Positions 1 to 64,000 of a stretch of 64,000 nt of DNA are shown in pieces. Positions within the stretch are counted from its first letter, which is position 1. Each line of letters starts with the position of its first letter. A program made the translations under genes and the position numbers. The notes beneath the pieces are model-generated. The model was not told the DNA's origin and did not search any database. It saw only the letters and a program-made list of their open reading frames with translations. Source of the DNA: Eubacterium sp. (GTDB taxonomy: Bacteria; Bacillota; Clostridia; Oscillospirales; Acutalibacteraceae); contig JAFLRZ010000010.1 in assembly GCA_022511225.1 (NCBI GenBank), positions 1-64,000 of the forward strand, given 5' to 3'.

Positions 1-78
1 TGACCGGACTTGAACCGGTACGGTGTTGCCACCGAGGGATTTTAAGTCCCTTGCGTCTGCCGATTTCGCCACACCAGC
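1..78 (-). tRNA. tRNA-Leu (anticodon TAA), 3' end cut by the window edge
   Basis: Read on the minus strand, the sequence starts with acceptor strand GCTGGTG. It continues with a D-arm typical of leucine tRNAs (GGCGAAATCGGCAGACGC), an anticodon arm with loop CTTAAAA between GGGA and TCCC, a variable arm of the long class-II type, and T-arm CCGGTTCAAGTCCGG. The anticodon is TAA. The last few acceptor bases and the CCA end lie outside the window. The long variable arm and the D-arm support leucine rather than serine or tyrosine. Confidence 0.93.
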
Positions 79-156
79 GTGCAACAAATATGATAATAGA
101 TTTTCGTCTCAAAGTCAATAGAAAATTATAAATTCATTCATTTAATAAACAATAAT

Positions 157-1116
157 TTAATTGACTACATTTTGAGGTGAGTTGTTAATATATGCTTTAA
201 TGTTTTCTTCTAATATATTCATCAGTCTGCTTCTTGTTTCCTTAGCTGCCCATGCAATGTGAGGAGTTATATAGCAGTTCTTTGCTCTTAGAAGCGGATT
301 ATCACTTTTAGCAGGCTCAATGTCGAGAACGTCAAGTCCTGCTCCTGCAATTCTTTCTTCGTTAAGTGCGTCTGCAAGAGCCTTTTCATCAACAACACTT
401 CCTCTTGACGTATTAATGAATATTGCACTTTTTTTCATCTTAGAAATCGTGTTATCATTAATCATTTTGGTAGTTTCAGGGGTTAAAGGGCAGTGACAGG
501 TGATAATATCGCTGTTTTTGAGAAGTGTGTCTAAATCAGTGAATTCAAGATTATTAAGATTTCCTTTTTCCTTATGTCTTGGCGTGTAAGCAAGAATATT
601 CATCCTAAAAGCATCTGCGATTTCAGCAACTCTTCTGCCGATTGTGCCAAATCCAATTATACCGATTGTCTTTCCAGCAAGCTCGGCAAGAGGGGACTTC
701 CAGAAGCAGAAATCAGGGCAAGTGCACCATTCTCCATTCATAACTGCGTCAGAATGAAGCGTGATCTTGTTCGTCATCTGGAGTATAAAAGCAAAAACAA
801 GCTGGGCAACCGCATCAGATGAGTATGAGGGAATATTACTCACTGTTATTCCAATACTTCTCGCGTATTTAACGTCTACAACATTATAACCTGTTGACTG
901 CAAAGCAATAAATTTTAACTCAGGAACAAGACAATCAAGCATTTCGTTAGTTACAACGGTTTTGTTGATAACAAGGATTTCAGCACCCTTTGCACGTTCT
1001 AAAATCTGACCGCTATCAGTTCTGTCATAGACAGTATAATTACCAAGTGCTTTAATTCCTTCCCAGCTTAAATCGCCCGGATTTACTGTATATCCATCTA
1101 AATTAACAATTTTCAT
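157..1116 (-). CDS. D-2-hydroxyacid dehydrogenase (glycerate dehydrogenase / hydroxypyruvate reductase type)
   Basis: This 319-residue cytosolic NAD(P)-dependent oxidoreductase belongs to the D-isomer 2-hydroxyacid dehydrogenase family. The Rossmann dinucleotide motif GFGTIGRR lies near residue 155. The catalytic Arg is in NTSRGSVVDE (about 238), the Glu in the DVLDIEP segment (about 267) and the His in TPHIAWA (about 288), so the Arg-Glu-His set is complete. Length is normal for the family. The closest subgroup by eye is glycerate dehydrogenase (HprA), but the substrate cannot be fixed from motifs. AGGT lies about 8 bases before the ATG. It is transcribed alone, divergent from cwlD. Confidence 0.88.
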   Translation of the reverse strand: MKIVNLDGYTVNPGDLSWEGIKALGNYTVYDRTDSGQILERAKGAEILVINKTVVTNEMLDCLVPELKFIALQSTGYNVVDVKYARSIGITVSNIPSYSSDAVAQLVFAFILQMTNKITLHSDAVMNGEWCTCPDFCFWKSPLAELAGKTIGIIGFGTIGRRVAEIADAFRMNILAYTPRHKEKGNLNNLEFTDLDTLLKNSDIITCHCPLTPETTKMINDNTISKMKKSAIFINTSRGSVVDEKALADALNEERIAGAGLDVLDIEPAKSDNPLLRAKNCYITPHIAWAAKETRSRLMNILEENIKAYINNSPQNVVN

Positions 1117-1181
1117 ACATATACCTCGTACATATAATTGTACATATTATATTACTATTTAGCCAAAAAATCAATATTACC

Positions 1182-1210
1182 TTGATACTTTAAGCATATT
1201 AAGTTATAAT
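1182..1210 (+). promoter_or_regulatory. Sigma-A-type promoter for cwlD-radA
   Basis: A -35 TTGATA at 1182-1187 and a -10 TATAAT at 1205-1210 are separated by exactly 17 bases. They lie 28 bases before the cwlD start codon. This is the expected layout for a vegetative promoter serving the two-gene operon. It is a sequence-only prediction. Confidence 0.7.
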
Positions 1211-1237
1211 CATATCATAGATATTATTGGTGATTTT

Positions 1238-1933
1238 ATGAGAAAATCAATAGTACTATTTTTTGTCCTGATTATAATATTTATTGCCTGCATTATTCTG
1301 AGTTCACTTATCGACAGAGCCGATAAGGTTAACAGCGTGAATGTAAGTGACAATTCGTGTATAGTCATTGATGCAGGTCACGGAGGCAAGGACGGCGGTA
1401 CTATTGGAGCTGACGGAGCATTAGAGAAGACCATAAATCTTGATATAGCTCTTGACTTGTATGATTTCTTTAAGGTTATTGGTTATAACTGTGAATTGGT
1501 CAGAGATGGTGATTATGAGCTTTATTATGAAGAGGAAGAGAGAGTGCGATCTGATTTATATAACAGACTTGACTTCGTAAACAGCTTTGAAAATCCAACA
1601 TTGATTTCAATTCATCAGAATCATTTTGAAAATGAGCGCGAATGGGGAATGCAGATATGGTATTCTCCTAATGATGAGATAAGCAAGCTTATTGCTGATG
1701 AAATACTTAGCTTTACTAATTCTAACATTCAAAAGGATAACAAAAGGCAAAATAAAGTAAGCGACAGCAGTTATTATATTCTTTACAAGGCGTCTGCTCC
1801 GTCTGTTATGGTAGAGTGCGGTTTTATGAGCAATAATAACGAAAATGCACTGCTACAGGACAAAAATTATCAAAAAAAAATTGCCTATTCAATAGCAATG
1901 GGCTTTAATAATTATAAAGCACAGGAGAAATAA
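1238..1933 (+). CDS. cwlD: N-acetylmuramoyl-L-alanine amidase CwlD
   Basis: Amidase_3 zinc hydrolase of 231 residues that cleaves the lactyl-amide bond of peptidoglycan. In spore formers CwlD starts muramic-delta-lactam synthesis in the cortex. An N-terminal membrane/signal segment spans about residues 5-25. Zinc ligands are in VIDAGHGGKDGG (His, about 48), the Glu of GALEKTIN (about 67) and the His of SIHQNHFE (about 128). The catalytic Glu is in VMVECGFMSN. Size matches B. subtilis CwlD. The stop codon abuts the radA start, so the two genes are co-transcribed. Confidence 0.9.
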   Translation: MRKSIVLFFVLIIIFIACIILSSLIDRADKVNSVNVSDNSCIVIDAGHGGKDGGTIGADGALEKTINLDIALDLYDFFKVIGYNCELVRDGDYELYYEEEERVRSDLYNRLDFVNSFENPTLISIHQNHFENEREWGMQIWYSPNDEISKLIADEILSFTNSNIQKDNKRQNKVSDSSYYILYKASAPSVMVECGFMSNNNENALLQDKNYQKKIAYSIAMGFNNYKAQEK

Positions 1934-3301
1934 ATGGCTAAAGCAAAAACAGTTTACATATGTAGTGTTTGTGGATATGAGTCGCCTAAATGGTTTGGTA
2001 AATGCCCCGGCTGCGGCGAATGGAACACAATGAATGAAGAAATGCAGAACTCTTCTAATTCGTCAACTAACGAGATAGGGAAGAGTGCCGTTAATCATGT
2101 AATGGCACTTAATGATATCACTGAGGATGTTGAAAAAAGAATACACACTAATATAAAAGAATTTGACAGAGTCCTCGGTGGTGGAATTGTACTTGGAAGC
2201 CTTACCCTTATAAGTGGTGATCCCGGAATAGGTAAGTCAACAATACTTTTACAGGCTTGCGAAAGTTTGGGAAAAACAAATAAAATACTATACGTAAGCG
2301 GTGAGGAATCGGCCACTCAGATTAAAATGCGTGCAAACAGGCTCAACGTAACCACCAATAATCTGCTTATTTTACCCGAAACTGACGTATCTGCAATCAT
2401 TGAAGTAATTAAACAAGAAAAGCCTAATATTGTAATAATCGACTCGATACAGACAATGGTTTACGAGGAAATATCATCTTCAGCGGGTTCAGTCACACAG
2501 GTCAGAGAATGCACCAACATCTTTATGCATGCTGCTAAAGGCTTAGGTATTCCGATATTTGTAGTAGGTCACGTGAACAAAGACGGTGGCATCGCAGGTC
2601 CTAAAGTTCTTGAGCATATTGTAGATACAGTGCTATATTTTGAAGGCGAAAAGAATTATTCATACAGAATACTTCGCGGAGTAAAAAACAGATTTGGCTC
2701 GACTAATGAAATCGGAGTCTTTGAAATGACTTCAGAAGGTCTTAAGGAAGTTATTAACCCATCTCTTATGATGATTTCAGGAAGACCTAAAAACGCCTCA
2801 GGAACGTGTGTAGCGTGCGTTATGGAAGGAAGCAGACCGATTTTAGCTGAGGTACAAGGACTTGTCTGTGCAACAGGTTTTGGAACTCCAAGAAGAATGA
2901 GTACGGGATTTGATTATAACAGAATGAGTATGCTCATTGCCGTACTTGAGAAAAAAGCAGGATACTATTTTAATAATATGGATGCTTATATAAACGTTGT
3001 TGGCGGTATGAAGCTTGACGAACCTGCGGCGGACTTAACAGTAGCATTATCTCTTGTTTCTTCTTTGAAAGAGAAAGCAGTTGATGAAAAAATTATAGCA
3101 TTCGGTGAAGTTGGACTTGCCGGAGAGATTCGGGCAGTTAATCACTGTGAGCAAAGAGTATCCGAAGCATTAAGACTTGGCTTTGAAAAATGTATAATTC
3201 CTTTTCATAATTACAAGAGTCTATCAAAACAGTTAAAAATAGATATAGAAATCGTTCCCGTAAGAACAATCCGAGAAGCGTTTTCAGCACTTGATGAGTA
3301 G
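1934..3301 (+). CDS. radA: DNA repair protein RadA
   Basis: RadA/Sms of 455 residues, a RecA-like branch-migration ATPase for recombination intermediates. In order it has an N-terminal C4 zinc finger (CSVCG...CPGCG, residues 10-30), a Walker A motif GDPGIGKST near residue 95, the RadA-specific KNRFGS motif near residue 250, and a C-terminal Lon-like domain. Full length. It starts directly after the cwlD stop (TAAATG). The filamentous-phage attachment site begins 46 bp past its stop codon, so the gene itself is not disrupted. Confidence 0.97.
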   Translation: MAKAKTVYICSVCGYESPKWFGKCPGCGEWNTMNEEMQNSSNSSTNEIGKSAVNHVMALNDITEDVEKRIHTNIKEFDRVLGGGIVLGSLTLISGDPGIGKSTILLQACESLGKTNKILYVSGEESATQIKMRANRLNVTTNNLLILPETDVSAIIEVIKQEKPNIVIIDSIQTMVYEEISSSAGSVTQVRECTNIFMHAAKGLGIPIFVVGHVNKDGGIAGPKVLEHIVDTVLYFEGEKNYSYRILRGVKNRFGSTNEIGVFEMTSEGLKEVINPSLMMISGRPKNASGTCVACVMEGSRPILAEVQGLVCATGFGTPRRMSTGFDYNRMSMLIAVLEKKAGYYFNNMDAYINVVGGMKLDEPAADLTVALSLVSSLKEKAVDEKIIAFGEVGLAGEIRAVNHCEQRVSEALRLGFEKCIIPFHNYKSLSKQLKIDIEIVPVRTIREAFSALDE

Positions 3302-3346
3302 CAAAAGTAGTATTATTTAAGAATTAAGCAATAATTTCGTAATCCA

Positions 3347-3375
3347 ACTCCCCTAAATTATACAAAATATTAATT
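3347..3375 (+). repeat. attL: left copy of the 29-bp direct repeat
   Basis: The 29 bases match 10580-10608 exactly. Identity breaks at both outer edges (3346 a versus 10579 c; 3376 a versus 10609 t). The copy contains left arm ATTATACAAAA (3357-3367) and spacer TATTAA (3368-3373) of the dif-like site. The right arm here is degenerate (TTATTCAATTT, 3374-3384), as expected if it came from the phage. Confidence 0.88.
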
Positions 3376-3608
3376 ATTCAATTTAGCCGTTTGTCTGTCC
3401 TTTTGGTAGGGTAGTCCGACGGCTTTTGTTTTGCCTTTTAACTGTTGCTTGTGGTATGTGTTGCCTCTTTAATGGTGTAGGTCGGACTTAGTTTTGATAC
3501 TTTTCTAAAAAGTATATTTAGCAAATAGGAGTTGCTCCTGCGTGGTTGGTCTTGCACTACAAATTCGACTTTGTTGAAGCGTTGCCTTTATCCCGCCTTA
3601 TTTAGCAT
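3376..3608. other. Non-coding left end of the prophage with several stem-loops
   Basis: No convincing gene was found here. Visible structures are AGCCGT (3385-3390) pairing with ACGGCT (3419-3424) followed by TTTTGTTTT; an 8-bp perfect hairpin ATACTTTT-CTA-AAAAGTAT (3497-3515); and AGGAG-TTG-CTCCT (3527-3539). Inovirus genomes carry a packaging hairpin in an intergenic region, so one of these could be the packaging signal. That role is inferred from position only. Confidence 0.5.
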
Positions 3609-3637
3609 AAAAAGACACCTTAAAGGTGTCTTTTTTT
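3609..3637. terminator. Rho-independent terminator at the left end of the prophage
   Basis: A long perfect stem, AAAAAGACACCTT against AAGGTGTCTTTTT, is flanked by A and T runs on both sides, so it can work in either direction. On the minus strand it would end transcripts from the repressor operon. On the plus strand it would shield the phage from radA read-through. Confidence 0.8.
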
Positions 3638-3659
3638 ATTGTTCTTATTGCATAGAATT

Positions 3660-3692
3660 ATCAATTGCGTTACTACGACTTACGCAATTGAT
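3660..3692 (+). other. Predicted double-strand origin (nick site) for rolling-circle replication
   Basis: A perfect 11-bp stem, ATCAATTGCGT (3660-3670) and ACGCAATTGAT (3682-3692), presents an 11-base loop that begins TACTACGAC (3671-3679). TACTACG/AC is the nick sequence recognised by RepB of the pMV158 plasmid family, and the Rep at 4590-5219 looks like that family. The predicted nick falls between 3677 and 3678. The origin is about 0.9 kb from rep, on the far side of the repressor genes. Origin and initiator were recognised independently and agree. Confidence 0.82.
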
Positions 3693-3781
3693 GTGTCAAA
3701 CAAAAAATAGGGCTCAAAGTACCGAAATTACGGCAAAAAAAGTTGACACAAGTTTTTTAAATTTCTTGTGTCATGTGTCAA
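3691..3781. repeat. TGTGTCA repeats next to the origin, candidate Rep-binding sites
   Basis: ATGTGTCAA occurs at 3691-3699 and again at 3773-3781, with a further TGTGTCA at 3767-3773. An inverted copy TGACACAAG (3744-3752) pairs with CTTGTGTCA (3765-3773) around a 12-base A/T loop. pMV158-type origins carry direct-repeat Rep-binding loci beside the nick hairpin, which suggests the same role. The inverted pair could also serve as a terminator for the minus-strand gene ending at 3784. Confidence 0.5.
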
Positions 3782-3783
3782 GA

Positions 3784-4077
3784 TTATTTTAATTTTCTTG
3801 CTGATTCCTCAAATCCTGTAAATCCTATAAAGAAAGTAAAGAACGATATTATTATTTGATAATCTCCCAAAAAATCTAATGTAATTTTATTGAATAATGC
3901 AAGTCCTGATATTATGCAAATAACAATAGATATAATCATTGTTATTATTTTTTTAGTTCTTTTTTTCTTTCTCTTTTTTATTGAGTTATTTATACTTTCG
4001 TTTATTTCTTCTTTTGTTTCTAATATTTCTTCGTAATAATCATTGCCATTATTATCTTGTTTTTTAATTAATTTCAT
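3784..4077 (-). CDS. Small membrane protein in the phage repressor operon
   Basis: This 97-residue protein is of unrecognised family. The N-terminal half is very hydrophilic (acidic, then the Lys/Arg run KKRKKKRTKK at about 36-45). Two hydrophobic helices follow (about 46-65 and 73-90) and a short basic tail, so a cytoplasmic N-terminal domain on a two-helix membrane anchor is predicted. GGAGATAAAG precedes the ATG. The gene follows the repressor by 11 bases and should be expressed in the lysogen. A superinfection-exclusion or immunity role is possible from position but unproven. Confidence 0.75.
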   Translation of the reverse strand: MKLIKKQDNNGNDYYEEILETKEEINESINNSIKKRKKKRTKKIITMIISIVICIISGLALFNKITLDFLGDYQIIISFFTFFIGFTGFEESARKLK

Positions 4078-4088
4078 TCTTTATCTCC

Positions 4089-4310
4089 TTATTTTTCTTC
4101 TATTATTTGTATTTCTGTTAAATAGTCTATTGTGGTCTTGTAATGCTTTGCTAATTCTAATAAAATGTGTACTGGTATTTCTGTCTCTCCTTTTTCATAT
4201 CTTCTGTATTGCGTTGTATGTAAGTTAAGTTTCTTTGCAACATCTTCTTGCGTTAAATCGTTATCTTCTCTTAAGTCTTGTACTCTTTGATATATATATC
4301 TTACTTTCAT
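4089..4310 (-). CDS. XRE-family (Cro/CI-like) phage repressor
   Basis: A DNA-binding protein of 73 residues that is almost only a helix-turn-helix domain. The core LTQEDVAKKLNLHTTQYRRYEKGETEIPV followed by a helix with LLELAKHY is the classical HTH_3 pattern. The ATG at 4310 has AGGTGAT just upstream and is preferred to a GTG three codons earlier. It faces away from rep, and three palindromic operators fill the divergent promoter region. It is therefore the likely controller of phage replication genes. Confidence 0.9.
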   Translation of the reverse strand: MKVRYIYQRVQDLREDNDLTQEDVAKKLNLHTTQYRRYEKGETEIPVHILLELAKHYKTTIDYLTEIQIIEEK

Positions 4311-4339
4311 TTTTATCACCTATTATTTTATAACATAAA

Positions 4340-4401
4340 AACACAAATTTGTGTTGACAATCACACAATATTGTGTTATTATTTAATCACACAAAAGTGT
4401 G
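4340..4401. promoter_or_regulatory. Divergent promoter region with three palindromic operators
   Basis: Three related palindromes are visible: AACACAAATTTGTGTT (4340-4355), ACACAATATTGTGT (4363-4376) and CACAC-AAAA-GTGTG (4388-4401). The rep promoter is TTGACA (4354-4359), a 17-base spacer and TATTAT (4377-4382), and the second operator sits inside that spacer. A minus-strand -35 TTGTCA (4355-4360) with -10 TATGTT 17 bases on can drive the repressor, with the first operator in its spacer. Shared half-site ACACAA and position next to an XRE repressor gene support a negative, self-limiting switch. Confidence 0.82.
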
Positions 4402-4414
4402 TTATTGAAAAAAG

Positions 4415-4564
4415 CACAACAGCTTCCAACTGTTGTGGCAGGTTAGCAGTGGACACCGTAAGAGCTCTTAAAACACTGCGTTAAAACATTCCTCTCCATT
4501 TCTTTATACAAGGTCACGCGCAACCTTAGGCTTTAAGCCTTAAATGCGCGACTTTGGAGAGAAT
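4415..4564 (+). promoter_or_regulatory. Structured rep mRNA leader (hairpins; possible attenuator, sso or antisense target)
   Basis: Downstream of the rep promoter lie a perfect 8-bp hairpin CACAACAG/CTGTTGTG (4415-4437) and a large nested stem. In the latter, ATTCCTCTCCA (4488-4498) pairs with TGGAGAGAAT (4555-4564), CAAGGTCACGCGCA (4509-4522) pairs with TGCGCGACTTTG (4545-4556), and an inner AGGCT/AGCCT hairpin sits at 4528-4540. AAGGT (4510-4514) can instead pair with ACCTT (4523-4527), giving two competing folds. Such a leader could attenuate rep, be an antisense-RNA target, or act as single-strand origin or packaging signal. The sequence does not decide. Confidence 0.55.
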
Positions 4565-4589
4565 ATAATAATATTTAGGAGAGTGAAGA

Positions 4590-5219
4590 ATGTCAGCTAA
4601 AAAAACACGAAATCCGAGGGGTAGGGTATTTTGTTTAGTTCTCTATCCTGAAAATGAAGAACACCAAAGGGTTATAGACTTGCTTAAACGCAGTTATAAT
4701 ATCCTCGGTATTTGTCACGATAGAGATACATACGAAGAAGATAATGAAGAAACTGGCGCAGTAAAAGGGGAGCGTAAGAAGTTACATCACCATATTATTG
4801 TTAAGTTTGAAAATGCTCGCTATCTTGTCGCTTTATCTAATGAGCTTGACTGTGAGCCTAATCTAATACAAAAGGTTGATAGCTTCGAGGGTATGGCAAA
4901 GTATTTGTTACATACTGATTACCCACAGAAAGCAAGATATCAAAAGTGTGAGCTTTACGGCTTGCTTATTGATGAAGCTATAAAAGTGCTTGATAAGAAG
5001 TCTGCTGATGTACAGTTATGTGAGATAATTGAGTTTTTGCAAAAATCACGTTATTTGCTTCCGTTTCCCGCTTTTATCACTTGGTTATGTACTAATGGCT
5101 ATTATAGTACTTATAGAGCTAACTACTCAGCTATAAAAGACTGTTATTACTATTATCAGGGTCGTTATCTTGAAAAAGAGGCAAGAGAAAATGACTTAAG
5201 AAAGTTTAGAGGCGATTAA
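4590..5219 (+). CDS. rep: Rolling-circle replication initiator, pMV158 RepB-like (Rep_2 family)
   Basis: An HUH endonuclease of 209 residues that nicks the phage origin and starts rolling-circle replication. The N-terminus has VFCLVLYPENEEH followed by ILGICHDRD, matching the pMV158 RepB pattern of a LYPE strand then a HDKD strand. The metal-binding HUH motif is KLHHHIIVKF (about residues 65-74). The likely nucleophile Tyr is in MAKYLLHTDYP (about 110). RepB of pMV158 is 210 residues, so length agrees. GGAG lies 9 bases upstream. Ordinary inoviruses often use other Rep types, so this plasmid-type initiator is notable. The matching nick site is at 3671-3679. Confidence 0.9.
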   Translation: MSAKKTRNPRGRVFCLVLYPENEEHQRVIDLLKRSYNILGICHDRDTYEEDNEETGAVKGERKKLHHHIIVKFENARYLVALSNELDCEPNLIQKVDSFEGMAKYLLHTDYPQKARYQKCELYGLLIDEAIKVLDKKSADVQLCEIIEFLQKSRYLLPFPAFITWLCTNGYYSTYRANYSAIKDCYYYYQGRYLEKEARENDLRKFRGD

Positions 5220-5288
5220 ATGAGTTTTTTATTGATTTATTGTTGTATTTTTCCATTGTTAGTTTGTTTAATTGTTGATAAAGATTGA
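5220..5288 (+). CDS. 22-residue hydrophobic peptide overlapping the rep stop
   Basis: The reading frame starts at TAAATG (stop of rep, then ATG) and encodes MSFLLIYCCIFPLLVCLIVD plus two residues, essentially one transmembrane helix. Translation could be coupled to rep. No family is recognised. It could also be a chance frame, although the tight start/stop coupling is the same style as the rest of this operon. Confidence 0.4.
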   Translation: MSFLLIYCCIFPLLVCLIVDKD

Positions 5289-5297
5289 GGTTTTTAA

Positions 5298-5474
5298 ATG
5301 AGAGTTAATATAAATATGAATCGTGATTTATTATCAAAAATTGATGATATATGCGAGGAGCTCTATATTTCTCGTTCTTCGTTTATTATGCTATGTTGTT
5401 CTGAGTATATTAACGTTCGTAAGTATGTTTTTGATAATGATTTAAGTAAGCGTTTGGTGGTGGTTGAAAAATGA
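5298..5474 (+). CDS. CopG-like ribbon-helix-helix protein
   Basis: This 58-residue protein reads as a ribbon-helix-helix DNA-binding fold. A short beta strand (RVNINMNRDLL) is followed by helix A (SKIDDICEELY), the turn ISRSS and helix B (FIMLCCSEYI), the Arc/CopG pattern. It follows rep in the same operon. In pMV158 the RHH protein CopG represses the repB promoter, so copy-number control is the natural inference, although here the gene is downstream rather than upstream of rep. A T-rich leader with GAGG lies before the ATG. Confidence 0.75.
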   Translation: MRVNINMNRDLLSKIDDICEELYISRSSFIMLCCSEYINVRKYVFDNDLSKRLVVVEK

Positions 5475-5635
5475 CACTATTTACAATTTATTTGCTAATT
5501 TCGGGAATATGTTTCCCATTTAGTCTTGTGTTTGTCGTTAAGTGGTTTTGCCATCAACACTATGTAAAAAAGCAAGTACAAGATATTATTAAATACGAAG
5601 AAAGGAGTGAAGACAATGCCTCAGAGAGAACTTAA
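5471..5635 (+). CDS. Small one-TM protein between the RHH and ssDNA-binding-like genes
   Basis: A 54-residue frame overlaps the RHH stop (AATGAC) and runs 20 bases into the next gene. Residues 3-27 are a hydrophobic helix (FTIYLLISGICFPFSLVFVV). The rest is polar and charged (VKKQVQDIIKYEERSED). It is predicted to sit in the membrane with a cytoplasmic tail. No family is recognised. Overlap on both sides is typical of compact phage operons. Confidence 0.5.
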   Translation: MTLFTIYLLISGICFPFSLVFVVKWFCHQHYVKKQVQDIIKYEERSEDNASERT

Positions 5636-5834
5636 GTTTATATTCAGTAAGCCGTATAATTTTACTGATAATGGTAAGAGAGTTACAGGTATTACTTGTC
5701 AGTGTTACGATCCTGTTGATAAGTCTATTGTTAAGGTTAAAACAAATCATCTTGTTGATGCTGACTTAGGTGATGATATTCTTGTTGATGTCGAAATTAA
5801 AGGCAGATATGTTAATTACAAAATTGCTGAATAA
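5616..5834 (+). CDS. Probable phage single-stranded-DNA-binding protein (gene V-like), 72 residues
   Basis: A small soluble protein with alternating beta-strand-like segments (ELKFIFSKPYNF, VTGITCQCYD, SIVKVKTNHLV, DILVDVEIKGRYVNYKIA) and no long hydrophobic stretch, as in a one-domain OB fold. Filamentous phages encode a 70-100 residue ssDNA-binding protein between Rep and the coat genes, exactly this position. AAAGGAG sits 8 bases before the ATG at 5616, which is preferred to the upstream GTG at 5607. The assignment rests on size, strand pattern and position; there is no diagnostic motif. Confidence 0.55.
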   Translation: MPQRELKFIFSKPYNFTDNGKRVTGITCQCYDPVDKSIVKVKTNHLVDADLGDDILVDVEIKGRYVNYKIAE

Positions 5835-5841
5835 TGAGGAG

Positions 5842-5873
5842 GGGAGAGGTTAACTCTCCCTTTCTGTCTTTTT
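5842..5873 (+). terminator. Terminator or attenuator between replication and structural genes
   Basis: A 7-bp G/C-rich stem, GGGAGAG/CTCTCCC with loop GTTAA (5842-5860), is followed by TTTCTGTCTTTTT. It lies between the ssDNA-binding-like gene and the adsorption-like gene. It would reduce read-through from the replication module into the structural module. Confidence 0.75.
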
Positions 5874-5884
5874 AGAGGTGAAAT

Positions 5885-7006
5885 ATGAAATTATTAAAAA
5901 AAATAATTCCTTTTGTATTATCTTTTCTAATAGTTTTTTGTTCTCTTCCTTTTACCGCTTCTGCTGCTTCCGTTAATGCTAATTATTTTGATTATTGGGA
6001 AGCTTACTATTCTGGTGGGAACGATTATTTTAATGATGTTGTAGATAGTTCTTCTTATCCGGGTTATAAGTCTTGTTATAAATCTAATGTATCGGGTACT
6101 TTACGAAGATTTTATATAGAACATTTTGATTATAATAAGGACGGTACAGATTTTAAACTTAATAAAGGTGATAGTTTTAATGCTGAGCTTTATACAACTC
6201 CAAATACTCGTTTTGCTTCTTTTTCACCTGAAATTTTATTTTATTGTGTCGATTCATCCGGTGTTCGTTTAGTTTCTTTTGATGGTTCTTTTGATAGAAG
6301 TACGGGCAAAATATCCTTTAGTGGTACTATGCCGTTTCAATATGACAAAACTATCTTAGCACGTATCGCATTTAATAATGTAACAGATACAAGCACTTCA
6401 AGTGTATTTCAATTTGTTTTCAAAAACTTTTCTATTGATGTTGAATCCGAGCAAAGCGGTTTTTTTGATTCAGTAAAGCAAGCATTTAGTAATTTATGGC
6501 AATGGCTACAAAACATACTAAATTCTATTAAAGAGATCCCCTCAAAAATAGGTGAAGCTTTAAGCAATTTATCAAACAATATTAAAGGTTTCTTTACTGA
6601 TTTAGGTAATAATTTAAATTCTTGGTTTGCTGATATAGGTAATTGGTTTTCAACTCTTGGTGATAATATAAAAGGCTTCTTTGCAAACTTAGCCGATAAT
6701 ATATCGGGTTTTTTCGAAAAGCTTTGGAATCGTATTTGGTGGGGTAATGAAAACGGTGAGAGCGATTACGAAAAGCCTGTTATAAATAATAAGCTTAATG
6801 ATATTCTTGCTACCCTTAACGATTATCAAAATAATCTGAAAGGCACTATCGACAGTATCAGTAAGTCAGCTAATGAAGTGAGTACATATATTTCTACTGG
6901 CACAGAATTAGTAAACGGAATTATAAACGTTGCCGGAGCTGGAATAACTGCATTATTAGTATTCGGTATTGTGTTTATCCTTGCCAGAAAGGTGGTAGGT
7001 CGATGA
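5885..7006 (+). CDS. pIII-like phage adsorption / minor coat protein candidate
   Basis: A secreted, membrane-anchored protein of 373 residues. A signal peptide of about 28 residues ends at TASAAS. Next comes a Tyr/Ser/Asp-rich extracellular domain to about residue 180. An amphipathic stretch follows that repeats about every 11 residues (for example LSNNIKGFFTD, LGNNLNSWFAD, IKGFFANLADN; about 228-283). The C-terminal helix (GIINVAGAGITALLVFGIVFIL) ends with a short basic tail. Signal peptide, ectodomain and C-terminal anchor in that order, upstream of a Zot ATPase, is the layout of inovirus pIII. Receptor and exact function are unknown. Confidence 0.72.
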   Translation: MKLLKKIIPFVLSFLIVFCSLPFTASAASVNANYFDYWEAYYSGGNDYFNDVVDSSSYPGYKSCYKSNVSGTLRRFYIEHFDYNKDGTDFKLNKGDSFNAELYTTPNTRFASFSPEILFYCVDSSGVRLVSFDGSFDRSTGKISFSGTMPFQYDKTILARIAFNNVTDTSTSSVFQFVFKNFSIDVESEQSGFFDSVKQAFSNLWQWLQNILNSIKEIPSKIGEALSNLSNNIKGFFTDLGNNLNSWFADIGNWFSTLGDNIKGFFANLADNISGFFEKLWNRIWWGNENGESDYEKPVINNKLNDILATLNDYQNNLKGTIDSISKSANEVSTYISTGTELVNGIINVAGAGITALLVFGIVFILARKVVGR

Positions 7007-7233
7007 AGTACATAATTGATTATATCGTTGTATTTTTTGATTGGCTTATTCAGCTTTTTACTGATGTGTTTCTTCTCTTATGGAATGTCATTTTGATACT
7101 TATTGAAGCTGGCAAATTTCTCATATCCGTTATTTCCTCAATGCCTACTATCGTTATCGTTCCCGCCATTGCGTTAGTGATATGTTGTATCTTATATAAA
7201 GTACTCGGTAGGGAAGGGGGCGAAGCTTCATGA
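7003..7233 (+). CDS. Small phage membrane protein, 76 residues (pVI-like position)
   Basis: The start overlaps the preceding stop (ATGA). Two long hydrophobic segments (about 4-40 and 46-66) are followed by a short polar tail (GREGGEAS). The position directly after the pIII-like gene and the strongly hydrophobic nature parallel gene VI of Ff phages, but sequence similarity cannot be shown by eye. Confidence 0.7.
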   Translation: MKYIIDYIVVFFDWLIQLFTDVFLLLWNVILILIEAGKFLISVISSMPTIVIVPAIALVICCILYKVLGREGGEAS

Positions 7234-7379
7234 CAGTTAATGAGCTTGTAAACTTATTCAAAATTGCATTTGACTTGTTGTGGTCTTCTAAAATTCTCGG
7301 TATGCCATATTTATTCTGGTTTGTTGTAGTTGCTTTATTTGGAATTGTATTTAGTTTTATAAAAGGAAAGAAAGAATGA
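7230..7379 (+). CDS. Small one-TM phage protein, 49 residues
   Basis: Start and stop both overlap neighbours as ATGA, indicating translational coupling. An amphipathic N-terminal helix (VNELVNLFKIAFDLLWSSK) is followed by MPYLFW, a TM helix (FVVVALFGIVFSFI) and a basic end (KGKKE). This order of amphipathic helix, TM, basic tail recurs in most small genes of this element and is the architecture of filamentous coat proteins. Confidence 0.7.
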   Translation: MTVNELVNLFKIAFDLLWSSKILGMPYLFWFVVVALFGIVFSFIKGKKE

Positions 7380-7900
7380 AAAAGAAATTATTGTTATTTT
7401 TGTTAACTTGTATATTTATTATTTCTGTTCCGTTCTCGGCATTAGCAGAAGATTACGGCACAGAATACCCAGCTTATATACCTTATTCAGGAGGTGCATA
7501 TATTGAGGTTCAGTCTTCCCTTGGGCGTGGGTCGCTTGTCTTTCAAGATACCTATAAAACTGGTTATTTTGGGTTTAGTGGTAGTGGGTATAATCTTTTT
7601 AATATCTCGAATAGTACTCTAACTGGTCGATTGATTATGCAAAATGGTACTACTTATCAAGCTCGTTTCAGCTCTTTTAATACGCTTCAATATTATTATG
7701 AAAGTGGTATGACTCGCGAATGGCGAGACGTTACTACTTCTAAAATTTATAACACAAACTGCGAATTTTTAGATAACACAACTAACGATCGTGGTAATAT
7801 TATTGATATTTTTTACGGTGATTCATTTAATTATAGTGTTGTTGCTTTTTTGGCGTTTATTTTAATTGTACTTATTATTATTGCTATTAAGAAAGGTTAA
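7376..7900 (+). CDS. Signal-peptide and C-terminal-TM phage surface protein, 174 residues
   Basis: A cleavable-looking signal peptide (KKKLLLFLLTCIFIISVPFSALAE) is followed by a Gly/Ser/Tyr-rich extracellular domain of about 125 residues. A C-terminal helix (VVAFLAFILIVLIIIAI) and a KKG tail end the protein. It is organised like the 373-residue protein upstream but shorter, so it may be a second minor virion protein or a tip partner. AAAGGAAAG precedes the ATG. No family is recognised. Confidence 0.75.
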   Translation: MKKKLLLFLLTCIFIISVPFSALAEDYGTEYPAYIPYSGGAYIEVQSSLGRGSLVFQDTYKTGYFGFSGSGYNLFNISNSTLTGRLIMQNGTTYQARFSSFNTLQYYYESGMTREWRDVTTSKIYNTNCEFLDNTTNDRGNIIDIFYGDSFNYSVVAFLAFILIVLIIIAIKKG

Positions 7901-7902
7901 TT

Positions 7903-8049
7903 ATGCTTATTGATTACATAACTGAGCTTATAGGCGAAGTTCCTCAGAGCCTGAGTGTTTTTGTCTATTTGATGTGTTTTTTACTTGTTCTTTTCGGACT
8001 TGTTATCATACTTAAAATTATTTCTATATTCTTTTCAAAATTTATTTAA
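7903..8049 (+). CDS. Small one-TM phage protein, 48 residues
   Basis: The protein has an N-terminal acidic/amphipathic segment (IDYITELIGEVPQSL), one long TM helix (VFVYLMCFLLVLFGLVIIL) and a Lys-containing tail ending FSKFI. It starts two bases after the previous stop. Structure and size are coat-like. It is a minor-coat or membrane-assembly candidate. Confidence 0.65.
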   Translation: MLIDYITELIGEVPQSLSVFVYLMCFLLVLFGLVIILKIISIFFSKFI

Positions 8050-8061
8050 GGGGGTTATATT

Positions 8062-8238
8062 ATGCCTTATTTATTAGCCGTCTCTTCTGCTTCTGATGCA
8101 TTATCAGAATTTACTTCTTTGTTTTCTACTGCTTGGACTTTTTTAACGAGTAACTGGTATTTTACCGTACTTATAGCTGTCCCTCTTGGCGGTTTAATTA
8201 TATCCATTGTTATGGGCGTTATTAGGAGTAACCGCTAA
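8062..8238 (+). CDS. Coat-like one-TM phage protein, 58 residues
   Basis: AAGGGGG precedes the ATG by about 8 bases. An N-terminal amphipathic segment (SSASDALSEFTSLFSTAWTFLTSNW) leads to a TM helix (FTVLIAVPLGGLIISIVMGVI) and basic end RSNR. The pattern of TxxTSN followed by a hydrophobic run with Pro, a TM and Arg/Lys also appears in the proteins at 8882-9100 and 9174-9407, so these look like paralogues. It is a good major- or minor-coat candidate. Confidence 0.75.
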   Translation: MPYLLAVSSASDALSEFTSLFSTAWTFLTSNWYFTVLIAVPLGGLIISIVMGVIRSNR

Positions 8239-8405
8239 TGGATAGGATATATTCATTATTTAATTATATTTTTGCAATTGTAAATATATTTACTCAAATT
8301 ATGGGAAGTGATTATTGGCTTTTTATGCTTATTCCTATTGTTTGTTTAGGTATATTTATAATTACTGTAATTATTCGCTTAGTTGTTAGGCAGGTGCATT
8401 ATTAG
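8238..8405 (+). CDS. Coat-like one-TM phage protein, 55 residues
   Basis: The start overlaps the previous stop (TAATG). An N-terminal helix (YSLFNYIFAIVNIFTQIMG) is followed by SDYWLFMLIP, a TM helix (IVCLGIFIITVIIRLVV) and basic end RQVHY. The order matches the neighbouring coat-like proteins. It overlaps the next gene through TAGTG. Confidence 0.7.
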   Translation: MDRIYSLFNYIFAIVNIFTQIMGSDYWLFMLIPIVCLGIFIITVIIRLVVRQVHY

Positions 8406-8860
8406 TGCTTGAATATTTTGAATATACATTTGAATTTTTAATCTCTATTCTTGCTTCAATATATGAATTTATACTTGAAAACAAAGTTATATTTGATGTT
8501 GTATTTATCGGTATTGCTGGAGCAATTATTATTCTTATTATTGACTTTATTTTTAACATTCGCGATGAATTCGGTGAATTCAATAAATTTCGTGATGAGC
8601 CGTATATGCGATATAAATATCGCTACGGAAGATATAAAAATAAAAAAGATAGATTAGATATTTACGAATTATATCGTCAAAACGTTGATTATAATCATCA
8701 AAAATCTATGGAACGATTGCATTATTATCGTGAAAGTGAAAATATACGTCACGAGCATAAACACGAAGAATTTGATATGTTTAATCAAAACAAATTAAAG
8801 CTTGATAAAGCAAAAAAGCCTAAACCTAATATTGATATTGAATATGAAGAGGATAATTAA
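8405..8860 (+). CDS. Coat-like N-terminus with a long charged cytoplasmic tail, 151 residues
   Basis: It begins with GTG overlapping the previous stop; AGGCAGGTG lies about 9 bases upstream. Residues 1-55 repeat the coat-like plan (SIYEFILENKVIFDVVF, then a TM helix). The remaining 95 residues are highly charged, with Arg/Tyr-rich RYKYRYGRYKNKKDR and an acidic end (IDIEYEEDN). Only the first part resembles its neighbours, so it may be a coat-related protein that adapts the DNA or ATPase to the membrane assembly site. Function is unknown. Confidence 0.72.
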   Translation: MLEYFEYTFEFLISILASIYEFILENKVIFDVVFIGIAGAIIILIIDFIFNIRDEFGEFNKFRDEPYMRYKYRYGRYKNKKDRLDIYELYRQNVDYNHQKSMERLHYYRESENIRHEHKHEEFDMFNQNKLKLDKAKKPKPNIDIEYEEDN

Positions 8861-8881
8861 AATTTATGAAAGGAGATTGTT

Positions 8882-9100
8882 ATGGATAGTTCTGGTGTAA
8901 GCCTTGCTACTCTTGATATCCTTATTGCAGGTATTAAAAGTGCGGTTGCTTGGATATTCGGACTTTTCAGCACTGTAGTTAATACAATTGCAAGTAATGA
9001 CTTGCTTCTGTATCCTGTGCTTCTCACAATGGTAATTGCAGCAATTAGTCTTGTTGTTGTTATCATTAAGAAGTTCGGTCTACGTCCTCGTCGCTCGTAA
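8882..9100 (+). CDS. Major coat protein candidate, 72 residues
   Basis: The ATG follows an excellent ribosome site (GAAAGGAG). An acidic/neutral N-terminus (MDSSGVSLATLDILIAG) leads into an amphipathic helix, the motif TIASNDLLLYPVL, a TM helix (TMVIAAISLVVVII) and a basic end (KKFGLRPRRS) suited to contact DNA. A strong hairpin starts in its stop codon, just as the Ff genome places its central terminator after gene VIII. There is no separate cleavable signal peptide. Either this or the 9174-9407 product is most likely the main filament subunit. Confidence 0.75.
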   Translation: MDSSGVSLATLDILIAGIKSAVAWIFGLFSTVVNTIASNDLLLYPVLLTMVIAAISLVVVIIKKFGLRPRRS

Positions 9101-9137
9101 GCCCAAAGGGGCTGCCGGTCAGCCCTTTGGGTTTACG
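9096..9137 (+). terminator. Strong hairpin between the two best coat genes
   Basis: CGTAAGCCCAAAGGGGCTG (9096-9114) and CAGCCCTTTGGGTTTACG (9120-9137) form an almost perfect stem around CCGGT. It overlaps the coat stop codon. There is no clean T run, so it may stabilise the coat mRNA or partly terminate it, favouring coat expression over the downstream ATPase. Confidence 0.75.
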
Positions 9138-9173
9138 GCTTAGTTGTTATTATTTATGAAAGGGGGTTATTCC

Positions 9174-9407
9174 TTGGGCTCTATTTTAGGCGCTATTACT
9201 GTTGAGAATGTTTTCAGCTCTCTTAAGACTGTATTTGAGCTTGTTATGGATCAGTTCTCTACTACTGTTACTACTATAACAAGCAATCCACTTCTTTTCG
9301 TTCCCGTTCTTTGTGGCTTCGGTGGTGGTCTCATTCTCATCGGTGTTAAGGTTATGCGTAGATTTGGTGTTAAGGGTATGTCTTCAGGCAAAAGAAGACG
9401 TAGATAA
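9174..9407 (+). CDS. Second major-coat-like protein, 77 residues
   Basis: The start chosen is TTG at 9174, which has AAAGGGGG seven bases upstream; the in-frame TTG at 9144 has no ribosome site. The protein has an amphipathic helix (VFSSLKTVFELVMDQF), the motif TTITSNPLLFVPVL, a Gly-rich TM helix (CGFGGGLILIGVKVM) and a strongly basic tail (RRFGVKGMSSGKRRRR). It is clearly parallel to the product of 8882-9100 (IASNDLLLYPVL, KKFG). The Arg-rich end could neutralise DNA inside the filament. Confidence 0.75.
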   Translation: MGSILGAITVENVFSSLKTVFELVMDQFSTTVTTITSNPLLFVPVLCGFGGGLILIGVKVMRRFGVKGMSSGKRRRR

Positions 9408-9415
9408 AATAAATA

Positions 9416-9443
9416 GGGGAGTGGCAACGCTCCCCGTTCTTCA
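9416..9443 (+). terminator. GNRA-loop hairpin after the second coat gene
   Basis: Stem GGGGAGTG/CGCTCCCC with tetraloop GCAA (9416-9435) is followed by GTTCTTC. It lies 8 bases after the coat stop. Together with 9096-9137 it brackets the second coat gene, so each coat mRNA could be processed or terminated separately from the assembly genes. Confidence 0.7.
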
Positions 9444-9454
9444 TTGGTGTATAT

Positions 9455-9610
9455 ATGGAATTTATAAAAACTTTATTCAAATTATTTAATTATATTTTTG
9501 TATCAGCTTTTAAGTTTGAGCCTATTATATTGCTATTTTCTATATTTTGTATTTTTTGTATGCTTCTTTGCATTGTACAGTCTTTTTTTAGGGGGTCTTA
9601 TACAAAGTGA
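9455..9610 (+). CDS. Small one-TM phage protein before the ATPase, 51 residues
   Basis: A basic amphipathic N-terminus (EFIKTLFKLFNYIFVSAFKF) is followed by EPIILLF and a long TM helix (SIFCIFCMLLCIVQSFF), ending RGSYTK. It overlaps the ATPase start by GTGA. Classical pI carries its own C-terminal TM, which the ATPase downstream lacks. This coupled TM protein could anchor it, but that is inference. Confidence 0.65.
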   Translation: MEFIKTLFKLFNYIFVSAFKFEPIILLFSIFCIFCMLLCIVQSFFRGSYTK

Positions 9611-10326
9611 ATATATTTAACTATTCTTTGTCAAAACACTGTTTAGAGCCTTACTGTACGATTGTTACCGGCGATAAAGGAGCAGGTAAGTCAACCTTGT
9701 TTGCTCTTATAATTGAAGCGTGTAAAAAAGCTGGTCTTGACGTTTATTGTCAATATCCATATAAAGATTGCTATCAAATTCCGTTATGTGAACATAGGAC
9801 TAAAGACGGCTATACTTATCTTGATGTAGATAAACAATGGCTATATAATTATGATTTTAATGATTGTGTTCTTCTTATAGATGAAGCAAAAACATTATGG
9901 CCAGCTCGTGGCTATGCAAATTGGTCTATGCAAGATGAACAGTTTTTCAATTTTATAAGGCATAATAATGTCCGTGTATTCTTAGCTACTCAAGCGTATG
10001 ACGGTCTTGACTTAAATATTAAGCGTGCTTCTGATGAAGTATGGTATTTAACTAAAGGATTCTTACATTTTACTCATATTGAAACATCACATACTACATT
10101 ATGCAAAGTTGCAGATAAACAAACTGAAGTACAAGGTAGAATGTTTAAGAAAGGTATGCGTAAAATAGCTTGGGATGTTTGTGAAGTTCCTCTTAAAAAT
10201 TATCATTTTTGGCGTCGAAGCTATTACGGAAAATTTATTACCGATTTTATATTTGGTGAGAAAGAAAAACCTGAGTCAATTCTTTGGGATAATGTTATCG
10301 ACTGGAATACTCAAAAAATAAGGTGA
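9607..10326 (+). CDS. Zot/pI-family assembly ATPase
   Basis: A P-loop ATPase of 239 residues that in filamentous phages drives extrusion of the virion through the membrane. Walker A is GDKGAGKST (about residues 22-30). Walker B is CVLLIDEA (about 95-102), followed by FIRHNNVRVFLATQAYDGLD, the sensor-like segment typical of the Zot domain. GTG start with TAGGGGG upstream. No TM helix is visible at the C-terminus (NVIDWNTQKIR), unlike Ff pI or Vibrio Zot, so it covers only the cytoplasmic part. It is the hallmark gene for calling this element inovirus-like. Confidence 0.92.
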   Translation: MNIFNYSLSKHCLEPYCTIVTGDKGAGKSTLFALIIEACKKAGLDVYCQYPYKDCYQIPLCEHRTKDGYTYLDVDKQWLYNYDFNDCVLLIDEAKTLWPARGYANWSMQDEQFFNFIRHNNVRVFLATQAYDGLDLNIKRASDEVWYLTKGFLHFTHIETSHTTLCKVADKQTEVQGRMFKKGMRKIAWDVCEVPLKNYHFWRRSYYGKFITDFIFGEKEKPESILWDNVIDWNTQKIR

Positions 10327-10331
10327 TACTT

Positions 10332-10529
10332 ATGTTGATTAAAGATATTGATATACATAAAATTGAAAAGCTACTTAGTTCTGTACCTGATAATTTAGAA
10401 TGTGAGTCAATATATTTTGTCGGTAAAACATATCAGCTCAAGCTTATAGCTGGCAGTGATGAAGTACACGCTCACGAAAAATCTTTAGCATTGGCAGAGC
10501 TACAGAAGCTTCTTGAAAATTTTGTATAA
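10332..10529 (+). CDS. Small soluble phage protein of unknown function, 65 residues
   Basis: The ATG at 10332 has AAGGTG six bases upstream and is preferred to the GTG at 10323. The product is a mixed alpha/beta sequence (IDIHKIEKLLSSVPDNL, SIYFVGKTYQLKLIAG, KSLALAELQKLLENF) without a TM or cysteines. It is the last gene of the phage operon. Its 3' end overlaps the first TTTTGTATAA repeat. I do not recognise the family. Confidence 0.65.
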   Translation: MLIKDIDIHKIEKLLSSVPDNLECESIYFVGKTYQLKLIAGSDEVHAHEKSLALAELQKLLENFV

Positions 10530-10541
10530 CTTTTGTATAAT
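10520..10541 (+). repeat. Tandem 11-bp repeats TTTTGTATAAC / TTTTGTATAAT
   Basis: Two head-to-tail copies (10520-10530 and 10531-10541) differ in one base. The second copy is identical to the right arm of the dif-like site at 10607-10617. They lie inside the phage, about 50 bp from its right end, and could be accessory recombinase-binding arms. The first copy spans the stop codon of the preceding gene. Confidence 0.7.
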
Positions 10542-10579
10542 AATGAAAATATGTAATTTATTCGATTTTTCGTTATTTC

Positions 10580-10608
10580 ACTCCCCTAAATTATACAAAA
10601 TATTAATT
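10580..10608 (+). repeat. attR: right copy of the 29-bp direct repeat
   Basis: Identical over 29 bases to 3347-3375. It contains the left arm and spacer of the dif-like dyad and the first two bases of its right arm. Chromosomal sequence resumes on the right. Confidence 0.88.
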
Positions 10609-10617
10609 TTGTATAAT
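10590..10617 (+). other. dif-like Xer recombination site (perfect 11-6-11 dyad)
   Basis: Left arm ATTATACAAAA (10590-10600), spacer TATTAA (10601-10606) and right arm TTTTGTATAAT (10607-10617). The arms are exact reverse complements, and the 28-bp 11-6-11 geometry is that of dif sites. Its right end lies 73 bp before the xer start codon. In other single-recombinase Xer systems (XerS/difSL, XerH/difH) the site is also next to the gene. The bases differ from the usual Bacillus-type dif, so the label is functional inference. Confidence 0.72.
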
Positions 10618-10644
10618 TGTATTAAGAATTTTATAGCATATAAT
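10617..10644 (+). promoter_or_regulatory. Candidate xer promoter abutting the dif-like site
   Basis: TTGTAT (10617-10622), 16 bases, then TATAAT (10639-10644). The -35 touches the right arm of the dif-like dyad, so recombinase bound there could repress its own gene. Phage insertion leaves this promoter on the xer side. Confidence 0.5.
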
Positions 10645-10690
10645 AACTACTTCCCTCTACGATAATTGACTTGAAAGGATTTAACGTTTT

Positions 10691-11668
10691 ATGCGTAAAG
10701 AAGAATTTGTAACTTTACCAAAGCTTGTACAGCAATACTTATCTTACATAGAAGCTATTAAAAATCATAGCGAATTGTCTGTACTTGAATATGCTTCTGA
10801 TTTAAGAACTTTTTTTAGATTTTTGGCAAAGCATAAAGGATTGTGCCCCGCTGACACTGATGAAGAAAAAATTGATTTATCCCCTATCGATTTAGCATTT
10901 ATACAGAATGTAGACCTATATGATGCATATCAATTTATTATATACTGTAAAAATGAGCGAAACAACAGCGATTCGACAAGGGCAAGACGAGTAGTTGCTA
11001 TCAGAAGATTTTACTCATACCTTACAGATAATCTTGGGTTGCTTGAAGTTAATCCTATGAAAACTCTCGATGCCCCAAGAACTAAAAAATCGCTTCCTAA
11101 GTTTTTGACTCTTGAGGAAGCAGAAAAATTATTATCAGTCATTGACGGTAAATATAAAGAGCGTGACTATGCTATAATTACCCTTTTTCTTAACTGTGGT
11201 ATGAGATTAAGTGAACTTGTTTCAATTGATTACTCAGACATAAAGGCTGACGGCTCTGTTGTTATCACCGGAAAAGGAAATAAAGAACGAACTGTATACC
11301 TGAATCAAGCGTGCATTAACGCAATTACGGCATATTTGAAGGTAAGACCGAATGACGGAGTTAAAGACAGAGCACTGTTTTTAAGCTCTCGAAATCAGCG
11401 GATTAGCGCCAAAACTGTTCAACATATAGTTTATTCATATCTTGATAAAGCAGGATTTGGCGACAGAGGTTTGTCTGTACACAAACTTCGTCACACAGCT
11501 GCTACTCTGATGTACAGACACGGAAACGTCGACCTGCTATTACTCAAAGAAATTCTCGGGCACGAAAACTTAGGTACTACGGAAATCTACACACACATTG
11601 CAGATGATGCTGCTAAAAAAGCTATTGAATCAAATCCCCTTGCAGATGCATCTCCTAAATGGCAATAA
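10691..11668 (+). CDS. xer: Xer-type tyrosine recombinase (chromosomal XerC/XerD family)
   Basis: Site-specific recombinase of 325 residues. An N-terminal SAM-like DNA-binding domain (about 1-125) precedes the catalytic domain. Catalytic Arg is in GMRLSEL (about 178), Lys in GKGNKERTV (about 200), HxxR in VHKLRHTAATL (about 270), His in LGHENLG (about 293) and Tyr in EIYTH (about 302). It lies outside the prophage repeats and next to a spoIIM-like gene, a neighbourhood known for xerD in Firmicutes, so it looks chromosomal. It is the only recombinase in the window and the best candidate for dimer resolution and phage integration. The ORF is slightly longer than typical XerD because of an insertion near residues 50-70. 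Confidence 0.88.
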   Translation: MRKEEFVTLPKLVQQYLSYIEAIKNHSELSVLEYASDLRTFFRFLAKHKGLCPADTDEEKIDLSPIDLAFIQNVDLYDAYQFIIYCKNERNNSDSTRARRVVAIRRFYSYLTDNLGLLEVNPMKTLDAPRTKKSLPKFLTLEEAEKLLSVIDGKYKERDYAIITLFLNCGMRLSELVSIDYSDIKADGSVVITGKGNKERTVYLNQACINAITAYLKVRPNDGVKDRALFLSSRNQRISAKTVQHIVYSYLDKAGFGDRGLSVHKLRHTAATLMYRHGNVDLLLLKEILGHENLGTTEIYTHIADDAAKKAIESNPLADASPKWQ

Positions 11669-12272
11669 TATTTCTTATACCGATACTCAGCGCACTATTT
11701 ATTAGTGACAAGAGCAAGAATAATACTAATTGTATAATTATTTGTAATAACAAAGGCTTTACCGCTATGGTGAAGTCTTTTTGTCTATCCTTTATTGTCG
11801 TCAAAATTGATTTAGACAGCTTTGAATTATAAGATATTGAATAAATTATCAGTGCTAAAAAAAGCGCAGAAACAGGGGCAATTGCAAGAGTTATATATCC
11901 GATGCCTTTCCCACCGTGTATAGTAAAATAACAAGCTGATTTTAGGCCGTAATACAATCCTACAAAAATGGGTATAGCATTCATTACAGAGAACCCTATC
12001 AAAGAAAAGCCCATAAGCACCAGTAGTAGCCATATCGAAAGGTATACAATCAGATTGGCTATAAGCTCTTCAAAAAGACTTTTTGCATTTAACATAAGTA
12101 ATTGATTAATTGAATCATTTTGCACTGCTTTGTACAGATATGCACCCAAGGCAAGACCGAATACGTAAAATAATATTGAGTAAATATTTTCTCTGAAGCA
12201 TTCAAAGAAATCATTAAAATCAAGTTTTTTCTTATTTACAATTTGAAAATTAACATTTTTCAGTTCATCCAT
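11655..12272 (-). CDS. Stage II sporulation protein M-like membrane protein
   Basis: An integral membrane protein of 205 residues with about five TM helices (about 34-50, 70-90, 92-112, 120-145, 175-200). Size, topology, a short cytoplasmic N-terminus and GKGIGYITLAIAP in a loop before a TM fit the SpoIIM family, which works with SpoIID and SpoIIP in engulfment. The convergent neighbour is xer, an arrangement consistent with the spoIIM-xerD neighbourhood of other Firmicutes. The coding ends overlap by 14 bases. Similarity was judged by eye, so a generic SpoIIM-superfamily label is safest. Confidence 0.65.
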   Translation of the reverse strand: MDELKNVNFQIVNKKKLDFNDFFECFRENIYSILFYVFGLALGAYLYKAVQNDSINQLLMLNAKSLFEELIANLIVYLSIWLLLVLMGFSLIGFSVMNAIPIFVGLYYGLKSACYFTIHGGKGIGYITLAIAPVSALFLALIIYSISYNSKLSKSILTTIKDRQKDFTIAVKPLLLQIIIQLVLFLLLSLINSALSIGIRNIIAI

Positions 12273-12273
12273 T

Positions 12274-12663
12274 TTATCTACGCTTTCTTAAAATTTTTGT
12301 GATTGCAGACAACATTGCAAAAATTAGCTCTACTACAATTTTAATTAATAATAAATAAAATGCTGTCTTATTGACTATTCCGTTTATTAGTGAAAATAGC
12401 GTTAATGGCAAAACTGAGATTACGGACACAAGCAAATAATTATTCTTAAAATCTGATAATGATATATATGCGGTAATAAATGCAGAAATCGCGCAAATTA
12501 CATATGTAAAATACTGCTCATATTTCAAATCAATATCAAGTTTAAAAATAATTAAAGAGCTCAATGCACTGAGAGTCAGCATAAAAATAATTGTTGAAAG
12601 TATTGATTTTGCTGAAAATTTTATAAATAGCGACTTGTTGGCTGTAGATGATACCTTTGGCAT
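12274..12663 (-). CDS. Four-TM membrane protein (TIGR04086-like)
   Basis: A 129-residue hydrophobic protein with about four TM helices and a basic end (ILRKRR). Such proteins, grouped as TIGR04086, are found beside yajC in Clostridia; the match is from size, topology and position only. It ends one base before the start codon of the spoIIM-like gene, so they are co-transcribed. Its ribosome site (GGAGGGG) lies inside the 3' arm of a hairpin. Confidence 0.6.
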   Translation of the reverse strand: MPKVSSTANKSLFIKFSAKSILSTIIFMLTLSALSSLIIFKLDIDLKYEQYFTYVICAISAFITAYISLSDFKNNYLLVSVISVLPLTLFSLINGIVNKTAFYLLLIKIVVELIFAMLSAITKILRKRR

Positions 12664-12664
12664 A

Positions 12665-12703
12665 ACAAAACCCCTCCGAAATAATATATTCGAAGGGGTT
12701 TGT
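12665..12703 (-). terminator. Hairpin that hides the ribosome site of the downstream gene
   Basis: On the minus strand, ACAAACCCCTTCGAA pairs with TTCGGAGGGGTTTTGT. The 3' arm contains GGAGGGG (12671-12677), the ribosome site seven bases before the ATG at 12663. The fold can act as a partial terminator after yajC and also block translation of the next gene. Confidence 0.65.
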
Positions 12704-12733
12704 TATTATTACATTTGATACTAACAATTAATT

Positions 12734-13156
12734 TTACTTTGTTTCGTCAACAACTTCATCTTTTGTTTCGTCGATATTATTCTTCTTGCTTTTCTTGTTC
12801 TTAGCAGCTTCCTTGGCAGCTTCAACTTCCTTGCGATGCTGTTCTGTCTTAGTAACGTTAGTGTTTACTGCCCAACGCTGAATTTTCATCTTGATTCTGT
12901 CTGAGCCTGTTTCGATAATAAGATCGTTTTCACGTATAGTTACAACCTTACCAACGATACCACCGATTGTAATGATTTCATCACCGATTTCAAGAGATGA
13001 TCTCATCTCCTGCTCTTCCTTCTGACGCTTTTTTTGCGGACGAATCATCATAAAATACATTACTACAAGAAGTAATACCATCATAACGATCATTGATACC
13101 GGTGAGCCGCCGCCTTCCTGTCCGCTCTGAGCCATTAAAAGTATTGAGTCTAACAT
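12734..13156 (-). CDS. yajC: Preprotein translocase subunit YajC
   Basis: Sec-associated membrane protein of 140 residues. A single TM helix (VSMIVMMVLLLVVMYFMMI) is followed by the family signature RPQKKRQKEEQEM, then the conserved beta region LEIGDEIITIGGIVGKVVTI. The C-terminal tail is Lys/Glu-rich and longer than in E. coli YajC. It lies just downstream of tgt, the common tgt-yajC order. Confidence 0.93.
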   Translation of the reverse strand: MLDSILLMAQSGQEGGGSPVSMIVMMVLLLVVMYFMMIRPQKKRQKEEQEMRSSLEIGDEIITIGGIVGKVVTIRENDLIIETGSDRIKMKIQRWAVNTNVTKTEQHRKEVEAAKEAAKNKKSKKNNIDETKDEVVDETK

Positions 13157-13222
13157 AAATTTTGTCCTCCTAATTTGAATAATTGTATTATATTAGATTA
13201 TTAAATAATTTGCAAGTCTTTT

Positions 13223-14371
<1,149 letters not shown>

Positions 14372-14420
14372 TTATATTACATTCAATTCCATCTATTTTT
14401 TGAAATATCATAGAATAATT

Positions 14421-14984
14421 TTATACCTCAACAACATAATCAAGCTTACAGCTTTGTACGCCTTGATACTTAGATTTATTTGAATACTCTTCGTTATTAA
14501 TAATTGATTTAATTATATTTATTACTCCACCGTGGGTTACAATTAGAATATTTTTATCATAACTCTTAATTTGCTTTATAAAAGTATCAAAATATTCTGA
14601 AACTCTATTATAAAACTCTTTTGGACTTTCGCCATCGGGATAACTTTCTTCCCATTCAAGATTTCGCCAATAAAGATTAGGATACAGACTTTCAGTAATT
14701 TCGTTTTTCATTCCCGACAAGATGCCATTATTGACTTCTCTTAATTCTTCCTTGAATACAACATCAACATTTTCGAGTTCGGATGAAATAATTTCAGCAG
14801 TTTGTCGGGCTCTTAGTAAATCACTTGAATAAATTATTCCAATATTATACTTGTGATAATTATTATGAATTTCTTTAGCAAGGCATTGCGCCTGTTCTAT
14901 TCCCTGTTCGGTTAATGGGGTATTACTCCATCCTCCGCGGACTGAATCATCATCTTGACCATGTCTGACAATGTAAATTTTCAT
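14421..14984 (-). CDS. Histidine phosphatase family protein (phosphoglycerate mutase-like)
   Basis: A 187-residue cytosolic phosphatase. The catalytic RHG motif is IYIVRHGQ at residues 3-10. Further active-site signals are YSSDLLRARQTA, the Glu in ELREVNNG and the second His in VTHGGVIN. Length fits cobC/GpmB-like small phosphatases. Substrate cannot be inferred; it is not a glycolytic mutase by length. It is transcribed alone ahead of tgt. Confidence 0.88.
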   Translation of the reverse strand: MKIYIVRHGQDDDSVRGGWSNTPLTEQGIEQAQCLAKEIHNNYHKYNIGIIYSSDLLRARQTAEIISSELENVDVVFKEELREVNNGILSGMKNEITESLYPNLYWRNLEWEESYPDGESPKEFYNRVSEYFDTFIKQIKSYDKNILIVTHGGVINIIKSIINNEEYSNKSKYQGVQSCKLDYVVEV

Positions 14985-15100
14985 TTAGCATAGCTCTCAT
15001 TCTATAAGCAAAACATCAATAAAAGATTTTCTCTTAGTATTCATCTTCTGTATTATATCAAAACAACTATAAATGTCAACTTTATGACTTGATATAAATA

Positions 15101-15129
15101 TTGATAGAATCGGTGAAATGTGATATAGT
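15101..15129 (+). promoter_or_regulatory. Promoter for the DUF2207 gene
   Basis: TTGATA (15101-15106), 17 bases, TATAGT (15124-15129), ending 28 bases before the ATG. Spacing is ideal. Confidence 0.6.
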
Positions 15130-15157
15130 TATTATATAAAACAGACCAAGGTGAATT

Positions 15158-16909
15158 TTGATGAAAAATACTAAAAAGATACTATCATTTATTATAATGT
15201 TATGTGCACTGATTTTCGCCACACTACCGACCTTTGTCGCTAATGCTGACGATAATTCTGCTTACCCGAATATAGATTACTATATATCCTCCTACGATGT
15301 TCAAATAGATGTAATGGAAGATAACGTTCTTAATGTAACGGAGAATATCTCTGTATTTTTTAATGTAAAAAGCCACGGAATATATAGATATATTCCTATA
15401 TCTAATAACATTGCCCGTGAGGACGGCTCTACAGGTAAAACGTCTGCAAAGGTCAAAAATATAATAGCAAGTGAGCACTATGAAACTGATAAGAAAGACG
15501 GTAACCAGATTATACAGATCGGTGACCCTAACAATATGATTATCGGAGCTAAGGATTACACAATTTCTTATTCCTATATTATGGGCAAGGATATCGGCAA
15601 TGGATTTGACGAACTGTATTACAACATTATCGGCAAGGGATGGGATACTTATATTCAAAACGTAACTTTCACTATCAGTATGCCCAAAGAATTTGACGAA
15701 TCAAAACTCGGATTTTCTGCCGGAGATTACGGCACTTCGGGAGTTGGCGACATCGAGTACTCAGTAAACGGCAACAATATAAGCGGCAGACTTACTGAGG
15801 ATCTTGCCCCAAATCAGGCGTTTACTGTAAGGCTTGAATTACCCGAAGATTATTTTATTTTTGACTACAGAGAGTATTATACAATGCTCGCACTTGAGAT
15901 TATTATTCCTTCTGTTGTTTTTCTTATTGTTATACTTCTTTGGGCAAAATACGGAAATGACAAAAAAATTATCAAAAAGTATGAATTTTATCCACCCGAA
16001 GGTATGAGTAGTCTTGAGGTTGCATATTGGTACAAGGGAAACGTTGATGAAAATGATGTTGTGCCTTTGCTGATAGAGCTTGCAAACGAGGGATATATCA
16101 GCATTCAGGAAATACGTACTGACGGAAATTACAGGATAGATCGAATTAAAAAGTATGACGGCGATGATGAAAATAAAAGGATTTTCTATAATGGTCTATT
16201 TTTAAATGACACTGAGGATTATACAACGGGACTGAAGTTGAAAAAGCATTTTTATCATGACGTTCTAAAAATTCTTGACAATATGAACACCTATGATAAC
16301 AGAGAAAAGGTTTTCAGTGAAAAATCGCTTACTATACGTGTATTCTGCTGGATTGGATCGCTTCTGAGCATAGTCGCTTCAGTAGTTATTGCAACTCAGA
16401 TCATAGGCGGTATAGAAAGAATTATTGCTGCACTAATTGGTACTTTAATCGCTATTTGCACCTTTGGTTTTTCCTTCTTTGTAAGAAAAAGAACTGATAA
16501 AGGGCACGAAATCTTGCAGAAAATCAAGGGATTCAAGGAATTTCTTGAAAACGAAGAAAAAGATAATATAGAAGCGTTGGTTGAATTTAATCCATCATAT
16601 TTTTACAATATTTTGCCATATGCGTACGTGCTTGGCGTTTCAGATACATGGATAAAAAAATTTGAGGATATCGTTATCCAGCCACCAAGTTGGTATAAAG
16701 GTGCAGCAACAGGATTAACTAATTATAGCAAAATTACTATTTTGCACTTTGTTGACAATACCTTGCGCTCTGCAACAAAGGCAGTAAGCTCAGCTCGATA
16801 TAGTTCAACAGGCAGTGGATATTCTAACGGAACATTGCGCGGCGGAGGCTACTCGGGCGGAGGATTCTCCGGTGGTGGCTCCGGTGGCGGTGGCGGAGGT
16901 CGCTGGTAA
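15158..16909 (+). CDS. DUF2207 membrane protein with glycine-rich C-terminus
   Basis: A 583-residue envelope protein. A signal peptide (about 1-30, ending VANADD) leads to an extracellular DUF2207 domain of about 200 residues. A TM at about 245-265, a cytoplasmic region, two TMs at about 390-435 and a soluble part follow. The end is a low-complexity tail of GGG(Y/F)SGGG repeats finishing RW. This layout is common in Firmicutes. The function of the family is not established. It stands alone between two transcription units. Confidence 0.87.
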   Translation: MMKNTKKILSFIIMLCALIFATLPTFVANADDNSAYPNIDYYISSYDVQIDVMEDNVLNVTENISVFFNVKSHGIYRYIPISNNIAREDGSTGKTSAKVKNIIASEHYETDKKDGNQIIQIGDPNNMIIGAKDYTISYSYIMGKDIGNGFDELYYNIIGKGWDTYIQNVTFTISMPKEFDESKLGFSAGDYGTSGVGDIEYSVNGNNISGRLTEDLAPNQAFTVRLELPEDYFIFDYREYYTMLALEIIIPSVVFLIVILLWAKYGNDKKIIKKYEFYPPEGMSSLEVAYWYKGNVDENDVVPLLIELANEGYISIQEIRTDGNYRIDRIKKYDGDDENKRIFYNGLFLNDTEDYTTGLKLKKHFYHDVLKILDNMNTYDNREKVFSEKSLTIRVFCWIGSLLSIVASVVIATQIIGGIERIIAALIGTLIAICTFGFSFFVRKRTDKGHEILQKIKGFKEFLENEEKDNIEALVEFNPSYFYNILPYAYVLGVSDTWIKKFEDIVIQPPSWYKGAATGLTNYSKITILHFVDNTLRSATKAVSSARYSSTGSGYSNGTLRGGGYSGGGFSGGGSGGGGGGRW

Positions 16910-16930
16910 TCATCACTTAACAAATTAACA

Positions 16931-16963
16931 AAAACCCTGAAACCGTTGTGGTATCAGGGTTTT
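16931..16963. terminator. Bidirectional terminator between the DUF2207 gene and queA
   Basis: AAAACCCTGA (16931-16940) pairs with TCAGGGTTTT (16954-16963). Runs of A and T on either side suit both convergent genes. Confidence 0.8.
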
Positions 16964-16968
16964 CAGCT

Positions 16969-18018
16969 TTATTTTTCGTCTTTTTCTATCCTGTCTGTAA
17001 TAAACATCGCATCACCAAAAGAAAAGAACCTGTACTTTTCTTTTACAGCAGTGTTATATGCGTTCATAATATTATCAAACCCTGCGAACGCTGAAACGAG
17101 CATAATCAACGTGCTTTCAGGCAAGTGGAAATTAGTTACAAGAGCATCCATACATTTGAATTTATAACCGGGATATATAAATATGCTCGTATCATCTTCG
17201 TCAGCACATATTCTGCCGTTTTTTGATGCAACCGACTCAACGGTTCGACAACTTGTAGTGCCGACACATATTACTCTCTTGCCGTTCTTGTGGGTAGCGT
17301 TAATTAAATCAGCAGTTTCCTGAGATAAAACATAATGCTCGGTGTGCATAGTATGCTTAGTAACATCATCAACTTTTACGGGTCTGAATGTTCCAAGACC
17401 TACATGGAGTGTTACATAGCCTATATTAACTCCCCTATTCTTGATTTCTTTCAGCATATCATCTGTAAAATGAAGACCTGCCGTAGGAGCAGCGGCAGAG
17501 CCTAAATGCCTGCTGTAAACAGTCTGATACCTTTCTTTATTTTCAAGCTTTTCCTTAATGTATGGCGGAAGTGGCATCTGACCGATTTCATCCAAAATAG
17601 CATAAATGTTGCTATCACACTTAAACTCGATAATTCTGTTTCCGTCATCAAGAATGTCAATTACTTCGCATTCAAGTATACCGTCACCAAAAACAAATTC
17701 AGTGCCGATTTTCGCTCTTTTGCCCGGACCGCAAAGGCATTCCCATTTTAAGTTTTCTATCTGCTTCAGAAGCAGAAATTCAACTACTGCTCCTGTCTCT
17801 TTTTTCACACCGTATATTCTTGCAGGAATAACTCGTGTGTTGTTTAGTATTAAGCAGTCGCCTTCATTAAGATAATCAATCAGGTCATAAAATTTTTTGT
17901 GCTCAATTTTGCCGTTATTTTTATCAAGTATCATCAATCTTGAAGCATTTCTTGGCTCAATAGGTGTCTGCGCAATTAGTTCTTCCGGCAAATCGTAGTA
18001 AAAATCAGAAGTTTTCAT
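16969..18018 (-). CDS. queA: S-adenosylmethionine:tRNA ribosyltransferase-isomerase
   Basis: QueA of 349 residues transfers the ribosyl part of SAM to preQ1-tRNA to give epoxyqueuosine. The N-terminus [24 protein letters not shown], and the internal segments [15 protein letters not shown] and [11 protein letters not shown] are signature blocks. The start at 18018 has GGAG six bases upstream and gives the canonical MKTSDF start, so the ATG four codons upstream is not used here. It is divergent from asd. Confidence 0.96.
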
Positions 18019-18155
18019 CATTATCTCCATAAAATAATTGACATATATATATAATAAGTGATATTATAATATGCAAAGTATTGGTAATCGCTGATATGAC
18101 ATTATTATATTGCATATTATCTTGTTTTACAAGATTTTTTTAAGGAGAATTATTT

Positions 18156-19247
18156 ATGAACAAAAAGTACAATGTAGGTATTATCGGTGCTACGGGTATG
18201 GTTGGCCAGAGATTTGCAACCCTGCTTGACGGTCACCCTTGGTTTAATGTTGTTTGTCTTGCGGCTTCATCAAGAAGTGCCGGCAAGAGCTATGAAGATG
18301 CCGTAGGAAAGAAATGGTGTATGGACGTTGAAATTCCGTCAGCAATGAAGGATATTGTTGTGATGGATGCAACTAACGATATTGAAAAAATCGCTTCAAT
18401 GGTAGACTTTGTTTTCTGTGCTGTTGATATGAAAAAGGATGAAATAAAAGCCCTTGAAGAGGAATATGCAAAGCACGAGTGTCCTGTAGTATCAAACAAC
18501 AGTGCTCACCGCTTTACTCCTGACGTACCTATGGTAGTGCCTGAGCTTAATCCTCAGCACATCGAGGTTATTGCTGATCAGAGAAAAAGACTTGGAACTA
18601 AGAGGGGTTTTGTTGCTGTTAAATCTAACTGCTCGCTTCAGTCATACGTTCCTGCTATATTCCCTGTTCACGCTAAATATCCTGTTAAGGACGTTCTTGT
18701 GTGCACTTATCAGGCAATTTCAGGTGCAGGAAAGACATTTGATACATGGCCTGAGATGATTGACAACGTTATTCCGTATATCGGCGGTGAAGAAGAAAAG
18801 AGCGAAAAAGAACCTCTTAAACTCCTTGGCAAAGTTGAAAACGGTGTAATTAAATCAGCTGACAAGCCAAGCTTTACAGCTCAATGTATCAGAGTTCCTG
18901 TATCAAACGGACATCTCGGTGCAGTATTTATGAGATTTGAAGACGGCGCAAAGCCAAGTAAGGAAGAAATCATTGAAATTTGGGATAGCTTTAAAGGAAG
19001 AGCTCAGGAGCTTGAGCTTCCTTCAGCACCAAAGAAATTCCTTAACTATTTTGTCGAGGATGACAGACCGCAGGTTAATTCTGAAAGAATGCTTGAAAAC
19101 GGAATGGCAGTTTCAATAGGCAGACTTCGTGAGGATACTCAGTACGATTACAAATTTGTTTGCCTTTCACACAATACGTTAAGAGGTGCCGCAGGCGGAG
19201 CTGTTCTTCTTGCAGAGCTTCTTGCAGCAGAAGGTTATATGGACTAA
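18156..19247 (+). CDS. asd: Aspartate-semialdehyde dehydrogenase
   Basis: NADPH-dependent enzyme of 363 residues that reduces aspartyl phosphate to the semialdehyde, the branch point to lysine/DAP, threonine and methionine. The NADP motif GIIGATGMVGQRF is at residues 8-20 and the catalytic Cys is in SNCSLQS (about 155). Length and sequence blocks match the archaeal/fungal type of Asd rather than the shorter E. coli type. AAGGAG precedes the ATG. It is first of the asd-dapA-dapB operon; a TTGACA box lies at 18038-18043. Confidence 0.95.
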   Translation: MNKKYNVGIIGATGMVGQRFATLLDGHPWFNVVCLAASSRSAGKSYEDAVGKKWCMDVEIPSAMKDIVVMDATNDIEKIASMVDFVFCAVDMKKDEIKALEEEYAKHECPVVSNNSAHRFTPDVPMVVPELNPQHIEVIADQRKRLGTKRGFVAVKSNCSLQSYVPAIFPVHAKYPVKDVLVCTYQAISGAGKTFDTWPEMIDNVIPYIGGEEEKSEKEPLKLLGKVENGVIKSADKPSFTAQCIRVPVSNGHLGAVFMRFEDGAKPSKEEIIEIWDSFKGRAQELELPSAPKKFLNYFVEDDRPQVNSERMLENGMAVSIGRLREDTQYDYKFVCLSHNTLRGAAGGAVLLAELLAAEGYMD

Positions 19248-19265
19248 TTTTAAGGAGAAAATATT

Positions 19266-20156
19266 ATGAAAGATCCAATTTTTACAGGTGCAGGTGTTGC
19301 TATCATTACTCCTATGAATGAAGATGGCACAGTTAATTATGACGAATTCGGCAGATTCATTGATTTTCAGATTGAAAACGGTACTGATGCAATTGTAGTT
19401 TGCGGTACTACAGGTGAATCATCAACACTTCGAGTTATTGAGCATAACGAAGCTATTAAATGGTGTGTAAAATATGTTAACGGCAGAGTTCCTGTTATTG
19501 CCGGTACAGGCTCTAATTCTACTGCTTGTGCTATTGAAATCAGCAAGGAAGCTTGTGAGGCAGGAGCAGATGCACTCTTACTCGTTACACCATATTATAA
19601 CAAAACAAGCCAGAGAGGACTTATTGCTCATTACACAGCAATTCACGATGCTACAAATCTTCCGATTATTCTCTATAACGTTCCGTCAAGAACCGGTCTC
19701 AACATCAATCCTGAGACAGCTTATGAGCTTTCAAAGCTTCCGAGAATTAACGGAATTAAGGAAGCGTCAGGTAATCTTGAGCAGGTTGCTAAAATTCACG
19801 AGCTCTGCGGTGACGAGCTTAACATCTGGAGCGGTAATGACGATCAGATTTACGATCTTATGGAGCTTGGCGGCAAGGGTGTAATCAGTGTTTTATCAAA
19901 TATTGCTCCTCAGGAAACACATGATATTGTTCAAAAATACCTTGACGGTGATAAGGCATCAAGCAAGGAGCTTATGGATAAATATATGAAGCTTGCTAAG
20001 GCAATGTTCGTTGACGTTAATCCTATTCCTGTTAAGGAAGCAGTATCAATGATTGGCTTTAATGCAGGACCTGTAAGACTCCCGCTTCTTGAAATGGATG
20101 AAGCTAACAAAAAGTACGTTAAAGATACACTTGCTGAGTACGGATTACTTAAGTAA
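19266..20156 (+). CDS. dapA: 4-hydroxy-tetrahydrodipicolinate synthase
   Basis: DapA of 296 residues condenses pyruvate with aspartate semialdehyde. Signatures are GTTGESSTL (about 44-52), the Tyr of ILYNVPSRTG (about 138) and the Schiff-base Lys in GIKEASGN (about 167). Standard length. It follows asd by 18 bases with its own AAGGAG site and supplies DAP for peptidoglycan and, in a spore former, dipicolinate. Confidence 0.97.
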   Translation: MKDPIFTGAGVAIITPMNEDGTVNYDEFGRFIDFQIENGTDAIVVCGTTGESSTLRVIEHNEAIKWCVKYVNGRVPVIAGTGSNSTACAIEISKEACEAGADALLLVTPYYNKTSQRGLIAHYTAIHDATNLPIILYNVPSRTGLNINPETAYELSKLPRINGIKEASGNLEQVAKIHELCGDELNIWSGNDDQIYDLMELGGKGVISVLSNIAPQETHDIVQKYLDGDKASSKELMDKYMKLAKAMFVDVNPIPVKEAVSMIGFNAGPVRLPLLEMDEANKKYVKDTLAEYGLLK

Positions 20157-20179
20157 TATTAAACCAGAGGAAGTACAAA

Positions 20180-20932
20180 ATGACTGATATTATTATTACA
20201 GGTGCCAACGGAAAAATGGGTAAGGTTATCCAGAGCGTTGTAGCATCTCGTCAGGATTGTCAGATAGTTGCAGGAATTGACTTGAATACTCAGCCAAACG
20301 GAATGTTCCCTATTTATTCCTCGCTTAATGAGGTAAAGGAAAAAGCTGATGTAATCATAGATTTCTCAAATCCAATACTTCTTGACAAATTACTTGATTA
20401 TTCTGCCAAAACCTCTACAGCGCTCGTTATCGCAACAACAGGATTTAATGAGCAGCAAAAAGCTAAGATTGCTGAGGCTTCAAAGGTATCACCCATTTTC
20501 TTTACATATAATATGAGTATGGGTATTAATCTTCTTGCTAATCTTGCAAAAAAGGCAGTAGAAATCCTCGGTGATGATTTTGATATAGAAATCGTTGAAA
20601 AGCATCACAATCAGAAGATTGACGCTCCGAGCGGCACGGCATTAATGCTTGCAGATTCAATCTGTGAGGTTACACCTAATCCAATGAAATATGAATATGA
20701 CCGACACTCAAAGCGTGAAAAGAGAAGTAAAAACGAAATCGGTATGCATGCAATTCGAGGCGGTACAATCGTTGGTGAGCACGATATCATATTTGCCGGC
20801 AGAGATGAAATAATTACACTTTCTCACTCTGCAAGAAGTAAAGAAATTTTTGCCGTAGGTGCAGTTAACGCAGCTGTATATATATGCGGTAAGAGTGCCG
20901 GAATGTATGATATGAAAGAATTAATCGGTTAA
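20180..20932 (+). CDS. dapB: 4-hydroxy-tetrahydrodipicolinate reductase
   Basis: DapB of 250 residues, which reduces the DapA product. The nucleotide-binding motif is TGANGKMGKV (residues 7-16). The active-site block is EKHHNQKIDAPSGTAL (about 150-165), with the two His and the Lys intact. It is the last gene of the operon, followed directly by a strong terminator. Confidence 0.97.
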   Translation: MTDIIITGANGKMGKVIQSVVASRQDCQIVAGIDLNTQPNGMFPIYSSLNEVKEKADVIIDFSNPILLDKLLDYSAKTSTALVIATTGFNEQQKAKIAEASKVSPIFFTYNMSMGINLLANLAKKAVEILGDDFDIEIVEKHHNQKIDAPSGTALMLADSICEVTPNPMKYEYDRHSKREKRSKNEIGMHAIRGGTIVGEHDIIFAGRDEIITLSHSARSKEIFAVGAVNAAVYICGKSAGMYDMKELIG

Positions 20933-20940
20933 ATAAAAAG

Positions 20941-20979
20941 CTGCTGACAAGGCTAAATTGCTTTGTCAGCAGTTTTTAT
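20941..20979. terminator. Terminator after dapB
   Basis: CTGCTGACAA (20941-20950) pairs with TTGTCAGCAG (20963-20972) and is followed by TTTTTATTTT. It also faces the end of the minus-strand aldo/keto reductase gene. Confidence 0.9.
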
Positions 20980-20996
20980 TTTGTGATTATATATTT

Positions 20997-22112
20997 TTAT
21001 AATGTTTCTTTTACCGTCTTAAGCATTTCAGGAATCTGAATAGACTGCGGGCAGTGAGAAGCACACTTTCCGCATTCTATACACGCATCTGCGTTTACAT
21101 CAATTTTACTGTAATCTGCTTTTGCTTCATCCTTGTCCCCTGTCGCAGCTTTATTATATGCAGCAAAAATTGTGCTAATTTTTACACCCTTAGGACAGTC
21201 TGCACAGTAATCACATCCTGTACAAGGAATAATTTTAGTTTTATTCATCATTGCAGCAGCATTCGCACAGATATTAAGCTCTGTTTTTGAAAACGGCTTG
21301 AAATCAGTAAGTGTATCAAGGTTATCGAGCATTTGCTCGGGAGAATTCATACCGCTGAGAATTGTTATAACATTAGGATGACTTGCAACAAATCCCATTG
21401 CCCATGATGCAACGCTCTTATCAGGCTTAGCCTTTTTGAACATTGCTTCAATATCTTTTGAAACATCAGCAAGCTTTCCTCCGCGAACAGGCTCCATAAC
21501 AATTACAGGAATGCCTGCATCAGTTAAGATTTGATACTGTTCTTCTGCAAACTGATTCCAGTCAAGATAATTCATTTGAATCTGGGCAAAATCCCATTCA
21601 TAAGCCGCAACTATCCTTTTAAGGTCATCAATTGTTCCGTGAAAAGAAAATCCGACATTTTTTACTTTTCCCTGTCTTTTCTTTTCCATAACAAAATCAT
21701 ATGCGCCGAATCTTTCGCACTTATCAAAATTGTCCTTGTTAAGAGAATGAAGCAGATAAAAGTCAAAATAATCGTGACTTGTTCTATCAAGCTGCTTTTG
21801 AAAAACTCTTTCCATATCAGATTTTCTTGGGCACATCCATATAGGAAGCTTATCAGCAAGATAATAGCTTTCTCTCGGATACTTTTTAAGAGCAGTGCCT
21901 ATAAACTTTTCACTTTTTCCGGCGTGATACATATAGGCAGTGTCAAAGTAATTTACACCGTTTTCATAAGCAATGTCAACAAGCTCCTGACCCTTTTCGT
22001 AATTAATCATTGGATTTGCTTCCCTCTTTAATGGCGTTTTACAGGGAAGCCGCATTGTTCCAAGTCCAAGTAGTGAAATCTCAGTATCCTTAAATTTTCT
22101 TTTGTCAACCAT
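20997..22112 (-). CDS. Aldo/keto reductase with C-terminal 4Fe-4S ferredoxin domain
   Basis: A 371-residue fusion of an aldo/keto reductase barrel (LGLGTMRLP at 15-23; Tyr in DTAYMYHAGKSE; catalytic Lys in ADKLP) with a ferredoxin-like tail. The tail has CTGCDYCADCP and CIECGKCASHCP, giving two iron-sulfur sites. This architecture is common in anaerobic Firmicutes and suggests electron supply from ferredoxin rather than NADPH alone. Substrate is unknown. It lies three bases downstream of cysS but its role in cysteine metabolism is not evident. Confidence 0.9.
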   Translation of the reverse strand: MVDKRKFKDTEISLLGLGTMRLPCKTPLKREANPMINYEKGQELVDIAYENGVNYFDTAYMYHAGKSEKFIGTALKKYPRESYYLADKLPIWMCPRKSDMERVFQKQLDRTSHDYFDFYLLHSLNKDNFDKCERFGAYDFVMEKKRQGKVKNVGFSFHGTIDDLKRIVAAYEWDFAQIQMNYLDWNQFAEEQYQILTDAGIPVIVMEPVRGGKLADVSKDIEAMFKKAKPDKSVASWAMGFVASHPNVITILSGMNSPEQMLDNLDTLTDFKPFSKTELNICANAAAMMNKTKIIPCTGCDYCADCPKGVKISTIFAAYNKAATGDKDEAKADYSKIDVNADACIECGKCASHCPQSIQIPEMLKTVKETL

Positions 22113-22115
22113 AAT

Positions 22116-23507
22116 TTACTCCCTTGTCCAAGTAACGCCCTGAGGTGTGTCCTTTAGAATTATACCCATTGCTTTTATTTCATCTCTGATTCTGTCAGCA
22201 GTAGCCCAATCCTTATTTGCTCTTGCTTCCTGACGCTGTCTGATAAGCTCTTCAATTTCGCTGTCAAGATCATTAGACTTGCGATTGTAAAGAATACCGA
22301 GTACGTTGCAAAGCTCGTCAAAGACATCACAGGCAGTCTGACAAACGTTCTTTGATACAGGCTTATCAAGTATCTTTGTATTTATATCCTTAACAAGCTC
22401 AAAAACAGCAGCAAGTCCGTCAGCAGTATTAAGGTCATCGTCCATTGCACTGATAAACTGCTCTCTCCGGCTGTTTAACGCATCAATAATCTCATTGTCA
22501 TCATCAGTGTCAGCTGCATTTTTCAAAGCGAAATCGAGGCTCTCACGGCACGTATAAAGTCTATCAAGAGCTGATTTGCACTGCTCAATAATTTCAAGAT
22601 TATAGTTAATCGGTGAACGATAATGCGAAGAAATAAGGAAGTATCTGATTACCTCATAGCCGTATACATCCGCAATTTCTCTGACCGTCTTAAAATTACC
22701 GAGTGACTTGCTCATCTTAACGTTATCAACATTGATGTATCCATTATGCATCCAGTATTTTGAGAATGTACATCCGTTTGCACATTCACTCTGTGCAATT
22801 TCGTTTTCGTGATGAGGGAAGATTAAATCCTGACCGCCGCAATGAATATCAATAGTATTACCAAGATATCTTCTGTTCATTGCAGAACATTCAATATGCC
22901 AACCGGGTCTGCCTTTTCCCCAAGGAGATTCCCAATACGGCTCACCCTCTTTGGCAGCCTTCCACAGCGCAAAATCAAGCGGATCTTCTTTTGATTCGCC
23001 TATGGCAATTCTTGCACCTGACTGTAAATCATCAATAGGCTGATGACTGAGCTTTCCGTATTCCTTAAACTTTAACGTCCTGAAATAAACGTCACCGTTA
23101 ACAGCGTATGCATAACCCTTTTCTTCAAGCGATTTAATAATATTAATTATTTCATCAATATTTTCTGTAGCCTTAGGATGAACTGATGCATCCTTAAAAT
23201 TAAGTCCGTGTGCATCAGTCCAAAATTCATCCATATACTTTTGAGAGATTACCTCAAAGGTAGTTCCCTCTTCGTTTGCTCTTTTTATGATTTTATCATC
23301 AATATCGGTAAAATTCTGAACAAATTTTACGTTGTAGCCACGATATTCCAAATATCTGCGAAGCACGTCAAAAACACAAAGCGGTCTTGCGTTACCGATA
23401 TGAATGTAATTATAAACGGTAGGACCGCATGCATAAATCCTGACCTCATTTTTATCAACAGGAATAAACTCTTCCTTTTGTCTTGACATCGTGTTAAAAA
23501 TTTTCAT
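22116..23507 (-). CDS. cysS: Cysteinyl-tRNA synthetase
   Basis: Class I synthetase of 463 residues from the ATG at 23507, which has GGAGAAG upstream and directly follows the cysE stop. The ATG 25 codons earlier lies inside cysE. Signatures are YNYIHIGNARP (HIGH class), the zinc Cys in CGPTVYN, GWHIECSAM and KMSKSLGN (KMSKS). It is complete. Co-transcribed with cysE under a cysteine T-box, as known in Bacillus and Clostridium. Confidence 0.97.
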   Translation of the reverse strand: MKIFNTMSRQKEEFIPVDKNEVRIYACGPTVYNYIHIGNARPLCVFDVLRRYLEYRGYNVKFVQNFTDIDDKIIKRANEEGTTFEVISQKYMDEFWTDAHGLNFKDASVHPKATENIDEIINIIKSLEEKGYAYAVNGDVYFRTLKFKEYGKLSHQPIDDLQSGARIAIGESKEDPLDFALWKAAKEGEPYWESPWGKGRPGWHIECSAMNRRYLGNTIDIHCGGQDLIFPHHENEIAQSECANGCTFSKYWMHNGYINVDNVKMSKSLGNFKTVREIADVYGYEVIRYFLISSHYRSPINYNLEIIEQCKSALDRLYTCRESLDFALKNAADTDDDNEIIDALNSRREQFISAMDDDLNTADGLAAVFELVKDINTKILDKPVSKNVCQTACDVFDELCNVLGILYNRKSNDLDSEIEELIRQRQEARANKDWATADRIRDEIKAMGIILKDTPQGVTWTRE

Positions 23508-23508
23508 A

Positions 23509-24147
23509 TTATAACTTCTCCTTAAGAACTTTAATTTCTTCTTCAAGCCTTTGAATTTTAACTCGGTTTTCTTTGATTTCATTCATAACAGGATCAGGAA
23601 TATTAATCTGATCGAGGTCATCTACACGCTCGCCGTCAATTCTCACAATTCTGCCGGGAATGCCAACTACCGTGCAGTTAGGCTCAACGTCTTTTACTAC
23701 TACTGCGCCTGAGGCAATCTTGGCATTTCTGCCGATTGTTATCGGACCAAGCACCTTAGCACCTGAGCCTATCATAACTCCGCTCTCAATTGTAGGATGT
23801 CGCTTGCCAACGTCTTTACCGGTACCACCCAAGGTAACGCCCTGATAAATCATTACATCGTCACCAATTTCTGTAGTTTCACCGATAACTATACCGCTGC
23901 CGTGGTCGATACAGACTCTTCTGCCTATTTTAGCTCCCGGATGAATTTCTATTCCTGTTTTATGAGCACATCGCTGACTGATAACCCTTGCAATAAATGG
24001 CATATTGTGCCTTAAAAACCAGTTAGCTTTTTTATGACTGCGAAGTGCTTTGAATCCGGGGTAGAGCAACGCTATTTCAATAGGACTTCTTGCCGCCGGA
24101 TCGTGCTCCATAAAGCTTTTAATGTCCTCTTTATAAGAGTTAAACAT
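23509..24147 (-). CDS. cysE: Serine O-acetyltransferase
   Basis: CysE of 212 residues, making O-acetylserine for cysteine synthesis. The hexapeptide-repeat beta-helix runs from about residue 60 to 170, with the catalytic blocks HPGAKIGRRVCIDHGSG and GVTLGGTGKDVGKRHP. The ATG at 24147 follows GGAGGGAAAT and is preferred to one four codons upstream. A short C-terminal coiled segment (IQRLEEEIKVLKEKL) follows. A T-box leader precedes it. Confidence 0.96.
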   Translation of the reverse strand: MFNSYKEDIKSFMEHDPAARSPIEIALLYPGFKALRSHKKANWFLRHNMPFIARVISQRCAHKTGIEIHPGAKIGRRVCIDHGSGIVIGETTEIGDDVMIYQGVTLGGTGKDVGKRHPTIESGVMIGSGAKVLGPITIGRNAKIASGAVVVKDVEPNCTVVGIPGRIVRIDGERVDDLDQINIPDPVMNEIKENRVKIQRLEEEIKVLKEKL

Positions 24148-24160
24148 ATTTCCCTCCAAA

Positions 24161-24385
24161 AATAAAAGCCCCTGTCATTAGACAGAGGCAATAATAACTG
24201 CGGTTCCACTCTTGTTTATACTCAGCTGTTGTTTAACAGCTTCAGTCGGTAACGGGACTAAACGGCACAGAATACTTAGTTTCACCTGCGCAGCTCGAAA
24301 GTGCATTTCATTAAGTCTTTGATACAGGCATTACAGCATACAGCCTGCTCTCTTAATCAAAGATTATTAATTACTTCTCTTTGTC
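24161..24385 (-). promoter_or_regulatory. Cysteine-specific T-box riboswitch upstream of cysE-cysS
   Basis: Read on the minus strand, the leader contains the T-box element AGAGTGGAACCGCAGT (plus-strand 24197-24213). It is followed by a terminator stem GCCTCTGTC/GACAGGGGC and a T run (24161-24189). Upstream are AGAGAGCAGGC, typical of the stem I AG-rich motifs, and a probable specifier codon TGC (24303-24305) for cysteine. Uncharged tRNA-Cys would favour the antiterminator and raise synthesis of both serine acetyltransferase and cysteinyl-tRNA synthetase. The whole gene-free interval 24148-24438 is accounted for by this leader and its promoter. Confidence 0.9.
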
Positions 24386-24407
24386 ATAGCTTTTGTCTAT
24401 TAATATC

Positions 24408-24435
24408 ATTATATATAAATTATCGAAAATTGCAA
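24408..24435 (-). promoter_or_regulatory. Promoter for the T-box / cysE-cysS operon
   Basis: On the minus strand TTGCAA (24430-24435), 16 bases, then TATAAT (24408-24413). It lies just upstream of the T-box leader. Confidence 0.65.
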
Positions 24436-24438
24436 CTA

Positions 24439-25005
24439 TTATTTTGTTTTAATAAGGTACCAGCCGTCTTTTGCATATACAATTCCACTCAAAACAGTGA
24501 TAACAGTTACTACCCAGAATGCAATAGCGCAATAAGTATTAAGCCATGGGGTCTGCATAGTAATATCGGCAGCTCCCTCACCTATTGCGAGTAAAAGAAA
24601 TGTCATACCCGTTGTAGCCATCTGCAAAAAGGTTTTACACTTACCAAACTTATTTGCAGCAATAACTTCTCCCGTTGTAGCAGCAATCATTCTTATACCT
24701 GATACCAAAAATTCTCTTGCGAGCATCAACAATATACAGATTTCTGTGTGCCAGCCTAAATTAACGAATATGAGATAAGCTGCATACACAAGACTCTTAT
24801 CAGATAATGGGTCCATAAGCTTACCGAAATCGGTAACAAGCTTTCTCTTTCTTGCAATATTACCGTCAACAGTATCACTGACACAGGCAACGAAATAAAT
24901 AAGAAGCGAAATTACCCAGTGATACTTGAAATTAACTAATGAAAACACTACAAGCAATGGTATACAGCAAAACCTGAATATGGTAATTTTATTTGGCAAA
25001 TTCAT
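24439..25005 (-). CDS. pgsA: CDP-diacylglycerol--glycerol-3-phosphate 3-phosphatidyltransferase
   Basis: A membrane enzyme of 188 residues for phosphatidylglycerol synthesis. The CDP-alcohol phosphotransferase motif is complete: SDTVDGNIARKRKLVTDFG followed by MDPLSDK (about residues 42-70), with all the Asp residues. Four to five TM helices surround it. It overlaps the rimO stop by four bases (start inside the last rimO codons). Organism-typical size. Confidence 0.93.
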   Translation of the reverse strand: MNLPNKITIFRFCCIPLLVVFSLVNFKYHWVISLLIYFVACVSDTVDGNIARKRKLVTDFGKLMDPLSDKSLVYAAYLIFVNLGWHTEICILLMLAREFLVSGIRMIAATTGEVIAANKFGKCKTFLQMATTGMTFLLLAIGEGAADITMQTPWLNTYCAIAFWVVTVITVLSGIVYAKDGWYLIKTK

Positions 25006-26324
25006 ATAACCTCTCCTATCAAATCATATCCGTCATAATCAGTAATTCTGACATTTACAAAATCGCCTACGGTTAGATTTTTATCAGTGTAAATTATAAT
25101 GCCGCTGTCAATTTCAGGCGAATCAAAATATGCTCTTGCAATAAAATGAGAATCCTGAAAATCGTCAATTACTGCTTCGTAAATATTGCCGATTTTGCTT
25201 TTATTTGAATCTTCCGTAATAGAATACTGAATATCCATAAGAACTTCTGCTCTGCGCTTTTTTATGTTCTCATCTATTTGCTCAGGATAATCAAAGGCAG
25301 GAGTGTCCTCCTCAGGAGAATACGCAAAGCATCCAAGCTTGTCAAATTTTATATCCTTAATAAACGAACAAAGCTCTTCAAACTGCTCATCGCTCTCGGA
25401 CGGAAAACCAACCATAAACGTAGTCCTGAGTGCAAGGTTAGGTATTCGGCTTTTCATTTTTTCAAGCAAAGCTTTAAGAGAATCATAAGAACCTGTTCTG
25501 TTCATTGATTTGAGTATCTTATCGTTGCAGTGCTGTAATGGTATATCAATATATGAGCAGATTTTCTCTTCGCTTGCAATAACTTCAATAAGCTCGTCAG
25601 TAACTCGATCCGGATAGCAATAATAAAGCCTTATCCATTTAATTCCGTCAATCTTTACAAGTTCTTTAAGGAGTGAAGCAAGCTTGTATTCGCCATAAAG
25701 CTGAAGCCCGTATTTCGTTGTATCCTGAGCAATCAGAATAATCTCCTTAACACCACTATCAGCAAGTGATTTTGCTTCTGCAATAATACTATCCATAGCA
25801 CGCTCTTTGTAAGCACCTCGGATAAGCGGTATTGCACAGTAAGAACATCTGTTATCACAGCCGTCGCTCAGCTTAATGTATGCCCAATGAGAAGGTGTAG
25901 AAATCAGTCTTTCGTCATCAAGAGGAAGAAGCTTTTTGTCAGGGAAAAAGGTTGTAGAAACGCCGATAGCAGCTTTCTGTACTACTTTAACTATATCACT
26001 GTCAGCGCCTATTCCGATAACAGAGTCAACTTCAGGTATTTCATTAATAATTTCCTCCTGATAGCGTTCTGCAAGACAACCGGTAACTATAATTGCAGAA
26101 ATTAATCCTGCATTTTTGTACTCAGCTACTTCAAGAATAGTCTCTATTGCTTCTCGTTTTGCGTCCTCTATAAAGCCACAGGTGTTGACTATCATTATAT
26201 CGCTGTCCTCAATCGTGGGCGAAATAATAAAACCGTTGTCAGCAAGCTTCTTAAGCATCATTTCGCCATCAACCTGATTCTTCGGACAGCCGAGAGAAAT
26301 CATACCTACCTTAAATTTCATCAT
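25002..26324 (-). CDS. rimO: Ribosomal protein S12 methylthiotransferase RimO
   Basis: Radical-SAM methylthiotransferase of 440 residues. The N-terminal UPF0004 domain has ISLGCPKNQVDGE and NTCGFIEDAK. The radical SAM Cys triad is DGCDNRCSYCAIP (about 150-162). The C-terminal TRAM domain ends GYDLIGEV. The block CGFIEDAKREAI marks RimO rather than MiaB or MtaB. The ATG at 26324 was chosen; it overlaps the end of recX by 14 bases. Confidence 0.95.
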   Translation of the reverse strand: MMKFKVGMISLGCPKNQVDGEMMLKKLADNGFIISPTIEDSDIMIVNTCGFIEDAKREAIETILEVAEYKNAGLISAIIVTGCLAERYQEEIINEIPEVDSVIGIGADSDIVKVVQKAAIGVSTTFFPDKKLLPLDDERLISTPSHWAYIKLSDGCDNRCSYCAIPLIRGAYKERAMDSIIAEAKSLADSGVKEIILIAQDTTKYGLQLYGEYKLASLLKELVKIDGIKWIRLYYCYPDRVTDELIEVIASEEKICSYIDIPLQHCNDKILKSMNRTGSYDSLKALLEKMKSRIPNLALRTTFMVGFPSESDEQFEELCSFIKDIKFDKLGCFAYSPEEDTPAFDYPEQIDENIKKRRAEVLMDIQYSITEDSNKSKIGNIYEAVIDDFQDSHFIARAYFDSPEIDSGIIIYTDKNLTVGDFVNVRITDYDGYDLIGEVI

Positions 26325-26931
26325 TTTCAATCCTATAAAATGCGGAGGAAATATCTGAATAACTAAATCCCTTTCTCATAAGAGCAGAAATAACCTTGTT
26401 TTTTCCATCTTCTTTTTCAAGCTTTGAAGCATATTTGCCGTTAATCAGCTCAATAATTGCATCCTCAGCAGAATATTCGCTTTCATTCAAATAATCCTGA
26501 ATCTTTTCGCTGATAAGCTGTTCAGGAAGTCCTCGTTTAAAACATTCCTGCTTTACGTGATACTTTGAATATTTTTTCACTGTAAATAGATATTCAATCA
26601 GTCGTTCGCAATACCTATCATCATTAAGATAACCTGCCTCAACATATCTGTTAATTGCTGTATCAGCACTTTTTTCATCAACAGTTCTGAGAAGTTTTGC
26701 TTTTAACTCTTTGACAGAATAATCACGTCTTGAAAGAAAATCTCCGCATTTATTCAGTGCCTTATTATAATTTATATCATCAAGTAACTGTTCCCACTGC
26801 TCTTCGTCAATTTCCGTGCCGTCAGCAATAAAATGATCAAGCCAGAAGTTAACGTTAGTGGTAACAACGTACTCATCATCAAGCAGCAGATGGATTTTAT
26901 TACCTCTGCCGCTTTGGTGCTTTATAATCAT
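26311..26931 (-). CDS. recX: Regulatory protein RecX
   Basis: RecX of 206 residues, a modulator of RecA filaments. The family pattern of three-helix repeats is visible: CGDFLSRRDYSVKELKAKL, VEAGYLNDDRYCERLIEYL and CFKRGLPEQLISEKI. The start codon shares a base with the recA stop (TAATG), the classical recA-recX coupling. Confidence 0.93.
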   Translation of the reverse strand: MIIKHQSGRGNKIHLLLDDEYVVTTNVNFWLDHFIADGTEIDEEQWEQLLDDINYNKALNKCGDFLSRRDYSVKELKAKLLRTVDEKSADTAINRYVEAGYLNDDRYCERLIEYLFTVKKYSKYHVKQECFKRGLPEQLISEKIQDYLNESEYSAEDAIIELINGKYASKLEKEDGKNKVISALMRKGFSYSDISSAFYRIENDEI

Positions 26932-28055
26932 TAGTCCTCGTCATCCTCAACGGCAATATCCAGCTTAGCCTTAGCAGCTGCTCTTGTATTTGTAACAGGA
27001 GCCACTTCATCATCTGTCTTTGCCATTGGTGCAGCCTTTGGTCTGTACTTCTGTGATGACTCAGCCTGAATTTCAGCAAGCTTTTCTCTGATTTTCTTTT
27101 CAAGCTCAGCAGCAAATTCAGGATCATCCTTAATCATAGCTTTAACATTATCTCTGCCCTGACCAAGTCTTCTGTCGCCATAAGAGAACCATGAGCCGCC
27201 CTTATGTACTATATCAAATTCAACAGCCATATCAAGAATTTCTCCATCCTTGCTTATACCTGTTCCATACATAATATCAAATTCGGCTGACTTAAACGGA
27301 GGTGCAACCTTATTCTTAACAATCTTAGCTCTTGTGCGAGATCCGATAATTTCAGTTCCGTTTTTAAGCGCCTCAGCCTTTCTGACGTCAATGCGGATTG
27401 AAGAATAGAACTTAAGTGCTCGACCGCCGGTTGTAACCTCAGGATTTCCGTAAATTACGCCAATCTTCTCACGAAGCTGGTTAATAAAGATAATTATACA
27501 ATTCGTTTTATTCGCAGAGCCTGTAAGCTTTCTCAAAGCCTGAGACATAAGTCTTGCATGCTGGCCAACGTGACTGTCACCCATATCGCCCTCAATTTCG
27601 CTCTTAGGCACGAGAGCGGCAACAGAGTCAACAACAACTATATCAATAGCTCCGCTGCTCACGAGCTGCTCGGTAATTTCAAGAGCCTGCTCACCGTAAT
27701 CTGGCTGAGAAACAAGAAGCTCATCTACGTTAACACCAAGATTACTTGCGTAAATAGGATCAAGCGCATGCTCAGCATCAACGAATGCTGCAGTGCCCCC
27801 CGCCTTTTGAGCCTCAGCAATACAATGAAGAGCAAGAGTTGTCTTACCGCTTGATTCAGGTCCGTAAATCTCAATAATTCTTCCCTTAGGGAGTCCTCCT
27901 ATACCTGTAGCAATATCAAGTGTCAATGAACCTGTTGAAATTGCATCAATCTTAAGACTTGAATTTTCGCCGAGACGCATAACAGCACCAGCACCGAATT
28001 TCTTTTCAATTTGCTTCATAGCAGATTCTAATGCCTTTGCTTTATCATTAGCCAT
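26931..28055 (-). CDS. recA: Recombinase RecA
   Basis: RecA of 374 residues. Walker A is [10 protein letters not shown] (about 65-74), Walker B is [12 protein letters not shown] (about 140), and the L2 loop signature is [13 protein letters not shown]. The C-terminus is acidic (AVEDDED). No GAAC-N4-GTTC LexA-type box was seen in 28056-28236, so SOS control is not evident. It heads the recA-recX-rimO-pgsA unit. Confidence 0.98.
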
Positions 28056-28173
28056 AACAGTTTATCCTCCTTTTATTTGTAAATAATTATACTAAATAAT
28101 ATATATAAAATCAATAAATTATATAAAAAAGAGTAAAAATTAAGCCCTTTTTGTGAAAAAATGAAAAAAGGTA

Positions 28174-28202
28174 TTGCATTTTTTTATTCGTTGTGTTATT
28201 AT
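28174..28202 (+). promoter_or_regulatory. Promoter for rpmB
   Basis: TTGCAT (28174-28179), 17 bases, TATTAT (28197-28202), 34 bases before the L28 start. AAGGAGG follows. Confidence 0.65.
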
Positions 28203-28236
28203 ACATCCGTTCTAAATTTTAAGGAGGTGTTCGCAA

Positions 28237-28422
28237 ATGGCAAAATGTGAATACTGCGGAAAAGACGTATCTTTCGGCATTAAGGTTTCTCACTCACACA
28301 GAAGATCAAACAGAACCTGGAAACCAAACATTAAAAAAGTAAAGGCTATTGTTAACGGCTCTCCTAAAAGAGTTAATGTCTGCACAAGATGCCTTCGTTC
28401 AGGTAAGGTTGAAAGAGCATAA
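28237..28422 (+). CDS. rpmB: 50S ribosomal protein L28
   Basis: A complete 61-residue L28 protein. The zinc-type N-terminus CEYCGKDVSFG pairs with CTRCLRSGKV near the C-terminus, so this is the Cys4 (zinc-binding) form. HSHRRSNRTWKPN is the family core. AAGGAGG lies 8 bases before the ATG. Single-gene unit with its own promoter and terminator. Confidence 0.97.
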   Translation: MAKCEYCGKDVSFGIKVSHSHRRSNRTWKPNIKKVKAIVNGSPKRVNVCTRCLRSGKVERA

Positions 28423-28439
28423 TAATTTCGCATAAAAAT

Positions 28440-28467
28440 GCACCGACGTATGTCGGTGCTTATTTTT
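28440..28467. terminator. Terminator after rpmB
   Basis: Stem GCACCGAC/GTCGGTGC (28440-28459) is followed by TTATTTTTT. It sits between convergent rpmB and plsY. Confidence 0.88.
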
Positions 28468-28470
28468 TGC

Positions 28471-29124
28471 TTATTTCTTCTTAAAAGATATTTTATTTTC
28501 AGTATGATTAATAAGCTTTTTAATATTTTCTCTATGAGCAACTACAACAATAAGCGTAAAGACAAGAGCTATCACGCAAAGTATAATATCTTTATAGAAA
28601 ATATACATAAAAGCAGGATAAAGCAACGCCATTACTATGCTTCCGAGAGAAACATATCTCGTTACTGCAACAATGAGGATAAATACTGCAAGAAGAATGA
28701 GAGCAATTCTCCAATCAACTACAAATACCATTCCTCCTGCCGTAGCAACACCCTTTCCGCCCTTGAATCCGAAAAAGCAAGGAAAGATATGACCAAGCAC
28801 ACAAAAGAAGCCTGAAAGGGATTTAATAAGCATTTGCATATCAATATTAATCATATTTTCTGTGTACTCAAGAGTAGCAGGAGTAAACTTGATTATTTGA
28901 AACGAAATAACTATAGCAACAACAACCTTAAGCATATCACCAAGCATCGTTATTGCAGCAGTACCCTTACCAAAGTTTCTGAGCATATTAGTTGAGCCTG
29001 CATTTCCGCTACCGTGATTTCTGACATCATCCTTAATGAGCTTTCTTGAAATAATAACGCCGAAATTTAGACTCCCGAGCAAATAAGATATTACGGCAAT
29101 TAAAACATATGACAAAATTATCAT
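28471..29124 (-). CDS. plsY: Glycerol-3-phosphate acyltransferase PlsY
   Basis: An integral membrane acyltransferase of 217 residues using acyl phosphate. The signatures GSLNFGVIISR, GSGNAGSTNMLR and FGFKGGKGVATAGG are the three conserved motifs. About six TM helices. The start overlaps the der stop region (29124), so der-plsY is an operon. Confidence 0.95.
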   Translation of the reverse strand: MIILSYVLIAVISYLLGSLNFGVIISRKLIKDDVRNHGSGNAGSTNMLRNFGKGTAAITMLGDMLKVVVAIVISFQIIKFTPATLEYTENMINIDMQMLIKSLSGFFCVLGHIFPCFFGFKGGKGVATAGGMVFVVDWRIALILLAVFILIVAVTRYVSLGSIVMALLYPAFMYIFYKDIILCVIALVFTLIVVVAHRENIKKLINHTENKISFKKK

Positions 29125-30452
29125 TATCTTTTGCCCTCTCCTCTTTCTCTGATAATAAATCTTACAGGTGTTCCATCAAGCCCGAAAATTTCTCTGATTT
29201 GATTTTCAAGATAACGCTGATATGAAAAATGAAATAACTCAGCATTATTTACGAAGAAAACAAAAGTAGGCGGTCTTGTCGAAGCCTGAGTCATATAATA
29301 TATTTTAAGTCTTTTACCCTTATCTGTGGGAGGCTGAACTCTTGCAGTTGCGCCTGCAAGCACTTCGTTAAGCTTACCTGTTGAAATACGCATAGAATTC
29401 TGAGAATGAACGAATGAAATCATTTCAAACAGTCTGTCAATTCTCTGCCCTGTTTTAGCTGATATAAACATAATCGGAGCAAAGCTCATAAAAGAAAAAT
29501 CGTTCATAAGCTTTTTTCTGTACTCGTTCATAGTATTGCCGTCCTTATCGACAGCATCCCATTTATTGACAGCTATAATGCAAGCCTTGCCCTGCTCAAG
29601 CGCAATGCCTGCAACCTTCGAATCCTGCTCAGTAAAGCCTTCTACAGCATCAATCATAATAACGCATACGTTTGCTCTTTCAACAGCCATTCTCGCACGG
29701 ATAATACTGTATTTTTCTATAGCGTCATTGATTTTGCTTTTTCTTCTTATTCCGGCAGTATCAATAATATTGAACTTTCCGTATTCGTTTTCTACAAACG
29801 TATCAGTAGTATCTCTCGTTGTTCCTGCAATATCAGAAACGATTGCCCTCTGCTCACCGCTGATTTTATTAACTAATGATGATTTGCCTACATTTGGCTT
29901 ACCTATAATCGCAACGTTGATAATTTCATCATCAGTTTCATCTTCATCAGTATCGTTGAAATATTTTATTACCTCATCAAGTAAATCCCCTGTTCCGTGT
30001 CCGTGAGCGGCAGAAACGGCAATAGGATCACCGATACCGAGATTGTAAAACTCATAAAAGTCAGGCTCAGGTGCGCCTATACTGTCGCATTTATTGACAC
30101 AAAGAAGAACAGGCTTTCCGCTTTTCATAAGCATTGAAGCAACCTCGTGATCACTTGCTACAACACCGTCACGAAGGTTAGTTACAAGAATAATTACGTC
30201 AGCCGTATCAATAGCAATTTCAGCCTGAGCACGCATCTGACTAAGAATAATATCGTCACTATTCGGCTCAATTCCGCCTGTATCTACAAGCAAGAATTTA
30301 TGATTAAGCCATTCACAGTCACCGTAAATTCTATCCCTTGTAACACCCGGTGTATCATCGACTATTGAAAGTCTTGAACCTATGAGCTTGTTAAAGAGCG
30401 TTGACTTGCCGACATTTGGTCTGCCGACTATCGCAACAACAGGTCTTGCCAT
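29124..30452 (-). CDS. der: Ribosome-associated GTPase Der (EngA)
   Basis: Double-G-domain GTPase of 442 residues required for 50S assembly. Two P-loops, GRPNVGKSTL (about 8-17) and GKPNVGKSSL (about 186-195), are each followed by DTxG and NKxD motifs. A C-terminal KH-like domain ends RFIIRERGEGKR. Complete. Confidence 0.98.
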   Translation of the reverse strand: MARPVVAIVGRPNVGKSTLFNKLIGSRLSIVDDTPGVTRDRIYGDCEWLNHKFLLVDTGGIEPNSDDIILSQMRAQAEIAIDTADVIILVTNLRDGVVASDHEVASMLMKSGKPVLLCVNKCDSIGAPEPDFYEFYNLGIGDPIAVSAAHGHGTGDLLDEVIKYFNDTDEDETDDEIINVAIIGKPNVGKSSLVNKISGEQRAIVSDIAGTTRDTTDTFVENEYGKFNIIDTAGIRRKSKINDAIEKYSIIRARMAVERANVCVIMIDAVEGFTEQDSKVAGIALEQGKACIIAVNKWDAVDKDGNTMNEYRKKLMNDFSFMSFAPIMFISAKTGQRIDRLFEMISFVHSQNSMRISTGKLNEVLAGATARVQPPTDKGKRLKIYYMTQASTRPPTFVFFVNNAELFHFSYQRYLENQIREIFGLDGTPVRFIIRERGEGKR

Positions 30453-30545
30453 AAACTCACCTTACTTTCTGAGTAACTCACAATAAAATGAACATAAAAT
30501 GAAAGGCAGACATAAGCGTCTGCCTACAAAATTACATAAAACTAA

Positions 30546-30731
30546 TTATGCTTCTTCCTTGCTGATAACTTCTTTACCATTGTAGTAACCGCATTCACCA
30601 CATACCTGATGTGATACTGCGTAGCCGCCACAATTTGGGCACTTTACAAGTGTAGGAGCATCCATCTTCCAAACACTTGATCTTCTCTTGTTCTTTCTTG
30701 CCTTTGAAGTTTTTCTTGCTGGTACTGCCAT
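30546..30731 (-). CDS. rpmF: 50S ribosomal protein L32
   Basis: A complete 61-residue protein with family start [18 protein letters not shown] and a zinc site formed by CPNCG and CGECG. AGGAGG precedes the start. It follows the DUF177 gene, the widespread yceD-rpmF pair. Confidence 0.97.
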
Positions 30732-30758
30732 TTTTATAGCCTCCTTTATTAAAACGCA

Positions 30759-31250
30759 TTAATCTTCTTCAAGCAACTGTAATAAAGCAGACATTCTTGA
30801 ATCTACCTCTTTTTTACAATCACATTTATTGACATTCAAATTTGCACCACACTTAGCGCATAAGCCTTTGCAATCATCCTTGCAAAGCAGCTTGCTTGGT
30901 AGGTTAAGTAAAATTTCTTCACAAATAAACCCGTCCAAATCAAGCTCACGATTATCAACAACAATATAATTATCGTCATCATCTTCATTCTGAAGCGACT
31001 CAGCAATAATGCGGTTGATAATTAAAAACTGATTCTTTATTACATCCTCGGCACATCTGTCGCACTGACCTTTGATACTATATGAAATATCTAAATCAAG
31101 ATAAACAACGTCTGCCTTTGAATAAGCTGATCCGACTGCCCTTACCTCGTCATTAAGTTCTGAGATTCCGAAATCAGTAAGATCAACAATGTAGTCAATA
31201 TTTATAGTTTCAGTGCTTCCGTTAAATAAGCCTGTAAGGTCTATTTTCAT
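30759..31250 (-). CDS. DUF177 (YceD-like) protein
   Basis: A 163-residue soluble protein conserved beside rpmF. The central RCAEDV block (CDRCAED) is typical of DUF177. A Cys-rich end (CKDDCKGLCAKCG...CDCK) suggests metal binding. The ATG at 31250 has GGGGTGAT upstream; an upstream start eleven codons earlier lacks a site. In E. coli the family is linked to 23S rRNA processing; the role here is unproven. Confidence 0.88.
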   Translation of the reverse strand: MKIDLTGLFNGSTETINIDYIVDLTDFGISELNDEVRAVGSAYSKADVVYLDLDISYSIKGQCDRCAEDVIKNQFLIINRIIAESLQNEDDDDNYIVVDNRELDLDGFICEEILLNLPSKLLCKDDCKGLCAKCGANLNVNKCDCKKEVDSRMSALLQLLEED

Positions 31251-31367
31251 AAAATCACCCCACGAATATTTCACTACAAGCACTTAAGTATTATATATAT
31301 AAGAAGGCACTTTGTCAATAGTTAAATTGAAAATAACCTCTCAATTAAAGTTATAGCTTATAAATCA

Positions 31368-31408
31368 TCAAAAAAGAAGCCTCCTGTAGGGGGTTCCTAC
31401 CGGAGGCT
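31368..31408 (-). terminator. Terminator after the small P-loop gene
   Basis: A GC-rich hairpin (AGCCTCC...GGAGGCT plus GTAGG/CCTAC; 31378-31408) with the run TTCTTTTTT on the minus strand. It ends the transcript of 31420-31836. Confidence 0.85.
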
Positions 31409-31419
31409 GTCCAACAAAA

Positions 31420-31836
31420 TTATAATTCTTCGCAGTAATCAAAAATTTCTACAGACAAATCTTCCTTATCACAGCTGATTGTAAAGTAGAAATTAACATC
31501 TGTAGCCTCAGAAAGCTCGGAAAGCATCTCAAAAAACTGAGGAAGCTTATCATAATCTCTTCCAACAATCTTAAATGTAGCATCTACGAGTACATCCGTA
31601 ACGTCATAGTTACCGGCACAAATACCTGCAAGGAAGCCATAAAATGCTTTGTGACCTTTGATAAGGTATGTATCAGTTTCTAAAAGTCTTGCCTTAGAAA
31701 CGATATCGAAAGTGAGCTTAGGCTCTTTTTCAATGCATACAACGTTACCGTCTGAAGCCTCAACGCAAGCATTAACCTGTTCAATAAGTCTTTTAGTTTT
31801 TCCTGAACCTTTATTACCGATGATAAGTTTAATCAT
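31420..31836 (-). CDS. Small P-loop ATP-binding protein of unknown role
   Basis: A 138-residue protein with N-terminal Walker A GNKGSGKTKRL (about 6-16) and a possible Walker B at VTDVLVDATFK. The ATG at 31836 has GGAGGAAT upstream and beats the start five codons earlier. Similar short proteins occur in Clostridia and are sometimes mislabelled PilT; nothing here supports pilus retraction. It lies just downstream of pgi. Confidence 0.7.
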   Translation of the reverse strand: MIKLIIGNKGSGKTKRLIEQVNACVEASDGNVVCIEKEPKLTFDIVSKARLLETDTYLIKGHKAFYGFLAGICAGNYDVTDVLVDATFKIVGRDYDKLPQFFEMLSELSEATDVNFYFTISCDKEDLSVEIFDYCEEL

Positions 31837-31873
31837 ATATAATTCCTCCAAGGTGATTTTTACTACTTACATA

Positions 31874-33220
31874 TTAACATATGCCGAGTCGTTTTTCAAG
31901 ACTTTCTTTTTCCTTTTCATAACCCGGCTTGCCAAGAAGTGCAAACATATTCTTTTTGTAGCTCTCAACACCCGGCTGATTAAACGGATTTACACCGAGA
32001 ATATATCCTGAAACGGCACAAACTTTTTCGAAGAAATAAATTAAATATCCAATTTCTTCCTCGCAAATTGAGTCACATTCAATTACAAGATTCCCTACTC
32101 CGCCGTCTACGTGAGCAAGAAGTGTGCCCTGTCTTGCCTTTTCATTTACATAGCTAATTGACTTTCCTGCAAGGAAATTGAGCCCGTCAATGTTACCGTC
32201 CTGCTCAGTAATCAAGAAATCATCATGGGCTTTATTAAATTTGATTACAGTTTCAAACATCAGGCTTCCGCCGCTCTCCTGAATATACTGACCAAGAGAA
32301 TGAAGATCTGTTGAAAAGATACAGGATACCGGAAACAGTCCTTTGCCGTCCTTACCCTCACTCTCGCCGAACAGCTGTTTAAGCCACTCGTTGAACATAG
32401 CCATACACGGCTCATATGATACAAAGCATTCAAGCTTTTTACCCATATTATAGAATGCATTTCTTATAGCTGCATACTTAAGCACAGGATTTTCATCAAT
32501 AGAAGTAGAATTGAGTGAATTCTGTGCGTTTCTTGCACCTGACATCAGCTTATCAATATCAATTCCTGTTACTGCAATCGGAAGTAATCCAACTGCGGTG
32601 AGTACAGAGAATCGTCCTCCGACGTCATCGGGAACAACAAAAGTTTCATATCCCTCGCTGTCAGCAAGCTGTTTTAGCGTACCTTTTGACTTGTCGGTAG
32701 TGCAGAAAATCCTCTTTGCTGCCTCTTCAGGAGAATATTTATTATAAACAAGATCTCTGAAAATTCTAAAAGCTATTGCAGGCTCGGTTGTTGTGCCGCT
32801 TTTGCTTATAACGTTTACACAGATGTCTTTATCCTCACATATAGATACAAGTTCTGTAACCATTGAAGGACTAATCGTATTACCGATAAAATAGATGTCA
32901 GGAGTGTTCTTTTTAAGGGCGTTATAGTTAGGTGACTTAAGGCACTCTATAACTGCTCTTGCACCAAGATAAGAACCGCCTATTCCGATTACGATGAGAA
33001 TATCTGAATTCTCTCTGATGTATTCGGCAGAAGCCTTGATTCTGTCAAATTCTTCCTTGTCATAATCAGTAGGAAGAGTGGTCCAGCCTAAAAAATCATT
33101 CCCTTCACCTGTTTTATTATGAAGAGTTTGCATCGCCTCAACTGCCTTAGGCTCTAAAGCTTTGATATCATCTAAAGAAACAATGTTTTCTATATGATTT
33201 GATATAAATTTCATTGACAT
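31874..33220 (-). CDS. pgi: Glucose-6-phosphate isomerase
   Basis: Pgi of 448 residues, of the Gram-positive length class. [16 protein letters not shown] (about 79-94), [16 protein letters not shown] (about 137-152) and the family signature [14 protein letters not shown] are intact, as is the C-terminal active Lys region ([12 protein letters not shown]). Start ATG at 33220; an in-frame ATG two codons on is possible. Confidence 0.97.
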
Positions 33221-33305
33221 AAATACCCAAATCCTTTGTTTTTATAATTTTCTTATTGCATATGCATAGTATAATACACTATTTTGTTAAAATATTCAAT
33301 ATATT

Positions 33306-34433
33306 TTATATATATTTTAAAAGAGATTTGAAAATTAATGTAAAAGTAGTTTCGTTTATGTCGTTTTCTGCAAAAAGCTTTACTGTTGAAATTTTTTTGT
33401 TGTCACAGTAATAAGTGATTTCTCCGAGAACATCCCCCGCCTTGACTGGTGCTTTAATTCTTTCCTTAATGTTATATTTGCAAGTGATTTCCGAAGCAGA
33501 TTTATCAAGCAGAACGCTACTTTGCTTCGGAATTGGCGGCTTAACTGATTTTACCAATCCGTTAGTTACTTTAACGTCAGTAAGCTTTTTTTCATCAACC
33601 TTAATCTGTTCAAGCTTATAGTTTGCAAAACCGAAATCTAAGAGCTGTGAGGATAGAGCAAATCTGTTCTCACTGTTTTCAGCACCTAAAACGACAGATA
33701 CGAAACCTATTCCATCTCTTTCAGCCGTAGCACACAGACAGAAGCCTGCAATTGAGGTCGTTCCCGTTTTTAGTCCTGTAATACCATTATAAGTGTTTAC
33801 AAGCTTATTTGTGTTATTAAGCTCTGTTTTGCCGTCTCTCAGTGAGTCGAGCCATACAGTTGAGTATTTCTTGACTAAATCATATTTCATTACATTACAT
33901 GCGATTACTGCAATGTCGTAGGCTGATGAATAGTGATTAGTTGTCTCATCATCAAGTCCTGTTGAATTTTCAAAATTTGTATTCTTAAGACCGAGTTCTT
34001 TTACCTTGTCATTCATCATTGCTACAAATGCTGTATCACTGCCTGCTATATACTCGCCGAGTAGCGTGCATGCATCATTTGCAGAAGAAATTATAACTGC
34101 CTTGAGTAAATCGTCAACGCTCATTTGCTCACCTACCTCAAGCCATATCTGTGAGCCGCCTTTTGAAACGGCATTTTCACTTGCTGTAACCATATCATCA
34201 AGCTTTATTTTTCCGCTGTCTATCGCTTCCATAACAAGCAAAATGCTCATAATTTTTGTAACAGAAGCGGGAGATAATCTCTTATCAGAATTATATTCTT
34301 TAATAACGTCGCCCGTCTGTATACACATAAGAATGCTTGCCTTAGCTTTTATTTTTTCCTGCTTTGCGTAAACTGTTGAAGGAATTGCCAAGGCGATACA
34401 CACTGATAAAATAAATACTAAAAATCTTTTCAT
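33306..34433 (-). CDS. D-alanyl-D-alanine carboxypeptidase (PBP5/DacF type)
   Basis: A secreted serine D,D-carboxypeptidase of 375 residues that trims peptidoglycan stem peptides. A signal peptide (to about residue 23, TVYAKQ) is followed by SxxK in SPASVTKIM, SxN in SSANDACT and KTG in GLKTGTTSIAG. A PBP5-C beta domain ends with a hydrophobic anchor-like segment (FTLIFKSLLKYI). The ATG at 34433 was chosen because GGTGAT lies upstream. DacF, DacB and DacA cannot be told apart here. Confidence 0.92.
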   Translation of the reverse strand: MKRFLVFILSVCIALAIPSTVYAKQEKIKAKASILMCIQTGDVIKEYNSDKRLSPASVTKIMSILLVMEAIDSGKIKLDDMVTASENAVSKGGSQIWLEVGEQMSVDDLLKAVIISSANDACTLLGEYIAGSDTAFVAMMNDKVKELGLKNTNFENSTGLDDETTNHYSSAYDIAVIACNVMKYDLVKKYSTVWLDSLRDGKTELNNTNKLVNTYNGITGLKTGTTSIAGFCLCATAERDGIGFVSVVLGAENSENRFALSSQLLDFGFANYKLEQIKVDEKKLTDVKVTNGLVKSVKPPIPKQSSVLLDKSASEITCKYNIKERIKAPVKAGDVLGEITYYCDNKKISTVKLFAENDINETTFTLIFKSLLKYI

Positions 34434-34521
34434 ATAAATCACCACTAAATATTATTGCTAAATGATTGTAATAATTACAAATCTTTGGTATAATCATAAA
34501 AAAAGTTTAAGGGAGGTACTT

Positions 34522-35805
34522 ATGAAAGCCGCATTTTATACCCTTGGCTGCAAAGTCAATCAATATGAAACTGAATATATGAGCGAGTTGCTTAAAAACG
34601 CAGGTTTTGAAATAGTACCACCGAATGAAAATGCTGACTATTACATAATAAATTCGTGTACCGTAACTGCTACGGCTGACCAGAAAACGAGACAGAACGT
34701 GAGAAAATTCAAGAGAAATCATCCTGACTCTACAATCATTCTCACAGGTTGTATGCCACAGGCATTTCCTGAGGATGCAAAATCACTTATTGAGGCAGAT
34801 ATAGTTCTTTCAAACAAAAGTGACAACGACATACTTGCACTTATCAATGAGTATCAGCTTAGTAATAAAAGAATAGTAAGTATAGAAGAGCATCAAAAGG
34901 GTGACGAATTTCGTGAATGCTCCATTAATTCTTTTATCGAAAGGATAAGAGCATTTGTAAAAATTGAGGACGGCTGTGACCGTTTTTGCTCATACTGCAT
35001 AATTCCAAAGGCAAGAGGCAGGGTCCGTTCAAAGCCGCTTGAGCAGCTAAAAAAGGAAATCAAAACGCTTGCCGATAACGGAATAAAGGAAATCGTTTTA
35101 GTCGGAATCAACTTATCTGCATATGGCAAGGGAGAAGATTTTGATATAGTAGATGCCGTCAATGTATGTGCTGAATATGAAAATATCATCAGGATAAGAT
35201 TAGGCTCACTTGAACCGGATCATATCACTGATGATATCATTGACAGATTATCAAAAATAGATAAATTTTGTCCTCAGTTTCATATTTCTCTGCAAAGTGG
35301 CTGCAACAAAACCTTAAAAAATATGAACAGGCACTACACGGCAGAAGAATACAAGGAGCTTTGCGATAAGATTCGTTCTGCTTTCCCTGACGCAAGTCTT
35401 ACAACAGACGTTATGGTAGGCTTTAATGAGGAAGCCGAGGATGACTTTTATAATAGCTTAGAATTTGTTAAATCTATAAAATTCGAAAAGGTACATACCT
35501 TCCCCTACAGTGAAAGAAGCGGAACTGCCGCTTCAAAAAAAGGAGACAACGTACCTAAGCATATTAAAGAAAAAAGAGCTTCAATTATGATTGAAGAAAC
35601 CGAAAAGATAAGAAATGAATATCTGAAAAATCTTGTCGGTAAGACTGTTGAAGTTCTCTTTGAAAGTTGTGCGGATAATGACATTTATCAGGGATATACA
35701 AGAGGATATCTACCCGTTCGAATGAAAAGCAACGAAGATATCATTGGTATTACAAGAAACGTTAAGATAACAGGCTATACAGACGATTTCTGCATTGCTG
35801 AGTAG
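34522..35805 (+). CDS. mtaB: tRNA threonylcarbamoyladenosine methylthiotransferase MtaB
   Basis: Radical-SAM methylthiotransferase of 427 residues acting on t6A37 of tRNA. The N-terminus FYTLGCKVNQYETEYM and NSCTVTATADQKTRQ are MtaB-specific. The SAM cluster is DGCDRFCSYCIIPKARG. The TRAM domain lies at the C-terminus. The start at 34522 has GGGAGG upstream; the ORF extends 20 codons further but without homology or a ribosome site. The 3' end overlaps the convergent lipoprotein gene by 31 bases. Confidence 0.94.
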   Translation: MKAAFYTLGCKVNQYETEYMSELLKNAGFEIVPPNENADYYIINSCTVTATADQKTRQNVRKFKRNHPDSTIILTGCMPQAFPEDAKSLIEADIVLSNKSDNDILALINEYQLSNKRIVSIEEHQKGDEFRECSINSFIERIRAFVKIEDGCDRFCSYCIIPKARGRVRSKPLEQLKKEIKTLADNGIKEIVLVGINLSAYGKGEDFDIVDAVNVCAEYENIIRIRLGSLEPDHITDDIIDRLSKIDKFCPQFHISLQSGCNKTLKNMNRHYTAEEYKELCDKIRSAFPDASLTTDVMVGFNEEAEDDFYNSLEFVKSIKFEKVHTFPYSERSGTAASKKGDNVPKHIKEKRASIMIEETEKIRNEYLKNLVGKTVEVLFESCADNDIYQGYTRGYLPVRMKSNEDIIGITRNVKITGYTDDFCIAE

Positions 35806-36944
35806 AGATTATTCGTTTCATCATTGTCGCCGAGAGAGCTATATGAGAATACGTATATTCCACTTACGTTATCAAGCTTTGTAAGATATGTAAATTGCCT
35901 TGAAATGATGTTATTATTATTTACAAACTCGTTAAATCCCTGATCTCCTGCAAACTCATCCTCTGCCCCCTGCTTGTAGAGAGGCAAAGCAACGTATAAA
36001 TCACAATCAGCCATTTGTGCCCACGTTTTTGCGGTTTTCATAAATGGCTGATTTTCATTTTGAAAGCCGAAATATATCTGTGGGCAGATGTAATCAACAT
36101 ATCCTTTTTCTTTACTCCATAATTCGACATCGGCATAAAGAGATGAATAATCATTTTCTATGTTTGCAGCCGGACTGATACCGAAGGTAACGTTTTCGTT
36201 TACTGATTTCACTGCCTTATAGACTGACTTGACCATTCTGTTTACATTATCTCTTCTCCAATCATCAAGATTCATTTCGCCACCGTTTTTCGTATAATTC
36301 TTATATGAATTACTATCTATTTTTTTACTGCTCGACGGGTAAAAATAATCATCAAAGCAAATTGAATCAACCTCGTAGTTTTGAGTTATTTCCTTAATTC
36401 CATTTAAAATAAGTTCATTTACTTCATTCGACGCAGGATTAAAATAAATTCCACCGTCGCAAACTATAACATTATCAGTATCTTTCCAACTTAATGCGAT
36501 GTTGCTGTCTGCAAGCTCATCAAAATCAGTATTACTGCTAACCCGATACGGATTAATCCAAGCTTCAATTGAAAGATTATGCTTATGCGCTATGCTTACA
36601 ATTATATCAAGTGGATCATACGTCATTTCACTACCCTGAACTCCACTGAAATATGCACTTGTTGGAAAATAAGAGGATTTATAAAAGGCATCTGCAAACG
36701 GTCTTACCTGAACGGTAACTCTGTTGAAGCCTTTTTTGCTAAGTGTCTCAAAGGCACTGTTAATGGTTTTTGAAAATGTTTCTTCATCTCTCCCTTTAGT
36801 GAATTCAGAAAGCTCATAATACGTAATCCAGACAGATTTTATAAATTTATTATCAGCCTTATCGCTGCCTATCTCCTGATTTGTACAGCTGCAAAGGCTG
36901 AGCATCAATAATATTGCTAACGGAAAAATTATTTTTTTATACAC
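35775..36944 (-). CDS. GHL10-family (YngK-like) glycoside-hydrolase-like lipoprotein
   Basis: A 389-residue secreted lipoprotein. A lipobox LSLCSC (Cys about 19-21) follows a short signal peptide. The catalytic-like barrel has VWITYYELSEF, RVTVQVRPFADAFY, IEAWINPYRV, DSICFDDYFYP and DYICPQIYFGFQ, the GHL10/UPF0748 pattern. Substrate is unknown; a cell-wall glycan is possible. Its end overlaps mtaB. Confidence 0.88.
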   Translation of the reverse strand: MYKKIIFPLAILLMLSLCSCTNQEIGSDKADNKFIKSVWITYYELSEFTKGRDEETFSKTINSAFETLSKKGFNRVTVQVRPFADAFYKSSYFPTSAYFSGVQGSEMTYDPLDIIVSIAHKHNLSIEAWINPYRVSSNTDFDELADSNIALSWKDTDNVIVCDGGIYFNPASNEVNELILNGIKEITQNYEVDSICFDDYFYPSSSKKIDSNSYKNYTKNGGEMNLDDWRRDNVNRMVKSVYKAVKSVNENVTFGISPAANIENDYSSLYADVELWSKEKGYVDYICPQIYFGFQNENQPFMKTAKTWAQMADCDLYVALPLYKQGAEDEFAGDQGFNEFVNNNNIISRQFTYLTKLDNVSGIYVFSYSSLGDNDETNNLYSAMQKSSV

Positions 36945-36989
36945 TTGAACACTCCTTAATTTTATAGTAATATAGTTATGGTGATACTT

Positions 36990-37295
36990 ATGGAATATAG
37001 ACTTGGCAATTCATTAAGAATTAAAGAACGCGGTGAAACTCTTGAAACAATTTGCCCAAACTGCAAGAAAGTAGTTAAGTTTGGTATGTTTTCTAATTTG
37101 GAAAGAAGACTTGTACCAAATATAAAGTTAGTTAACTGCAGCACAGTATTTTTTCTTGTATGCCCTGAATGTGCAGGTATATTTACTGTCGATGAGCAAA
37201 AAGGTGATGACTTCAAAAAAGGTAATAAATTTGCTATAACTGATACGGATTTAATGCCGCTTAAACCGTTCAGGAGCGAAGATATAAATGAATAA
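36990..37295 (+). CDS. Small zinc-ribbon-like protein
   Basis: A 101-residue protein with CPNC (about 24-27) and CPEC (about 60-63) pairs that can form a zinc ribbon. GGTGATACTT precedes the ATG at 36990. No other domain is recognised. It overlaps the DUF1294 gene by 8 bases. Confidence 0.65.
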   Translation: MEYRLGNSLRIKERGETLETICPNCKKVVKFGMFSNLERRLVPNIKLVNCSTVFFLVCPECAGIFTVDEQKGDDFKKGNKFAITDTDLMPLKPFRSEDINE

Positions 37296-37578
37296 GCAGG
37301 CAGTTATTATACTTATAGTCTACATACTAATCATCAACATTGTTGCTTCTTTAACTGCTATTGCAGACAAGAAAAGGGCTGAGAGAGGCAAATGGAGAAT
37401 TCCTGAGAGCACACTGATGCTTTTAGGCTTATTCGGCGGTGCAACGCTTGAATTTATTACGATGAAGAAAATCCGTCACAAAACAAAGCATATAAAATTC
37501 ATGGTAGGATTACCTGTTGAAATGTTTTTACATTATGTGCTTATAATACTGCTAATTTATAAGGTCGCATCAATTTGA
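37288..37578 (+). CDS. DUF1294 membrane protein
   Basis: A 96-residue protein with two to three TM helices. The signature KRAERGKWRIPESTLMLLG and GGATLEFITMKKIRHKTKH is the DUF1294 pattern. The function of the family is unknown. Co-transcribed with the zinc-ribbon gene. Confidence 0.85.
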   Translation: MNKQAVIILIVYILIINIVASLTAIADKKRAERGKWRIPESTLMLLGLFGGATLEFITMKKIRHKTKHIKFMVGLPVEMFLHYVLIILLIYKVASI

Positions 37579-37594
37579 TTTGGTGCGACCTTAT
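37558..37594. terminator. Terminator overlapping the DUF1294 stop
   Basis: ATAAGGTCGCA (37558-37568) pairs with TGCGACCTTAT (37584-37594). It lies between convergent DUF1294 and spoIVA and could serve both. Confidence 0.78.
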
Positions 37595-37603
37595 ATTACA
37601 GTT

Positions 37604-39079
37604 TTATAGTATTATGCAGATTAATCCATTACATCCTTCGTTAATAACTCTTTCAATCGTTTCTCTAAATTTATTTCTTGCATCAATCGGCATACGATAA
37701 AGTTTATTATTAAGACCTTCGTTTACAAGCTCGTGAAGTGATTTACCAAATATATTTGTTTCCCAAATATCAGCAGGATTTTCTTCAAACTCCTTTAATA
37801 GATACATTATCAAATCCTGACTCTGACTTTCAGTACCGACAATAGGAGCGACCTCGGTTGAGGTATTGCACTTAATCATATGAATCGACGGAGCCTGTGC
37901 CTTAAGTCTTACACCGTATCTGCCCCCCTGCTTCATTATCTCAGGTTCGCTAAGACTTAAATCACTCATTTCAGGCATAACAATTCCGTAACCTGTTTCC
38001 TCAACGTCTTTAAGCGCCTTGCCGAATCGCTCGTATTCCATTTTCATATTCATAAGCTCAATAAAATATTTCATAAGCTGAGCTTCGTCTGTAATTTCGA
38101 TATTGCAGGATTCTGAAAGATTCTTATAGAAATGACTGTTATCAATATAAAACTTCATATTGACTGTTCCTGTCGACAAATCAACCGAGCTCAGTGAAAC
38201 AGATTCAATATATTCATTGACTTCAACTTCCTTTGCGAATTTTGCAACGCTTCTTATATTTCCAAGGGAATTACAGCTGCTTCTCACGCAGTCAAATATA
38301 GATGACTTCAGATAATTGTCTTTTTCAAGATTATTAATCCACGAAGGGTATGAAATTGCAACGTTATTCAGTGGGAATTCGTAAAGAATGTCGCTTAAAA
38401 TGTCCTTAATTTCATCTTCTGTAAGCTCAAGGCAGTTAACGGGTATAACAGGAACACCGTATTCTTCAGTAAGACTTTTGCATAACGAAACAGAAAGCTG
38501 GCTTTCAGGCTCAACACAGTTCATCAGCACAACGAACGGCTTGTTAAGCTCCTTAAGCTCTTCAATTACTCTCTGCTCTGCCTCCTCATATTCATCACGC
38601 GGAATAGAGCTTATAGAGCCGTCGGTAGTAATAACAAGACCTATTGTTGAATGTTCGTTTATAACCTTTTTAGTGCCGATTTCAGCTGCCATATTAAACG
38701 GAATTTCCTCATCGTACCAAGGAGTCATAACCATTCTCGGCTGTTCTTCCTCAATATAGCCAACAGAGCTTGGAACAATATAGCCAACACAGTCTATCAT
38801 TCTCACACGCATATTTATTGAATTATCAAATGAAAGTGCGATTGCATCTTCAGGAATAAACTTAGGCTCAGTGGTCATTATTGTTTTTCCTGCAGCAGAC
38901 TGCGGAAGCTCATCTCGTGCCCGTTCTCTTGCAAAATCATCAGAAATATTCGGTATTACAAGAGTATCCATAAACTTCTTAATAAAGGTTGACTTACCTG
39001 TACGAACAGGGCCTACAACACCTATGTAAATGTCGCCGTTAGTTCTTTTTGATATATCACTGTAAATATCATTATTCAT
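37604..39079 (-). CDS. spoIVA: Stage IV sporulation protein A
   Basis: SpoIVA of 491 residues, the ATPase that polymerises on the forespore surface and nucleates the coat. The N-terminus DIYSDISKRTNGDIYIGVVGPVRTGKSTF contains the family Walker A (GPVRTGKST). The C-terminus ends ...LICIIL, matching the membrane-proximal SpoIVA end. The ATG at 39079 is favoured by GAGGTGAT. Next to spoVM, its known partner. Confidence 0.97.
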   Translation of the reverse strand: MNNDIYSDISKRTNGDIYIGVVGPVRTGKSTFIKKFMDTLVIPNISDDFARERARDELPQSAAGKTIMTTEPKFIPEDAIALSFDNSINMRVRMIDCVGYIVPSSVGYIEEEQPRMVMTPWYDEEIPFNMAAEIGTKKVINEHSTIGLVITTDGSISSIPRDEYEEAEQRVIEELKELNKPFVVLMNCVEPESQLSVSLCKSLTEEYGVPVIPVNCLELTEDEIKDILSDILYEFPLNNVAISYPSWINNLEKDNYLKSSIFDCVRSSCNSLGNIRSVAKFAKEVEVNEYIESVSLSSVDLSTGTVNMKFYIDNSHFYKNLSESCNIEITDEAQLMKYFIELMNMKMEYERFGKALKDVEETGYGIVMPEMSDLSLSEPEIMKQGGRYGVRLKAQAPSIHMIKCNTSTEVAPIVGTESQSQDLIMYLLKEFEENPADIWETNIFGKSLHELVNEGLNNKLYRMPIDARNKFRETIERVINEGCNGLICIIL

Positions 39080-39089
39080 TATAATCACC

Positions 39090-40583
39090 TCACATACCCG
39101 GAATTAATAATATTCTTTTACCGTCAATTACATTAGAATTAAGACTGTTTTCGTCAATTATCAGCTCTTCACTTGTAGAAAACTTCTTTGCAATATCCCA
39201 AATTTCTTCCTGACTGTTCGCAAAATAGAGTGTAAGCTGTGGCGTATTTATATTATTAACTTCATCGTCTATATCAATATCAGTTAAAAATGAAACTTTG
39301 CTTTCTTTGTACAGATAAGCAGAATATTCAATATTAGCACGAAGCATTAACGCACCGGCACTCTTAATGACATAGTCAAATGATTTCATAGTACAGCCTG
39401 ATACCCCTGAAAACTCAGAATCGGAAAGTAGTATTTCCTTCGTCTGTGACTTTTCGTAGTAACAAATATTACCCTTATCATCATAGAATAAAAATGAAAT
39501 GCCGACTTCAACAGTCAACTTAGAGTTTATTATCTGATGATTTAATATTTCAGCTTTAAGGTCAATTATTTCTACTAATGAAATATCGCTGTCAAAGTTA
39601 AGCTCAAGCGTTTTATCATCATAAAAATATGCCGGTGACTCATTGATAATTGTATTTGACTTCTTGAGTTTACAATTATACTTAGGAACGTATGAATCGA
39701 TATTGAGTGAAATGGTATCAATTTTATAAATCTGATAGTTGATAACTAATTTACCGACTATTTCTACAATACTTAATGCATTATTTTCATCAGCCCGTGC
39801 TTTAACATATAAGCCTGACAGCCTCGCGCTGACAAATGCTTTATCGTTTTCGTCAAGTGATGAAGCTTCAATAATTTTACTGTATGTAAAATTATGAGAA
39901 AGCTTTTCAATATTGCCGTTAATACATTCATATATTACGCTCGCACTCAACGTACCCTTGACAAGCATTTTATCCTTAATGATTTTATACTCATCAACAG
40001 AACAGTTTGTAAAGCAATTAATAATATTTTTAATCTGCGCCGTACTGTCTGCAATACTCATATTTTCTTCAAACTCAACGCTTGATATTCCACTGTTTTT
40101 GCAAACAAGATAATCTTGTGAATACTCCTTAAACATAGCATTTTTGCAATTACTCAGGCAGTCTGTAGATTTTTGATAATATATATTGAATCTTACGGCA
40201 AGTGATGTATGAATATCAAAGCGTCTTTGATTAATTAAATGAAAATTACTGTATTTAGTATTAATACAAACTTTTGCAAAGGAGAAGTTTTCAACGTTAT
40301 CAACATCAAAGCTTTTTGAAAAGTCCTCCTCAAAAATGTTTGATAGCAACCCTGATTCACTTGATTTGTATGTAATGCTGATAATTACCTTTCCGTATAA
40401 ATTAATACTGTTTCCCTGATAGTCATAGTCAGTCACAGTCGCTTTAACCGAGCATTTTACAATCTTTTCAATGTCATCAAGGTACTGAGGCAGATTTTCC
40501 TGAAAATCAAGCTCAAAGCTTTCCTTAACGGTCTGGCAGGCTTCGTTAAAGCTTATTGATTTGTATTCCTTACAAAGTTCCAT
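39090..40583 (-). CDS. DUF3794 / LysM spore-envelope protein
   Basis: A 497-residue protein with repeated DUF3794 domains (beta-rich, for example KIVKCSVKATVTDYDYQG, IKDKMLVKGTLSASVIYEC). A C-terminal LysM domain (EEIWDIAKKF...IDGKRILLIPGM) follows. Such proteins sit in the spore coat, and LysM can bind cortex peptidoglycan. Its place between spoVM and spoIVA supports a coat-morphogenesis role, possibly like SpoVID/SafA. GGAGAG precedes the ATG. Confidence 0.82.
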   Translation of the reverse strand: MELCKEYKSISFNEACQTVKESFELDFQENLPQYLDDIEKIVKCSVKATVTDYDYQGNSINLYGKVIISITYKSSESGLLSNIFEEDFSKSFDVDNVENFSFAKVCINTKYSNFHLINQRRFDIHTSLAVRFNIYYQKSTDCLSNCKNAMFKEYSQDYLVCKNSGISSVEFEENMSIADSTAQIKNIINCFTNCSVDEYKIIKDKMLVKGTLSASVIYECINGNIEKLSHNFTYSKIIEASSLDENDKAFVSARLSGLYVKARADENNALSIVEIVGKLVINYQIYKIDTISLNIDSYVPKYNCKLKKSNTIINESPAYFYDDKTLELNFDSDISLVEIIDLKAEILNHQIINSKLTVEVGISFLFYDDKGNICYYEKSQTKEILLSDSEFSGVSGCTMKSFDYVIKSAGALMLRANIEYSAYLYKESKVSFLTDIDIDDEVNNINTPQLTLYFANSQEEIWDIAKKFSTSEELIIDENSLNSNVIDGKRILLIPGM

Positions 40584-40641
40584 ATAAACTCTCCTTTACA
40601 GTTTCTATAGATACATATGCAAGAATAAGCTTAAATATAAC

Positions 40642-40674
40642 AAAAAGCACAGGTAAAATTAACCTGTGCTTTTT
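40642..40674. terminator. Terminator after spoVM
   Basis: AAAAAGCACAGGT (40642-40654) and ACCTGTGCTTTTT (40662-40674) form a perfect stem. On the minus strand it separates spoVM from the DUF3794 gene. Confidence 0.85.
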
Positions 40675-40678
40675 GAGA

Positions 40679-40768
40679 TTATGTTTCACTTTTTACTTTT
40701 TGGATTTTGAATATAGTTCTGAGAATAGGTGCAAGAAATTTTGGACTTTTAATTAAAATTACCTTCAT
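40679..40768 (-). CDS. spoVM: Stage V sporulation protein SpoVM (29 residues)
   Basis: The peptide begins MKVILIKSPKFLAPILRTIF. B. subtilis SpoVM is a 26-residue amphipathic helix of the form MKxxxIKxPKFLxxIxR, which matches. It recognises the curved forespore membrane and recruits SpoIVA, encoded about 1.6 kb downstream. GGGGGAT lies 8 bases before the ATG. It is too short for routine ORF calling. Confidence 0.92.
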   Translation of the reverse strand: MKVILIKSPKFLAPILRTIFKIQKVKSET

Positions 40769-40781
40769 AAAATATCCCCCA

Positions 40782-40925
40782 CTATCTTTTACAGCAAGCA
40801 ATACCGAGGACTATTACTACTATTGCAAGTATTCTTGTTATCCAGATTGTAGGGCAGCAGCACGCAATAACGCATCCTACACCAAAAGCAATCCACAGAT
40901 ATTCACGCTTGCACATTTTTTTCAT
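40782..40925 (-). CDS. Cysteine-rich 47-residue membrane mini-protein
   Basis: A frame beginning MKKMCKREYLWIAFGVGC, with a CCCP motif, one long TM (about 30-43) and ending ACCKR; seven Cys in 47 residues. It lies 13 bases upstream of spoVM on the same strand, downstream of thiN. GGTGTTACTACT precedes the ATG, a weak ribosome site. It may be a spore-membrane protein by context. Family not recognised. Confidence 0.6.
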   Translation of the reverse strand: MKKMCKREYLWIAFGVGCVIACCCPTIWITRILAIVVIVLGIACCKR

Positions 40926-40976
40926 AGTAGTAACACCTTTTCTTTTTGCTATTACTATATTCTATGAAAATCTCTG

Positions 40977-41609
40977 CTAATCGTTACTCTGAATTAACAA
41001 TAATTTTCCTTTTTTTATAATTATTTCGCAAGCGTTATCCTTAAAACCGTTACTTTGAGTAAACTGATCACTTGGATATAAATCAACATTATCAAGTTCG
41101 TACAATGAATTAACTATACTTAATCCCTCGCACTTATCAAATAGTGCAAACAGTGAAAAATGTTTGTAATCAGAATTGTCTAAAATCGTTTTGCCCGAAA
41201 TGACAGAAATTTTATTATTTTTATTTATAAGACTACAATTTATATTTCTATCAAAGCAATAATTCACCGAAAGTATATTAGAATATGTGTGGTCTATTCT
41301 TGAACCTATACCACCGAGAATTATTATATTAGTAAATCCTATGCTGATTGCTTCCTTTACACAGTGGAAGGTGTCTGTATCATCCTTTCGCACCTGAAGC
41401 GAAATTATTTCGCAATCATTATCAGGCTTATCAGCAGAGTCAAAATCACCTATAATTAAATCAGGCACAACAGATAATGGCTGACATTTTTTATATCCGC
41501 TGTCAGCACATATTATAAATGAAGCTTCATTAAGATATGTTCTGTAATAGTCCAAATCATCCTCAGGTGCGCCTGAAATAATTACACAGTTTTCTACTTT
41601 CTTTCCCAT
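40977..41609 (-). CDS. thiN: Thiamine pyrophosphokinase
   Basis: A 210-residue enzyme converting thiamine to TPP. Motifs are ICADSGYKKC (about 33-42), LIIGDFDSAD (about 52-61) and KDDTDTFHCVKEA (about 76-88), the family catalytic blocks, with GGIGSRIDHTYSN. It overlaps rsgA by 16 bases, the usual rsgA-rpe/thiN cluster without rpe. Confidence 0.93.
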   Translation of the reverse strand: MGKKVENCVIISGAPEDDLDYYRTYLNEASFIICADSGYKKCQPLSVVPDLIIGDFDSADKPDNDCEIISLQVRKDDTDTFHCVKEAISIGFTNIIILGGIGSRIDHTYSNILSVNYCFDRNINCSLINKNNKISVISGKTILDNSDYKHFSLFALFDKCEGLSIVNSLYELDNVDLYPSDQFTQSNGFKDNACEIIIKKGKLLLIQSND

Positions 41610-42478
41610 TCCTTAATGTCCTTAACCTCATTATATAATTGAACATAGCTATCGTGACGCTCAGTTGAAATTTCGCCCTCTCTCACTGCCTGAGTAACCG
41701 CACAACCCTTATCATTATTATGTGTGCAGTTGGTAGTAAACTTACATTTGTCTAAGTAAGGCTCAAATTCTCTGAAGCAGTATGGAAGGTCATCTTTATA
41801 AATAAGCTCGCACCTTTCAATATCAACGGCAGAAAATCCCGGAGTATCTGCAACGTATCCACCTGCAATTCTATAAAGACTGCAAGCCCTTGTTGTATGC
41901 TTACCTCTTCCGAGCTTTTTACTTGTTTCTCCCGTTTCAAGTGAAAGAGAGTTATCAATTGAATTAATCAGCGACGACTTACCTACTCCTGTGTTTCCTA
42001 TAAAAGCACTTGTTTTGCTGTTAAGGAGCTCCCTCACCTCTTCGGAGCCGTCACCTGAAATATTATTACAGGCAATAACCTTAAATCCGGCTTTAGTGTA
42101 AAGGTCATAATACTTTTTATAGCTTTCATCAAGGTCAATCTTTGTAAGCACGATAATCGGCTCAGTTTGCTTAAATTCTGCTATTGCAATAAGTCTGTCA
42201 AGAACAAAGGTATTAATAGCAGGGTCAACTACAGAAGAAACTATAAACAGCTGATCAACGTTTGCAAGAGGTGGTCTGATAAAAGAATTTTTTCTCGGTA
42301 AAATTTCATCAATTGTGTTTTCGGCATTTTCGTTAATTGATATGGAAACATAGTCCCCGACAAGAAGTGAGTTTTTATTTTTCTTGAATCTGCCTCTTGC
42401 TTTACATTCATAAACAGTATCAGCGGTTTCTACATAATAGAAACCGCCTATACCTTTAATTACTCTACCATCAATCAT
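41594..42478 (-). CDS. rsgA: Ribosome small-subunit GTPase RsgA
   Basis: Circularly permuted GTPase of 294 residues for 30S maturation. OB fold at the N-terminus, LTKID (G4) before GNTGVGKSSLIN (G1, about 162) and DTPGFS (G3), then the zinc domain with C(7)..CTHNNDKGC. Complete. Confidence 0.95.
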   Translation of the reverse strand: MIDGRVIKGIGGFYYVETADTVYECKARGRFKKNKNSLLVGDYVSISINENAENTIDEILPRKNSFIRPPLANVDQLFIVSSVVDPAINTFVLDRLIAIAEFKQTEPIIVLTKIDLDESYKKYYDLYTKAGFKVIACNNISGDGSEEVRELLNSKTSAFIGNTGVGKSSLINSIDNSLSLETGETSKKLGRGKHTTRACSLYRIAGGYVADTPGFSAVDIERCELIYKDDLPYCFREFEPYLDKCKFTTNCTHNNDKGCAVTQAVREGEISTERHDSYVQLYNEVKDIKEWERK

Positions 42479-42485
42479 ATGTACC

Positions 42486-44522
42486 TCATCCAGCTGTATC
42501 TTCAGTATTATCTTCAGTTGCTTCTTCCGGCTTTTGAGGAATTATATCAGTATTAACAGGAGTTGAAAAATCAATAGATATTTTTGAGCTCTTGTCAGTT
42601 TTAACTGTCTTTGTTTCAATGTTTCCGCACTCCGAAAGTGAAATTCTAATTGTAACGCTTTCGGTGTTTTCCACAGTAATACTTACCGGTGAAGTAGAGC
42701 CGTTTAACAAGACACTCTGGCTGAGATACGTTTCACCGTCAAGCTCAACAGTAAGTGTATCCGACATATATTCGCCATCTTCAGTGGTAATTTCAGGAAG
42801 CGCTATAGAAAGTGCAATCTTGGAAACAGGCTTTGTAGTTGTCGTAGTTACACCTGATGAAATAGTAATCAAAATCAAATCATCAGCAACAGCAAGTACA
42901 CCTGCCGTAGGATTTTGAGCAAGGACTACACCCTTTGGTTCAGGACTATCCTTTGTTTTGAATCTGATGTTCTTAAATCCGGTCTTTTCAAGGAAAGCTC
43001 TTGCACCCTCCTGCTTTAAACCGACAACGTCGGGAACAGTGATATTTTCTACAAGCTGTGTTGTTGGACCCGAACTCAAATATATCATTACTTCAGTATC
43101 TGCAGATACTATGCTTCCTGCCTTAGGATCGGAATATACAACCTTTCCCTCTTCAACGGTTTCACTTGAAACTGTTGTAACTCTGTAATTCTTGAGTCCT
43201 TCATTTTCAAGTGCCTTTTTTGCTTTATCAGCAGTGAGATTATAAATATTCGGTACTTTTATATCATTAACAGATGCAGCAACAACGAGGGTTACCTGAC
43301 TTCCCGAAAGCACCTTGCTTCCTGCCTCGGGTGACTGACTAATGATTGTTCCCGGTTCATAGTCACTTGTTTTTTCATATTCACAGTTAAACTGATAGTC
43401 ATACTTATTGGAGCTGATTAGCTCATCATACGAAGTGCCGACAAAATTATCTATAATGCTTGCTTTAGTATTAACGTTTCCCGTAAATGCAAATACAATG
43501 CCAACTATAGCAGCAATAGTAAGCATCAATCCAACTATAACTGCAATAACAGTCTTCTTTTTGTGACCGTCATCATAGTAATCATCTTCATCGTATTCTG
43601 TATCATCTTCAACGTGATTTACAGCATCACTGGTATTGATAACATACTTGGTAGGCTCTTTATCAACAAAACATGAGTAATCAAATGTTGCTGCAGGATT
43701 TTTTTCAATTTCCTCAAGATCAATGAGAAATTCTGTAGCAGTCTGATAACGGTCATCGGGATTCTTCTGCATAGCGTGATCGCAAATCTGCTCAAGTCCG
43801 AGCGGAATATCAGTATTGATATCGGTAAGCTTCTTAGCGTCTTTTTGAAGCTGCATAAGTGCAACTGAAACAGGATTGTCTGCTTCAAAGGGCACTGTGC
43901 CTGCAAGCATTTCATAAAGTACTACACCAACCGAATAAATGTCTGCCTTTTCGTCTGTAAATTCGCCCTTAGCCTGCTCAGGACTGATATAGTGAACAGA
44001 GCCTATAGCAGTATCAGTCAGCGTTTTTGTATCACTTCTTGAAAATCTTGCGATACCGAAATCTGCAACTTTAATATCACCGTTAGAAAGCAAAATTATA
44101 TTCTGGGGTTTTACGTCACGGTGAACAATACCCTTGTCGTGCGCATGCTGAAGTGCTTTGAGTATCTGCGTAGTAAAATATAATGCCTCGTTCCATGTAA
44201 TGGCATTTTGCTTTTGGATATACTCCTTAAGAGTGATTCCATCAACGTATTCCATTACGATATACTGCAGTCTTTCGCCAAAACTGACGTCATACACCTT
44301 AACGATATTAGGATGAGAAAGAAGTGCAATCGCCTTACTTTCATTGTTAAAGCGTCTTACAAAATCGTCATTATTGAGAAATTCGTCTTTCAACACCTTA
44401 ACGGCAACAATTCTATCGTCAACACTGTCATAAGCCTTATAAACAACAGACATTCCGCCAACACCGACAATTTCCTGAATTTCGTATCTTCCGTCAAGGC
44501 GCTTGCCTACATAATTTTCCAT
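42486..44522 (-). CDS. prkC: PASTA-domain serine/threonine kinase PrkC
   Basis: A membrane kinase of 678 residues that senses muropeptides. The kinase domain (about 10-270) has VGVGGMSVVYKA, catalytic HRDVKPQN, ADFGIARF and SPEQAKGEF. A TM (about 330-350) is followed by three PASTA units (about 358-560; SYDELISSNKYDYQ, NIYNLTADKAKKAL, DVVGLKQEGARAFL) and a Thr/Pro-rich tail. Partner phosphatase lies immediately upstream. Confidence 0.96.
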   Translation of the reverse strand: MENYVGKRLDGRYEIQEIVGVGGMSVVYKAYDSVDDRIVAVKVLKDEFLNNDDFVRRFNNESKAIALLSHPNIVKVYDVSFGERLQYIVMEYVDGITLKEYIQKQNAITWNEALYFTTQILKALQHAHDKGIVHRDVKPQNIILLSNGDIKVADFGIARFSRSDTKTLTDTAIGSVHYISPEQAKGEFTDEKADIYSVGVVLYEMLAGTVPFEADNPVSVALMQLQKDAKKLTDINTDIPLGLEQICDHAMQKNPDDRYQTATEFLIDLEEIEKNPAATFDYSCFVDKEPTKYVINTSDAVNHVEDDTEYDEDDYYDDGHKKKTVIAVIVGLMLTIAAIVGIVFAFTGNVNTKASIIDNFVGTSYDELISSNKYDYQFNCEYEKTSDYEPGTIISQSPEAGSKVLSGSQVTLVVAASVNDIKVPNIYNLTADKAKKALENEGLKNYRVTTVSSETVEEGKVVYSDPKAGSIVSADTEVMIYLSSGPTTQLVENITVPDVVGLKQEGARAFLEKTGFKNIRFKTKDSPEPKGVVLAQNPTAGVLAVADDLILITISSGVTTTTTKPVSKIALSIALPEITTEDGEYMSDTLTVELDGETYLSQSVLLNGSTSPVSITVENTESVTIRISLSECGNIETKTVKTDKSSKISIDFSTPVNTDIIPQKPEEATEDNTEDTAG

Positions 44523-44539
44523 AAATTAATACAACTCCG

Positions 44540-45271
44540 TCATTTTGATATGATAACAACAGTAATGTTGTCACCACCGCCATTTTCGTTTGCCTTTGTA
44601 ACAAGCCTGTCAGCAAAGGCATAATGCTTGCCGTCACTCATTATTTCAAGCATCTCATTATTTTCAACATAATTTGAAAAGCCGTCAGTACAAAGAAGAA
44701 TTGTATCCCCTTCTTCGAGATCTATCATATCAAAATCAATTTTAATATTTTTGTCAACGCCGATAGCTCTTGTTATAATATTTTTATTAGGATGATTTTC
44801 AGCTTCTTCAGGAGTAATTTTACCCTTAGAAAGCAAATCCTGAACGACGCTGTGATCAACTGTTACCTGCCTTATCTTGTTATCAGCACTTACAATATAC
44901 GCTCTGCTGTCACCTGCATGAGCAATAAATGCCTGATTATCTCTTACGATAGCACAGACTACTGTTGTGCCCATTCCTATAAGCTCTGTGTTATCCATTG
45001 CAAAATCGTAAACCTCTATATTTGCAGCAGTAAGCGCAGAGTCAAGCATATTTTGAATTGATGAATCTCGCATATTATCACGATATGAAGCGTTGATTTT
45101 TTCGCTGATAACCTTAACAGCTAAGGCAGAGGCAATATTACCTCCGGCAGCTCCGCCCATACCGTCGCAAACAACTGCCCATACAACCTCGTTAGAAAAC
45201 TCTCCGACTGCGTAGGCGTCCTGATTAGAGGATCTGACACGACCCTTATCAGTTTTTGCTACTATTTTCAT
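44540..45271 (-). CDS. stp: PP2C-family serine/threonine phosphatase
   Basis: A 243-residue phosphatase that counteracts PrkC. Conserved blocks RSSNQDAYAVG, CDGMGGAAGGNIAS, AHAGDSRAYIV, TDGFSNYV and GGGDNITVVII contain the metal-binding Asp residues. GAGGTGAA precedes the ATG at 45271. The start overlaps the rlmN stop by 23 bases. The order rlmN-stp-prkC-rsgA is a known Firmicutes operon. Confidence 0.95.
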   Translation of the reverse strand: MKIVAKTDKGRVRSSNQDAYAVGEFSNEVVWAVVCDGMGGAAGGNIASALAVKVISEKINASYRDNMRDSSIQNMLDSALTAANIEVYDFAMDNTELIGMGTTVVCAIVRDNQAFIAHAGDSRAYIVSADNKIRQVTVDHSVVQDLLSKGKITPEEAENHPNKNIITRAIGVDKNIKIDFDMIDLEEGDTILLCTDGFSNYVENNEMLEIMSDGKHYAFADRLVTKANENGGGDNITVVIISK

Positions 45272-46304
45272 CAATTTCACCTCGCTTTTTAATTCGTCTT
45301 AATTGCCCGCAGGATGCATTAATATCAGAACCAAGTGTTCTTCTTATTGTAGCATTAATTCCATTCTTTTTCAATATATCAGCAAACTTTTCTATATTCT
45401 CTCTGCTGCTTTGAATATTGGCACACTCTTCTACATTATTTACAGGAATAAGATTTACGTGGCACAGCATTCCTTTAAGAAGCCTTGAAAGCTCTAAAGC
45501 ATCAGCTTTGCTGTCATTAACATCTTTAATGAGCGTGTATTCAAAGCTTACTCTTCTGTTCGTTTTCTGCGCATATTTTTTACAGGCAGTGATAAGCTCT
45601 TCAACAGGATACCGTCTGTTAATCGGCATTGTCCTTGAACGAATTTCATCATTAGGTGCGTGAAGCGATATTGTAAGAGTTAGCTGTAAATCACGCTCCA
45701 TCAAATCATATATTTTCGGCACAATACCACAGGTGGAAATAGTTATATTTCGCATTGAAATATTTAGTCCTTCAGGACTGTTAACGATATCAAGAAAATC
45801 AATAACGTTTTCAAAGTTATCAAGAGGCTCGCCAATCCCCATCATAACTATATTTGAAATTCTGATACCTAAATCCTTCTGTGCTGTATGAAGCTGAGAT
45901 TCAATTTCACCTGCAGTAAGATTTCTCTTAAATCCTGCAAGAGTGGAAGCGCAGAAGGTACAACCCATTTTACAGCCAACCTGAGAGGAAACGCATATAG
46001 TATAGCCGTATTTGTACTTCATTATGACAGATTCGACATACTCACCATCGCATAGCCTGAAAAGGTATTTTACAGTTCCGTCAAGCTTTGATACGTACTT
46101 TTCTTCAATTTCACAGCTGCTTATGTAAAAGTCAGAAGCAAGCTTTTCTCTAAGCGGTTTACTTATATTTGTCATATCATCAAAGGACGTGCAACCGCTT
46201 TTATGAAGCCAATTAAATATCTGGTTTGCTCTGAATTTTGGAAGCCCTGCATCTGATAAAATCTTATTTAGTTTTTGAATAGTCAGCGATTTAATATCAG
46301 TCAT
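45249..46304 (-). CDS. rlmN: 23S rRNA / tRNA adenine-C2 methyltransferase RlmN
   Basis: Radical-SAM methylase of 351 residues acting on A2503 of 23S rRNA and A37 of tRNA. The cluster motif is GCKMGCTFCAS (about 115). The catalytic methyl-carrier Cys is in the C-terminal SDINASCGQLR. Complete. Overlaps rsmB by 8 bases. Confidence 0.96.
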   Translation of the reverse strand: MTDIKSLTIQKLNKILSDAGLPKFRANQIFNWLHKSGCTSFDDMTNISKPLREKLASDFYISSCEIEEKYVSKLDGTVKYLFRLCDGEYVESVIMKYKYGYTICVSSQVGCKMGCTFCASTLAGFKRNLTAGEIESQLHTAQKDLGIRISNIVMMGIGEPLDNFENVIDFLDIVNSPEGLNISMRNITISTCGIVPKIYDLMERDLQLTLTISLHAPNDEIRSRTMPINRRYPVEELITACKKYAQKTNRRVSFEYTLIKDVNDSKADALELSRLLKGMLCHVNLIPVNNVEECANIQSSRENIEKFADILKKNGINATIRRTLGSDINASCGQLRRIKKRGEIDENSSKN

Positions 46305-47532
46305 TATTCTTAATTAGTTTTGCCCTGTAAAATCCATCTCCACCATCAAAACTCGGGAAAATGGTTTTTTCATCAGTAAGCGTAAAGTTTCTATTCTTTT
46401 TTAAAAATGATTTAACAACGTTTTCATTTTCTTTTTTATTCAAGGTGCAGGTTGAATATATCAGCACACCGCCGCTTTTAAGATATTTTGATGAAGTTTC
46501 AAGAATATCAAGCTGTAAATGCGGCAAATCTTTAACACTGTCGAGGCTTTTATGCCTTATTTCAGGCTTTCTTCTTATAATTCCAAATCCTGAACAAGGC
46601 ACATCAACGAGTATTCTATCTGCCATAGGGATATCAGGATTATAAACCGAAGCATCATTTACAGCAGTTTTTATTATGTTAATACCAAGCCTCTTTGCGC
46701 CATCATTAACAAGCTTAAGTCTATGAGAATAGAGGTCAAAAGCAAATATCCTGCCCTTATTATTCATCTGCTGTGCGATTGTAAAGGTCTTGCCACCCGG
46801 AGCACAGCACACATCAAGAACTGTATCATTCTCTCTTGCGCCGAGTGAAACTGCACACTCATAGCTTGATAAATCTTCTATATGAAAAAGTCCGTTTTTA
46901 TATGCTCTGGAGGTGCGAAAATCTATAGGTGAATTAATCTTTACGACATCATCACATACTTCACATTCTACGTCCTCACTAAGAAGCTCATATAAAAGTT
47001 CGTCACTGTCTACGAAAAGCTTATTTGGAATTGCAAAGACGGGAGGTCTGCCGTTAAGACAAGGCAAAAACTCTTTTACAGTATCGAAGCCGTACTGTTT
47101 ATTCCACATATTAAGTAATTGCTCAGGAATTGAATGTATCAGATAATCGTCTTTAAGAATTTCATTATCATCAGCAACTTTATGTAGCACGGCATTAACG
47201 AGTTTTGAGTAAAAATCCTGCTTAATTTCCTTAACAAGTTTTACACTCTCATTAATTGCGGCGCTGTCAGGCACCTTATCCATATAAAGAATCTGATATG
47301 CACCAAGCCTTAATACTGTCATAATTTTGGGCTTAGGAGACTTGTCAATGTACTTTTTCAAATAATAGTCAATTGTTATTCTTCTCTCTACTACTCCGTA
47401 AACAAGTGCACTTATGAACGATTTATTTTCTTCTATATCTGCAAGTGCAGAGTCAAGAGCTAAATTTGAATAAGATGCATCGTAAAATATTTTATAAAGA
47501 ATTTCAAATGCAATAAGTCTTTGACTTTTCAT
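46297..47532 (-). CDS. rsmB: 16S rRNA (cytosine-967-C5) methyltransferase RsmB
   Basis: A 411-residue methylase. NusB-like N-terminal domain (FEILYKIFYDASYSN) followed by the SAM domain with VCCAPGGKTF, DVPCSGFGIIRRKPEIR (motif IV Cys) and YSTCTLNKKENE (motif VI Cys). Complete. Start shares a base with the upstream metallopeptidase stop. Confidence 0.95.
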   Translation of the reverse strand: MKSQRLIAFEILYKIFYDASYSNLALDSALADIEENKSFISALVYGVVERRITIDYYLKKYIDKSPKPKIMTVLRLGAYQILYMDKVPDSAAINESVKLVKEIKQDFYSKLVNAVLHKVADDNEILKDDYLIHSIPEQLLNMWNKQYGFDTVKEFLPCLNGRPPVFAIPNKLFVDSDELLYELLSEDVECEVCDDVVKINSPIDFRTSRAYKNGLFHIEDLSSYECAVSLGARENDTVLDVCCAPGGKTFTIAQQMNNKGRIFAFDLYSHRLKLVNDGAKRLGINIIKTAVNDASVYNPDIPMADRILVDVPCSGFGIIRRKPEIRHKSLDSVKDLPHLQLDILETSSKYLKSGGVLIYSTCTLNKKENENVVKSFLKKNRNFTLTDEKTIFPSFDGGDGFYRAKLIKNND

Positions 47533-48227
47533 TATCGTCTACTGCCTCTGTTAATGATAAGTAGTAATCTCAAAATTGTTGCAAGCGCAGATACCAATGC
47601 CGCTACATATGTCAGTGCAGCAGCAGTAAGTACCTTTTTAGCTCCGGTATATTCCTCGGACTCTAAAAAAGCATTACTTTCAATTGTATCAAGTGCCCTT
47701 TTTGAAGCATTAAATTCAACCGGCAGGGTTATTAGCTGAAAAAGTGCCACTGCGCAGTACAAAATAAGTCCTGCGTAAATCAGTACATCACTGTAAAGAA
47801 TCATACCGATAAGAGCAAGAGGAATGCCAAGCATTGAGCCAATTTTTGTAACAGGAATGATTGCATTTCTAATTTTGAGAGCAGAATAACCCTCAGCGTG
47901 CTGACAAGCATGCCCTGCCTCGTGACAAGCAACACCAATTGCCGCAACACTCGTTGAGTCAAAGACGTCCTGTGAAAGGCAAATTTCTTTCTTAGCAGGG
48001 TCGTAGTAATCAGTAAGACTGCCACCGATTTTCTTAATTCTCACGTCGGTAATACCGTTGAGCTGAAGAAGTCTGTAAGCCGCATCAGCACCGGTCATAC
48101 CTCTTCTGTTTCTAATCTTTGAATATTTTGAAAATGCGCTTTTAACCTTCATCTGACATATCAGCGCAAATATAAAAACAGGTATCATTATAAAGCCTGT
48201 CATATAGTATGAAAAATAAGCACCCAT
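47532..48227 (-). CDS. Neutral zinc metallopeptidase (YugP family)
   Basis: A membrane-embedded metallopeptidase of 231 residues. The zinc motif is GVACHEAGHACQH (HExxH, about 105), followed by GYSALKIRNAIIP. N-terminal TM plus three TM helices beyond the motif. Members are widespread in Firmicutes next to fmt/rsmB. Physiological substrate is unknown. Confidence 0.9.
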   Translation of the reverse strand: MGAYFSYYMTGFIMIPVFIFALICQMKVKSAFSKYSKIRNRRGMTGADAAYRLLQLNGITDVRIKKIGGSLTDYYDPAKKEICLSQDVFDSTSVAAIGVACHEAGHACQHAEGYSALKIRNAIIPVTKIGSMLGIPLALIGMILYSDVLIYAGLILYCAVALFQLITLPVEFNASKRALDTIESNAFLESEEYTGAKKVLTAAALTYVAALVSALATILRLLLIINRGSRR

Positions 48228-48228
48228 A

Positions 48229-49158
48229 TTATTCTCCTAAAGTTGTACCAAGCTCTATGCTATTCCCCTGCAAAAAAGCTTTAGCGTCCATTCTCTTCTT
48301 CCCTTCAAGCTGAAGCTCGGTAATATCAAGGCATTTACCGTCACCGCAGCACACAGTAAGTACATTTATATTATCTGTAACTTTACCGCATTTATCACCT
48401 GTTTTTGTACTTTTAACTGTTTTGTGAATTTTTAGCTGCTTTCCGTTAAGTGTTGTTACGGCGCAGGGCCAGCTTTGAAGTCCTCTGACCAAATTATGAA
48501 TTTCGTCAGCACTCTTTGACCAGTCAATAATGCCTAAATCTTTCGTGATTTTAGGTGCGTGGCTTGACATATTATTGTCTTGTTTTACCCGATTTACAGA
48601 ATTACTTTCAATCATATCAATCGCCTCAATAAGAGCATCAGCACCGATAAGAGATAATCTGTCAAATAATTCCTCTGAGGTTTCATTGCCTCCAATATTG
48701 CATTCCTTTACAAGAAGCATATCGCCTGTATCAACGCCCTCATCCATCTGCATTATGGTTACACCTGTTTTTTCATCTCCGTTAATAACTGACCACTGAA
48801 TAGGTGCTGAGCCTCTGTATTTCGGAAGTAAAGACGCATGAACGTTTATAGAGCCGTATTTTTTTGAATCAAGAATAGCTTTAGGAAGTATTTTGCCATA
48901 AGCTACAACTATAATTATATCAGCTTCTAAGTTATTAATAAGATTCAGTGCTTCTTCAGTTTTTAATGAATTCGGCTGATAAACCGGGATACTATTTGCT
49001 ACAGCACAAGCCTTTACGGGCGGAGGAGTTAAAATCTGCTTTCTTCCGACAGGCTTATCAGGTTGTGAAAACACTGCTGTAACGTTATGACGGCTGTTGA
49101 TCAGCTTTTGAAGGCAAGGAACTGCAAAATCAGGAGTTCCCATAAAGATTATATTCAT
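48229..49158 (-). CDS. fmt: Methionyl-tRNA formyltransferase
   Basis: Fmt of 309 residues formylates initiator Met-tRNA. IIFMGTPDFAVP at the start, NVHASLLPKYRGSAPIQWSVINGD (about 107-130) with catalytic Asn-His-Asp, and the C-terminal domain. Adjacent to def, its functional partner. Confidence 0.96.
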   Translation of the reverse strand: MNIIFMGTPDFAVPCLQKLINSRHNVTAVFSQPDKPVGRKQILTPPPVKACAVANSIPVYQPNSLKTEEALNLINNLEADIIIVVAYGKILPKAILDSKKYGSINVHASLLPKYRGSAPIQWSVINGDEKTGVTIMQMDEGVDTGDMLLVKECNIGGNETSEELFDRLSLIGADALIEAIDMIESNSVNRVKQDNNMSSHAPKITKDLGIIDWSKSADEIHNLVRGLQSWPCAVTTLNGKQLKIHKTVKSTKTGDKCGKVTDNINVLTVCCGDGKCLDITELQLEGKKRMDAKAFLQGNSIELGTTLGE

Positions 49159-49620
49159 TTAATCACCTGCTATATTAACATCACTTATAGCCCTTGACGT
49201 AAACAAAATTCCGTCAAGATGGTCAATCTCATGGCAAAAGGCTCTTGCTTTAAGATCCTCGCCTGTAAACACCTGCCACTTGCCGTTTCTGTCCTGAGCC
49301 TTGACCTGAACCTTTTTAGGTCTTAATGTAGTTGCGTATTTATTAGGAAGTGAAAGACATCCTTCGGACTCTTTCTGCTCACCCTCCTGCATTGTTATTT
49401 CAGGATTAACAAGCTCCATTACGCCGTCACCGACATCGATAACTACAACTCTTTTAAGTATTCCCACCTGAACAGCAGCAAGACCGACACCGTTAGCGTT
49501 GTTCATTGTTTCAATCATATCATCAATAAGAATTGACAGTCTAACGTCAAATTTTTCAACGACCCTGCTTTTCTTTTCAAGAATAGGATCACCAAGCTTA
49601 ACAATATTCCTTAATGCCAT
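49159..49620 (-). CDS. def: Peptide deformylase
   Basis: A 153-residue metalloenzyme removing the N-formyl group. Motif 1 GVGLAAVQVG (about 42), motif 2 EGCLSLP (metal Cys, about 87) and motif 3 CHEIDHLDG (HExxH, about 130) are intact. Lies directly upstream of fmt; normal def-fmt order. Confidence 0.97.
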   Translation of the reverse strand: MALRNIVKLGDPILEKKSRVVEKFDVRLSILIDDMIETMNNANGVGLAAVQVGILKRVVVIDVGDGVMELVNPEITMQEGEQKESEGCLSLPNKYATTLRPKKVQVKAQDRNGKWQVFTGEDLKARAFCHEIDHLDGILFTSRAISDVNIAGD

Positions 49621-49629
49621 ATTATTCTC

Positions 49630-51849
49630 CTAATTTAAATCAAAGGGGTTAAGATCAACGGAAATCATAACATCCCTATATTCTTTAATTTTACCGACCG
49701 ATTTAAGAACAGAACTCAAAAGTGCTCTCATTTTTGCTGAATTTTTACACTTTACAAATAATCTGTATCTGTACTGATTATTAATTTTAGATATTTTCGC
49801 AGGACTTGGACCAAGTATAATAAGCTTTTCACCTGCATTAGCATTTTCCTCTTTAAGCGAGTCAAAAAAAGCTCTTGCGCAAAGTGCAACAGTATTCTCA
49901 TTTTCGCCAACAAACGAAGCAGAATATATATCGCAAAACGGAGGATATATAAGGAGCTTTCTAAGCTCTATTTCGTTTTCAAAAAAGCCTTTATAGTCCT
50001 GATTAGCAGCATATTCAAGTGTAGTATTATACGGATTAATAGTTTGAATAACTGCCCTGCCGCTGCCGTCTCGTCTGCCGCTTCTTCCAACAACCTGTGT
50101 TATCAAATCAAAAGAACGTTCGTCACTGTTATAATTTTCATCATAGAGTGAGGAGTCCGCATTTAATACGCCGACAAGAGTTACGTCAGGAAAATCAAGA
50201 CCCTTAGCAACCATCTGCGTGCCAACAAGAATATCATACTCATGATTTGAAAAAGCCTTAAAAAGCTTATCGTGTCCGAATTTAGTGCTTGTGGTGTCAG
50301 CATCCATACGAAGTACCCTTGCGTTCGGGAAGCAAAGCTCAAGCTCATTTTCTATTCTCTGAGTGCCGTATCCACTGTATCGTACGTTATAACTATTACA
50401 GCTTGGACAAAGATTATCAAGATATTTTGAATAGCCGCAATAGTGACAGGTAAGCCGATTATTAAAGCTGTGATAAGTAAGCGATATAGAACAGTTGGGA
50501 CAGGTTATAACATGACCGCAATCATTACAGGAAATAAAAGTATTATACCCTCTGCGGTTAATAAGTAGTATCACCTGCTTATTATTATCAATAGTCTCGT
50601 TAATATACTGCCTCAAGATAGACGAAATCGGTGATTTGTTACCACACTTCATTTCGTTTTTCATATCAACAGTTATAACTTCAGGAAGCTTTGCATCACC
50701 ATATCGTTCGGTTAGTTCACACAAAACGTATTTTCCTTTAATTGCATTTGAATAGCTTTCAAGGCTCGGTGTAGCAGACGTTAAAAGAAGCAAGGCTTTG
50801 TTATATCTGCATCTGAAATTAGCAACATCTTTCGCATTATATCTTGGAGTACGCTCACTTTTGTAAGTATTCTCCTGCTCCTCGTCAATAATGATAAGAC
50901 CGAGGTTATGAAACGGTGCAAATACGGCGCTTCTTGTGCCAATTACAATTTTTGCTTCGCGCCTGTCAACCCTTTTGAATTCATCATTTCTTTCACCAAG
51001 TGACAGTCCGCTGTGAAAAACGGCTACTTTGTTGCCGTACCTCTTATGAAAAATTGAAAGTGCCTGTGGTGTAAGACTTATTTCAGGTACGAGCACGATA
51101 ACGTCTTTGCCCATATCTATCGCCTTATCAATAAGCTTAAGGTATACCTGAGTTTTTCCGCTACCGGTTACACCGTAAAGCAGTCCTGTGCCTCCGTCGC
51201 CTTCAAGCATTTTGCGATATGTTTCATAAGCAGTTTGCTGCTCTTTAGAAAGGTTTATTGAAGCGTTATAAACTTCAAAATCACTCTTATACGGTAATCT
51301 GTAAACCTCTTTATCAAAAACAGAAATAACTCCGTATTTTTCGAGATTTTTGAGCACACCAATTCCGACAGAGCAGAATTCGCAGATTTCATTAACTCCA
51401 GCCGTACCAATATCAAACAAAAGGTTTACGACGCTTCTTTGCTTTGGTGTAAGCTTTGGCAGTTCTTCCTCATTTTCTATAAGAAGTGTTGCCATTTTAG
51501 ATGTTGCGTCAGAAATGCGACCAACACCTCTTGGAAGCATCTGCTTAAGGCAGTCGAAAGTTGTGCAAAAGCATCTTTCTTTGAGCCATAATGCAAGTGA
51601 AACCATTTCTTCACTGATAACAGGAAGCTTATTCTTTATTTCTGCAATTTGCTTTAGCTGTGAATTAATTGCCGGAAACAGCTTTACCACAATACCGTCA
51701 CGTAACTGATTAGCTTTACCGAACGGCACTCTTACAAGCATACCGATTTTGATTTCACCTTCAAAATTCTCAGGTACATAATAATCGTAGTCTGAGCCAA
51801 GACTGAAAAAGGTTTTTTCAACTGCAACGGTAGCTACAATTCTGTTCAT
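49630..51849 (-). CDS. priA: Primosomal protein N' (replication restart helicase PriA)
   Basis: A 739-residue superfamily 2 helicase. Walker A GVTGSGKTQVY (about 228), DEEQ Walker B (IIDEEQENTYKS), and a double zinc site with CNDCG, CPNC, CHYC and CPSC. The helicase C domain ends with GRSGRRDGSG. Complete length for Firmicutes PriA. Confidence 0.97.
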   Translation of the reverse strand: MNRIVATVAVEKTFFSLGSDYDYYVPENFEGEIKIGMLVRVPFGKANQLRDGIVVKLFPAINSQLKQIAEIKNKLPVISEEMVSLALWLKERCFCTTFDCLKQMLPRGVGRISDATSKMATLLIENEEELPKLTPKQRSVVNLLFDIGTAGVNEICEFCSVGIGVLKNLEKYGVISVFDKEVYRLPYKSDFEVYNASINLSKEQQTAYETYRKMLEGDGGTGLLYGVTGSGKTQVYLKLIDKAIDMGKDVIVLVPEISLTPQALSIFHKRYGNKVAVFHSGLSLGERNDEFKRVDRREAKIVIGTRSAVFAPFHNLGLIIIDEEQENTYKSERTPRYNAKDVANFRCRYNKALLLLTSATPSLESYSNAIKGKYVLCELTERYGDAKLPEVITVDMKNEMKCGNKSPISSILRQYINETIDNNKQVILLINRRGYNTFISCNDCGHVITCPNCSISLTYHSFNNRLTCHYCGYSKYLDNLCPSCNSYNVRYSGYGTQRIENELELCFPNARVLRMDADTTSTKFGHDKLFKAFSNHEYDILVGTQMVAKGLDFPDVTLVGVLNADSSLYDENYNSDERSFDLITQVVGRSGRRDGSGRAVIQTINPYNTTLEYAANQDYKGFFENEIELRKLLIYPPFCDIYSASFVGENENTVALCARAFFDSLKEENANAGEKLIILGPSPAKISKINNQYRYRLFVKCKNSAKMRALLSSVLKSVGKIKEYRDVMISVDLNPFDLN

Positions 51850-51851
51850 TA

Positions 51852-52064
51852 TTATTTATTTTCGCAGAGCTCATCAGGCTCTTCAATAACATACTTGCCA
51901 TCAAGGATTTCCTCAATTGCAGTTGAAACGGTTTTTACGTCAATTTGCTCTTCCTTTTCAATAGCATCATCGCGAATTTCTCTCGCTCTTTTAGCTGTGC
52001 CTATTACAAGACTGTAACGGCTGTTGCAATTTTTAAGCATTTCTTTTAAATCCGGATTAAACAT
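51852..52064 (-). CDS. rpoZ: RNA polymerase omega subunit
   Basis: A short 70-residue subunit with SRYSLVIGTAKRAREI in the core (residues about 15-30). Located after gmk, the conserved gmk-rpoZ-priA order. GGAGAAAG precedes the ATG. Confidence 0.92.
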   Translation of the reverse strand: MFNPDLKEMLKNCNSRYSLVIGTAKRAREIRDDAIEKEEQIDVKTVSTAIEEILDGKYVIEEPDELCENK

Positions 52065-52084
52065 AATTCTTTCTCCTTTATATT

Positions 52085-52660
52085 TCAGGCGTTTCGCTTG
52101 CTAAGCTCAGCACTGATTATTTGATTTATTTCGTCTACACAAGCATCAAGCTTGTCATTGATAACATTATAATCATACTTATCCTTGTATGTTAATTCAT
52201 CCTTGGCAATTTTTAGTCTGCCTTGAATTACGTCCTCGTTGTCAGAATCTCTGCCTCTCAGTCGCTTTTCAAGCACTTCAAAGCTCGGTGGAAGCAGAAA
52301 AATTGATACACAGTCATCAGGAAATAATTTCATAATATTTTGTGCACCTTCAACTTCGATTATGAGAAAACATATTTTGCCTTCGTTGACGGCGTTGGTG
52401 ACGTTGCTTATAGGAGTACCGTAATAGCAATTATTATAGCTGGTATACTCAATAAGACCGTTATTTTTAATTAGATATTCAAATTCATCCTTTGATAAAT
52501 AGTAATAGTTAACACCTTCGACTTCGCCATCACGCTTAGTTCGTGTAGTTGCCGAAACTGACTTCACAATGTCATTTCTAATTTTACATAGCTCTGTATA
52601 GACTGTATCTTTGCCGCAGCCGCTCGGTGCAGAAAGAACAACAAGCATACCCTTATTCAT
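52085..52660 (-). CDS. gmk: Guanylate kinase
   Basis: Gmk of 191 residues from the ATG at 52660. That start overlaps the remA stop by 8 bases and gives the standard N-terminus with LSAPSGCGKDTVY (P-loop, about 9-21). GMP-binding residues are in SATTRTKRDGEVEGVNYYYL. The ORF extends 22 codons upstream into remA, without homology. The P-loop has Asp after the Lys where most have Ser/Gly-Thr, as in some Clostridia. Confidence 0.95.
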   Translation of the reverse strand: MNKGMLVVLSAPSGCGKDTVYTELCKIRNDIVKSVSATTRTKRDGEVEGVNYYYLSKDEFEYLIKNNGLIEYTSYNNCYYGTPISNVTNAVNEGKICFLIIEVEGAQNIMKLFPDDCVSIFLLPPSFEVLEKRLRGRDSDNEDVIQGRLKIAKDELTYKDKYDYNVINDKLDACVDEINQIISAELSKRNA

Positions 52661-52904
52661 CGATGTCAACCTCCACTCCAAACTTGCCGGCAAGCTGCTT
52701 TGTATCCATATACGACAAAATAACATTGTCGCTGTCGGTAATTATTACACTCATCGTCTTTCTGCCGTGTGTAGCATCAATAAGAGTATTATTTGCCTTG
52801 CTCTCCCTGACAATTTTCTTTATCGGTGCTGATTCAGGTGATACTATTGAAATAACTCGATCAGCGTTAACCAAATTACCAAATCCAATATTTACTAAAT
52901 TCAT
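52653..52904 (-). CDS. remA: Extracellular matrix regulator RemA (DUF370)
   Basis: An 83-residue protein. NIGFGNLVNADRVISIVSPESAPIK and DATHGRKTMSVI are diagnostic. In B. subtilis RemA activates biofilm-matrix and osmoprotection genes. It is conserved between yicC and gmk in Firmicutes, as here. The role in this organism is inferred. Confidence 0.94.
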   Translation of the reverse strand: MNLVNIGFGNLVNADRVISIVSPESAPIKKIVRESKANNTLIDATHGRKTMSVIITDSDNVILSYMDTKQLAGKFGVEVDIDE

Positions 52905-52908
52905 ATCA

Positions 52909-53787
52909 TTACTCTATATTCTGTATCTGCTCTCTGATTTTTTCGATTTCTGCCTTCATATCAACAACCTTTCTGGCTATTGACACGTCAGAACACTTTG
53001 AGCCGATAGTATTTGTTTCTCTGTTGATTTCCTGAACAAGAAAATCAATCTTTCTTCCTACTGCTTCATCACTATTAAGAAATTCTCTTAACTGTTCAAT
53101 ATGAGAACGAAGCCTTACAGTTTCCTCTGCAACTGCTACCTTGTCGCTGTAAATTGCAACCTCCTGCAAAATTCTGCCCTCATCAAGAGTAACGTCGCCG
53201 AGTAAATCGTGTACTCTTTCAACAAGCTTGTCATTGTACTCTTTGACAGTTTCAGGAGAACGTTGCTCTATATAAGAAACTGTATCAAGAATAAACTGAG
53301 AACGTGAATAAACGTCATCATACATTCTTTTTCCCTCAGTTGCTCTCATTTCTACGAACTTATCAAGAGCTTCCTCAGCAACGGTTTTAACGTATGACCA
53401 GATTTTTTCTTCGTCCTCCTCTGCCTTTCGAACAACGAGAACATCCTGATAGCGTGCAATGTCATTAGCAGAAATACTGTCACGAAGCTCGTATCTCTCA
53501 GCAATTTCTCTGAGCGCAGATACGTATGCTCCTGCAAGTGTGTGATTGATAGCAACGTCGACAGAATCAGTGTCAAGTGCTTCAATCGTTACATAGCATT
53601 CAACCTTTCCCCTTGATACCTTTGAATTTATAAATGATTTGATTTTGTCATCAATAAATCCATATTGACGAGGACATCGGGAATAAAACTCAAAATACCT
53701 GTGATTAACAGATTTAAGCTCGACAGAAATGATATATCCGTCAATTTCTTTAACGGCTCTGCCGAAGCCTGTCATAGATTTAACCAT
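52909..53787 (-). CDS. YicC family endoribonuclease
   Basis: A 292-residue protein with the family start SMTGFGRAVKE and ELKSVNHRYFEF, and the end DVSIARKVVDMKAEIEKIREQIQNIE. Recent work on the family describes RNA cleavage (YicC/YloC). It starts the yicC-remA-gmk-rpoZ-priA-def-fmt unit. Divergent from fumC. Confidence 0.93.
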   Translation of the reverse strand: MVKSMTGFGRAVKEIDGYIISVELKSVNHRYFEFYSRCPRQYGFIDDKIKSFINSKVSRGKVECYVTIEALDTDSVDVAINHTLAGAYVSALREIAERYELRDSISANDIARYQDVLVVRKAEEDEEKIWSYVKTVAEEALDKFVEMRATEGKRMYDDVYSRSQFILDTVSYIEQRSPETVKEYNDKLVERVHDLLGDVTLDEGRILQEVAIYSDKVAVAEETVRLRSHIEQLREFLNSDEAVGRKIDFLVQEINRETNTIGSKCSDVSIARKVVDMKAEIEKIREQIQNIE

Positions 53788-53914
53788 AATGTCTCCTTAA
53801 ATTTATTAATTTTAGTTAATTATAAGTATGTGATAATTACAGGTCAAGAGTTTGTTAACATCTTGTTAATAAAATTAACATTAAATTTACATTTGTTAAA
53901 TAGAGTTATTGCTA

Positions 53915-53943
53915 TTGAAAGAAAAGGAAAAAAAGTGTATATT
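53915..53943 (+). promoter_or_regulatory. Promoter for fumC
   Basis: TTGAAA (53915-53920), 17 bases, TATATT (53938-53943). GGAGG follows at 53961-53965 before the ATG at 53972. Confidence 0.6.
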
Positions 53944-53971
53944 ATGGTAAGACGATTAATTGGAGGTAATT

Positions 53972-55348
53972 ATGGATTACAGAATAGAACACGATTCAAT
54001 GGGAGATGTTAAGGTCCCTGCAGATAAATACTGGGCGGCTCAAACAGAAAGAAGCCGTAATAATTTTAAAATCGGCTCAGGAATTGAGACTATGCCAATA
54101 GAAATTACATATGCCTTTGGTATCTTAAAAAAGGCAGCAGCTATTGCCAATAACAAGCTTAAGCCTGAAAAAATGACTGTAGAAAAGTTAAGTGCAATAA
54201 GTAGTGCGTGTGATGAGGTAATCAACGGAAAGTTAAACGACCACTTCCCTCTCGTCGTTTGGCAGACAGGCTCCGGTACCCAGTCAAATATGAATGCAAA
54301 TGAAGTTATTGCAAACAGAGGAAATGAGCTTGCAGGTAAAAAGCTGCTACATCCGAATGATGATATTAATATGAGCCAGAGCTCTAACGATACGTTCCCT
54401 ACTGCTATGAGTATTGCAGCAGTAATCGGAATTGAGGACAAGGTTTTGCCTGCAGTTGATACGCTTATTAACACTTTTCTTAGGCTCGAAAAGGAAAACG
54501 ATGGAATCGTAAAAAGCGGAAGAACACATTTACAGGATGCAACTCCTATTGCTTTTTCACAGGAAATAAGCGGATGGAGAAGCTCACTTGAAAAGGATAA
54601 AAAATTAATTGAGCTTACTTTGCCCGAGCTTAAGGAATTAGCTCTCGGCGGCACTGCAGTTGGTACAGGATTGAACGCACCCTCAGGATTTGACCAAGAG
54701 GTTGCAAAGGCAGTATCCGATATTACAAGTAAAAGCTTTAAATCAGCATCTAATAAATTTCACGCACTTACCTCTAAAGACGAAATTGTATTTGCGCACG
54801 GTGCTCTTAAGGCACTTGCGTGTGATTTGATGAAAATAGCTAATGACGTAAGATGGCTTGCAAGCGGTCCAAGACTCGGACTCGGCGAGATAACTATACC
54901 CGAAAACGAGCCGGGCTCATCAATTATGCCCGGTAAGGTCAATCCGACACAGTGCGAAGCAATGACGATGATTGCCGTTCAGGTAATGGGAAATGATGCT
55001 ACTATTGGTATTGCCGCAAGTCAGGGTAATTTTGAGCTGAATGTATTTATGCCTGTTATAATCTACAATTTTATTCAGTCGGTAAGACTTCTTTCTGAGG
55101 CAATTATTTCATTTAACGACAACTGTGCTGTCGGAATAAAAGCAAATAAAGAGAAAATGAAAAATAATCTTCACAATTCACTTATGCTTGTAACCGCACT
55201 GAATCCTTATATTGGATACGAAAATGCCGCCAAGACAGCAAAGTACGCGTATATTAACAATGTTTCGCTTAAAGAAGCTTGTTTAACACTTGGCTTTTTG
55301 ACCGCTGAAAAGTTTGATGAGGTTTTCCATCCGGAAGAAATGATATAA
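53972..55348 (+). CDS. fumC: Class II fumarate hydratase
   Basis: FumC of 458 residues from the ATG at 53972, with GGAGG upstream. It interconverts fumarate and malate without an iron-sulfur cluster. [12 protein letters not shown], the catalytic block [11 protein letters not shown], and the signature [17 protein letters not shown] (about 313-329) are present. Stands alone with its own terminator. Confidence 0.97.
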
Positions 55349-55363
55349 ATTATGATACATAGA

Positions 55364-55405
55364 AAAGTTGCTGTCTCAATTATCAATGAGGCAGCAACTT
55401 TTTTT
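55364..55405. terminator. Terminator between fumC and the radical SAM gene
   Basis: AAAGTTGCTGTCTC (about 55364-55376) pairs with GAGGCAGCAACTTT and is followed by a T run. It can serve both convergent genes. Confidence 0.88.
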
Positions 55406-55412
55406 GCAGAAA

Positions 55413-56168
55413 TTAATGAGGTAAATAGTTTTCGACTATATCTATAATACTGTTAACATAAATATTCCCGTTAAGGACCTCCCCGTCAGGAGAAATGCAG
55501 ATAGCTCTTATGTCTTCAGGATTTTGTACATAGGGATTTTTATGTATCTGATTATCCTTGAAATACTCACTCAAATACTTAACGGCGTTACCGTTCGGGA
55601 AAATTACATTTCCTGAGGATATATCAAAGCCAGCAGAAGAAAATTCTTCAAGCAGTTTTTTAGTGCGTAGATTATACGGATTATCGTCATCACTGTCTAC
55701 AAGCCATGCAGGATGAACTTGTATCTCTATGCCCTGTTTTTTTACACATTCAGCAAAAAATTTTACAGGCTTTATAGGTATTGTTTCCTGATGGAAGGCA
55801 TCAACTGAAAGCAAAATCTTATTTACTCCGCTTTCAAATAGTTTATCTACAACTGATTGAATTTTATTTTCATCTTTCGAAAAGAAACCGTTTGTAATCA
55901 ATTCTTTGTTAGGTATACTGGCTTCTTTTGCTGCACATTGAATTTTGCAGACATCCTCAAAAAATAGCAGTGGTTCGCCGCCGAATGTCATGAGCGAGTC
56001 AATTTTGCGTACACTTGCTAATTTTAGTACAGCATCAGCGGCAACACTACCATCAATGTGCCCTCTTTGGTAAATATGCTCGCCTTGAGAGCAATGCTTG
56101 CATTTTCCGCTGCAGGCAAGAGTAACAACGAATTCAATTCTGTTTAAATTTTTTGTATATTCATTCAC
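55413..56168 (-). CDS. Radical SAM protein of unknown substrate
   Basis: A compact 251-residue radical SAM enzyme. The CxxxCxxC motif is LACSGKCKHCSQ (about 17-28). MTFGGEPLLF (about 60-69) is the GGE SAM-binding motif. There is no SPASM domain; near the C-terminus only IRAICISPDGEVLNGNIYVN has one Cys. It overlaps the WYL regulator by 4 bases, so expression is coupled. Distantly like anaerobic sulfatase/RiPP-type activases, but no precursor peptide was seen nearby. Confidence 0.82.
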   Translation of the reverse strand: MNEYTKNLNRIEFVVTLACSGKCKHCSQGEHIYQRGHIDGSVAADAVLKLASVRKIDSLMTFGGEPLLFFEDVCKIQCAAKEASIPNKELITNGFFSKDENKIQSVVDKLFESGVNKILLSVDAFHQETIPIKPVKFFAECVKKQGIEIQVHPAWLVDSDDDNPYNLRTKKLLEEFSSAGFDISSGNVIFPNGNAVKYLSEYFKDNQIHKNPYVQNPEDIRAICISPDGEVLNGNIYVNSIIDIVENYLPH

Positions 56169-57166
56169 TGCTTTTCTTCCTCATAGACTTCGTAAATTGC
56201 CTTTGCTCTTTCTTTAATTTTATCAACAAGCTCTTTAGGCTCTACTACCTGAACGTCTGCGCCGTACTGCATTATCCACGATACAAAACCGTCAGAAAGA
56301 GTTGCATTCACAGTAGATTCAATATGAGATAAATCATATGCATTAAGCTCGATTGACGGTCCGAATCTGTCCATCATTTCTTCCTGAAGCTTAAGAGCAA
56401 ACCGTAAAGTTACTTTACATTCCTCACCGCTGAACATATTAAACATTTTTGAGCTGTAATCGCTTGTATCGAACTCATCATAAGAAGAAACTTCTGAGAC
56501 GGGTCTTGCCTCGTCATCAAGAATCTGCAGTTTTTTCATTCGGTCAATTCTAAGATTCATCAGATTATCGTATTTATCATTGTTGCAAATGAGATAGTAG
56601 TGATCATCTTTCCATATCAAACCGTATGGTGATACAGTAAACGTTTTTTCTGTATACCTCTTTTTATTTTGAACGTCAATACTTCTGCGTCGATAGAGGA
56701 ATTTAACTTTTTTCTTTTCCTTAATTGCGCCGTGAAGATGATCAATCGTTATATATATTTCCTCATTATCGCATTTAGCAGATGGAGTGTCAACGTAAAC
56801 CTGACTTACCATAGATTCTGCCTGAGGCACTGAAACGAGTGACTTAAGCTTTTCAATCAGCGATACTGTTTTCTTCGGAGTAATAAAGCCGGCACTTGAA
56901 ACTGCATCAATAAGAAGCATAACCTCAGGAATTTCAAATTTTCTTGATGCAATAAAGAATCCTCTTTTGGGGCTTTTTACAGATAGAATATCGCATCCGA
57001 TTTCATTAAGTGCTTCTATATCTGCATATATTGATTTTCTTTCACATTTAATTCCTCTATCTGCGAGCATACTGATTAAATCAGTTGTAGAAAGCGGATT
57101 ATCCTCGTCACTATAGGTTTCAAGAAACTGATATATCATCAGGGTTTTAAGCTTTGAGTTTTGCAT
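56165..57166 (-). CDS. WYL-domain transcriptional regulator
   Basis: A 333-residue regulator with a winged-helix N-terminus (LMIYQFLETYSDEDNPLSTTDLISML, about 9-34). The WYL domain lies at about 140-250 (KVKFLYRRRSI, VSPYGLIWKDDHYYLICNN, NLRIDRMKKL), with a WCX-like end. WYL proteins often bind single-stranded nucleic acid or nucleotide signals. Here it is coupled to the radical SAM gene and may control it. Confidence 0.9.
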   Translation of the reverse strand: MQNSKLKTLMIYQFLETYSDEDNPLSTTDLISMLADRGIKCERKSIYADIEALNEIGCDILSVKSPKRGFFIASRKFEIPEVMLLIDAVSSAGFITPKKTVSLIEKLKSLVSVPQAESMVSQVYVDTPSAKCDNEEIYITIDHLHGAIKEKKKVKFLYRRRSIDVQNKKRYTEKTFTVSPYGLIWKDDHYYLICNNDKYDNLMNLRIDRMKKLQILDDEARPVSEVSSYDEFDTSDYSSKMFNMFSGEECKVTLRFALKLQEEMMDRFGPSIELNAYDLSHIESTVNATLSDGFVSWIMQYGADVQVVEPKELVDKIKERAKAIYEVYEEEKQ

Positions 57167-57189
57167 ATAATCACCTCAAAGTGATTATA

Positions 57190-58656
57190 CTACAAATTCT
57201 GAAGCTTTTCAACTATAGTACGAAAAATAGGACAGCAGTCTTCCGCTCCGCTGATTCCGTCCTCGCGCATCACGACGATTGCATATTTGGGATTTTTATA
57301 TGGGTAAAAGCCAGCAAACCAGGTATTCAGTATTTCCTTATTATTTTTATAAATTCCGCTTTGAGCAGTTGCCGTTTTCCCCGCCGTAGTTCCGTTAAAG
57401 TCGGCTGCGTATCCCGTACCGTTTTTAACAACACCGAGCATATATTCACGAAGTTTTTTGGCTGTTGACTCAGATATTGCTTTTTCTCCTTTATTTGATG
57501 AAATATCAAGAGTAGCAGAATTATATATACCACCATTTGCAATGCAGGAAATAACACTTGCAAAATGAATAGGACAATCAGTTAATTTTCCCTGACCAAA
57601 GCCTGCTAACGCAAGCTGACCGTCATAAATTTTTAGAAATTCTTTGCTTGGAAAGTTTCCACTGTTAATTCTCCAATCAGAATATAAATCAAAAACTTCT
57701 CCAAAGCCGAGTTTTTTTGCAGTATCATAAAGCCTGTCTGCACCAAGCCTTAAGGCAAGCTTAACAAAATAGCAATTACAGGAATTTGCAAGTGCAGTAT
57801 CCATACCCTGTAAGCCGTGTGCTTTATTTTTCAGGCAATTAAAAGTTGTATCACCGACTTTTATAGAGCTGTTACAATTATAAATCTGGCTGACATTATT
57901 CTCTAATGCGCAAGCACATACGACAAGCTTAAACACTGAGCCTACGCTATACGGTGACAATGCTCTGTTAACATAATCTTCACCACGACTTACGCTTGCA
58001 AGAACTTGTGAAGTATTTATGTCAAGTATGACAACTGCACCTTTAGGTATACTTTTTGATGCATCCTCGGCTATTTGCTGAATTTCACTGTCGAGAGTAA
58101 CTACTATACCTTCAGTCGAATCATAATTATCATTAATAAGCTTGGCGTTATCACCTTTTAGCAAGCTACCCGAAGCATATCTACCAAAATTTACTGAAAG
58201 CTCACCGATTTTATTACTCTCATATTGTTCAATTCCTCCGTATTCTCTGTTAAGAATATGCTTTGCAAGCATATCATCCGGATTTTCAACAATTTTATAA
58301 TACTGCAATATATGATCTGTATTCACCTTTTTATTTACTGTTCTTTTAACAGGATAGCCTTTTGAGAGTTCTTCATAAATTTCCTTTGCTTCATAAGATG
58401 AAAAAAGCTTACCAAGCTCTGCAATTGCTTTTTCTGTAGGAGGAATTACTGCTACTGTTTCAGTCTGATTATTGTTCAGCAAGCAACCTTTTCTGTCGAA
58501 AATATTAGTGTTACGCTCTCCTATTGTAATTTTATAAGAATTATATGATTCGGATACTGTGTAATTGTTACTAAGAGATATATAACCACATCTGCCGATC
58601 AGTACTGAAAAAATAAACACAAAGCATATCATCAGTGCTTTTATTCTTTTTTTCAT
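57190..58656 (-). CDS. Class B penicillin-binding protein (transpeptidase)
   Basis: A 488-residue membrane-anchored transpeptidase. An N-terminal TM (about 4-24) is followed by a short dimerisation domain and the catalytic domain. SxxK is SVGSVFKLV, SxN is NSCN, and the third motif is AGKTATAQSG, so it reads KTA instead of the usual KTG. The length is shorter than typical FtsI/PBP2. The start at 58656 has GGGGTG upstream. It may be a cell-wall or spore-cortex PBP. Confidence 0.88.
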   Translation of the reverse strand: MKKRIKALMICFVFIFSVLIGRCGYISLSNNYTVSESYNSYKITIGERNTNIFDRKGCLLNNNQTETVAVIPPTEKAIAELGKLFSSYEAKEIYEELSKGYPVKRTVNKKVNTDHILQYYKIVENPDDMLAKHILNREYGGIEQYESNKIGELSVNFGRYASGSLLKGDNAKLINDNYDSTEGIVVTLDSEIQQIAEDASKSIPKGAVVILDINTSQVLASVSRGEDYVNRALSPYSVGSVFKLVVCACALENNVSQIYNCNSSIKVGDTTFNCLKNKAHGLQGMDTALANSCNCYFVKLALRLGADRLYDTAKKLGFGEVFDLYSDWRINSGNFPSKEFLKIYDGQLALAGFGQGKLTDCPIHFASVISCIANGGIYNSATLDISSNKGEKAISESTAKKLREYMLGVVKNGTGYAADFNGTTAGKTATAQSGIYKNNKEILNTWFAGFYPYKNPKYAIVVMREDGISGAEDCCPIFRTIVEKLQNL

Positions 58657-58696
58657 AAAAAACACCCCTTGTTATTCTTAACAAGGGGTAATGTAT

Positions 58697-59923
58697 TTAA
58701 TCATTTCTTTTTCTTCTGAAAATCGCGTCACTTGATACTTTTTTGTTACACTTGAAGGAATAAGTGTTTGTGGCTTTATTAGCAATGTCAACCTTTTCAT
58801 CTTTTGTGAGATCATACAAATCCTCAACGAGTATTTTATACGGAAGCTTATCAGGCTCAACAACCTCAAGCTCTTCACCCTCATAAAACCGATTGCGCTG
58901 GTCAACAATTAATCTGCCGTCTTTGTAATCATTATACAGTGCACAAACGTCCCAAGTACGTATGTAGCCACCTGTATCGAGCACCTGACCATTCTTCATC
59001 GGTCCGAAATTGAAACCGGTTGTATACTCACGATGGCTCATTTTTTCCATCTCATCAAGAATCCACTGCGAAACCTTGAAATCAGGTGACGGATTTTTCA
59101 TATATTCATCGACAGCATTTCTGTAAGCATAAGTTACTATTGCTGTGTAATACTCGCTCTTTGCCCTGCCTTCAATCTTGAAAGAGTCAACACCCGCATC
59201 AACAAGTTCAGGTATGTGCTCAATCATACAAAGATCTCTCGAATTAAAGACATAGGTTCCCGTATCGTCCTGATTAACAGGAAAATATTGACCCGGTCTT
59301 GTTTCTTCAACGAGATGATACTTCCATCTGCAAGGCTGAGCGCAGTCGCCTCTGTTAGCATCTCTGCCAACCATATAGTCAGATAGTATACATCTGCCTG
59401 AAAAACTCATACACATTGCGCCGTGAACAAATACCTCTATTTGCATATCATCGGGAATTTTATCACGGATTGTCTTAATATCATCGAGAGAAAGCTCTCT
59501 TGCAGTTACAATTCTCTTTGCCCCGAGCTGATAAAGTGCATTCGCAGTTTCGTAATTAACGATACCGACCTGAGTTGACATATGAATCTCAACATCAGGT
59601 GCATACTTCTTGGCAAGCATCATCACACCTATGTCTGCTATAATAAATGCATCTATACCTATCTGAGCGGCATACTTAAGGAAATCCGGCAAATATTCAA
59701 TTTCATTATTTCTTGGAAGTGTATTGCAGGTCAGATAAACCTTCTTGTTTAGCTTATGCGCCAGCTCTACTGCATTTTTTAATTCGTCCGCCTTAAAGTT
59801 TGACGGATTTGTTCTCATACCGAACATCTCACCGCCGAGGTATACGGCATCAGCGCCAAACTTAAGAGCAAGCTTTAATCTTTCAAAATCACCAGCCGGT
59901 GACAGTAATTCAATATTTCTCAT
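58697..59923 (-). CDS. U32 family peptidase (TrhP-like)
   Basis: A 408-residue protein. Signature EVFVHGAMCMSFSGRCILSDYMVGRDANRGDCAQPCRWKY spans about residues 155-195 (pieces cited separately: EVFVHGAMCMSFSGRC; RDANRGDCAQPC), with four Cys for an iron-sulfur site. U32 proteins of this group act in tRNA hydroxylation (TrhP) or as collagenase-like proteases. The neighbour mltG overlaps; the start here may be the ATG at 59923. Confidence 0.85.
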   Translation of the reverse strand: MRNIELLSPAGDFERLKLALKFGADAVYLGGEMFGMRTNPSNFKADELKNAVELAHKLNKKVYLTCNTLPRNNEIEYLPDFLKYAAQIGIDAFIIADIGVMMLAKKYAPDVEIHMSTQVGIVNYETANALYQLGAKRIVTARELSLDDIKTIRDKIPDDMQIEVFVHGAMCMSFSGRCILSDYMVGRDANRGDCAQPCRWKYHLVEETRPGQYFPVNQDDTGTYVFNSRDLCMIEHIPELVDAGVDSFKIEGRAKSEYYTAIVTYAYRNAVDEYMKNPSPDFKVSQWILDEMEKMSHREYTTGFNFGPMKNGQVLDTGGYIRTWDVCALYNDYKDGRLIVDQRNRFYEGEELEVVEPDKLPYKILVEDLYDLTKDEKVDIANKATNTYSFKCNKKVSSDAIFRRKRND

Positions 59924-59925
59924 AA

Positions 59926-61203
59926 TCAATGTAACAGGTACGGAGCGTACGCTTCAACCTTCTGCTTAAATTCTGTATTATTCTTTGCGGTATAAAGGTT
60001 GCCCTTATTGTCGTGGAAGAAGAAATATGCATCACTGTCAGCAGGATAAAGAGCTGCTTTAATTGCATCGACACCGGGGTTACATATAGGTCCTGCAGGC
60101 AGACCGACAACAGTTGACGTCATATCGGAGCTGTAGAAGTTAAGATAATAATCAGCAGTATGAGCCTGAGTTGAAGATAAAGCCGGCGCAACCTTATTTT
60201 TAATATAGTCAGCAGTTGCATCGCACTGTAGATAAGGGTAATTAGTCTTGTCCGACAGTCGATTATGAATAACTGCAGAAATTTCTTTCATCTGCTCGGT
60301 GCTGCCTGCCTCCATCTGAATAATAGAAGCAATTGTGATTATTTCAGGAAGAGTATATCCGAGCTTTTCTGCTCTTTTTCTGTACTTTTCCGTTACCTTG
60401 GCATCACCGTTTGCAAGGAATTTTTTAACTACCGAAGAGGCACTTTCACCAACGTAAAAGTCATAAGTGTCAGGGAAAAGGTAGCCTTCGAGTCTGTAAG
60501 GAACATTCTCCGAAGCCTCTAAGCCGTTAACAAGTGAATATGAAAAATCTGTAGACTCAATTACCTTAAGCAAAGCAGCCTTATCGCAAACCTCATTTGC
60601 AACAAGCCTGTCCACAATTTCAGGAATAGTATATCCTTCAGGGAAAGTTAAATGAACTGTTTCAGCAGTTGTTGCATTACCCTGAAGGGTCTGGAGCATA
60701 CCCTCAAGTCCCATTTTTGCGTTGAGATAATATACACCTGGTTCATATGTTTTATCATCATAACGAACGCCGTTTCTGTAATTAGGACCAACCTGTGATT
60801 CTCTGAATTTTGCAAAGAGCTTGCAAAAATTCTTACACTTAATAAGTCCGTTATCTGCAAGAAGATCAACAGCATCACTAATATTATCAATAGGCTCGCT
60901 GATATTTATTGTTACGTTTATAGAGGTCTTTGTTATTGCAAGAGCATCATTCATACACAAAACTGCATATATGGAAATGACCATAGATATTGCAATAACA
61001 ACTATAAAAAACATATACGTTCCTGCAACACCTTTTGCTTTTTTCTTAGGCGGCTTCTTTACAACAGCAGAAGAAGTTGACGGAGTATCAGTCGTGATTT
61101 TCTCTTCATTTTCTACGTTAGAAAAATATACGTCACTCTTATCGCTTGCTGTTGCCACAGGATTTATACCTGTTTCCTGAAGCTTGAAATCTTCATTTTC
61201 CAT
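59926..61203 (-). CDS. mltG: Endolytic transglycosylase MltG
   Basis: A 425-residue membrane-bound lytic transglycosylase that cuts nascent glycan. A cytoplasmic stretch with Lys-rich KKPPKKKAKG precedes a TM (about 60-85), then a LysM-like subdomain (NISEPIDNISDAVDLL). The YceG catalytic domain has IASIIQMEAGSTEQM with the active Glu, followed by VIHNRL. AGGAGG precedes the ATG. Confidence 0.94.
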   Translation of the reverse strand: MENEDFKLQETGINPVATASDKSDVYFSNVENEEKITTDTPSTSSAVVKKPPKKKAKGVAGTYMFFIVVIAISMVISIYAVLCMNDALAITKTSINVTINISEPIDNISDAVDLLADNGLIKCKNFCKLFAKFRESQVGPNYRNGVRYDDKTYEPGVYYLNAKMGLEGMLQTLQGNATTAETVHLTFPEGYTIPEIVDRLVANEVCDKAALLKVIESTDFSYSLVNGLEASENVPYRLEGYLFPDTYDFYVGESASSVVKKFLANGDAKVTEKYRKRAEKLGYTLPEIITIASIIQMEAGSTEQMKEISAVIHNRLSDKTNYPYLQCDATADYIKNKVAPALSSTQAHTADYYLNFYSSDMTSTVVGLPAGPICNPGVDAIKAALYPADSDAYFFFHDNKGNLYTAKNNTEFKQKVEAYAPYLLH

Positions 61204-61213
61204 AGTTATCCTC

Positions 61214-61777
61214 CTATTTCATTACCTGAAGAATTTTTGTATCGGTGATAATATAATCGACACTTATATCATATTCGTCATTAGGAATTTCTTTGCTTTG
61301 AAGTTCATTATAACACAAAGCATTTGAAATTAAAGAGTTTTTTTGCAGGAACCTGTCATAATAACCTTTGCCGTACCCAATTCTGTAACCTCTGTCATCA
61401 ACAGAAAGAGCAGGCACAACGCAGAGTGCATCGCTAAAATCAGTAACAAGAATTGATTTGTCGGTATCAGGCTCCATTATTCCGAAAGTACCTTTAACTA
61501 AATCATCGTACGAATTTACAAAGTAAAATTCCATATTCCCGTCTTTATCTGTGCATCTTGGGAACGCAATTTTCTTGCCCATATTAACTGCAATATCTAT
61601 TGCATAGCTGATATCAATTTCATCAGCAGTCGGAGCGTAAAAAAGAATTACGCTGCTATTCAAGAAAACGTCACTATTAATTAAGTATTCATTTATTTTG
61701 CGATCTTTTTCTTTCTTATTGCAAATTGCTTTACGCTTAACCAACAGTGATTTACGAAGCTCTGATTTTACTGACAT
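61214..61777 (-). CDS. 5-formyltetrahydrofolate cyclo-ligase
   Basis: A 187-residue enzyme making methenyl-THF. N-terminal KSELRKSLLVKRKAI with the ATP/substrate Lys/Arg cluster, PTADEIDI in the centre and GYRIGYGKGYYDRFL, the family signature, near residue 130. Overlaps the DJ-1-like gene by 10 bases. Complete. Confidence 0.92.
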   Translation of the reverse strand: MSVKSELRKSLLVKRKAICNKKEKDRKINEYLINSDVFLNSSVILFYAPTADEIDISYAIDIAVNMGKKIAFPRCTDKDGNMEFYFVNSYDDLVKGTFGIMEPDTDKSILVTDFSDALCVVPALSVDDRGYRIGYGKGYYDRFLQKNSLISNALCYNELQSKEIPNDEYDISVDYIITDTKILQVMK

Positions 61778-62307
61778 TGAATTTGCTCTCTTATGCGCTT
61801 TGCTTCATCCTTACCTTTAATTGCACTTACAATTTCAAGACCGAAGTCAACAGAAACTCCTGCACCTCTTGCAGTTATAAAATTGCCGGATCTTACTACA
61901 AAATTTTCTGACAAAACTGCACCATCTAAATATTTCATAAATGTCGGATAAGAAGTAGCATTAACATTTCTTAATAGCCCTTTATTTCCGAGTATTGAAG
62001 GCGCGGCGCAGATTGCACAAATAAGAATATTGTCATCAACTGCTTTGTCAATAACATTTTGAATTCTGTTATCCTTTTCAAGATTAAAAACTCCGTCAGA
62101 GCCACCCGGCAAAATTATAGCTTCAACATCATTATATGAAAATTCATCAATAGTTATATCAGCCTCAACCTTAATGTTACAGGATGAAGTAACATTTTTT
62201 CCTGTGACGCCTACAGTTTTAACCTCAATATCGCCTCTTCTGAGCATATCAACTGGTGACATTGCCTCGATTATTTCAAATCCATCTGCTAAAAATAAAT
62301 AAACCAT
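61768..62307 (-). CDS. DJ-1/PfpI family protein
   Basis: A 179-residue protein with LADGFEIIEAMSPVDMLRRG at the start (Glu of the nucleophile site) and ICAICAAPSILG (nucleophile Cys, about 97). The pattern matches the YajL/ThiJ group, possibly a deglycase or chaperone. It overlaps the GNAT gene by one base. Confidence 0.9.
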   Translation of the reverse strand: MVYLFLADGFEIIEAMSPVDMLRRGDIEVKTVGVTGKNVTSSCNIKVEADITIDEFSYNDVEAIILPGGSDGVFNLEKDNRIQNVIDKAVDDNILICAICAAPSILGNKGLLRNVNATSYPTFMKYLDGAVLSENFVVRSGNFITARGAGVSVDFGLEIVSAIKGKDEAKRIREQIQCQ

Positions 62308-62783
62308 TATTGTTCCTTTCTGATATAAGCAAGCGCAAACGGCTCGCTGAGTTCACAGCCTTCAAAAAGATATTCTTCAATATCTTCAATTTCAAAAAAT
62401 CTAATGTTATTTATATCAATCTGTTTTGCAAAATTCCTTTTTTTGTAGTAGTCTACAAGGTGACTTTCGGCAGGAATAAGAAGCACTCTTGAATAATTAT
62501 CTTTTACAAAATCAAGAAGCTTTGTCATCAAACCAAGCTGTTGGTATTCCTTAAGCGTGGAGGCGGCATATATGTATTTATATCGCTCACCATTGACTGA
62601 GGCATCTACAAGAAAAAGCATTGAGCAAGGCTGCTCGTTATCATTATAATAGCAAACGAGAGATTTATATTCACAACAGTCTAAAAAAAACTCAATATCT
62701 TCCCTGCTGTCGCCAAATGCTTCGCGCCAGAGAGTTATAATTCCCTCGTCATCAAATCTTTTTGTTTCTACAATTCTACCCAT
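62307..62783 (-). CDS. GNAT-family N-acetyltransferase
   Basis: A 158-residue enzyme. GNAT motif A is in YIYAASTLKEYQQLGLMTKLLDFV (pieces: YIYAAST, EYQQLGLMTKLL), with the acetyl-CoA loop. Start at 62783 overlaps the DUF2156 gene end (ATGGGTAG). Substrate unknown. Its partner in the operon is also an acyl-transfer fold. Confidence 0.82.
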   Translation of the reverse strand: MGRIVETKRFDDEGIITLWREAFGDSREDIEFFLDCCEYKSLVCYYNDNEQPCSMLFLVDASVNGERYKYIYAASTLKEYQQLGLMTKLLDFVKDNYSRVLLIPAESHLVDYYKKRNFAKQIDINNIRFFEIEDIEEYLFEGCELSEPFALAYIRKEQ

Positions 62784-63663
62784 TAAACACAGCCACACAT
62801 TTTTCTAAAAGTATTTCAGGATTATAAGACTGCTTAGCTTTTCTTAAGCCCTCAAGACCTAAATCTTCTTCCCTGTTAACGTATTCAAAGTCCATAAGGC
62901 AATTCTTTGTAAACTCCTGATTAATAATCGGATATGCACCCTGAATTTCTGCAGGTGCCTTTTCAAAATGGGTTACAAACACTTTGTCACTTTGCTTTTC
63001 TCCAAAAGTATAAGCAATTGCCTTGCCGTCTATACGAAGAAGTCCTCCTATAAACTCAAGGGCGTCATAATTTTCAAACGCAGTGAGAACGGCTTCAAAT
63101 TCAAATGAATAATCCTCATCATCAGCGTGATGGCTTATCCAGTTTGAATGAAGCTCAATGCAGTCATTAATGTTGTCTTTGCTAATTACTTCAAAGCTCC
63201 AGTTAGGATTGTTTTTTTTGAAATTTGTAATATGATTTCTTTTTCCGTGATATTTCTTACCGCGAAGAGATGCCATTTTCTCAACCGAATAGACGTAATC
63301 ATTCATAGAGCTATCGTGTTCAAAAGAAAATGTTTCTCCAAAGCTTTCTTCAAGCAATTTTTTATAATGGGCTGTCACGCCATAAATTCTCGGTTTGATA
63401 CCGAGCAAAGAAGCGTCTTCAATAATCCGCTCAACTGCATCCTTAAAATCACCGGTACCTATAGGAAGCGAGTAAAGAATATCATCACCCTTACCCCATC
63501 GGCAGATGAAAAAATCTTTGTAATGGCAAATAAGGGTTGAATATACAGTTTTCCACACGAATACGTTGCCGAAATTGTATTCGCAGTTAAAGCTATGAGC
63601 ATGCCTTAAGCATTCATCAACCCAAATTTTATCTTCAATATCAGGTTTTTTAAAATTCAGCAT
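62776..63663 (-). CDS. DUF2156 (phosphatidylglycerol lysyltransferase-like) protein
   Basis: A 295-residue protein of the GNAT-like DUF2156 family. KMASLRGKKYHGKRNHITNF and VNREEDLGLEGLRKAKQSYNPEIL are typical. It lacks the N-terminal TM region of MprF, so it is a soluble single-domain form. In this operon it is followed by a GNAT gene. Substrate unknown. Confidence 0.88.
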   Translation of the reverse strand: MLNFKKPDIEDKIWVDECLRHAHSFNCEYNFGNVFVWKTVYSTLICHYKDFFICRWGKGDDILYSLPIGTGDFKDAVERIIEDASLLGIKPRIYGVTAHYKKLLEESFGETFSFEHDSSMNDYVYSVEKMASLRGKKYHGKRNHITNFKKNNPNWSFEVISKDNINDCIELHSNWISHHADDEDYSFEFEAVLTAFENYDALEFIGGLLRIDGKAIAYTFGEKQSDKVFVTHFEKAPAEIQGAYPIINQEFTKNCLMDFEYVNREEDLGLEGLRKAKQSYNPEILLEKCVAVFNG

Positions 63664-64000
63664 TAGTTAACTTCTTTCTTAATAAAATCAATAATCGTTT
63701 TATGTATAACGTCAACAGGAAGCGGATTTTCACCGTCAGAACACGGGATAACCGCCCATTTTTGCTTTCTTGCTGTATAGAGGGCAGATTTACGGCATTT
63801 TTTCAAAAATTCAACATTCGCCTCGTGAACATCCTTTTTTCCCTCATCGCCGTCATACCGAGATGTCATAAGCTTTTGAGAAATTTCTATAGGCATATCA
63901 AGATAGATAACAAGATCTGGCTTCGGAATACCTATCTTGATATACTCAAAATCTGCCGACCAATCAAGATATCCGTCCCACTTATCTTCATCAATCTTTT
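63663..64000 (-). CDS. tmk: Thymidylate kinase, N-terminus outside the window
   Basis: The frame runs to the window end. It reads LDWSADFEYIKIGIPKPD and LVIYLDMPIEISQKLMTSRY, the middle and lid region of thymidylate kinase, with DGDEGKKDVHE as in the lid helix, then the normal C-terminus (VIHKTIIDFIKKEVN). The P-loop half is beyond base 64000. The stop codon abuts the start of the DUF2156 gene. Confidence 0.85.
   Translation of the reverse strand, partial: KIDEDKWDGYLDWSADFEYIKIGIPKPDLVIYLDMPIEISQKLMTSRYDGDEGKKDVHEANVEFLKKCRKSALYTARKQKWAVIPCSDGENPLPVDVIHKTIIDFIKKEVN

Follow-up and report, generated by a model that had tools for sequence, protein, structure and literature searches.

The 64-kb window (the whole stretch of DNA analysed, 64,000 nucleotides) contains a perfect dyad, ATTATACAAAA-TATTAA-TTTTGTATAAT, at positions 10590..10617 of the plus strand, with an 11-6-11 layout. 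The dyad is very probably the chromosomal dif site, because it lies upstream of xer in 35 of the 37 near relatives considered and, in one relative, 1.5 kb from the GC-skew maximum. It also serves as the right attachment site (attR) of a 7.2-kb insert which, judged by its genes and its ends, is an inovirus in a Gram-positive gut lineage and belongs to the integrase-less elements that exploit host Xer (IMEX). The reading of the locus as dif, Xer and an IMEX is held with high confidence. The explanation that we consider the best for the whole is also probable: in the [Eubacterium] coprostanoligenes group Xer would act as a single recombinase with the dyad as its dif, and the insert would be an inovirus put there by the host Xer. 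The analysis is based on sequence only, mostly on metagenome-assembled genomes.

At up to three mismatches the dyad is the single match both in the window (none in 100 shuffles) and in the entire 2.2-Mb genome, a draft of 48 contigs, so that at this threshold and in this draft it is a 28-bp two-arm site present once per chromosome. There is no other perfect 11-6-11 dyad within the 64-kb window, and a perfect dyad arises in 12 of 20,000 dinucleotide shuffles of the 156-nt host interval obtained by joining the window flanks. The dyad ends 73 bp before the ATG of an intact gene of 325 codons encoding a Xer tyrosine recombinase (10691..11668, plus strand). Both the exact dyad with its TATTAA spacer and its distance to a complete Xer gene had been claimed in the first-pass annotation of this DNA. 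The upstream neighbour of the locus is the host gene radA (1934..3301, plus strand; Pfam match), orthologs of which are found 5' of dif in relatives. An empty radA-xer interval of about 125 bp with one dyad had been predicted; the dyad is indeed there, but the joined window flanks give 156 bp. The interval is approximately 134 bp long in the type strain E. coprostanoligenes ATCC 51222 (locus L063), where the site is empty.

The organism was placed in the [Eubacterium] coprostanoligenes group, and strain ATCC 51222 is among its named near relatives. The latter are defined here as the 37 named loci whose Xer shares 71% or more identity with that of the window, and are not all congeneric: locus L107 matches G149, a genome of another genus of the same family. 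At the same identity, a Xer ortholog is present in 58 of the 80 congeneric genomes (the window's included), often with radA upstream. The two near-relative loci where the dyad was not seen 5' of xer have only 4 and 191 nt of upstream sequence. The dyad precedes xer also in 29 of 43 more distant named loci, many others of which have little upstream sequence; no dif was found in the 1.0-5.4 kb of upstream sequence of L087, L096, L105 and L108, and in L103 the dyad is 2.2 kb upstream. The common form of dif, read towards xer, is ATTATACAAAA-TNAATR-TTTTGTATAAT-nnAGGGGAG. In one clade both arms have changed together (ATTTCGCAAAA...TTTTGCGAAAT), and therefore the dyad is kept as a dyad.

In 29 named near-relative loci radA, dif and xer are on one contig. 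These include 21 empty sites, with the dyad present and less than 450 bp between radA and dif, as anticipated for relatives lacking the phage. Four loci are occupied by elements with att repeats, three were put in neither class, and one is rearranged. Gaps of 0.9-1.1 kb in L049, L050 and L075, in which no att repeat was detected, were left unclassed. Locus L076 was considered as an occupied site and rejected, as its 7.8-kb radA-dif gap, judged from translations, reads as host rnf-type genes.

A location near the replication terminus had been proposed for checking by GC skew. In the relative G041 (three contigs), the cumulative skew, computed over 392 kb, has its maximum at 981.0 kb, with dif located at 979.47 kb, that is, at the skew switch. 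In the window itself both the skew and the gene orientation shift near 11-12 kb, and the cumulative maximum is at 21 kb, with only 10 kb of sequence to the left of dif. The dif site very probably lies directly upstream of xer at the replication terminus, with a putative role in dimer resolution together with FtsK, the gamma domain of which is encoded in the genome. The word AGGGGAG has an 11:0 leading to lagging ratio in G041. The GGGGAG flank of dif was considered as an FtsK polar motif and rejected, since G-rich words show a skew in any case, and the flank is directed away from dif.

The window Xer scores below the NCBIfam equivalog cut-offs for XerC (209.3 against 335.15 bits), XerD (196.1 against 329.6) and archaeal XerA (200.4 against 220), as well as below the XerS cut-off (154.2 against 267). 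Among PDB chains it matches XerD and XerA (116.3 and 103 bits) better than XerH (62.8 bits). In the XerS/difSL system of streptococci and the XerH/difH system of epsilonproteobacteria, one recombinase is genetically linked to its own dif, according to the relevant parts of PMC5357621 and PMC2731167. The parallel with these systems, drawn in the first-pass annotation, is correct in that the recombinase adjoins its site. However, given that the protein fails the XerC, XerD, XerA and XerS cut-offs and XerH is not its closest match, this is an analogy and not membership. The site differs as well, being a 28-bp perfect palindrome, whereas difSL as described there has 31 bp.

A separate XerC/XerD pair was sought in the 80 congeneric genomes, and none of them encodes a protein above the curated XerD or XerC cut-off, although these are strict, only 4 and 2 of 14 control genomes passing them, respectively. 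Matches below the cut-offs occur in 62 of the 80 genomes and mostly are the window-type Xer; the highest score in an XerD-like group of patchy occurrence is 246 bits. The XerD-like match in the window genome (G000:C25:21348-22202), also patchy in the genus, is broken by two stops. In G052 and G063, each at least 95% complete, the window-type Xer is the only PF00589 match. The window genome has eight such matches in all; three other recombinases that were scored are below both the XerC and the XerD cut-offs, and one of them passes the XerA/integron-type cut-off (233.7 against 220). As none of the 80 genomes passes the XerC or XerD cut-off, the locus looks like a single-recombinase dif/Xer system. 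In G323, a genome of the same family, a protein above the XerD cut-off (332.3 against 329.6 bits) is encoded near xer, and its homologs (48-72% identical) are near xer in nine other loci, none of which are near relatives. The best genome-wide matches in the window genus are about 30% identical. This position of an XerD-like gene near xer in G323 and nine other loci suggests that the window genus has lost XerD. The likely series would be from two recombinases, as in some other genera, to one.

The insert is flanked by a 29-bp direct repeat, ACTCCCCTAAATTATACAAAATATTAATT, the left copy of which (3347..3375) forms the core of attL, and the right copy is at 10580..10608; both are on the plus strand, 7,233 bp apart, and the similarity extends to 41 nt at 90%. 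The integrase-less inovirus prophage (3376..10608, plus strand; 7,233 bp per repeat unit) was identified by this repeat, by Rep_OBD and Zot matches, and by a gene order similar to that of the free inovirus PQ006155.1. It encodes an HTH repressor-like phage protein (4089..4319, minus strand; Pfam, PHROGs), a replication protein with the Rep_OBD domain (4590..5219, plus strand; PF01719, E 4.2e-13) and a Zot/pI morphogenesis ATPase (9607..10326, plus strand; PF05707, E 1.1e-7), the latter being 81% identical in G029 and 74.5% identical in PQ006155.1. A 373-aa protein (5885..7006, plus strand), whose family matches are of the low-complexity type only, is probably a virion or membrane protein, as it has a signal-like start, a terminal hydrophobic stretch and a suitable position. 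The last phage gene before the right end is a 68-aa ORF that belongs to no family (10323..10529, plus strand), and there is a row of short, mostly hydrophobic ORFs. The Zot/pI ATPase, the replication protein and small membrane proteins within 4-12 kb are the gene set of Inoviridae, the phage being known here from its genes. No recombinase family was detected among 19 phage ORFs compared with PHROGs and seven compared with Pfam at E up to 0.1, some small ORFs being outside the scan; in this scope the phage has no recombinase of its own, as had been claimed.

The attL site (3357..3384, plus strand) consists of the intact arm ATTATACAAAA, the spacer TATTAA and a poor arm TTATTCAATTT. This bears out the earlier reconstruction, in which attB has the perfect dyad, and attP has the same left arm and spacer and a poor right arm. 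Host Xer would recombine attP with dif, and since attP retains one arm and the spacer, a perfect dif would be left beside xer and a defective one at the far end. With no detected recombinase, a dif-like attP and a location at dif, the element is of the host-Xer-exploiting type, as first proposed; host Xer would carry out its recombination.

Similar elements (inoviruses, Rep-only and plasmid-like ones) were found at dif in nine other genomes or contigs, once as a tandem array. Repeats of the att type are seen at dif in G029, L055, L069, L070 and L044. The inovirus-type elements among these are those of G029, where attL and attR lie on separate contigs, of L055/G079 and of L070; Zot-type matches were obtained for L070 and L055 as well. 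In L097 and L131 an inovirus-type element adjoins dif and its left end was not seen, and the element of G339 is probably split over two contigs. Locus L044 contains a 2.7-kb Rep_1 element. A 2.3-kb Rep_OBD element in L069 (7318..9621), in which no Zot-like ORF was seen, is possibly a satellite of inoviruses. In G323, on a 3.4-Mb contig, two tandem 5,635-bp inovirus copies, which do not differ at any of the 5618 nucleotides compared, occupy dif, and a Rep_1 element comes next, between dif and xer. Tandem arrays are known for CTXphi as well. The Rep_1 element of G323 spans L182 and then L192 (14151..18548 in joined numbering) and is followed by a right half-dif and a hairpin. Thus the rule that elements are always upstream of dif holds for the inoviruses seen and was rejected in general. 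A 172-aa ORF of this element and a 121-aa ORF of the L044 element resemble, by eye, the C-terminal part of a tyrosine recombinase.

The free circular inovirus PQ006155.1 from rodent faeces, filed under Inoviridae, has DNA matches to the window phage and its genes in a similar order. The stretch that separates its last late gene from the repressor contains ATTTCGCAAAA-TTGATA, a poor arm and a hairpin of -21.8 kcal/mol. This is the half-site expected for hosts with the ATTTCGC-type dif. An exact arm of any of the four types arises in 43 of 20,000 shuffles of this region, which was chosen after the fact. It is the only half-dif among ten free inovirus genomes, none being found in the nine others. 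The same threshold yields 24 hits in 200 shuffled genomes, and thus about one chance match is expected among the free genomes. The half-dif of PQ006155.1 is suggestive of a genuine one, the sole argument in its favour being the exact arm in the position predicted. No relative turned up when IMG/VR was searched with the Zot-type proteins of the window, L070 and L055, and the GGGGAG-half pattern was not found there either. A loose pattern of promoter and arm retrieved 16 contigs; 15 were dropped, as they have other sequence past the arm, in several cases a tRNA gene, and the sixteenth is L131 (IMGVR_UViG_3300011772_000016). This record, filed as viral, contains host xer and an XerD-like gene beside the inovirus at dif.

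Beyond what the first-pass annotation had noticed, there is a layout of candidate promoters and terminators at dif and at the element ends. In most near relatives a putative sigma-A-type promoter (TTGACA-N17-TAYAAT) aimed at xer overlaps a dif arm, and in those with the forward orientation of dif the last two bases of the TAYAAT-like box are the first two bases of the arm. Of 29 near-relative loci, 19 have TTGACA (at most one mismatch) at a spacing of exactly 17 nt, and none has it at spacers 13-16 and 18-21; in ten loci (one masked) the motif is missing. This count omits L047, L052 and L062 (short), L074 (dif found later), and L063 and L076 (reversed), and includes five occupied loci. The more distant loci have TTGACA at 17 nt in 8 of 29 cases and once at spacer 20. 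A hairpin with a T tail lies between radA and dif in 17 of 19 element-free loci, and in 16 of them its energy is -11.6 kcal/mol or better. In the dif-xer interval, 13 of the 19 have no hairpin at -6 or better, and six have one, from -6.4 to -13.0 (L078); such hairpins occur also in three of six occupied loci (L055 at -14.3). Because the hairpins are mostly between radA and dif, and fewer are between dif and xer, xer would most simply be transcribed through dif; some loci do not fit. In L063 no terminator was found between radA and xer. The dif-xer interval of the window has a weak promoter-like pair of its own, with three of six positions matching at -35.

A strong terminator-like hairpin is found 10-30 nt inside the left end of all eight elements for which this end is visible, with energies from -14.2 to -17.8 kcal/mol. 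In the six elements compared with 60 shuffles, no shuffle equalled the real hairpin; G323 and G339 have a score only. In the window phage this is a hairpin of -17.8 kcal/mol with an interrupted stem and a T-rich tail (3385..3432, plus strand), which a stricter consensus terminator scan omits. At the opposite end, a promoter-like sequence TTGAAA-N17-TATAAT (10513..10541, plus strand), matching 11 of 12 consensus positions, is aimed at xer. It is tied for the best of 39 such sites in 7.8 kb; the shuffle mean is 39.4, and so promoter-like sites are no more frequent in this region than expected by chance. Shuffling of the 122-nt phage end of the window produces a match in 29 of 500 cases. The right-end promoter is at dif-27, overlapping dif, in seven of ten elements and at dif-77 in the window phage. 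As L131, G323 and G339 were found via the promoter pattern, the unbiased count is four of seven. Shuffling of such right ends produces a match in 2 to 35 of 500 cases, and one of the ten ends has a match on its minus strand. The right ends of L044 and L097 have no promoter. In G029 and G339 both the phage and the host sides have near-consensus boxes at 17 nt, and the spacer letters differ.

One possibility is that integration exchanges the promoter of xer. In most near relatives xer would be driven by a promoter that shares part of its -10 box with the dif arm. An element at dif would sever this promoter from xer, the left-end terminator of the element would halt the severed promoter (in the window, read-through from radA), and the promoter at its other end would take over xer. 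In hosts with reversed dif, xer may depend on radA read-through; the phage terminator would then block this transcription, and the promoter of the phage would take its place. Such a swap may be functional, though we would put its chances just short of even, since the stricter scan omits the window hairpin and the free-phage match is only suggestive. Still more tentatively, integration may be a promoter swap acting on the recombinase itself: the promoter that reads through dif into xer would overlap the arm that Xer binds, with dif doubling as an operator, and unrelated ssDNA elements may have converged on a terminator, a promoter and a half-dif. If so, an integrase-less virus would control the only enzyme able to integrate and excise it and to resolve host chromosome dimers. 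The idea thus made testable is that dif can be an operator of its own recombinase gene, and that viruses at dif would inherit the control.

Alternatively, the phage may be an ordinary IMEX integrated by Xer, the promoter and terminator being incidental: in the phage circle the terminator would close the late operon, and the flank resembling a promoter would be a conserved remnant or have some other use. This simpler account is plausible, if somewhat doubtful. In the window phage, L070 and PQ006155.1 attP is indeed preceded by the last late gene and followed by the hairpin, in the place where an operon terminator is expected. The absence of a promoter at L044 and L097 also agrees with it, as does L070, where the host side of attL lacks a promoter though the phage has one. 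On the other hand, in the circular form the promoter would soon meet the hairpin, located about 10-35 nt from the half-dif, and would thus have no evident use except after integration. Moreover, in G029 and G339 near-consensus boxes are kept on both sides despite different spacer letters.

Integration might also follow the CTXphi route, in which folded single-stranded phage DNA provides the recombinable half-site, here through an inverted TTTTGTATAAT 48 nt from the attP arm. An extra dif-arm-like TTTTGTATAAT is indeed present in the window (10531..10541, plus strand), with a near copy TTTTGTATAAC at 10520..10530 (the two together occupying 10520-10541), and it ends 48 nt before dif. The same 11-mer is at the same distance in the G029 phage (L057, 988..998), where the intervening sequence is unrelated. 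However, a second arm at 48 nt is seen in only two of eight right ends examined. At up to one mismatch none was found within 160 nt in L055, L069, L070, L044, L097 and L131, and by eye, by which folding was judged, no folded partner was seen for the spacer and the second arm. We consider this route unlikely.

A tyrosine recombinase beside a repeat is usual in mobile elements, and from the layout alone xer could be a part of one, the dyad being its att site and not dif. This is highly improbable given the presence of the ortholog in most congeneric genomes, often with radA upstream, the position of dif at the skew switch in G041, and the two nearly complete genomes where this Xer is the only PF00589 match. 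Equally improbable is recombination in trans by a recombinase of another element, or homologous recombination via the 29-bp repeat: the genome does encode eight PF00589 proteins, one above the XerA/integron-type cut-off, but the three scored besides this Xer fall below the XerC/XerD cut-offs, the shared sequence stops in or beside the dif spacer at the junctions seen, and unrelated elements have only the half-dif in common.

The window dif is reversed relative to xer as compared with 33 of the 35 named near-relative loci. Inverted sites were observed in three loci: the window (10590-10617), L063 (9940-9967) and L076 (9874-9901). In the Xer tree these belong to three different supported clades, whose other members have forward dif where it is seen; hence flips of dif are probably recurrent. 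The program's count of orientation changes, with unlabelled rows left out, needs two changes and is forced to only one. As L063 is inverted and empty, the phage is not needed for inversion. The window phage retains the GGGGAG-side half and not the promoter-side half, and therefore a perfect dif is still beside xer.

The closest described phages are CTXphi, VGJphi and TLCphi of Vibrio, integrase-less filamentous IMEX phages at dif, and in TLCphi attP has one dif arm and the central region, the other arm being divergent (both as presented in the relevant part of PMC5357621). The window phage likewise is integrase-less, of the filamentous type and located at dif, being known here from its genes. 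The comparison with CTXphi made in the first-pass annotation is right as regards the IMEX type; as for anatomy, the window attP resembles TLCphi as described there more than it does CTXphi with its folded attP. Unlike the Vibrio systems, the hosts here are Gram-positive, dif is beside xer, no XerC/XerD pair was detected, and attP carries promoter- and terminator-like sequences. The nearest single-recombinase case found, going by the part of PMC9765430 used here, is LME-1/XerL of Legionellales, where a dif-mimic element leaves one intact and one modified dif. The element and the host phylum are different, and that part of the account has no promoter replacement and notes dif-xer adjacency for a Coxiella plasmid only.

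Inoviruses of Gram-positive gut bacteria have been described in Enterocloster (PMC10061712) and by Roux et al. 2019 (PMC6813254), in the sections used here as prophages flanked by direct repeats, and are thus the same kind of virus as the window phage with the same kind of flanks. Words beginning with "Xer" are absent from the main text of the former, and the whole words "Xer", "dif" and "XerC" from that of the latter. Replacement of the promoter of a host gene beside the attachment site is described for the HK022 prophage at torS in the relevant passage of PMC6814406; HK022, however, encodes an integrase of its own, and the affected gene is that of a sensor kinase and not of the recombinase on which the phage depends. 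Among the literature matches listed, nothing was on point for inoviruses, Xer and dif in Firmicutes or Gram-positives, and nothing except HK022 for overlap of the xer promoter with dif or for promoter replacement. The present observations define a putative dif/Xer system in a largely uncultured group of Clostridia and suggest how inoviruses that lack an integrase are likely to integrate in Gram-positive gut bacteria. Among named strains, E. coprostanoligenes ATCC 51222 has an empty site.

Several minor features of the loci were observed. In L080, L083 and L095, forming one outer clade with a degenerate right arm, there is an extra copy of ATTATACAAAA just to the right of dif. Locus L048 (JAMPEQ010000006.1) is from a metagenome-assembled genome labelled Bacteroides sp. 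and is probably mislabelled, as its xer groups with Clostridia near the window. The record MT839262.1 (L211) from human faeces, filed as a bacteriophage, was set aside, as it opens with a host dif-xer locus. Two nucleotides past the right arm of dif there is an AGGGGAG-like motif, exact in 38 of 63 loci, with xer starting 20-759 bp away. This motif may be an old ribosome-binding site of xer, because in MT839262.1 the gene starts just after it.
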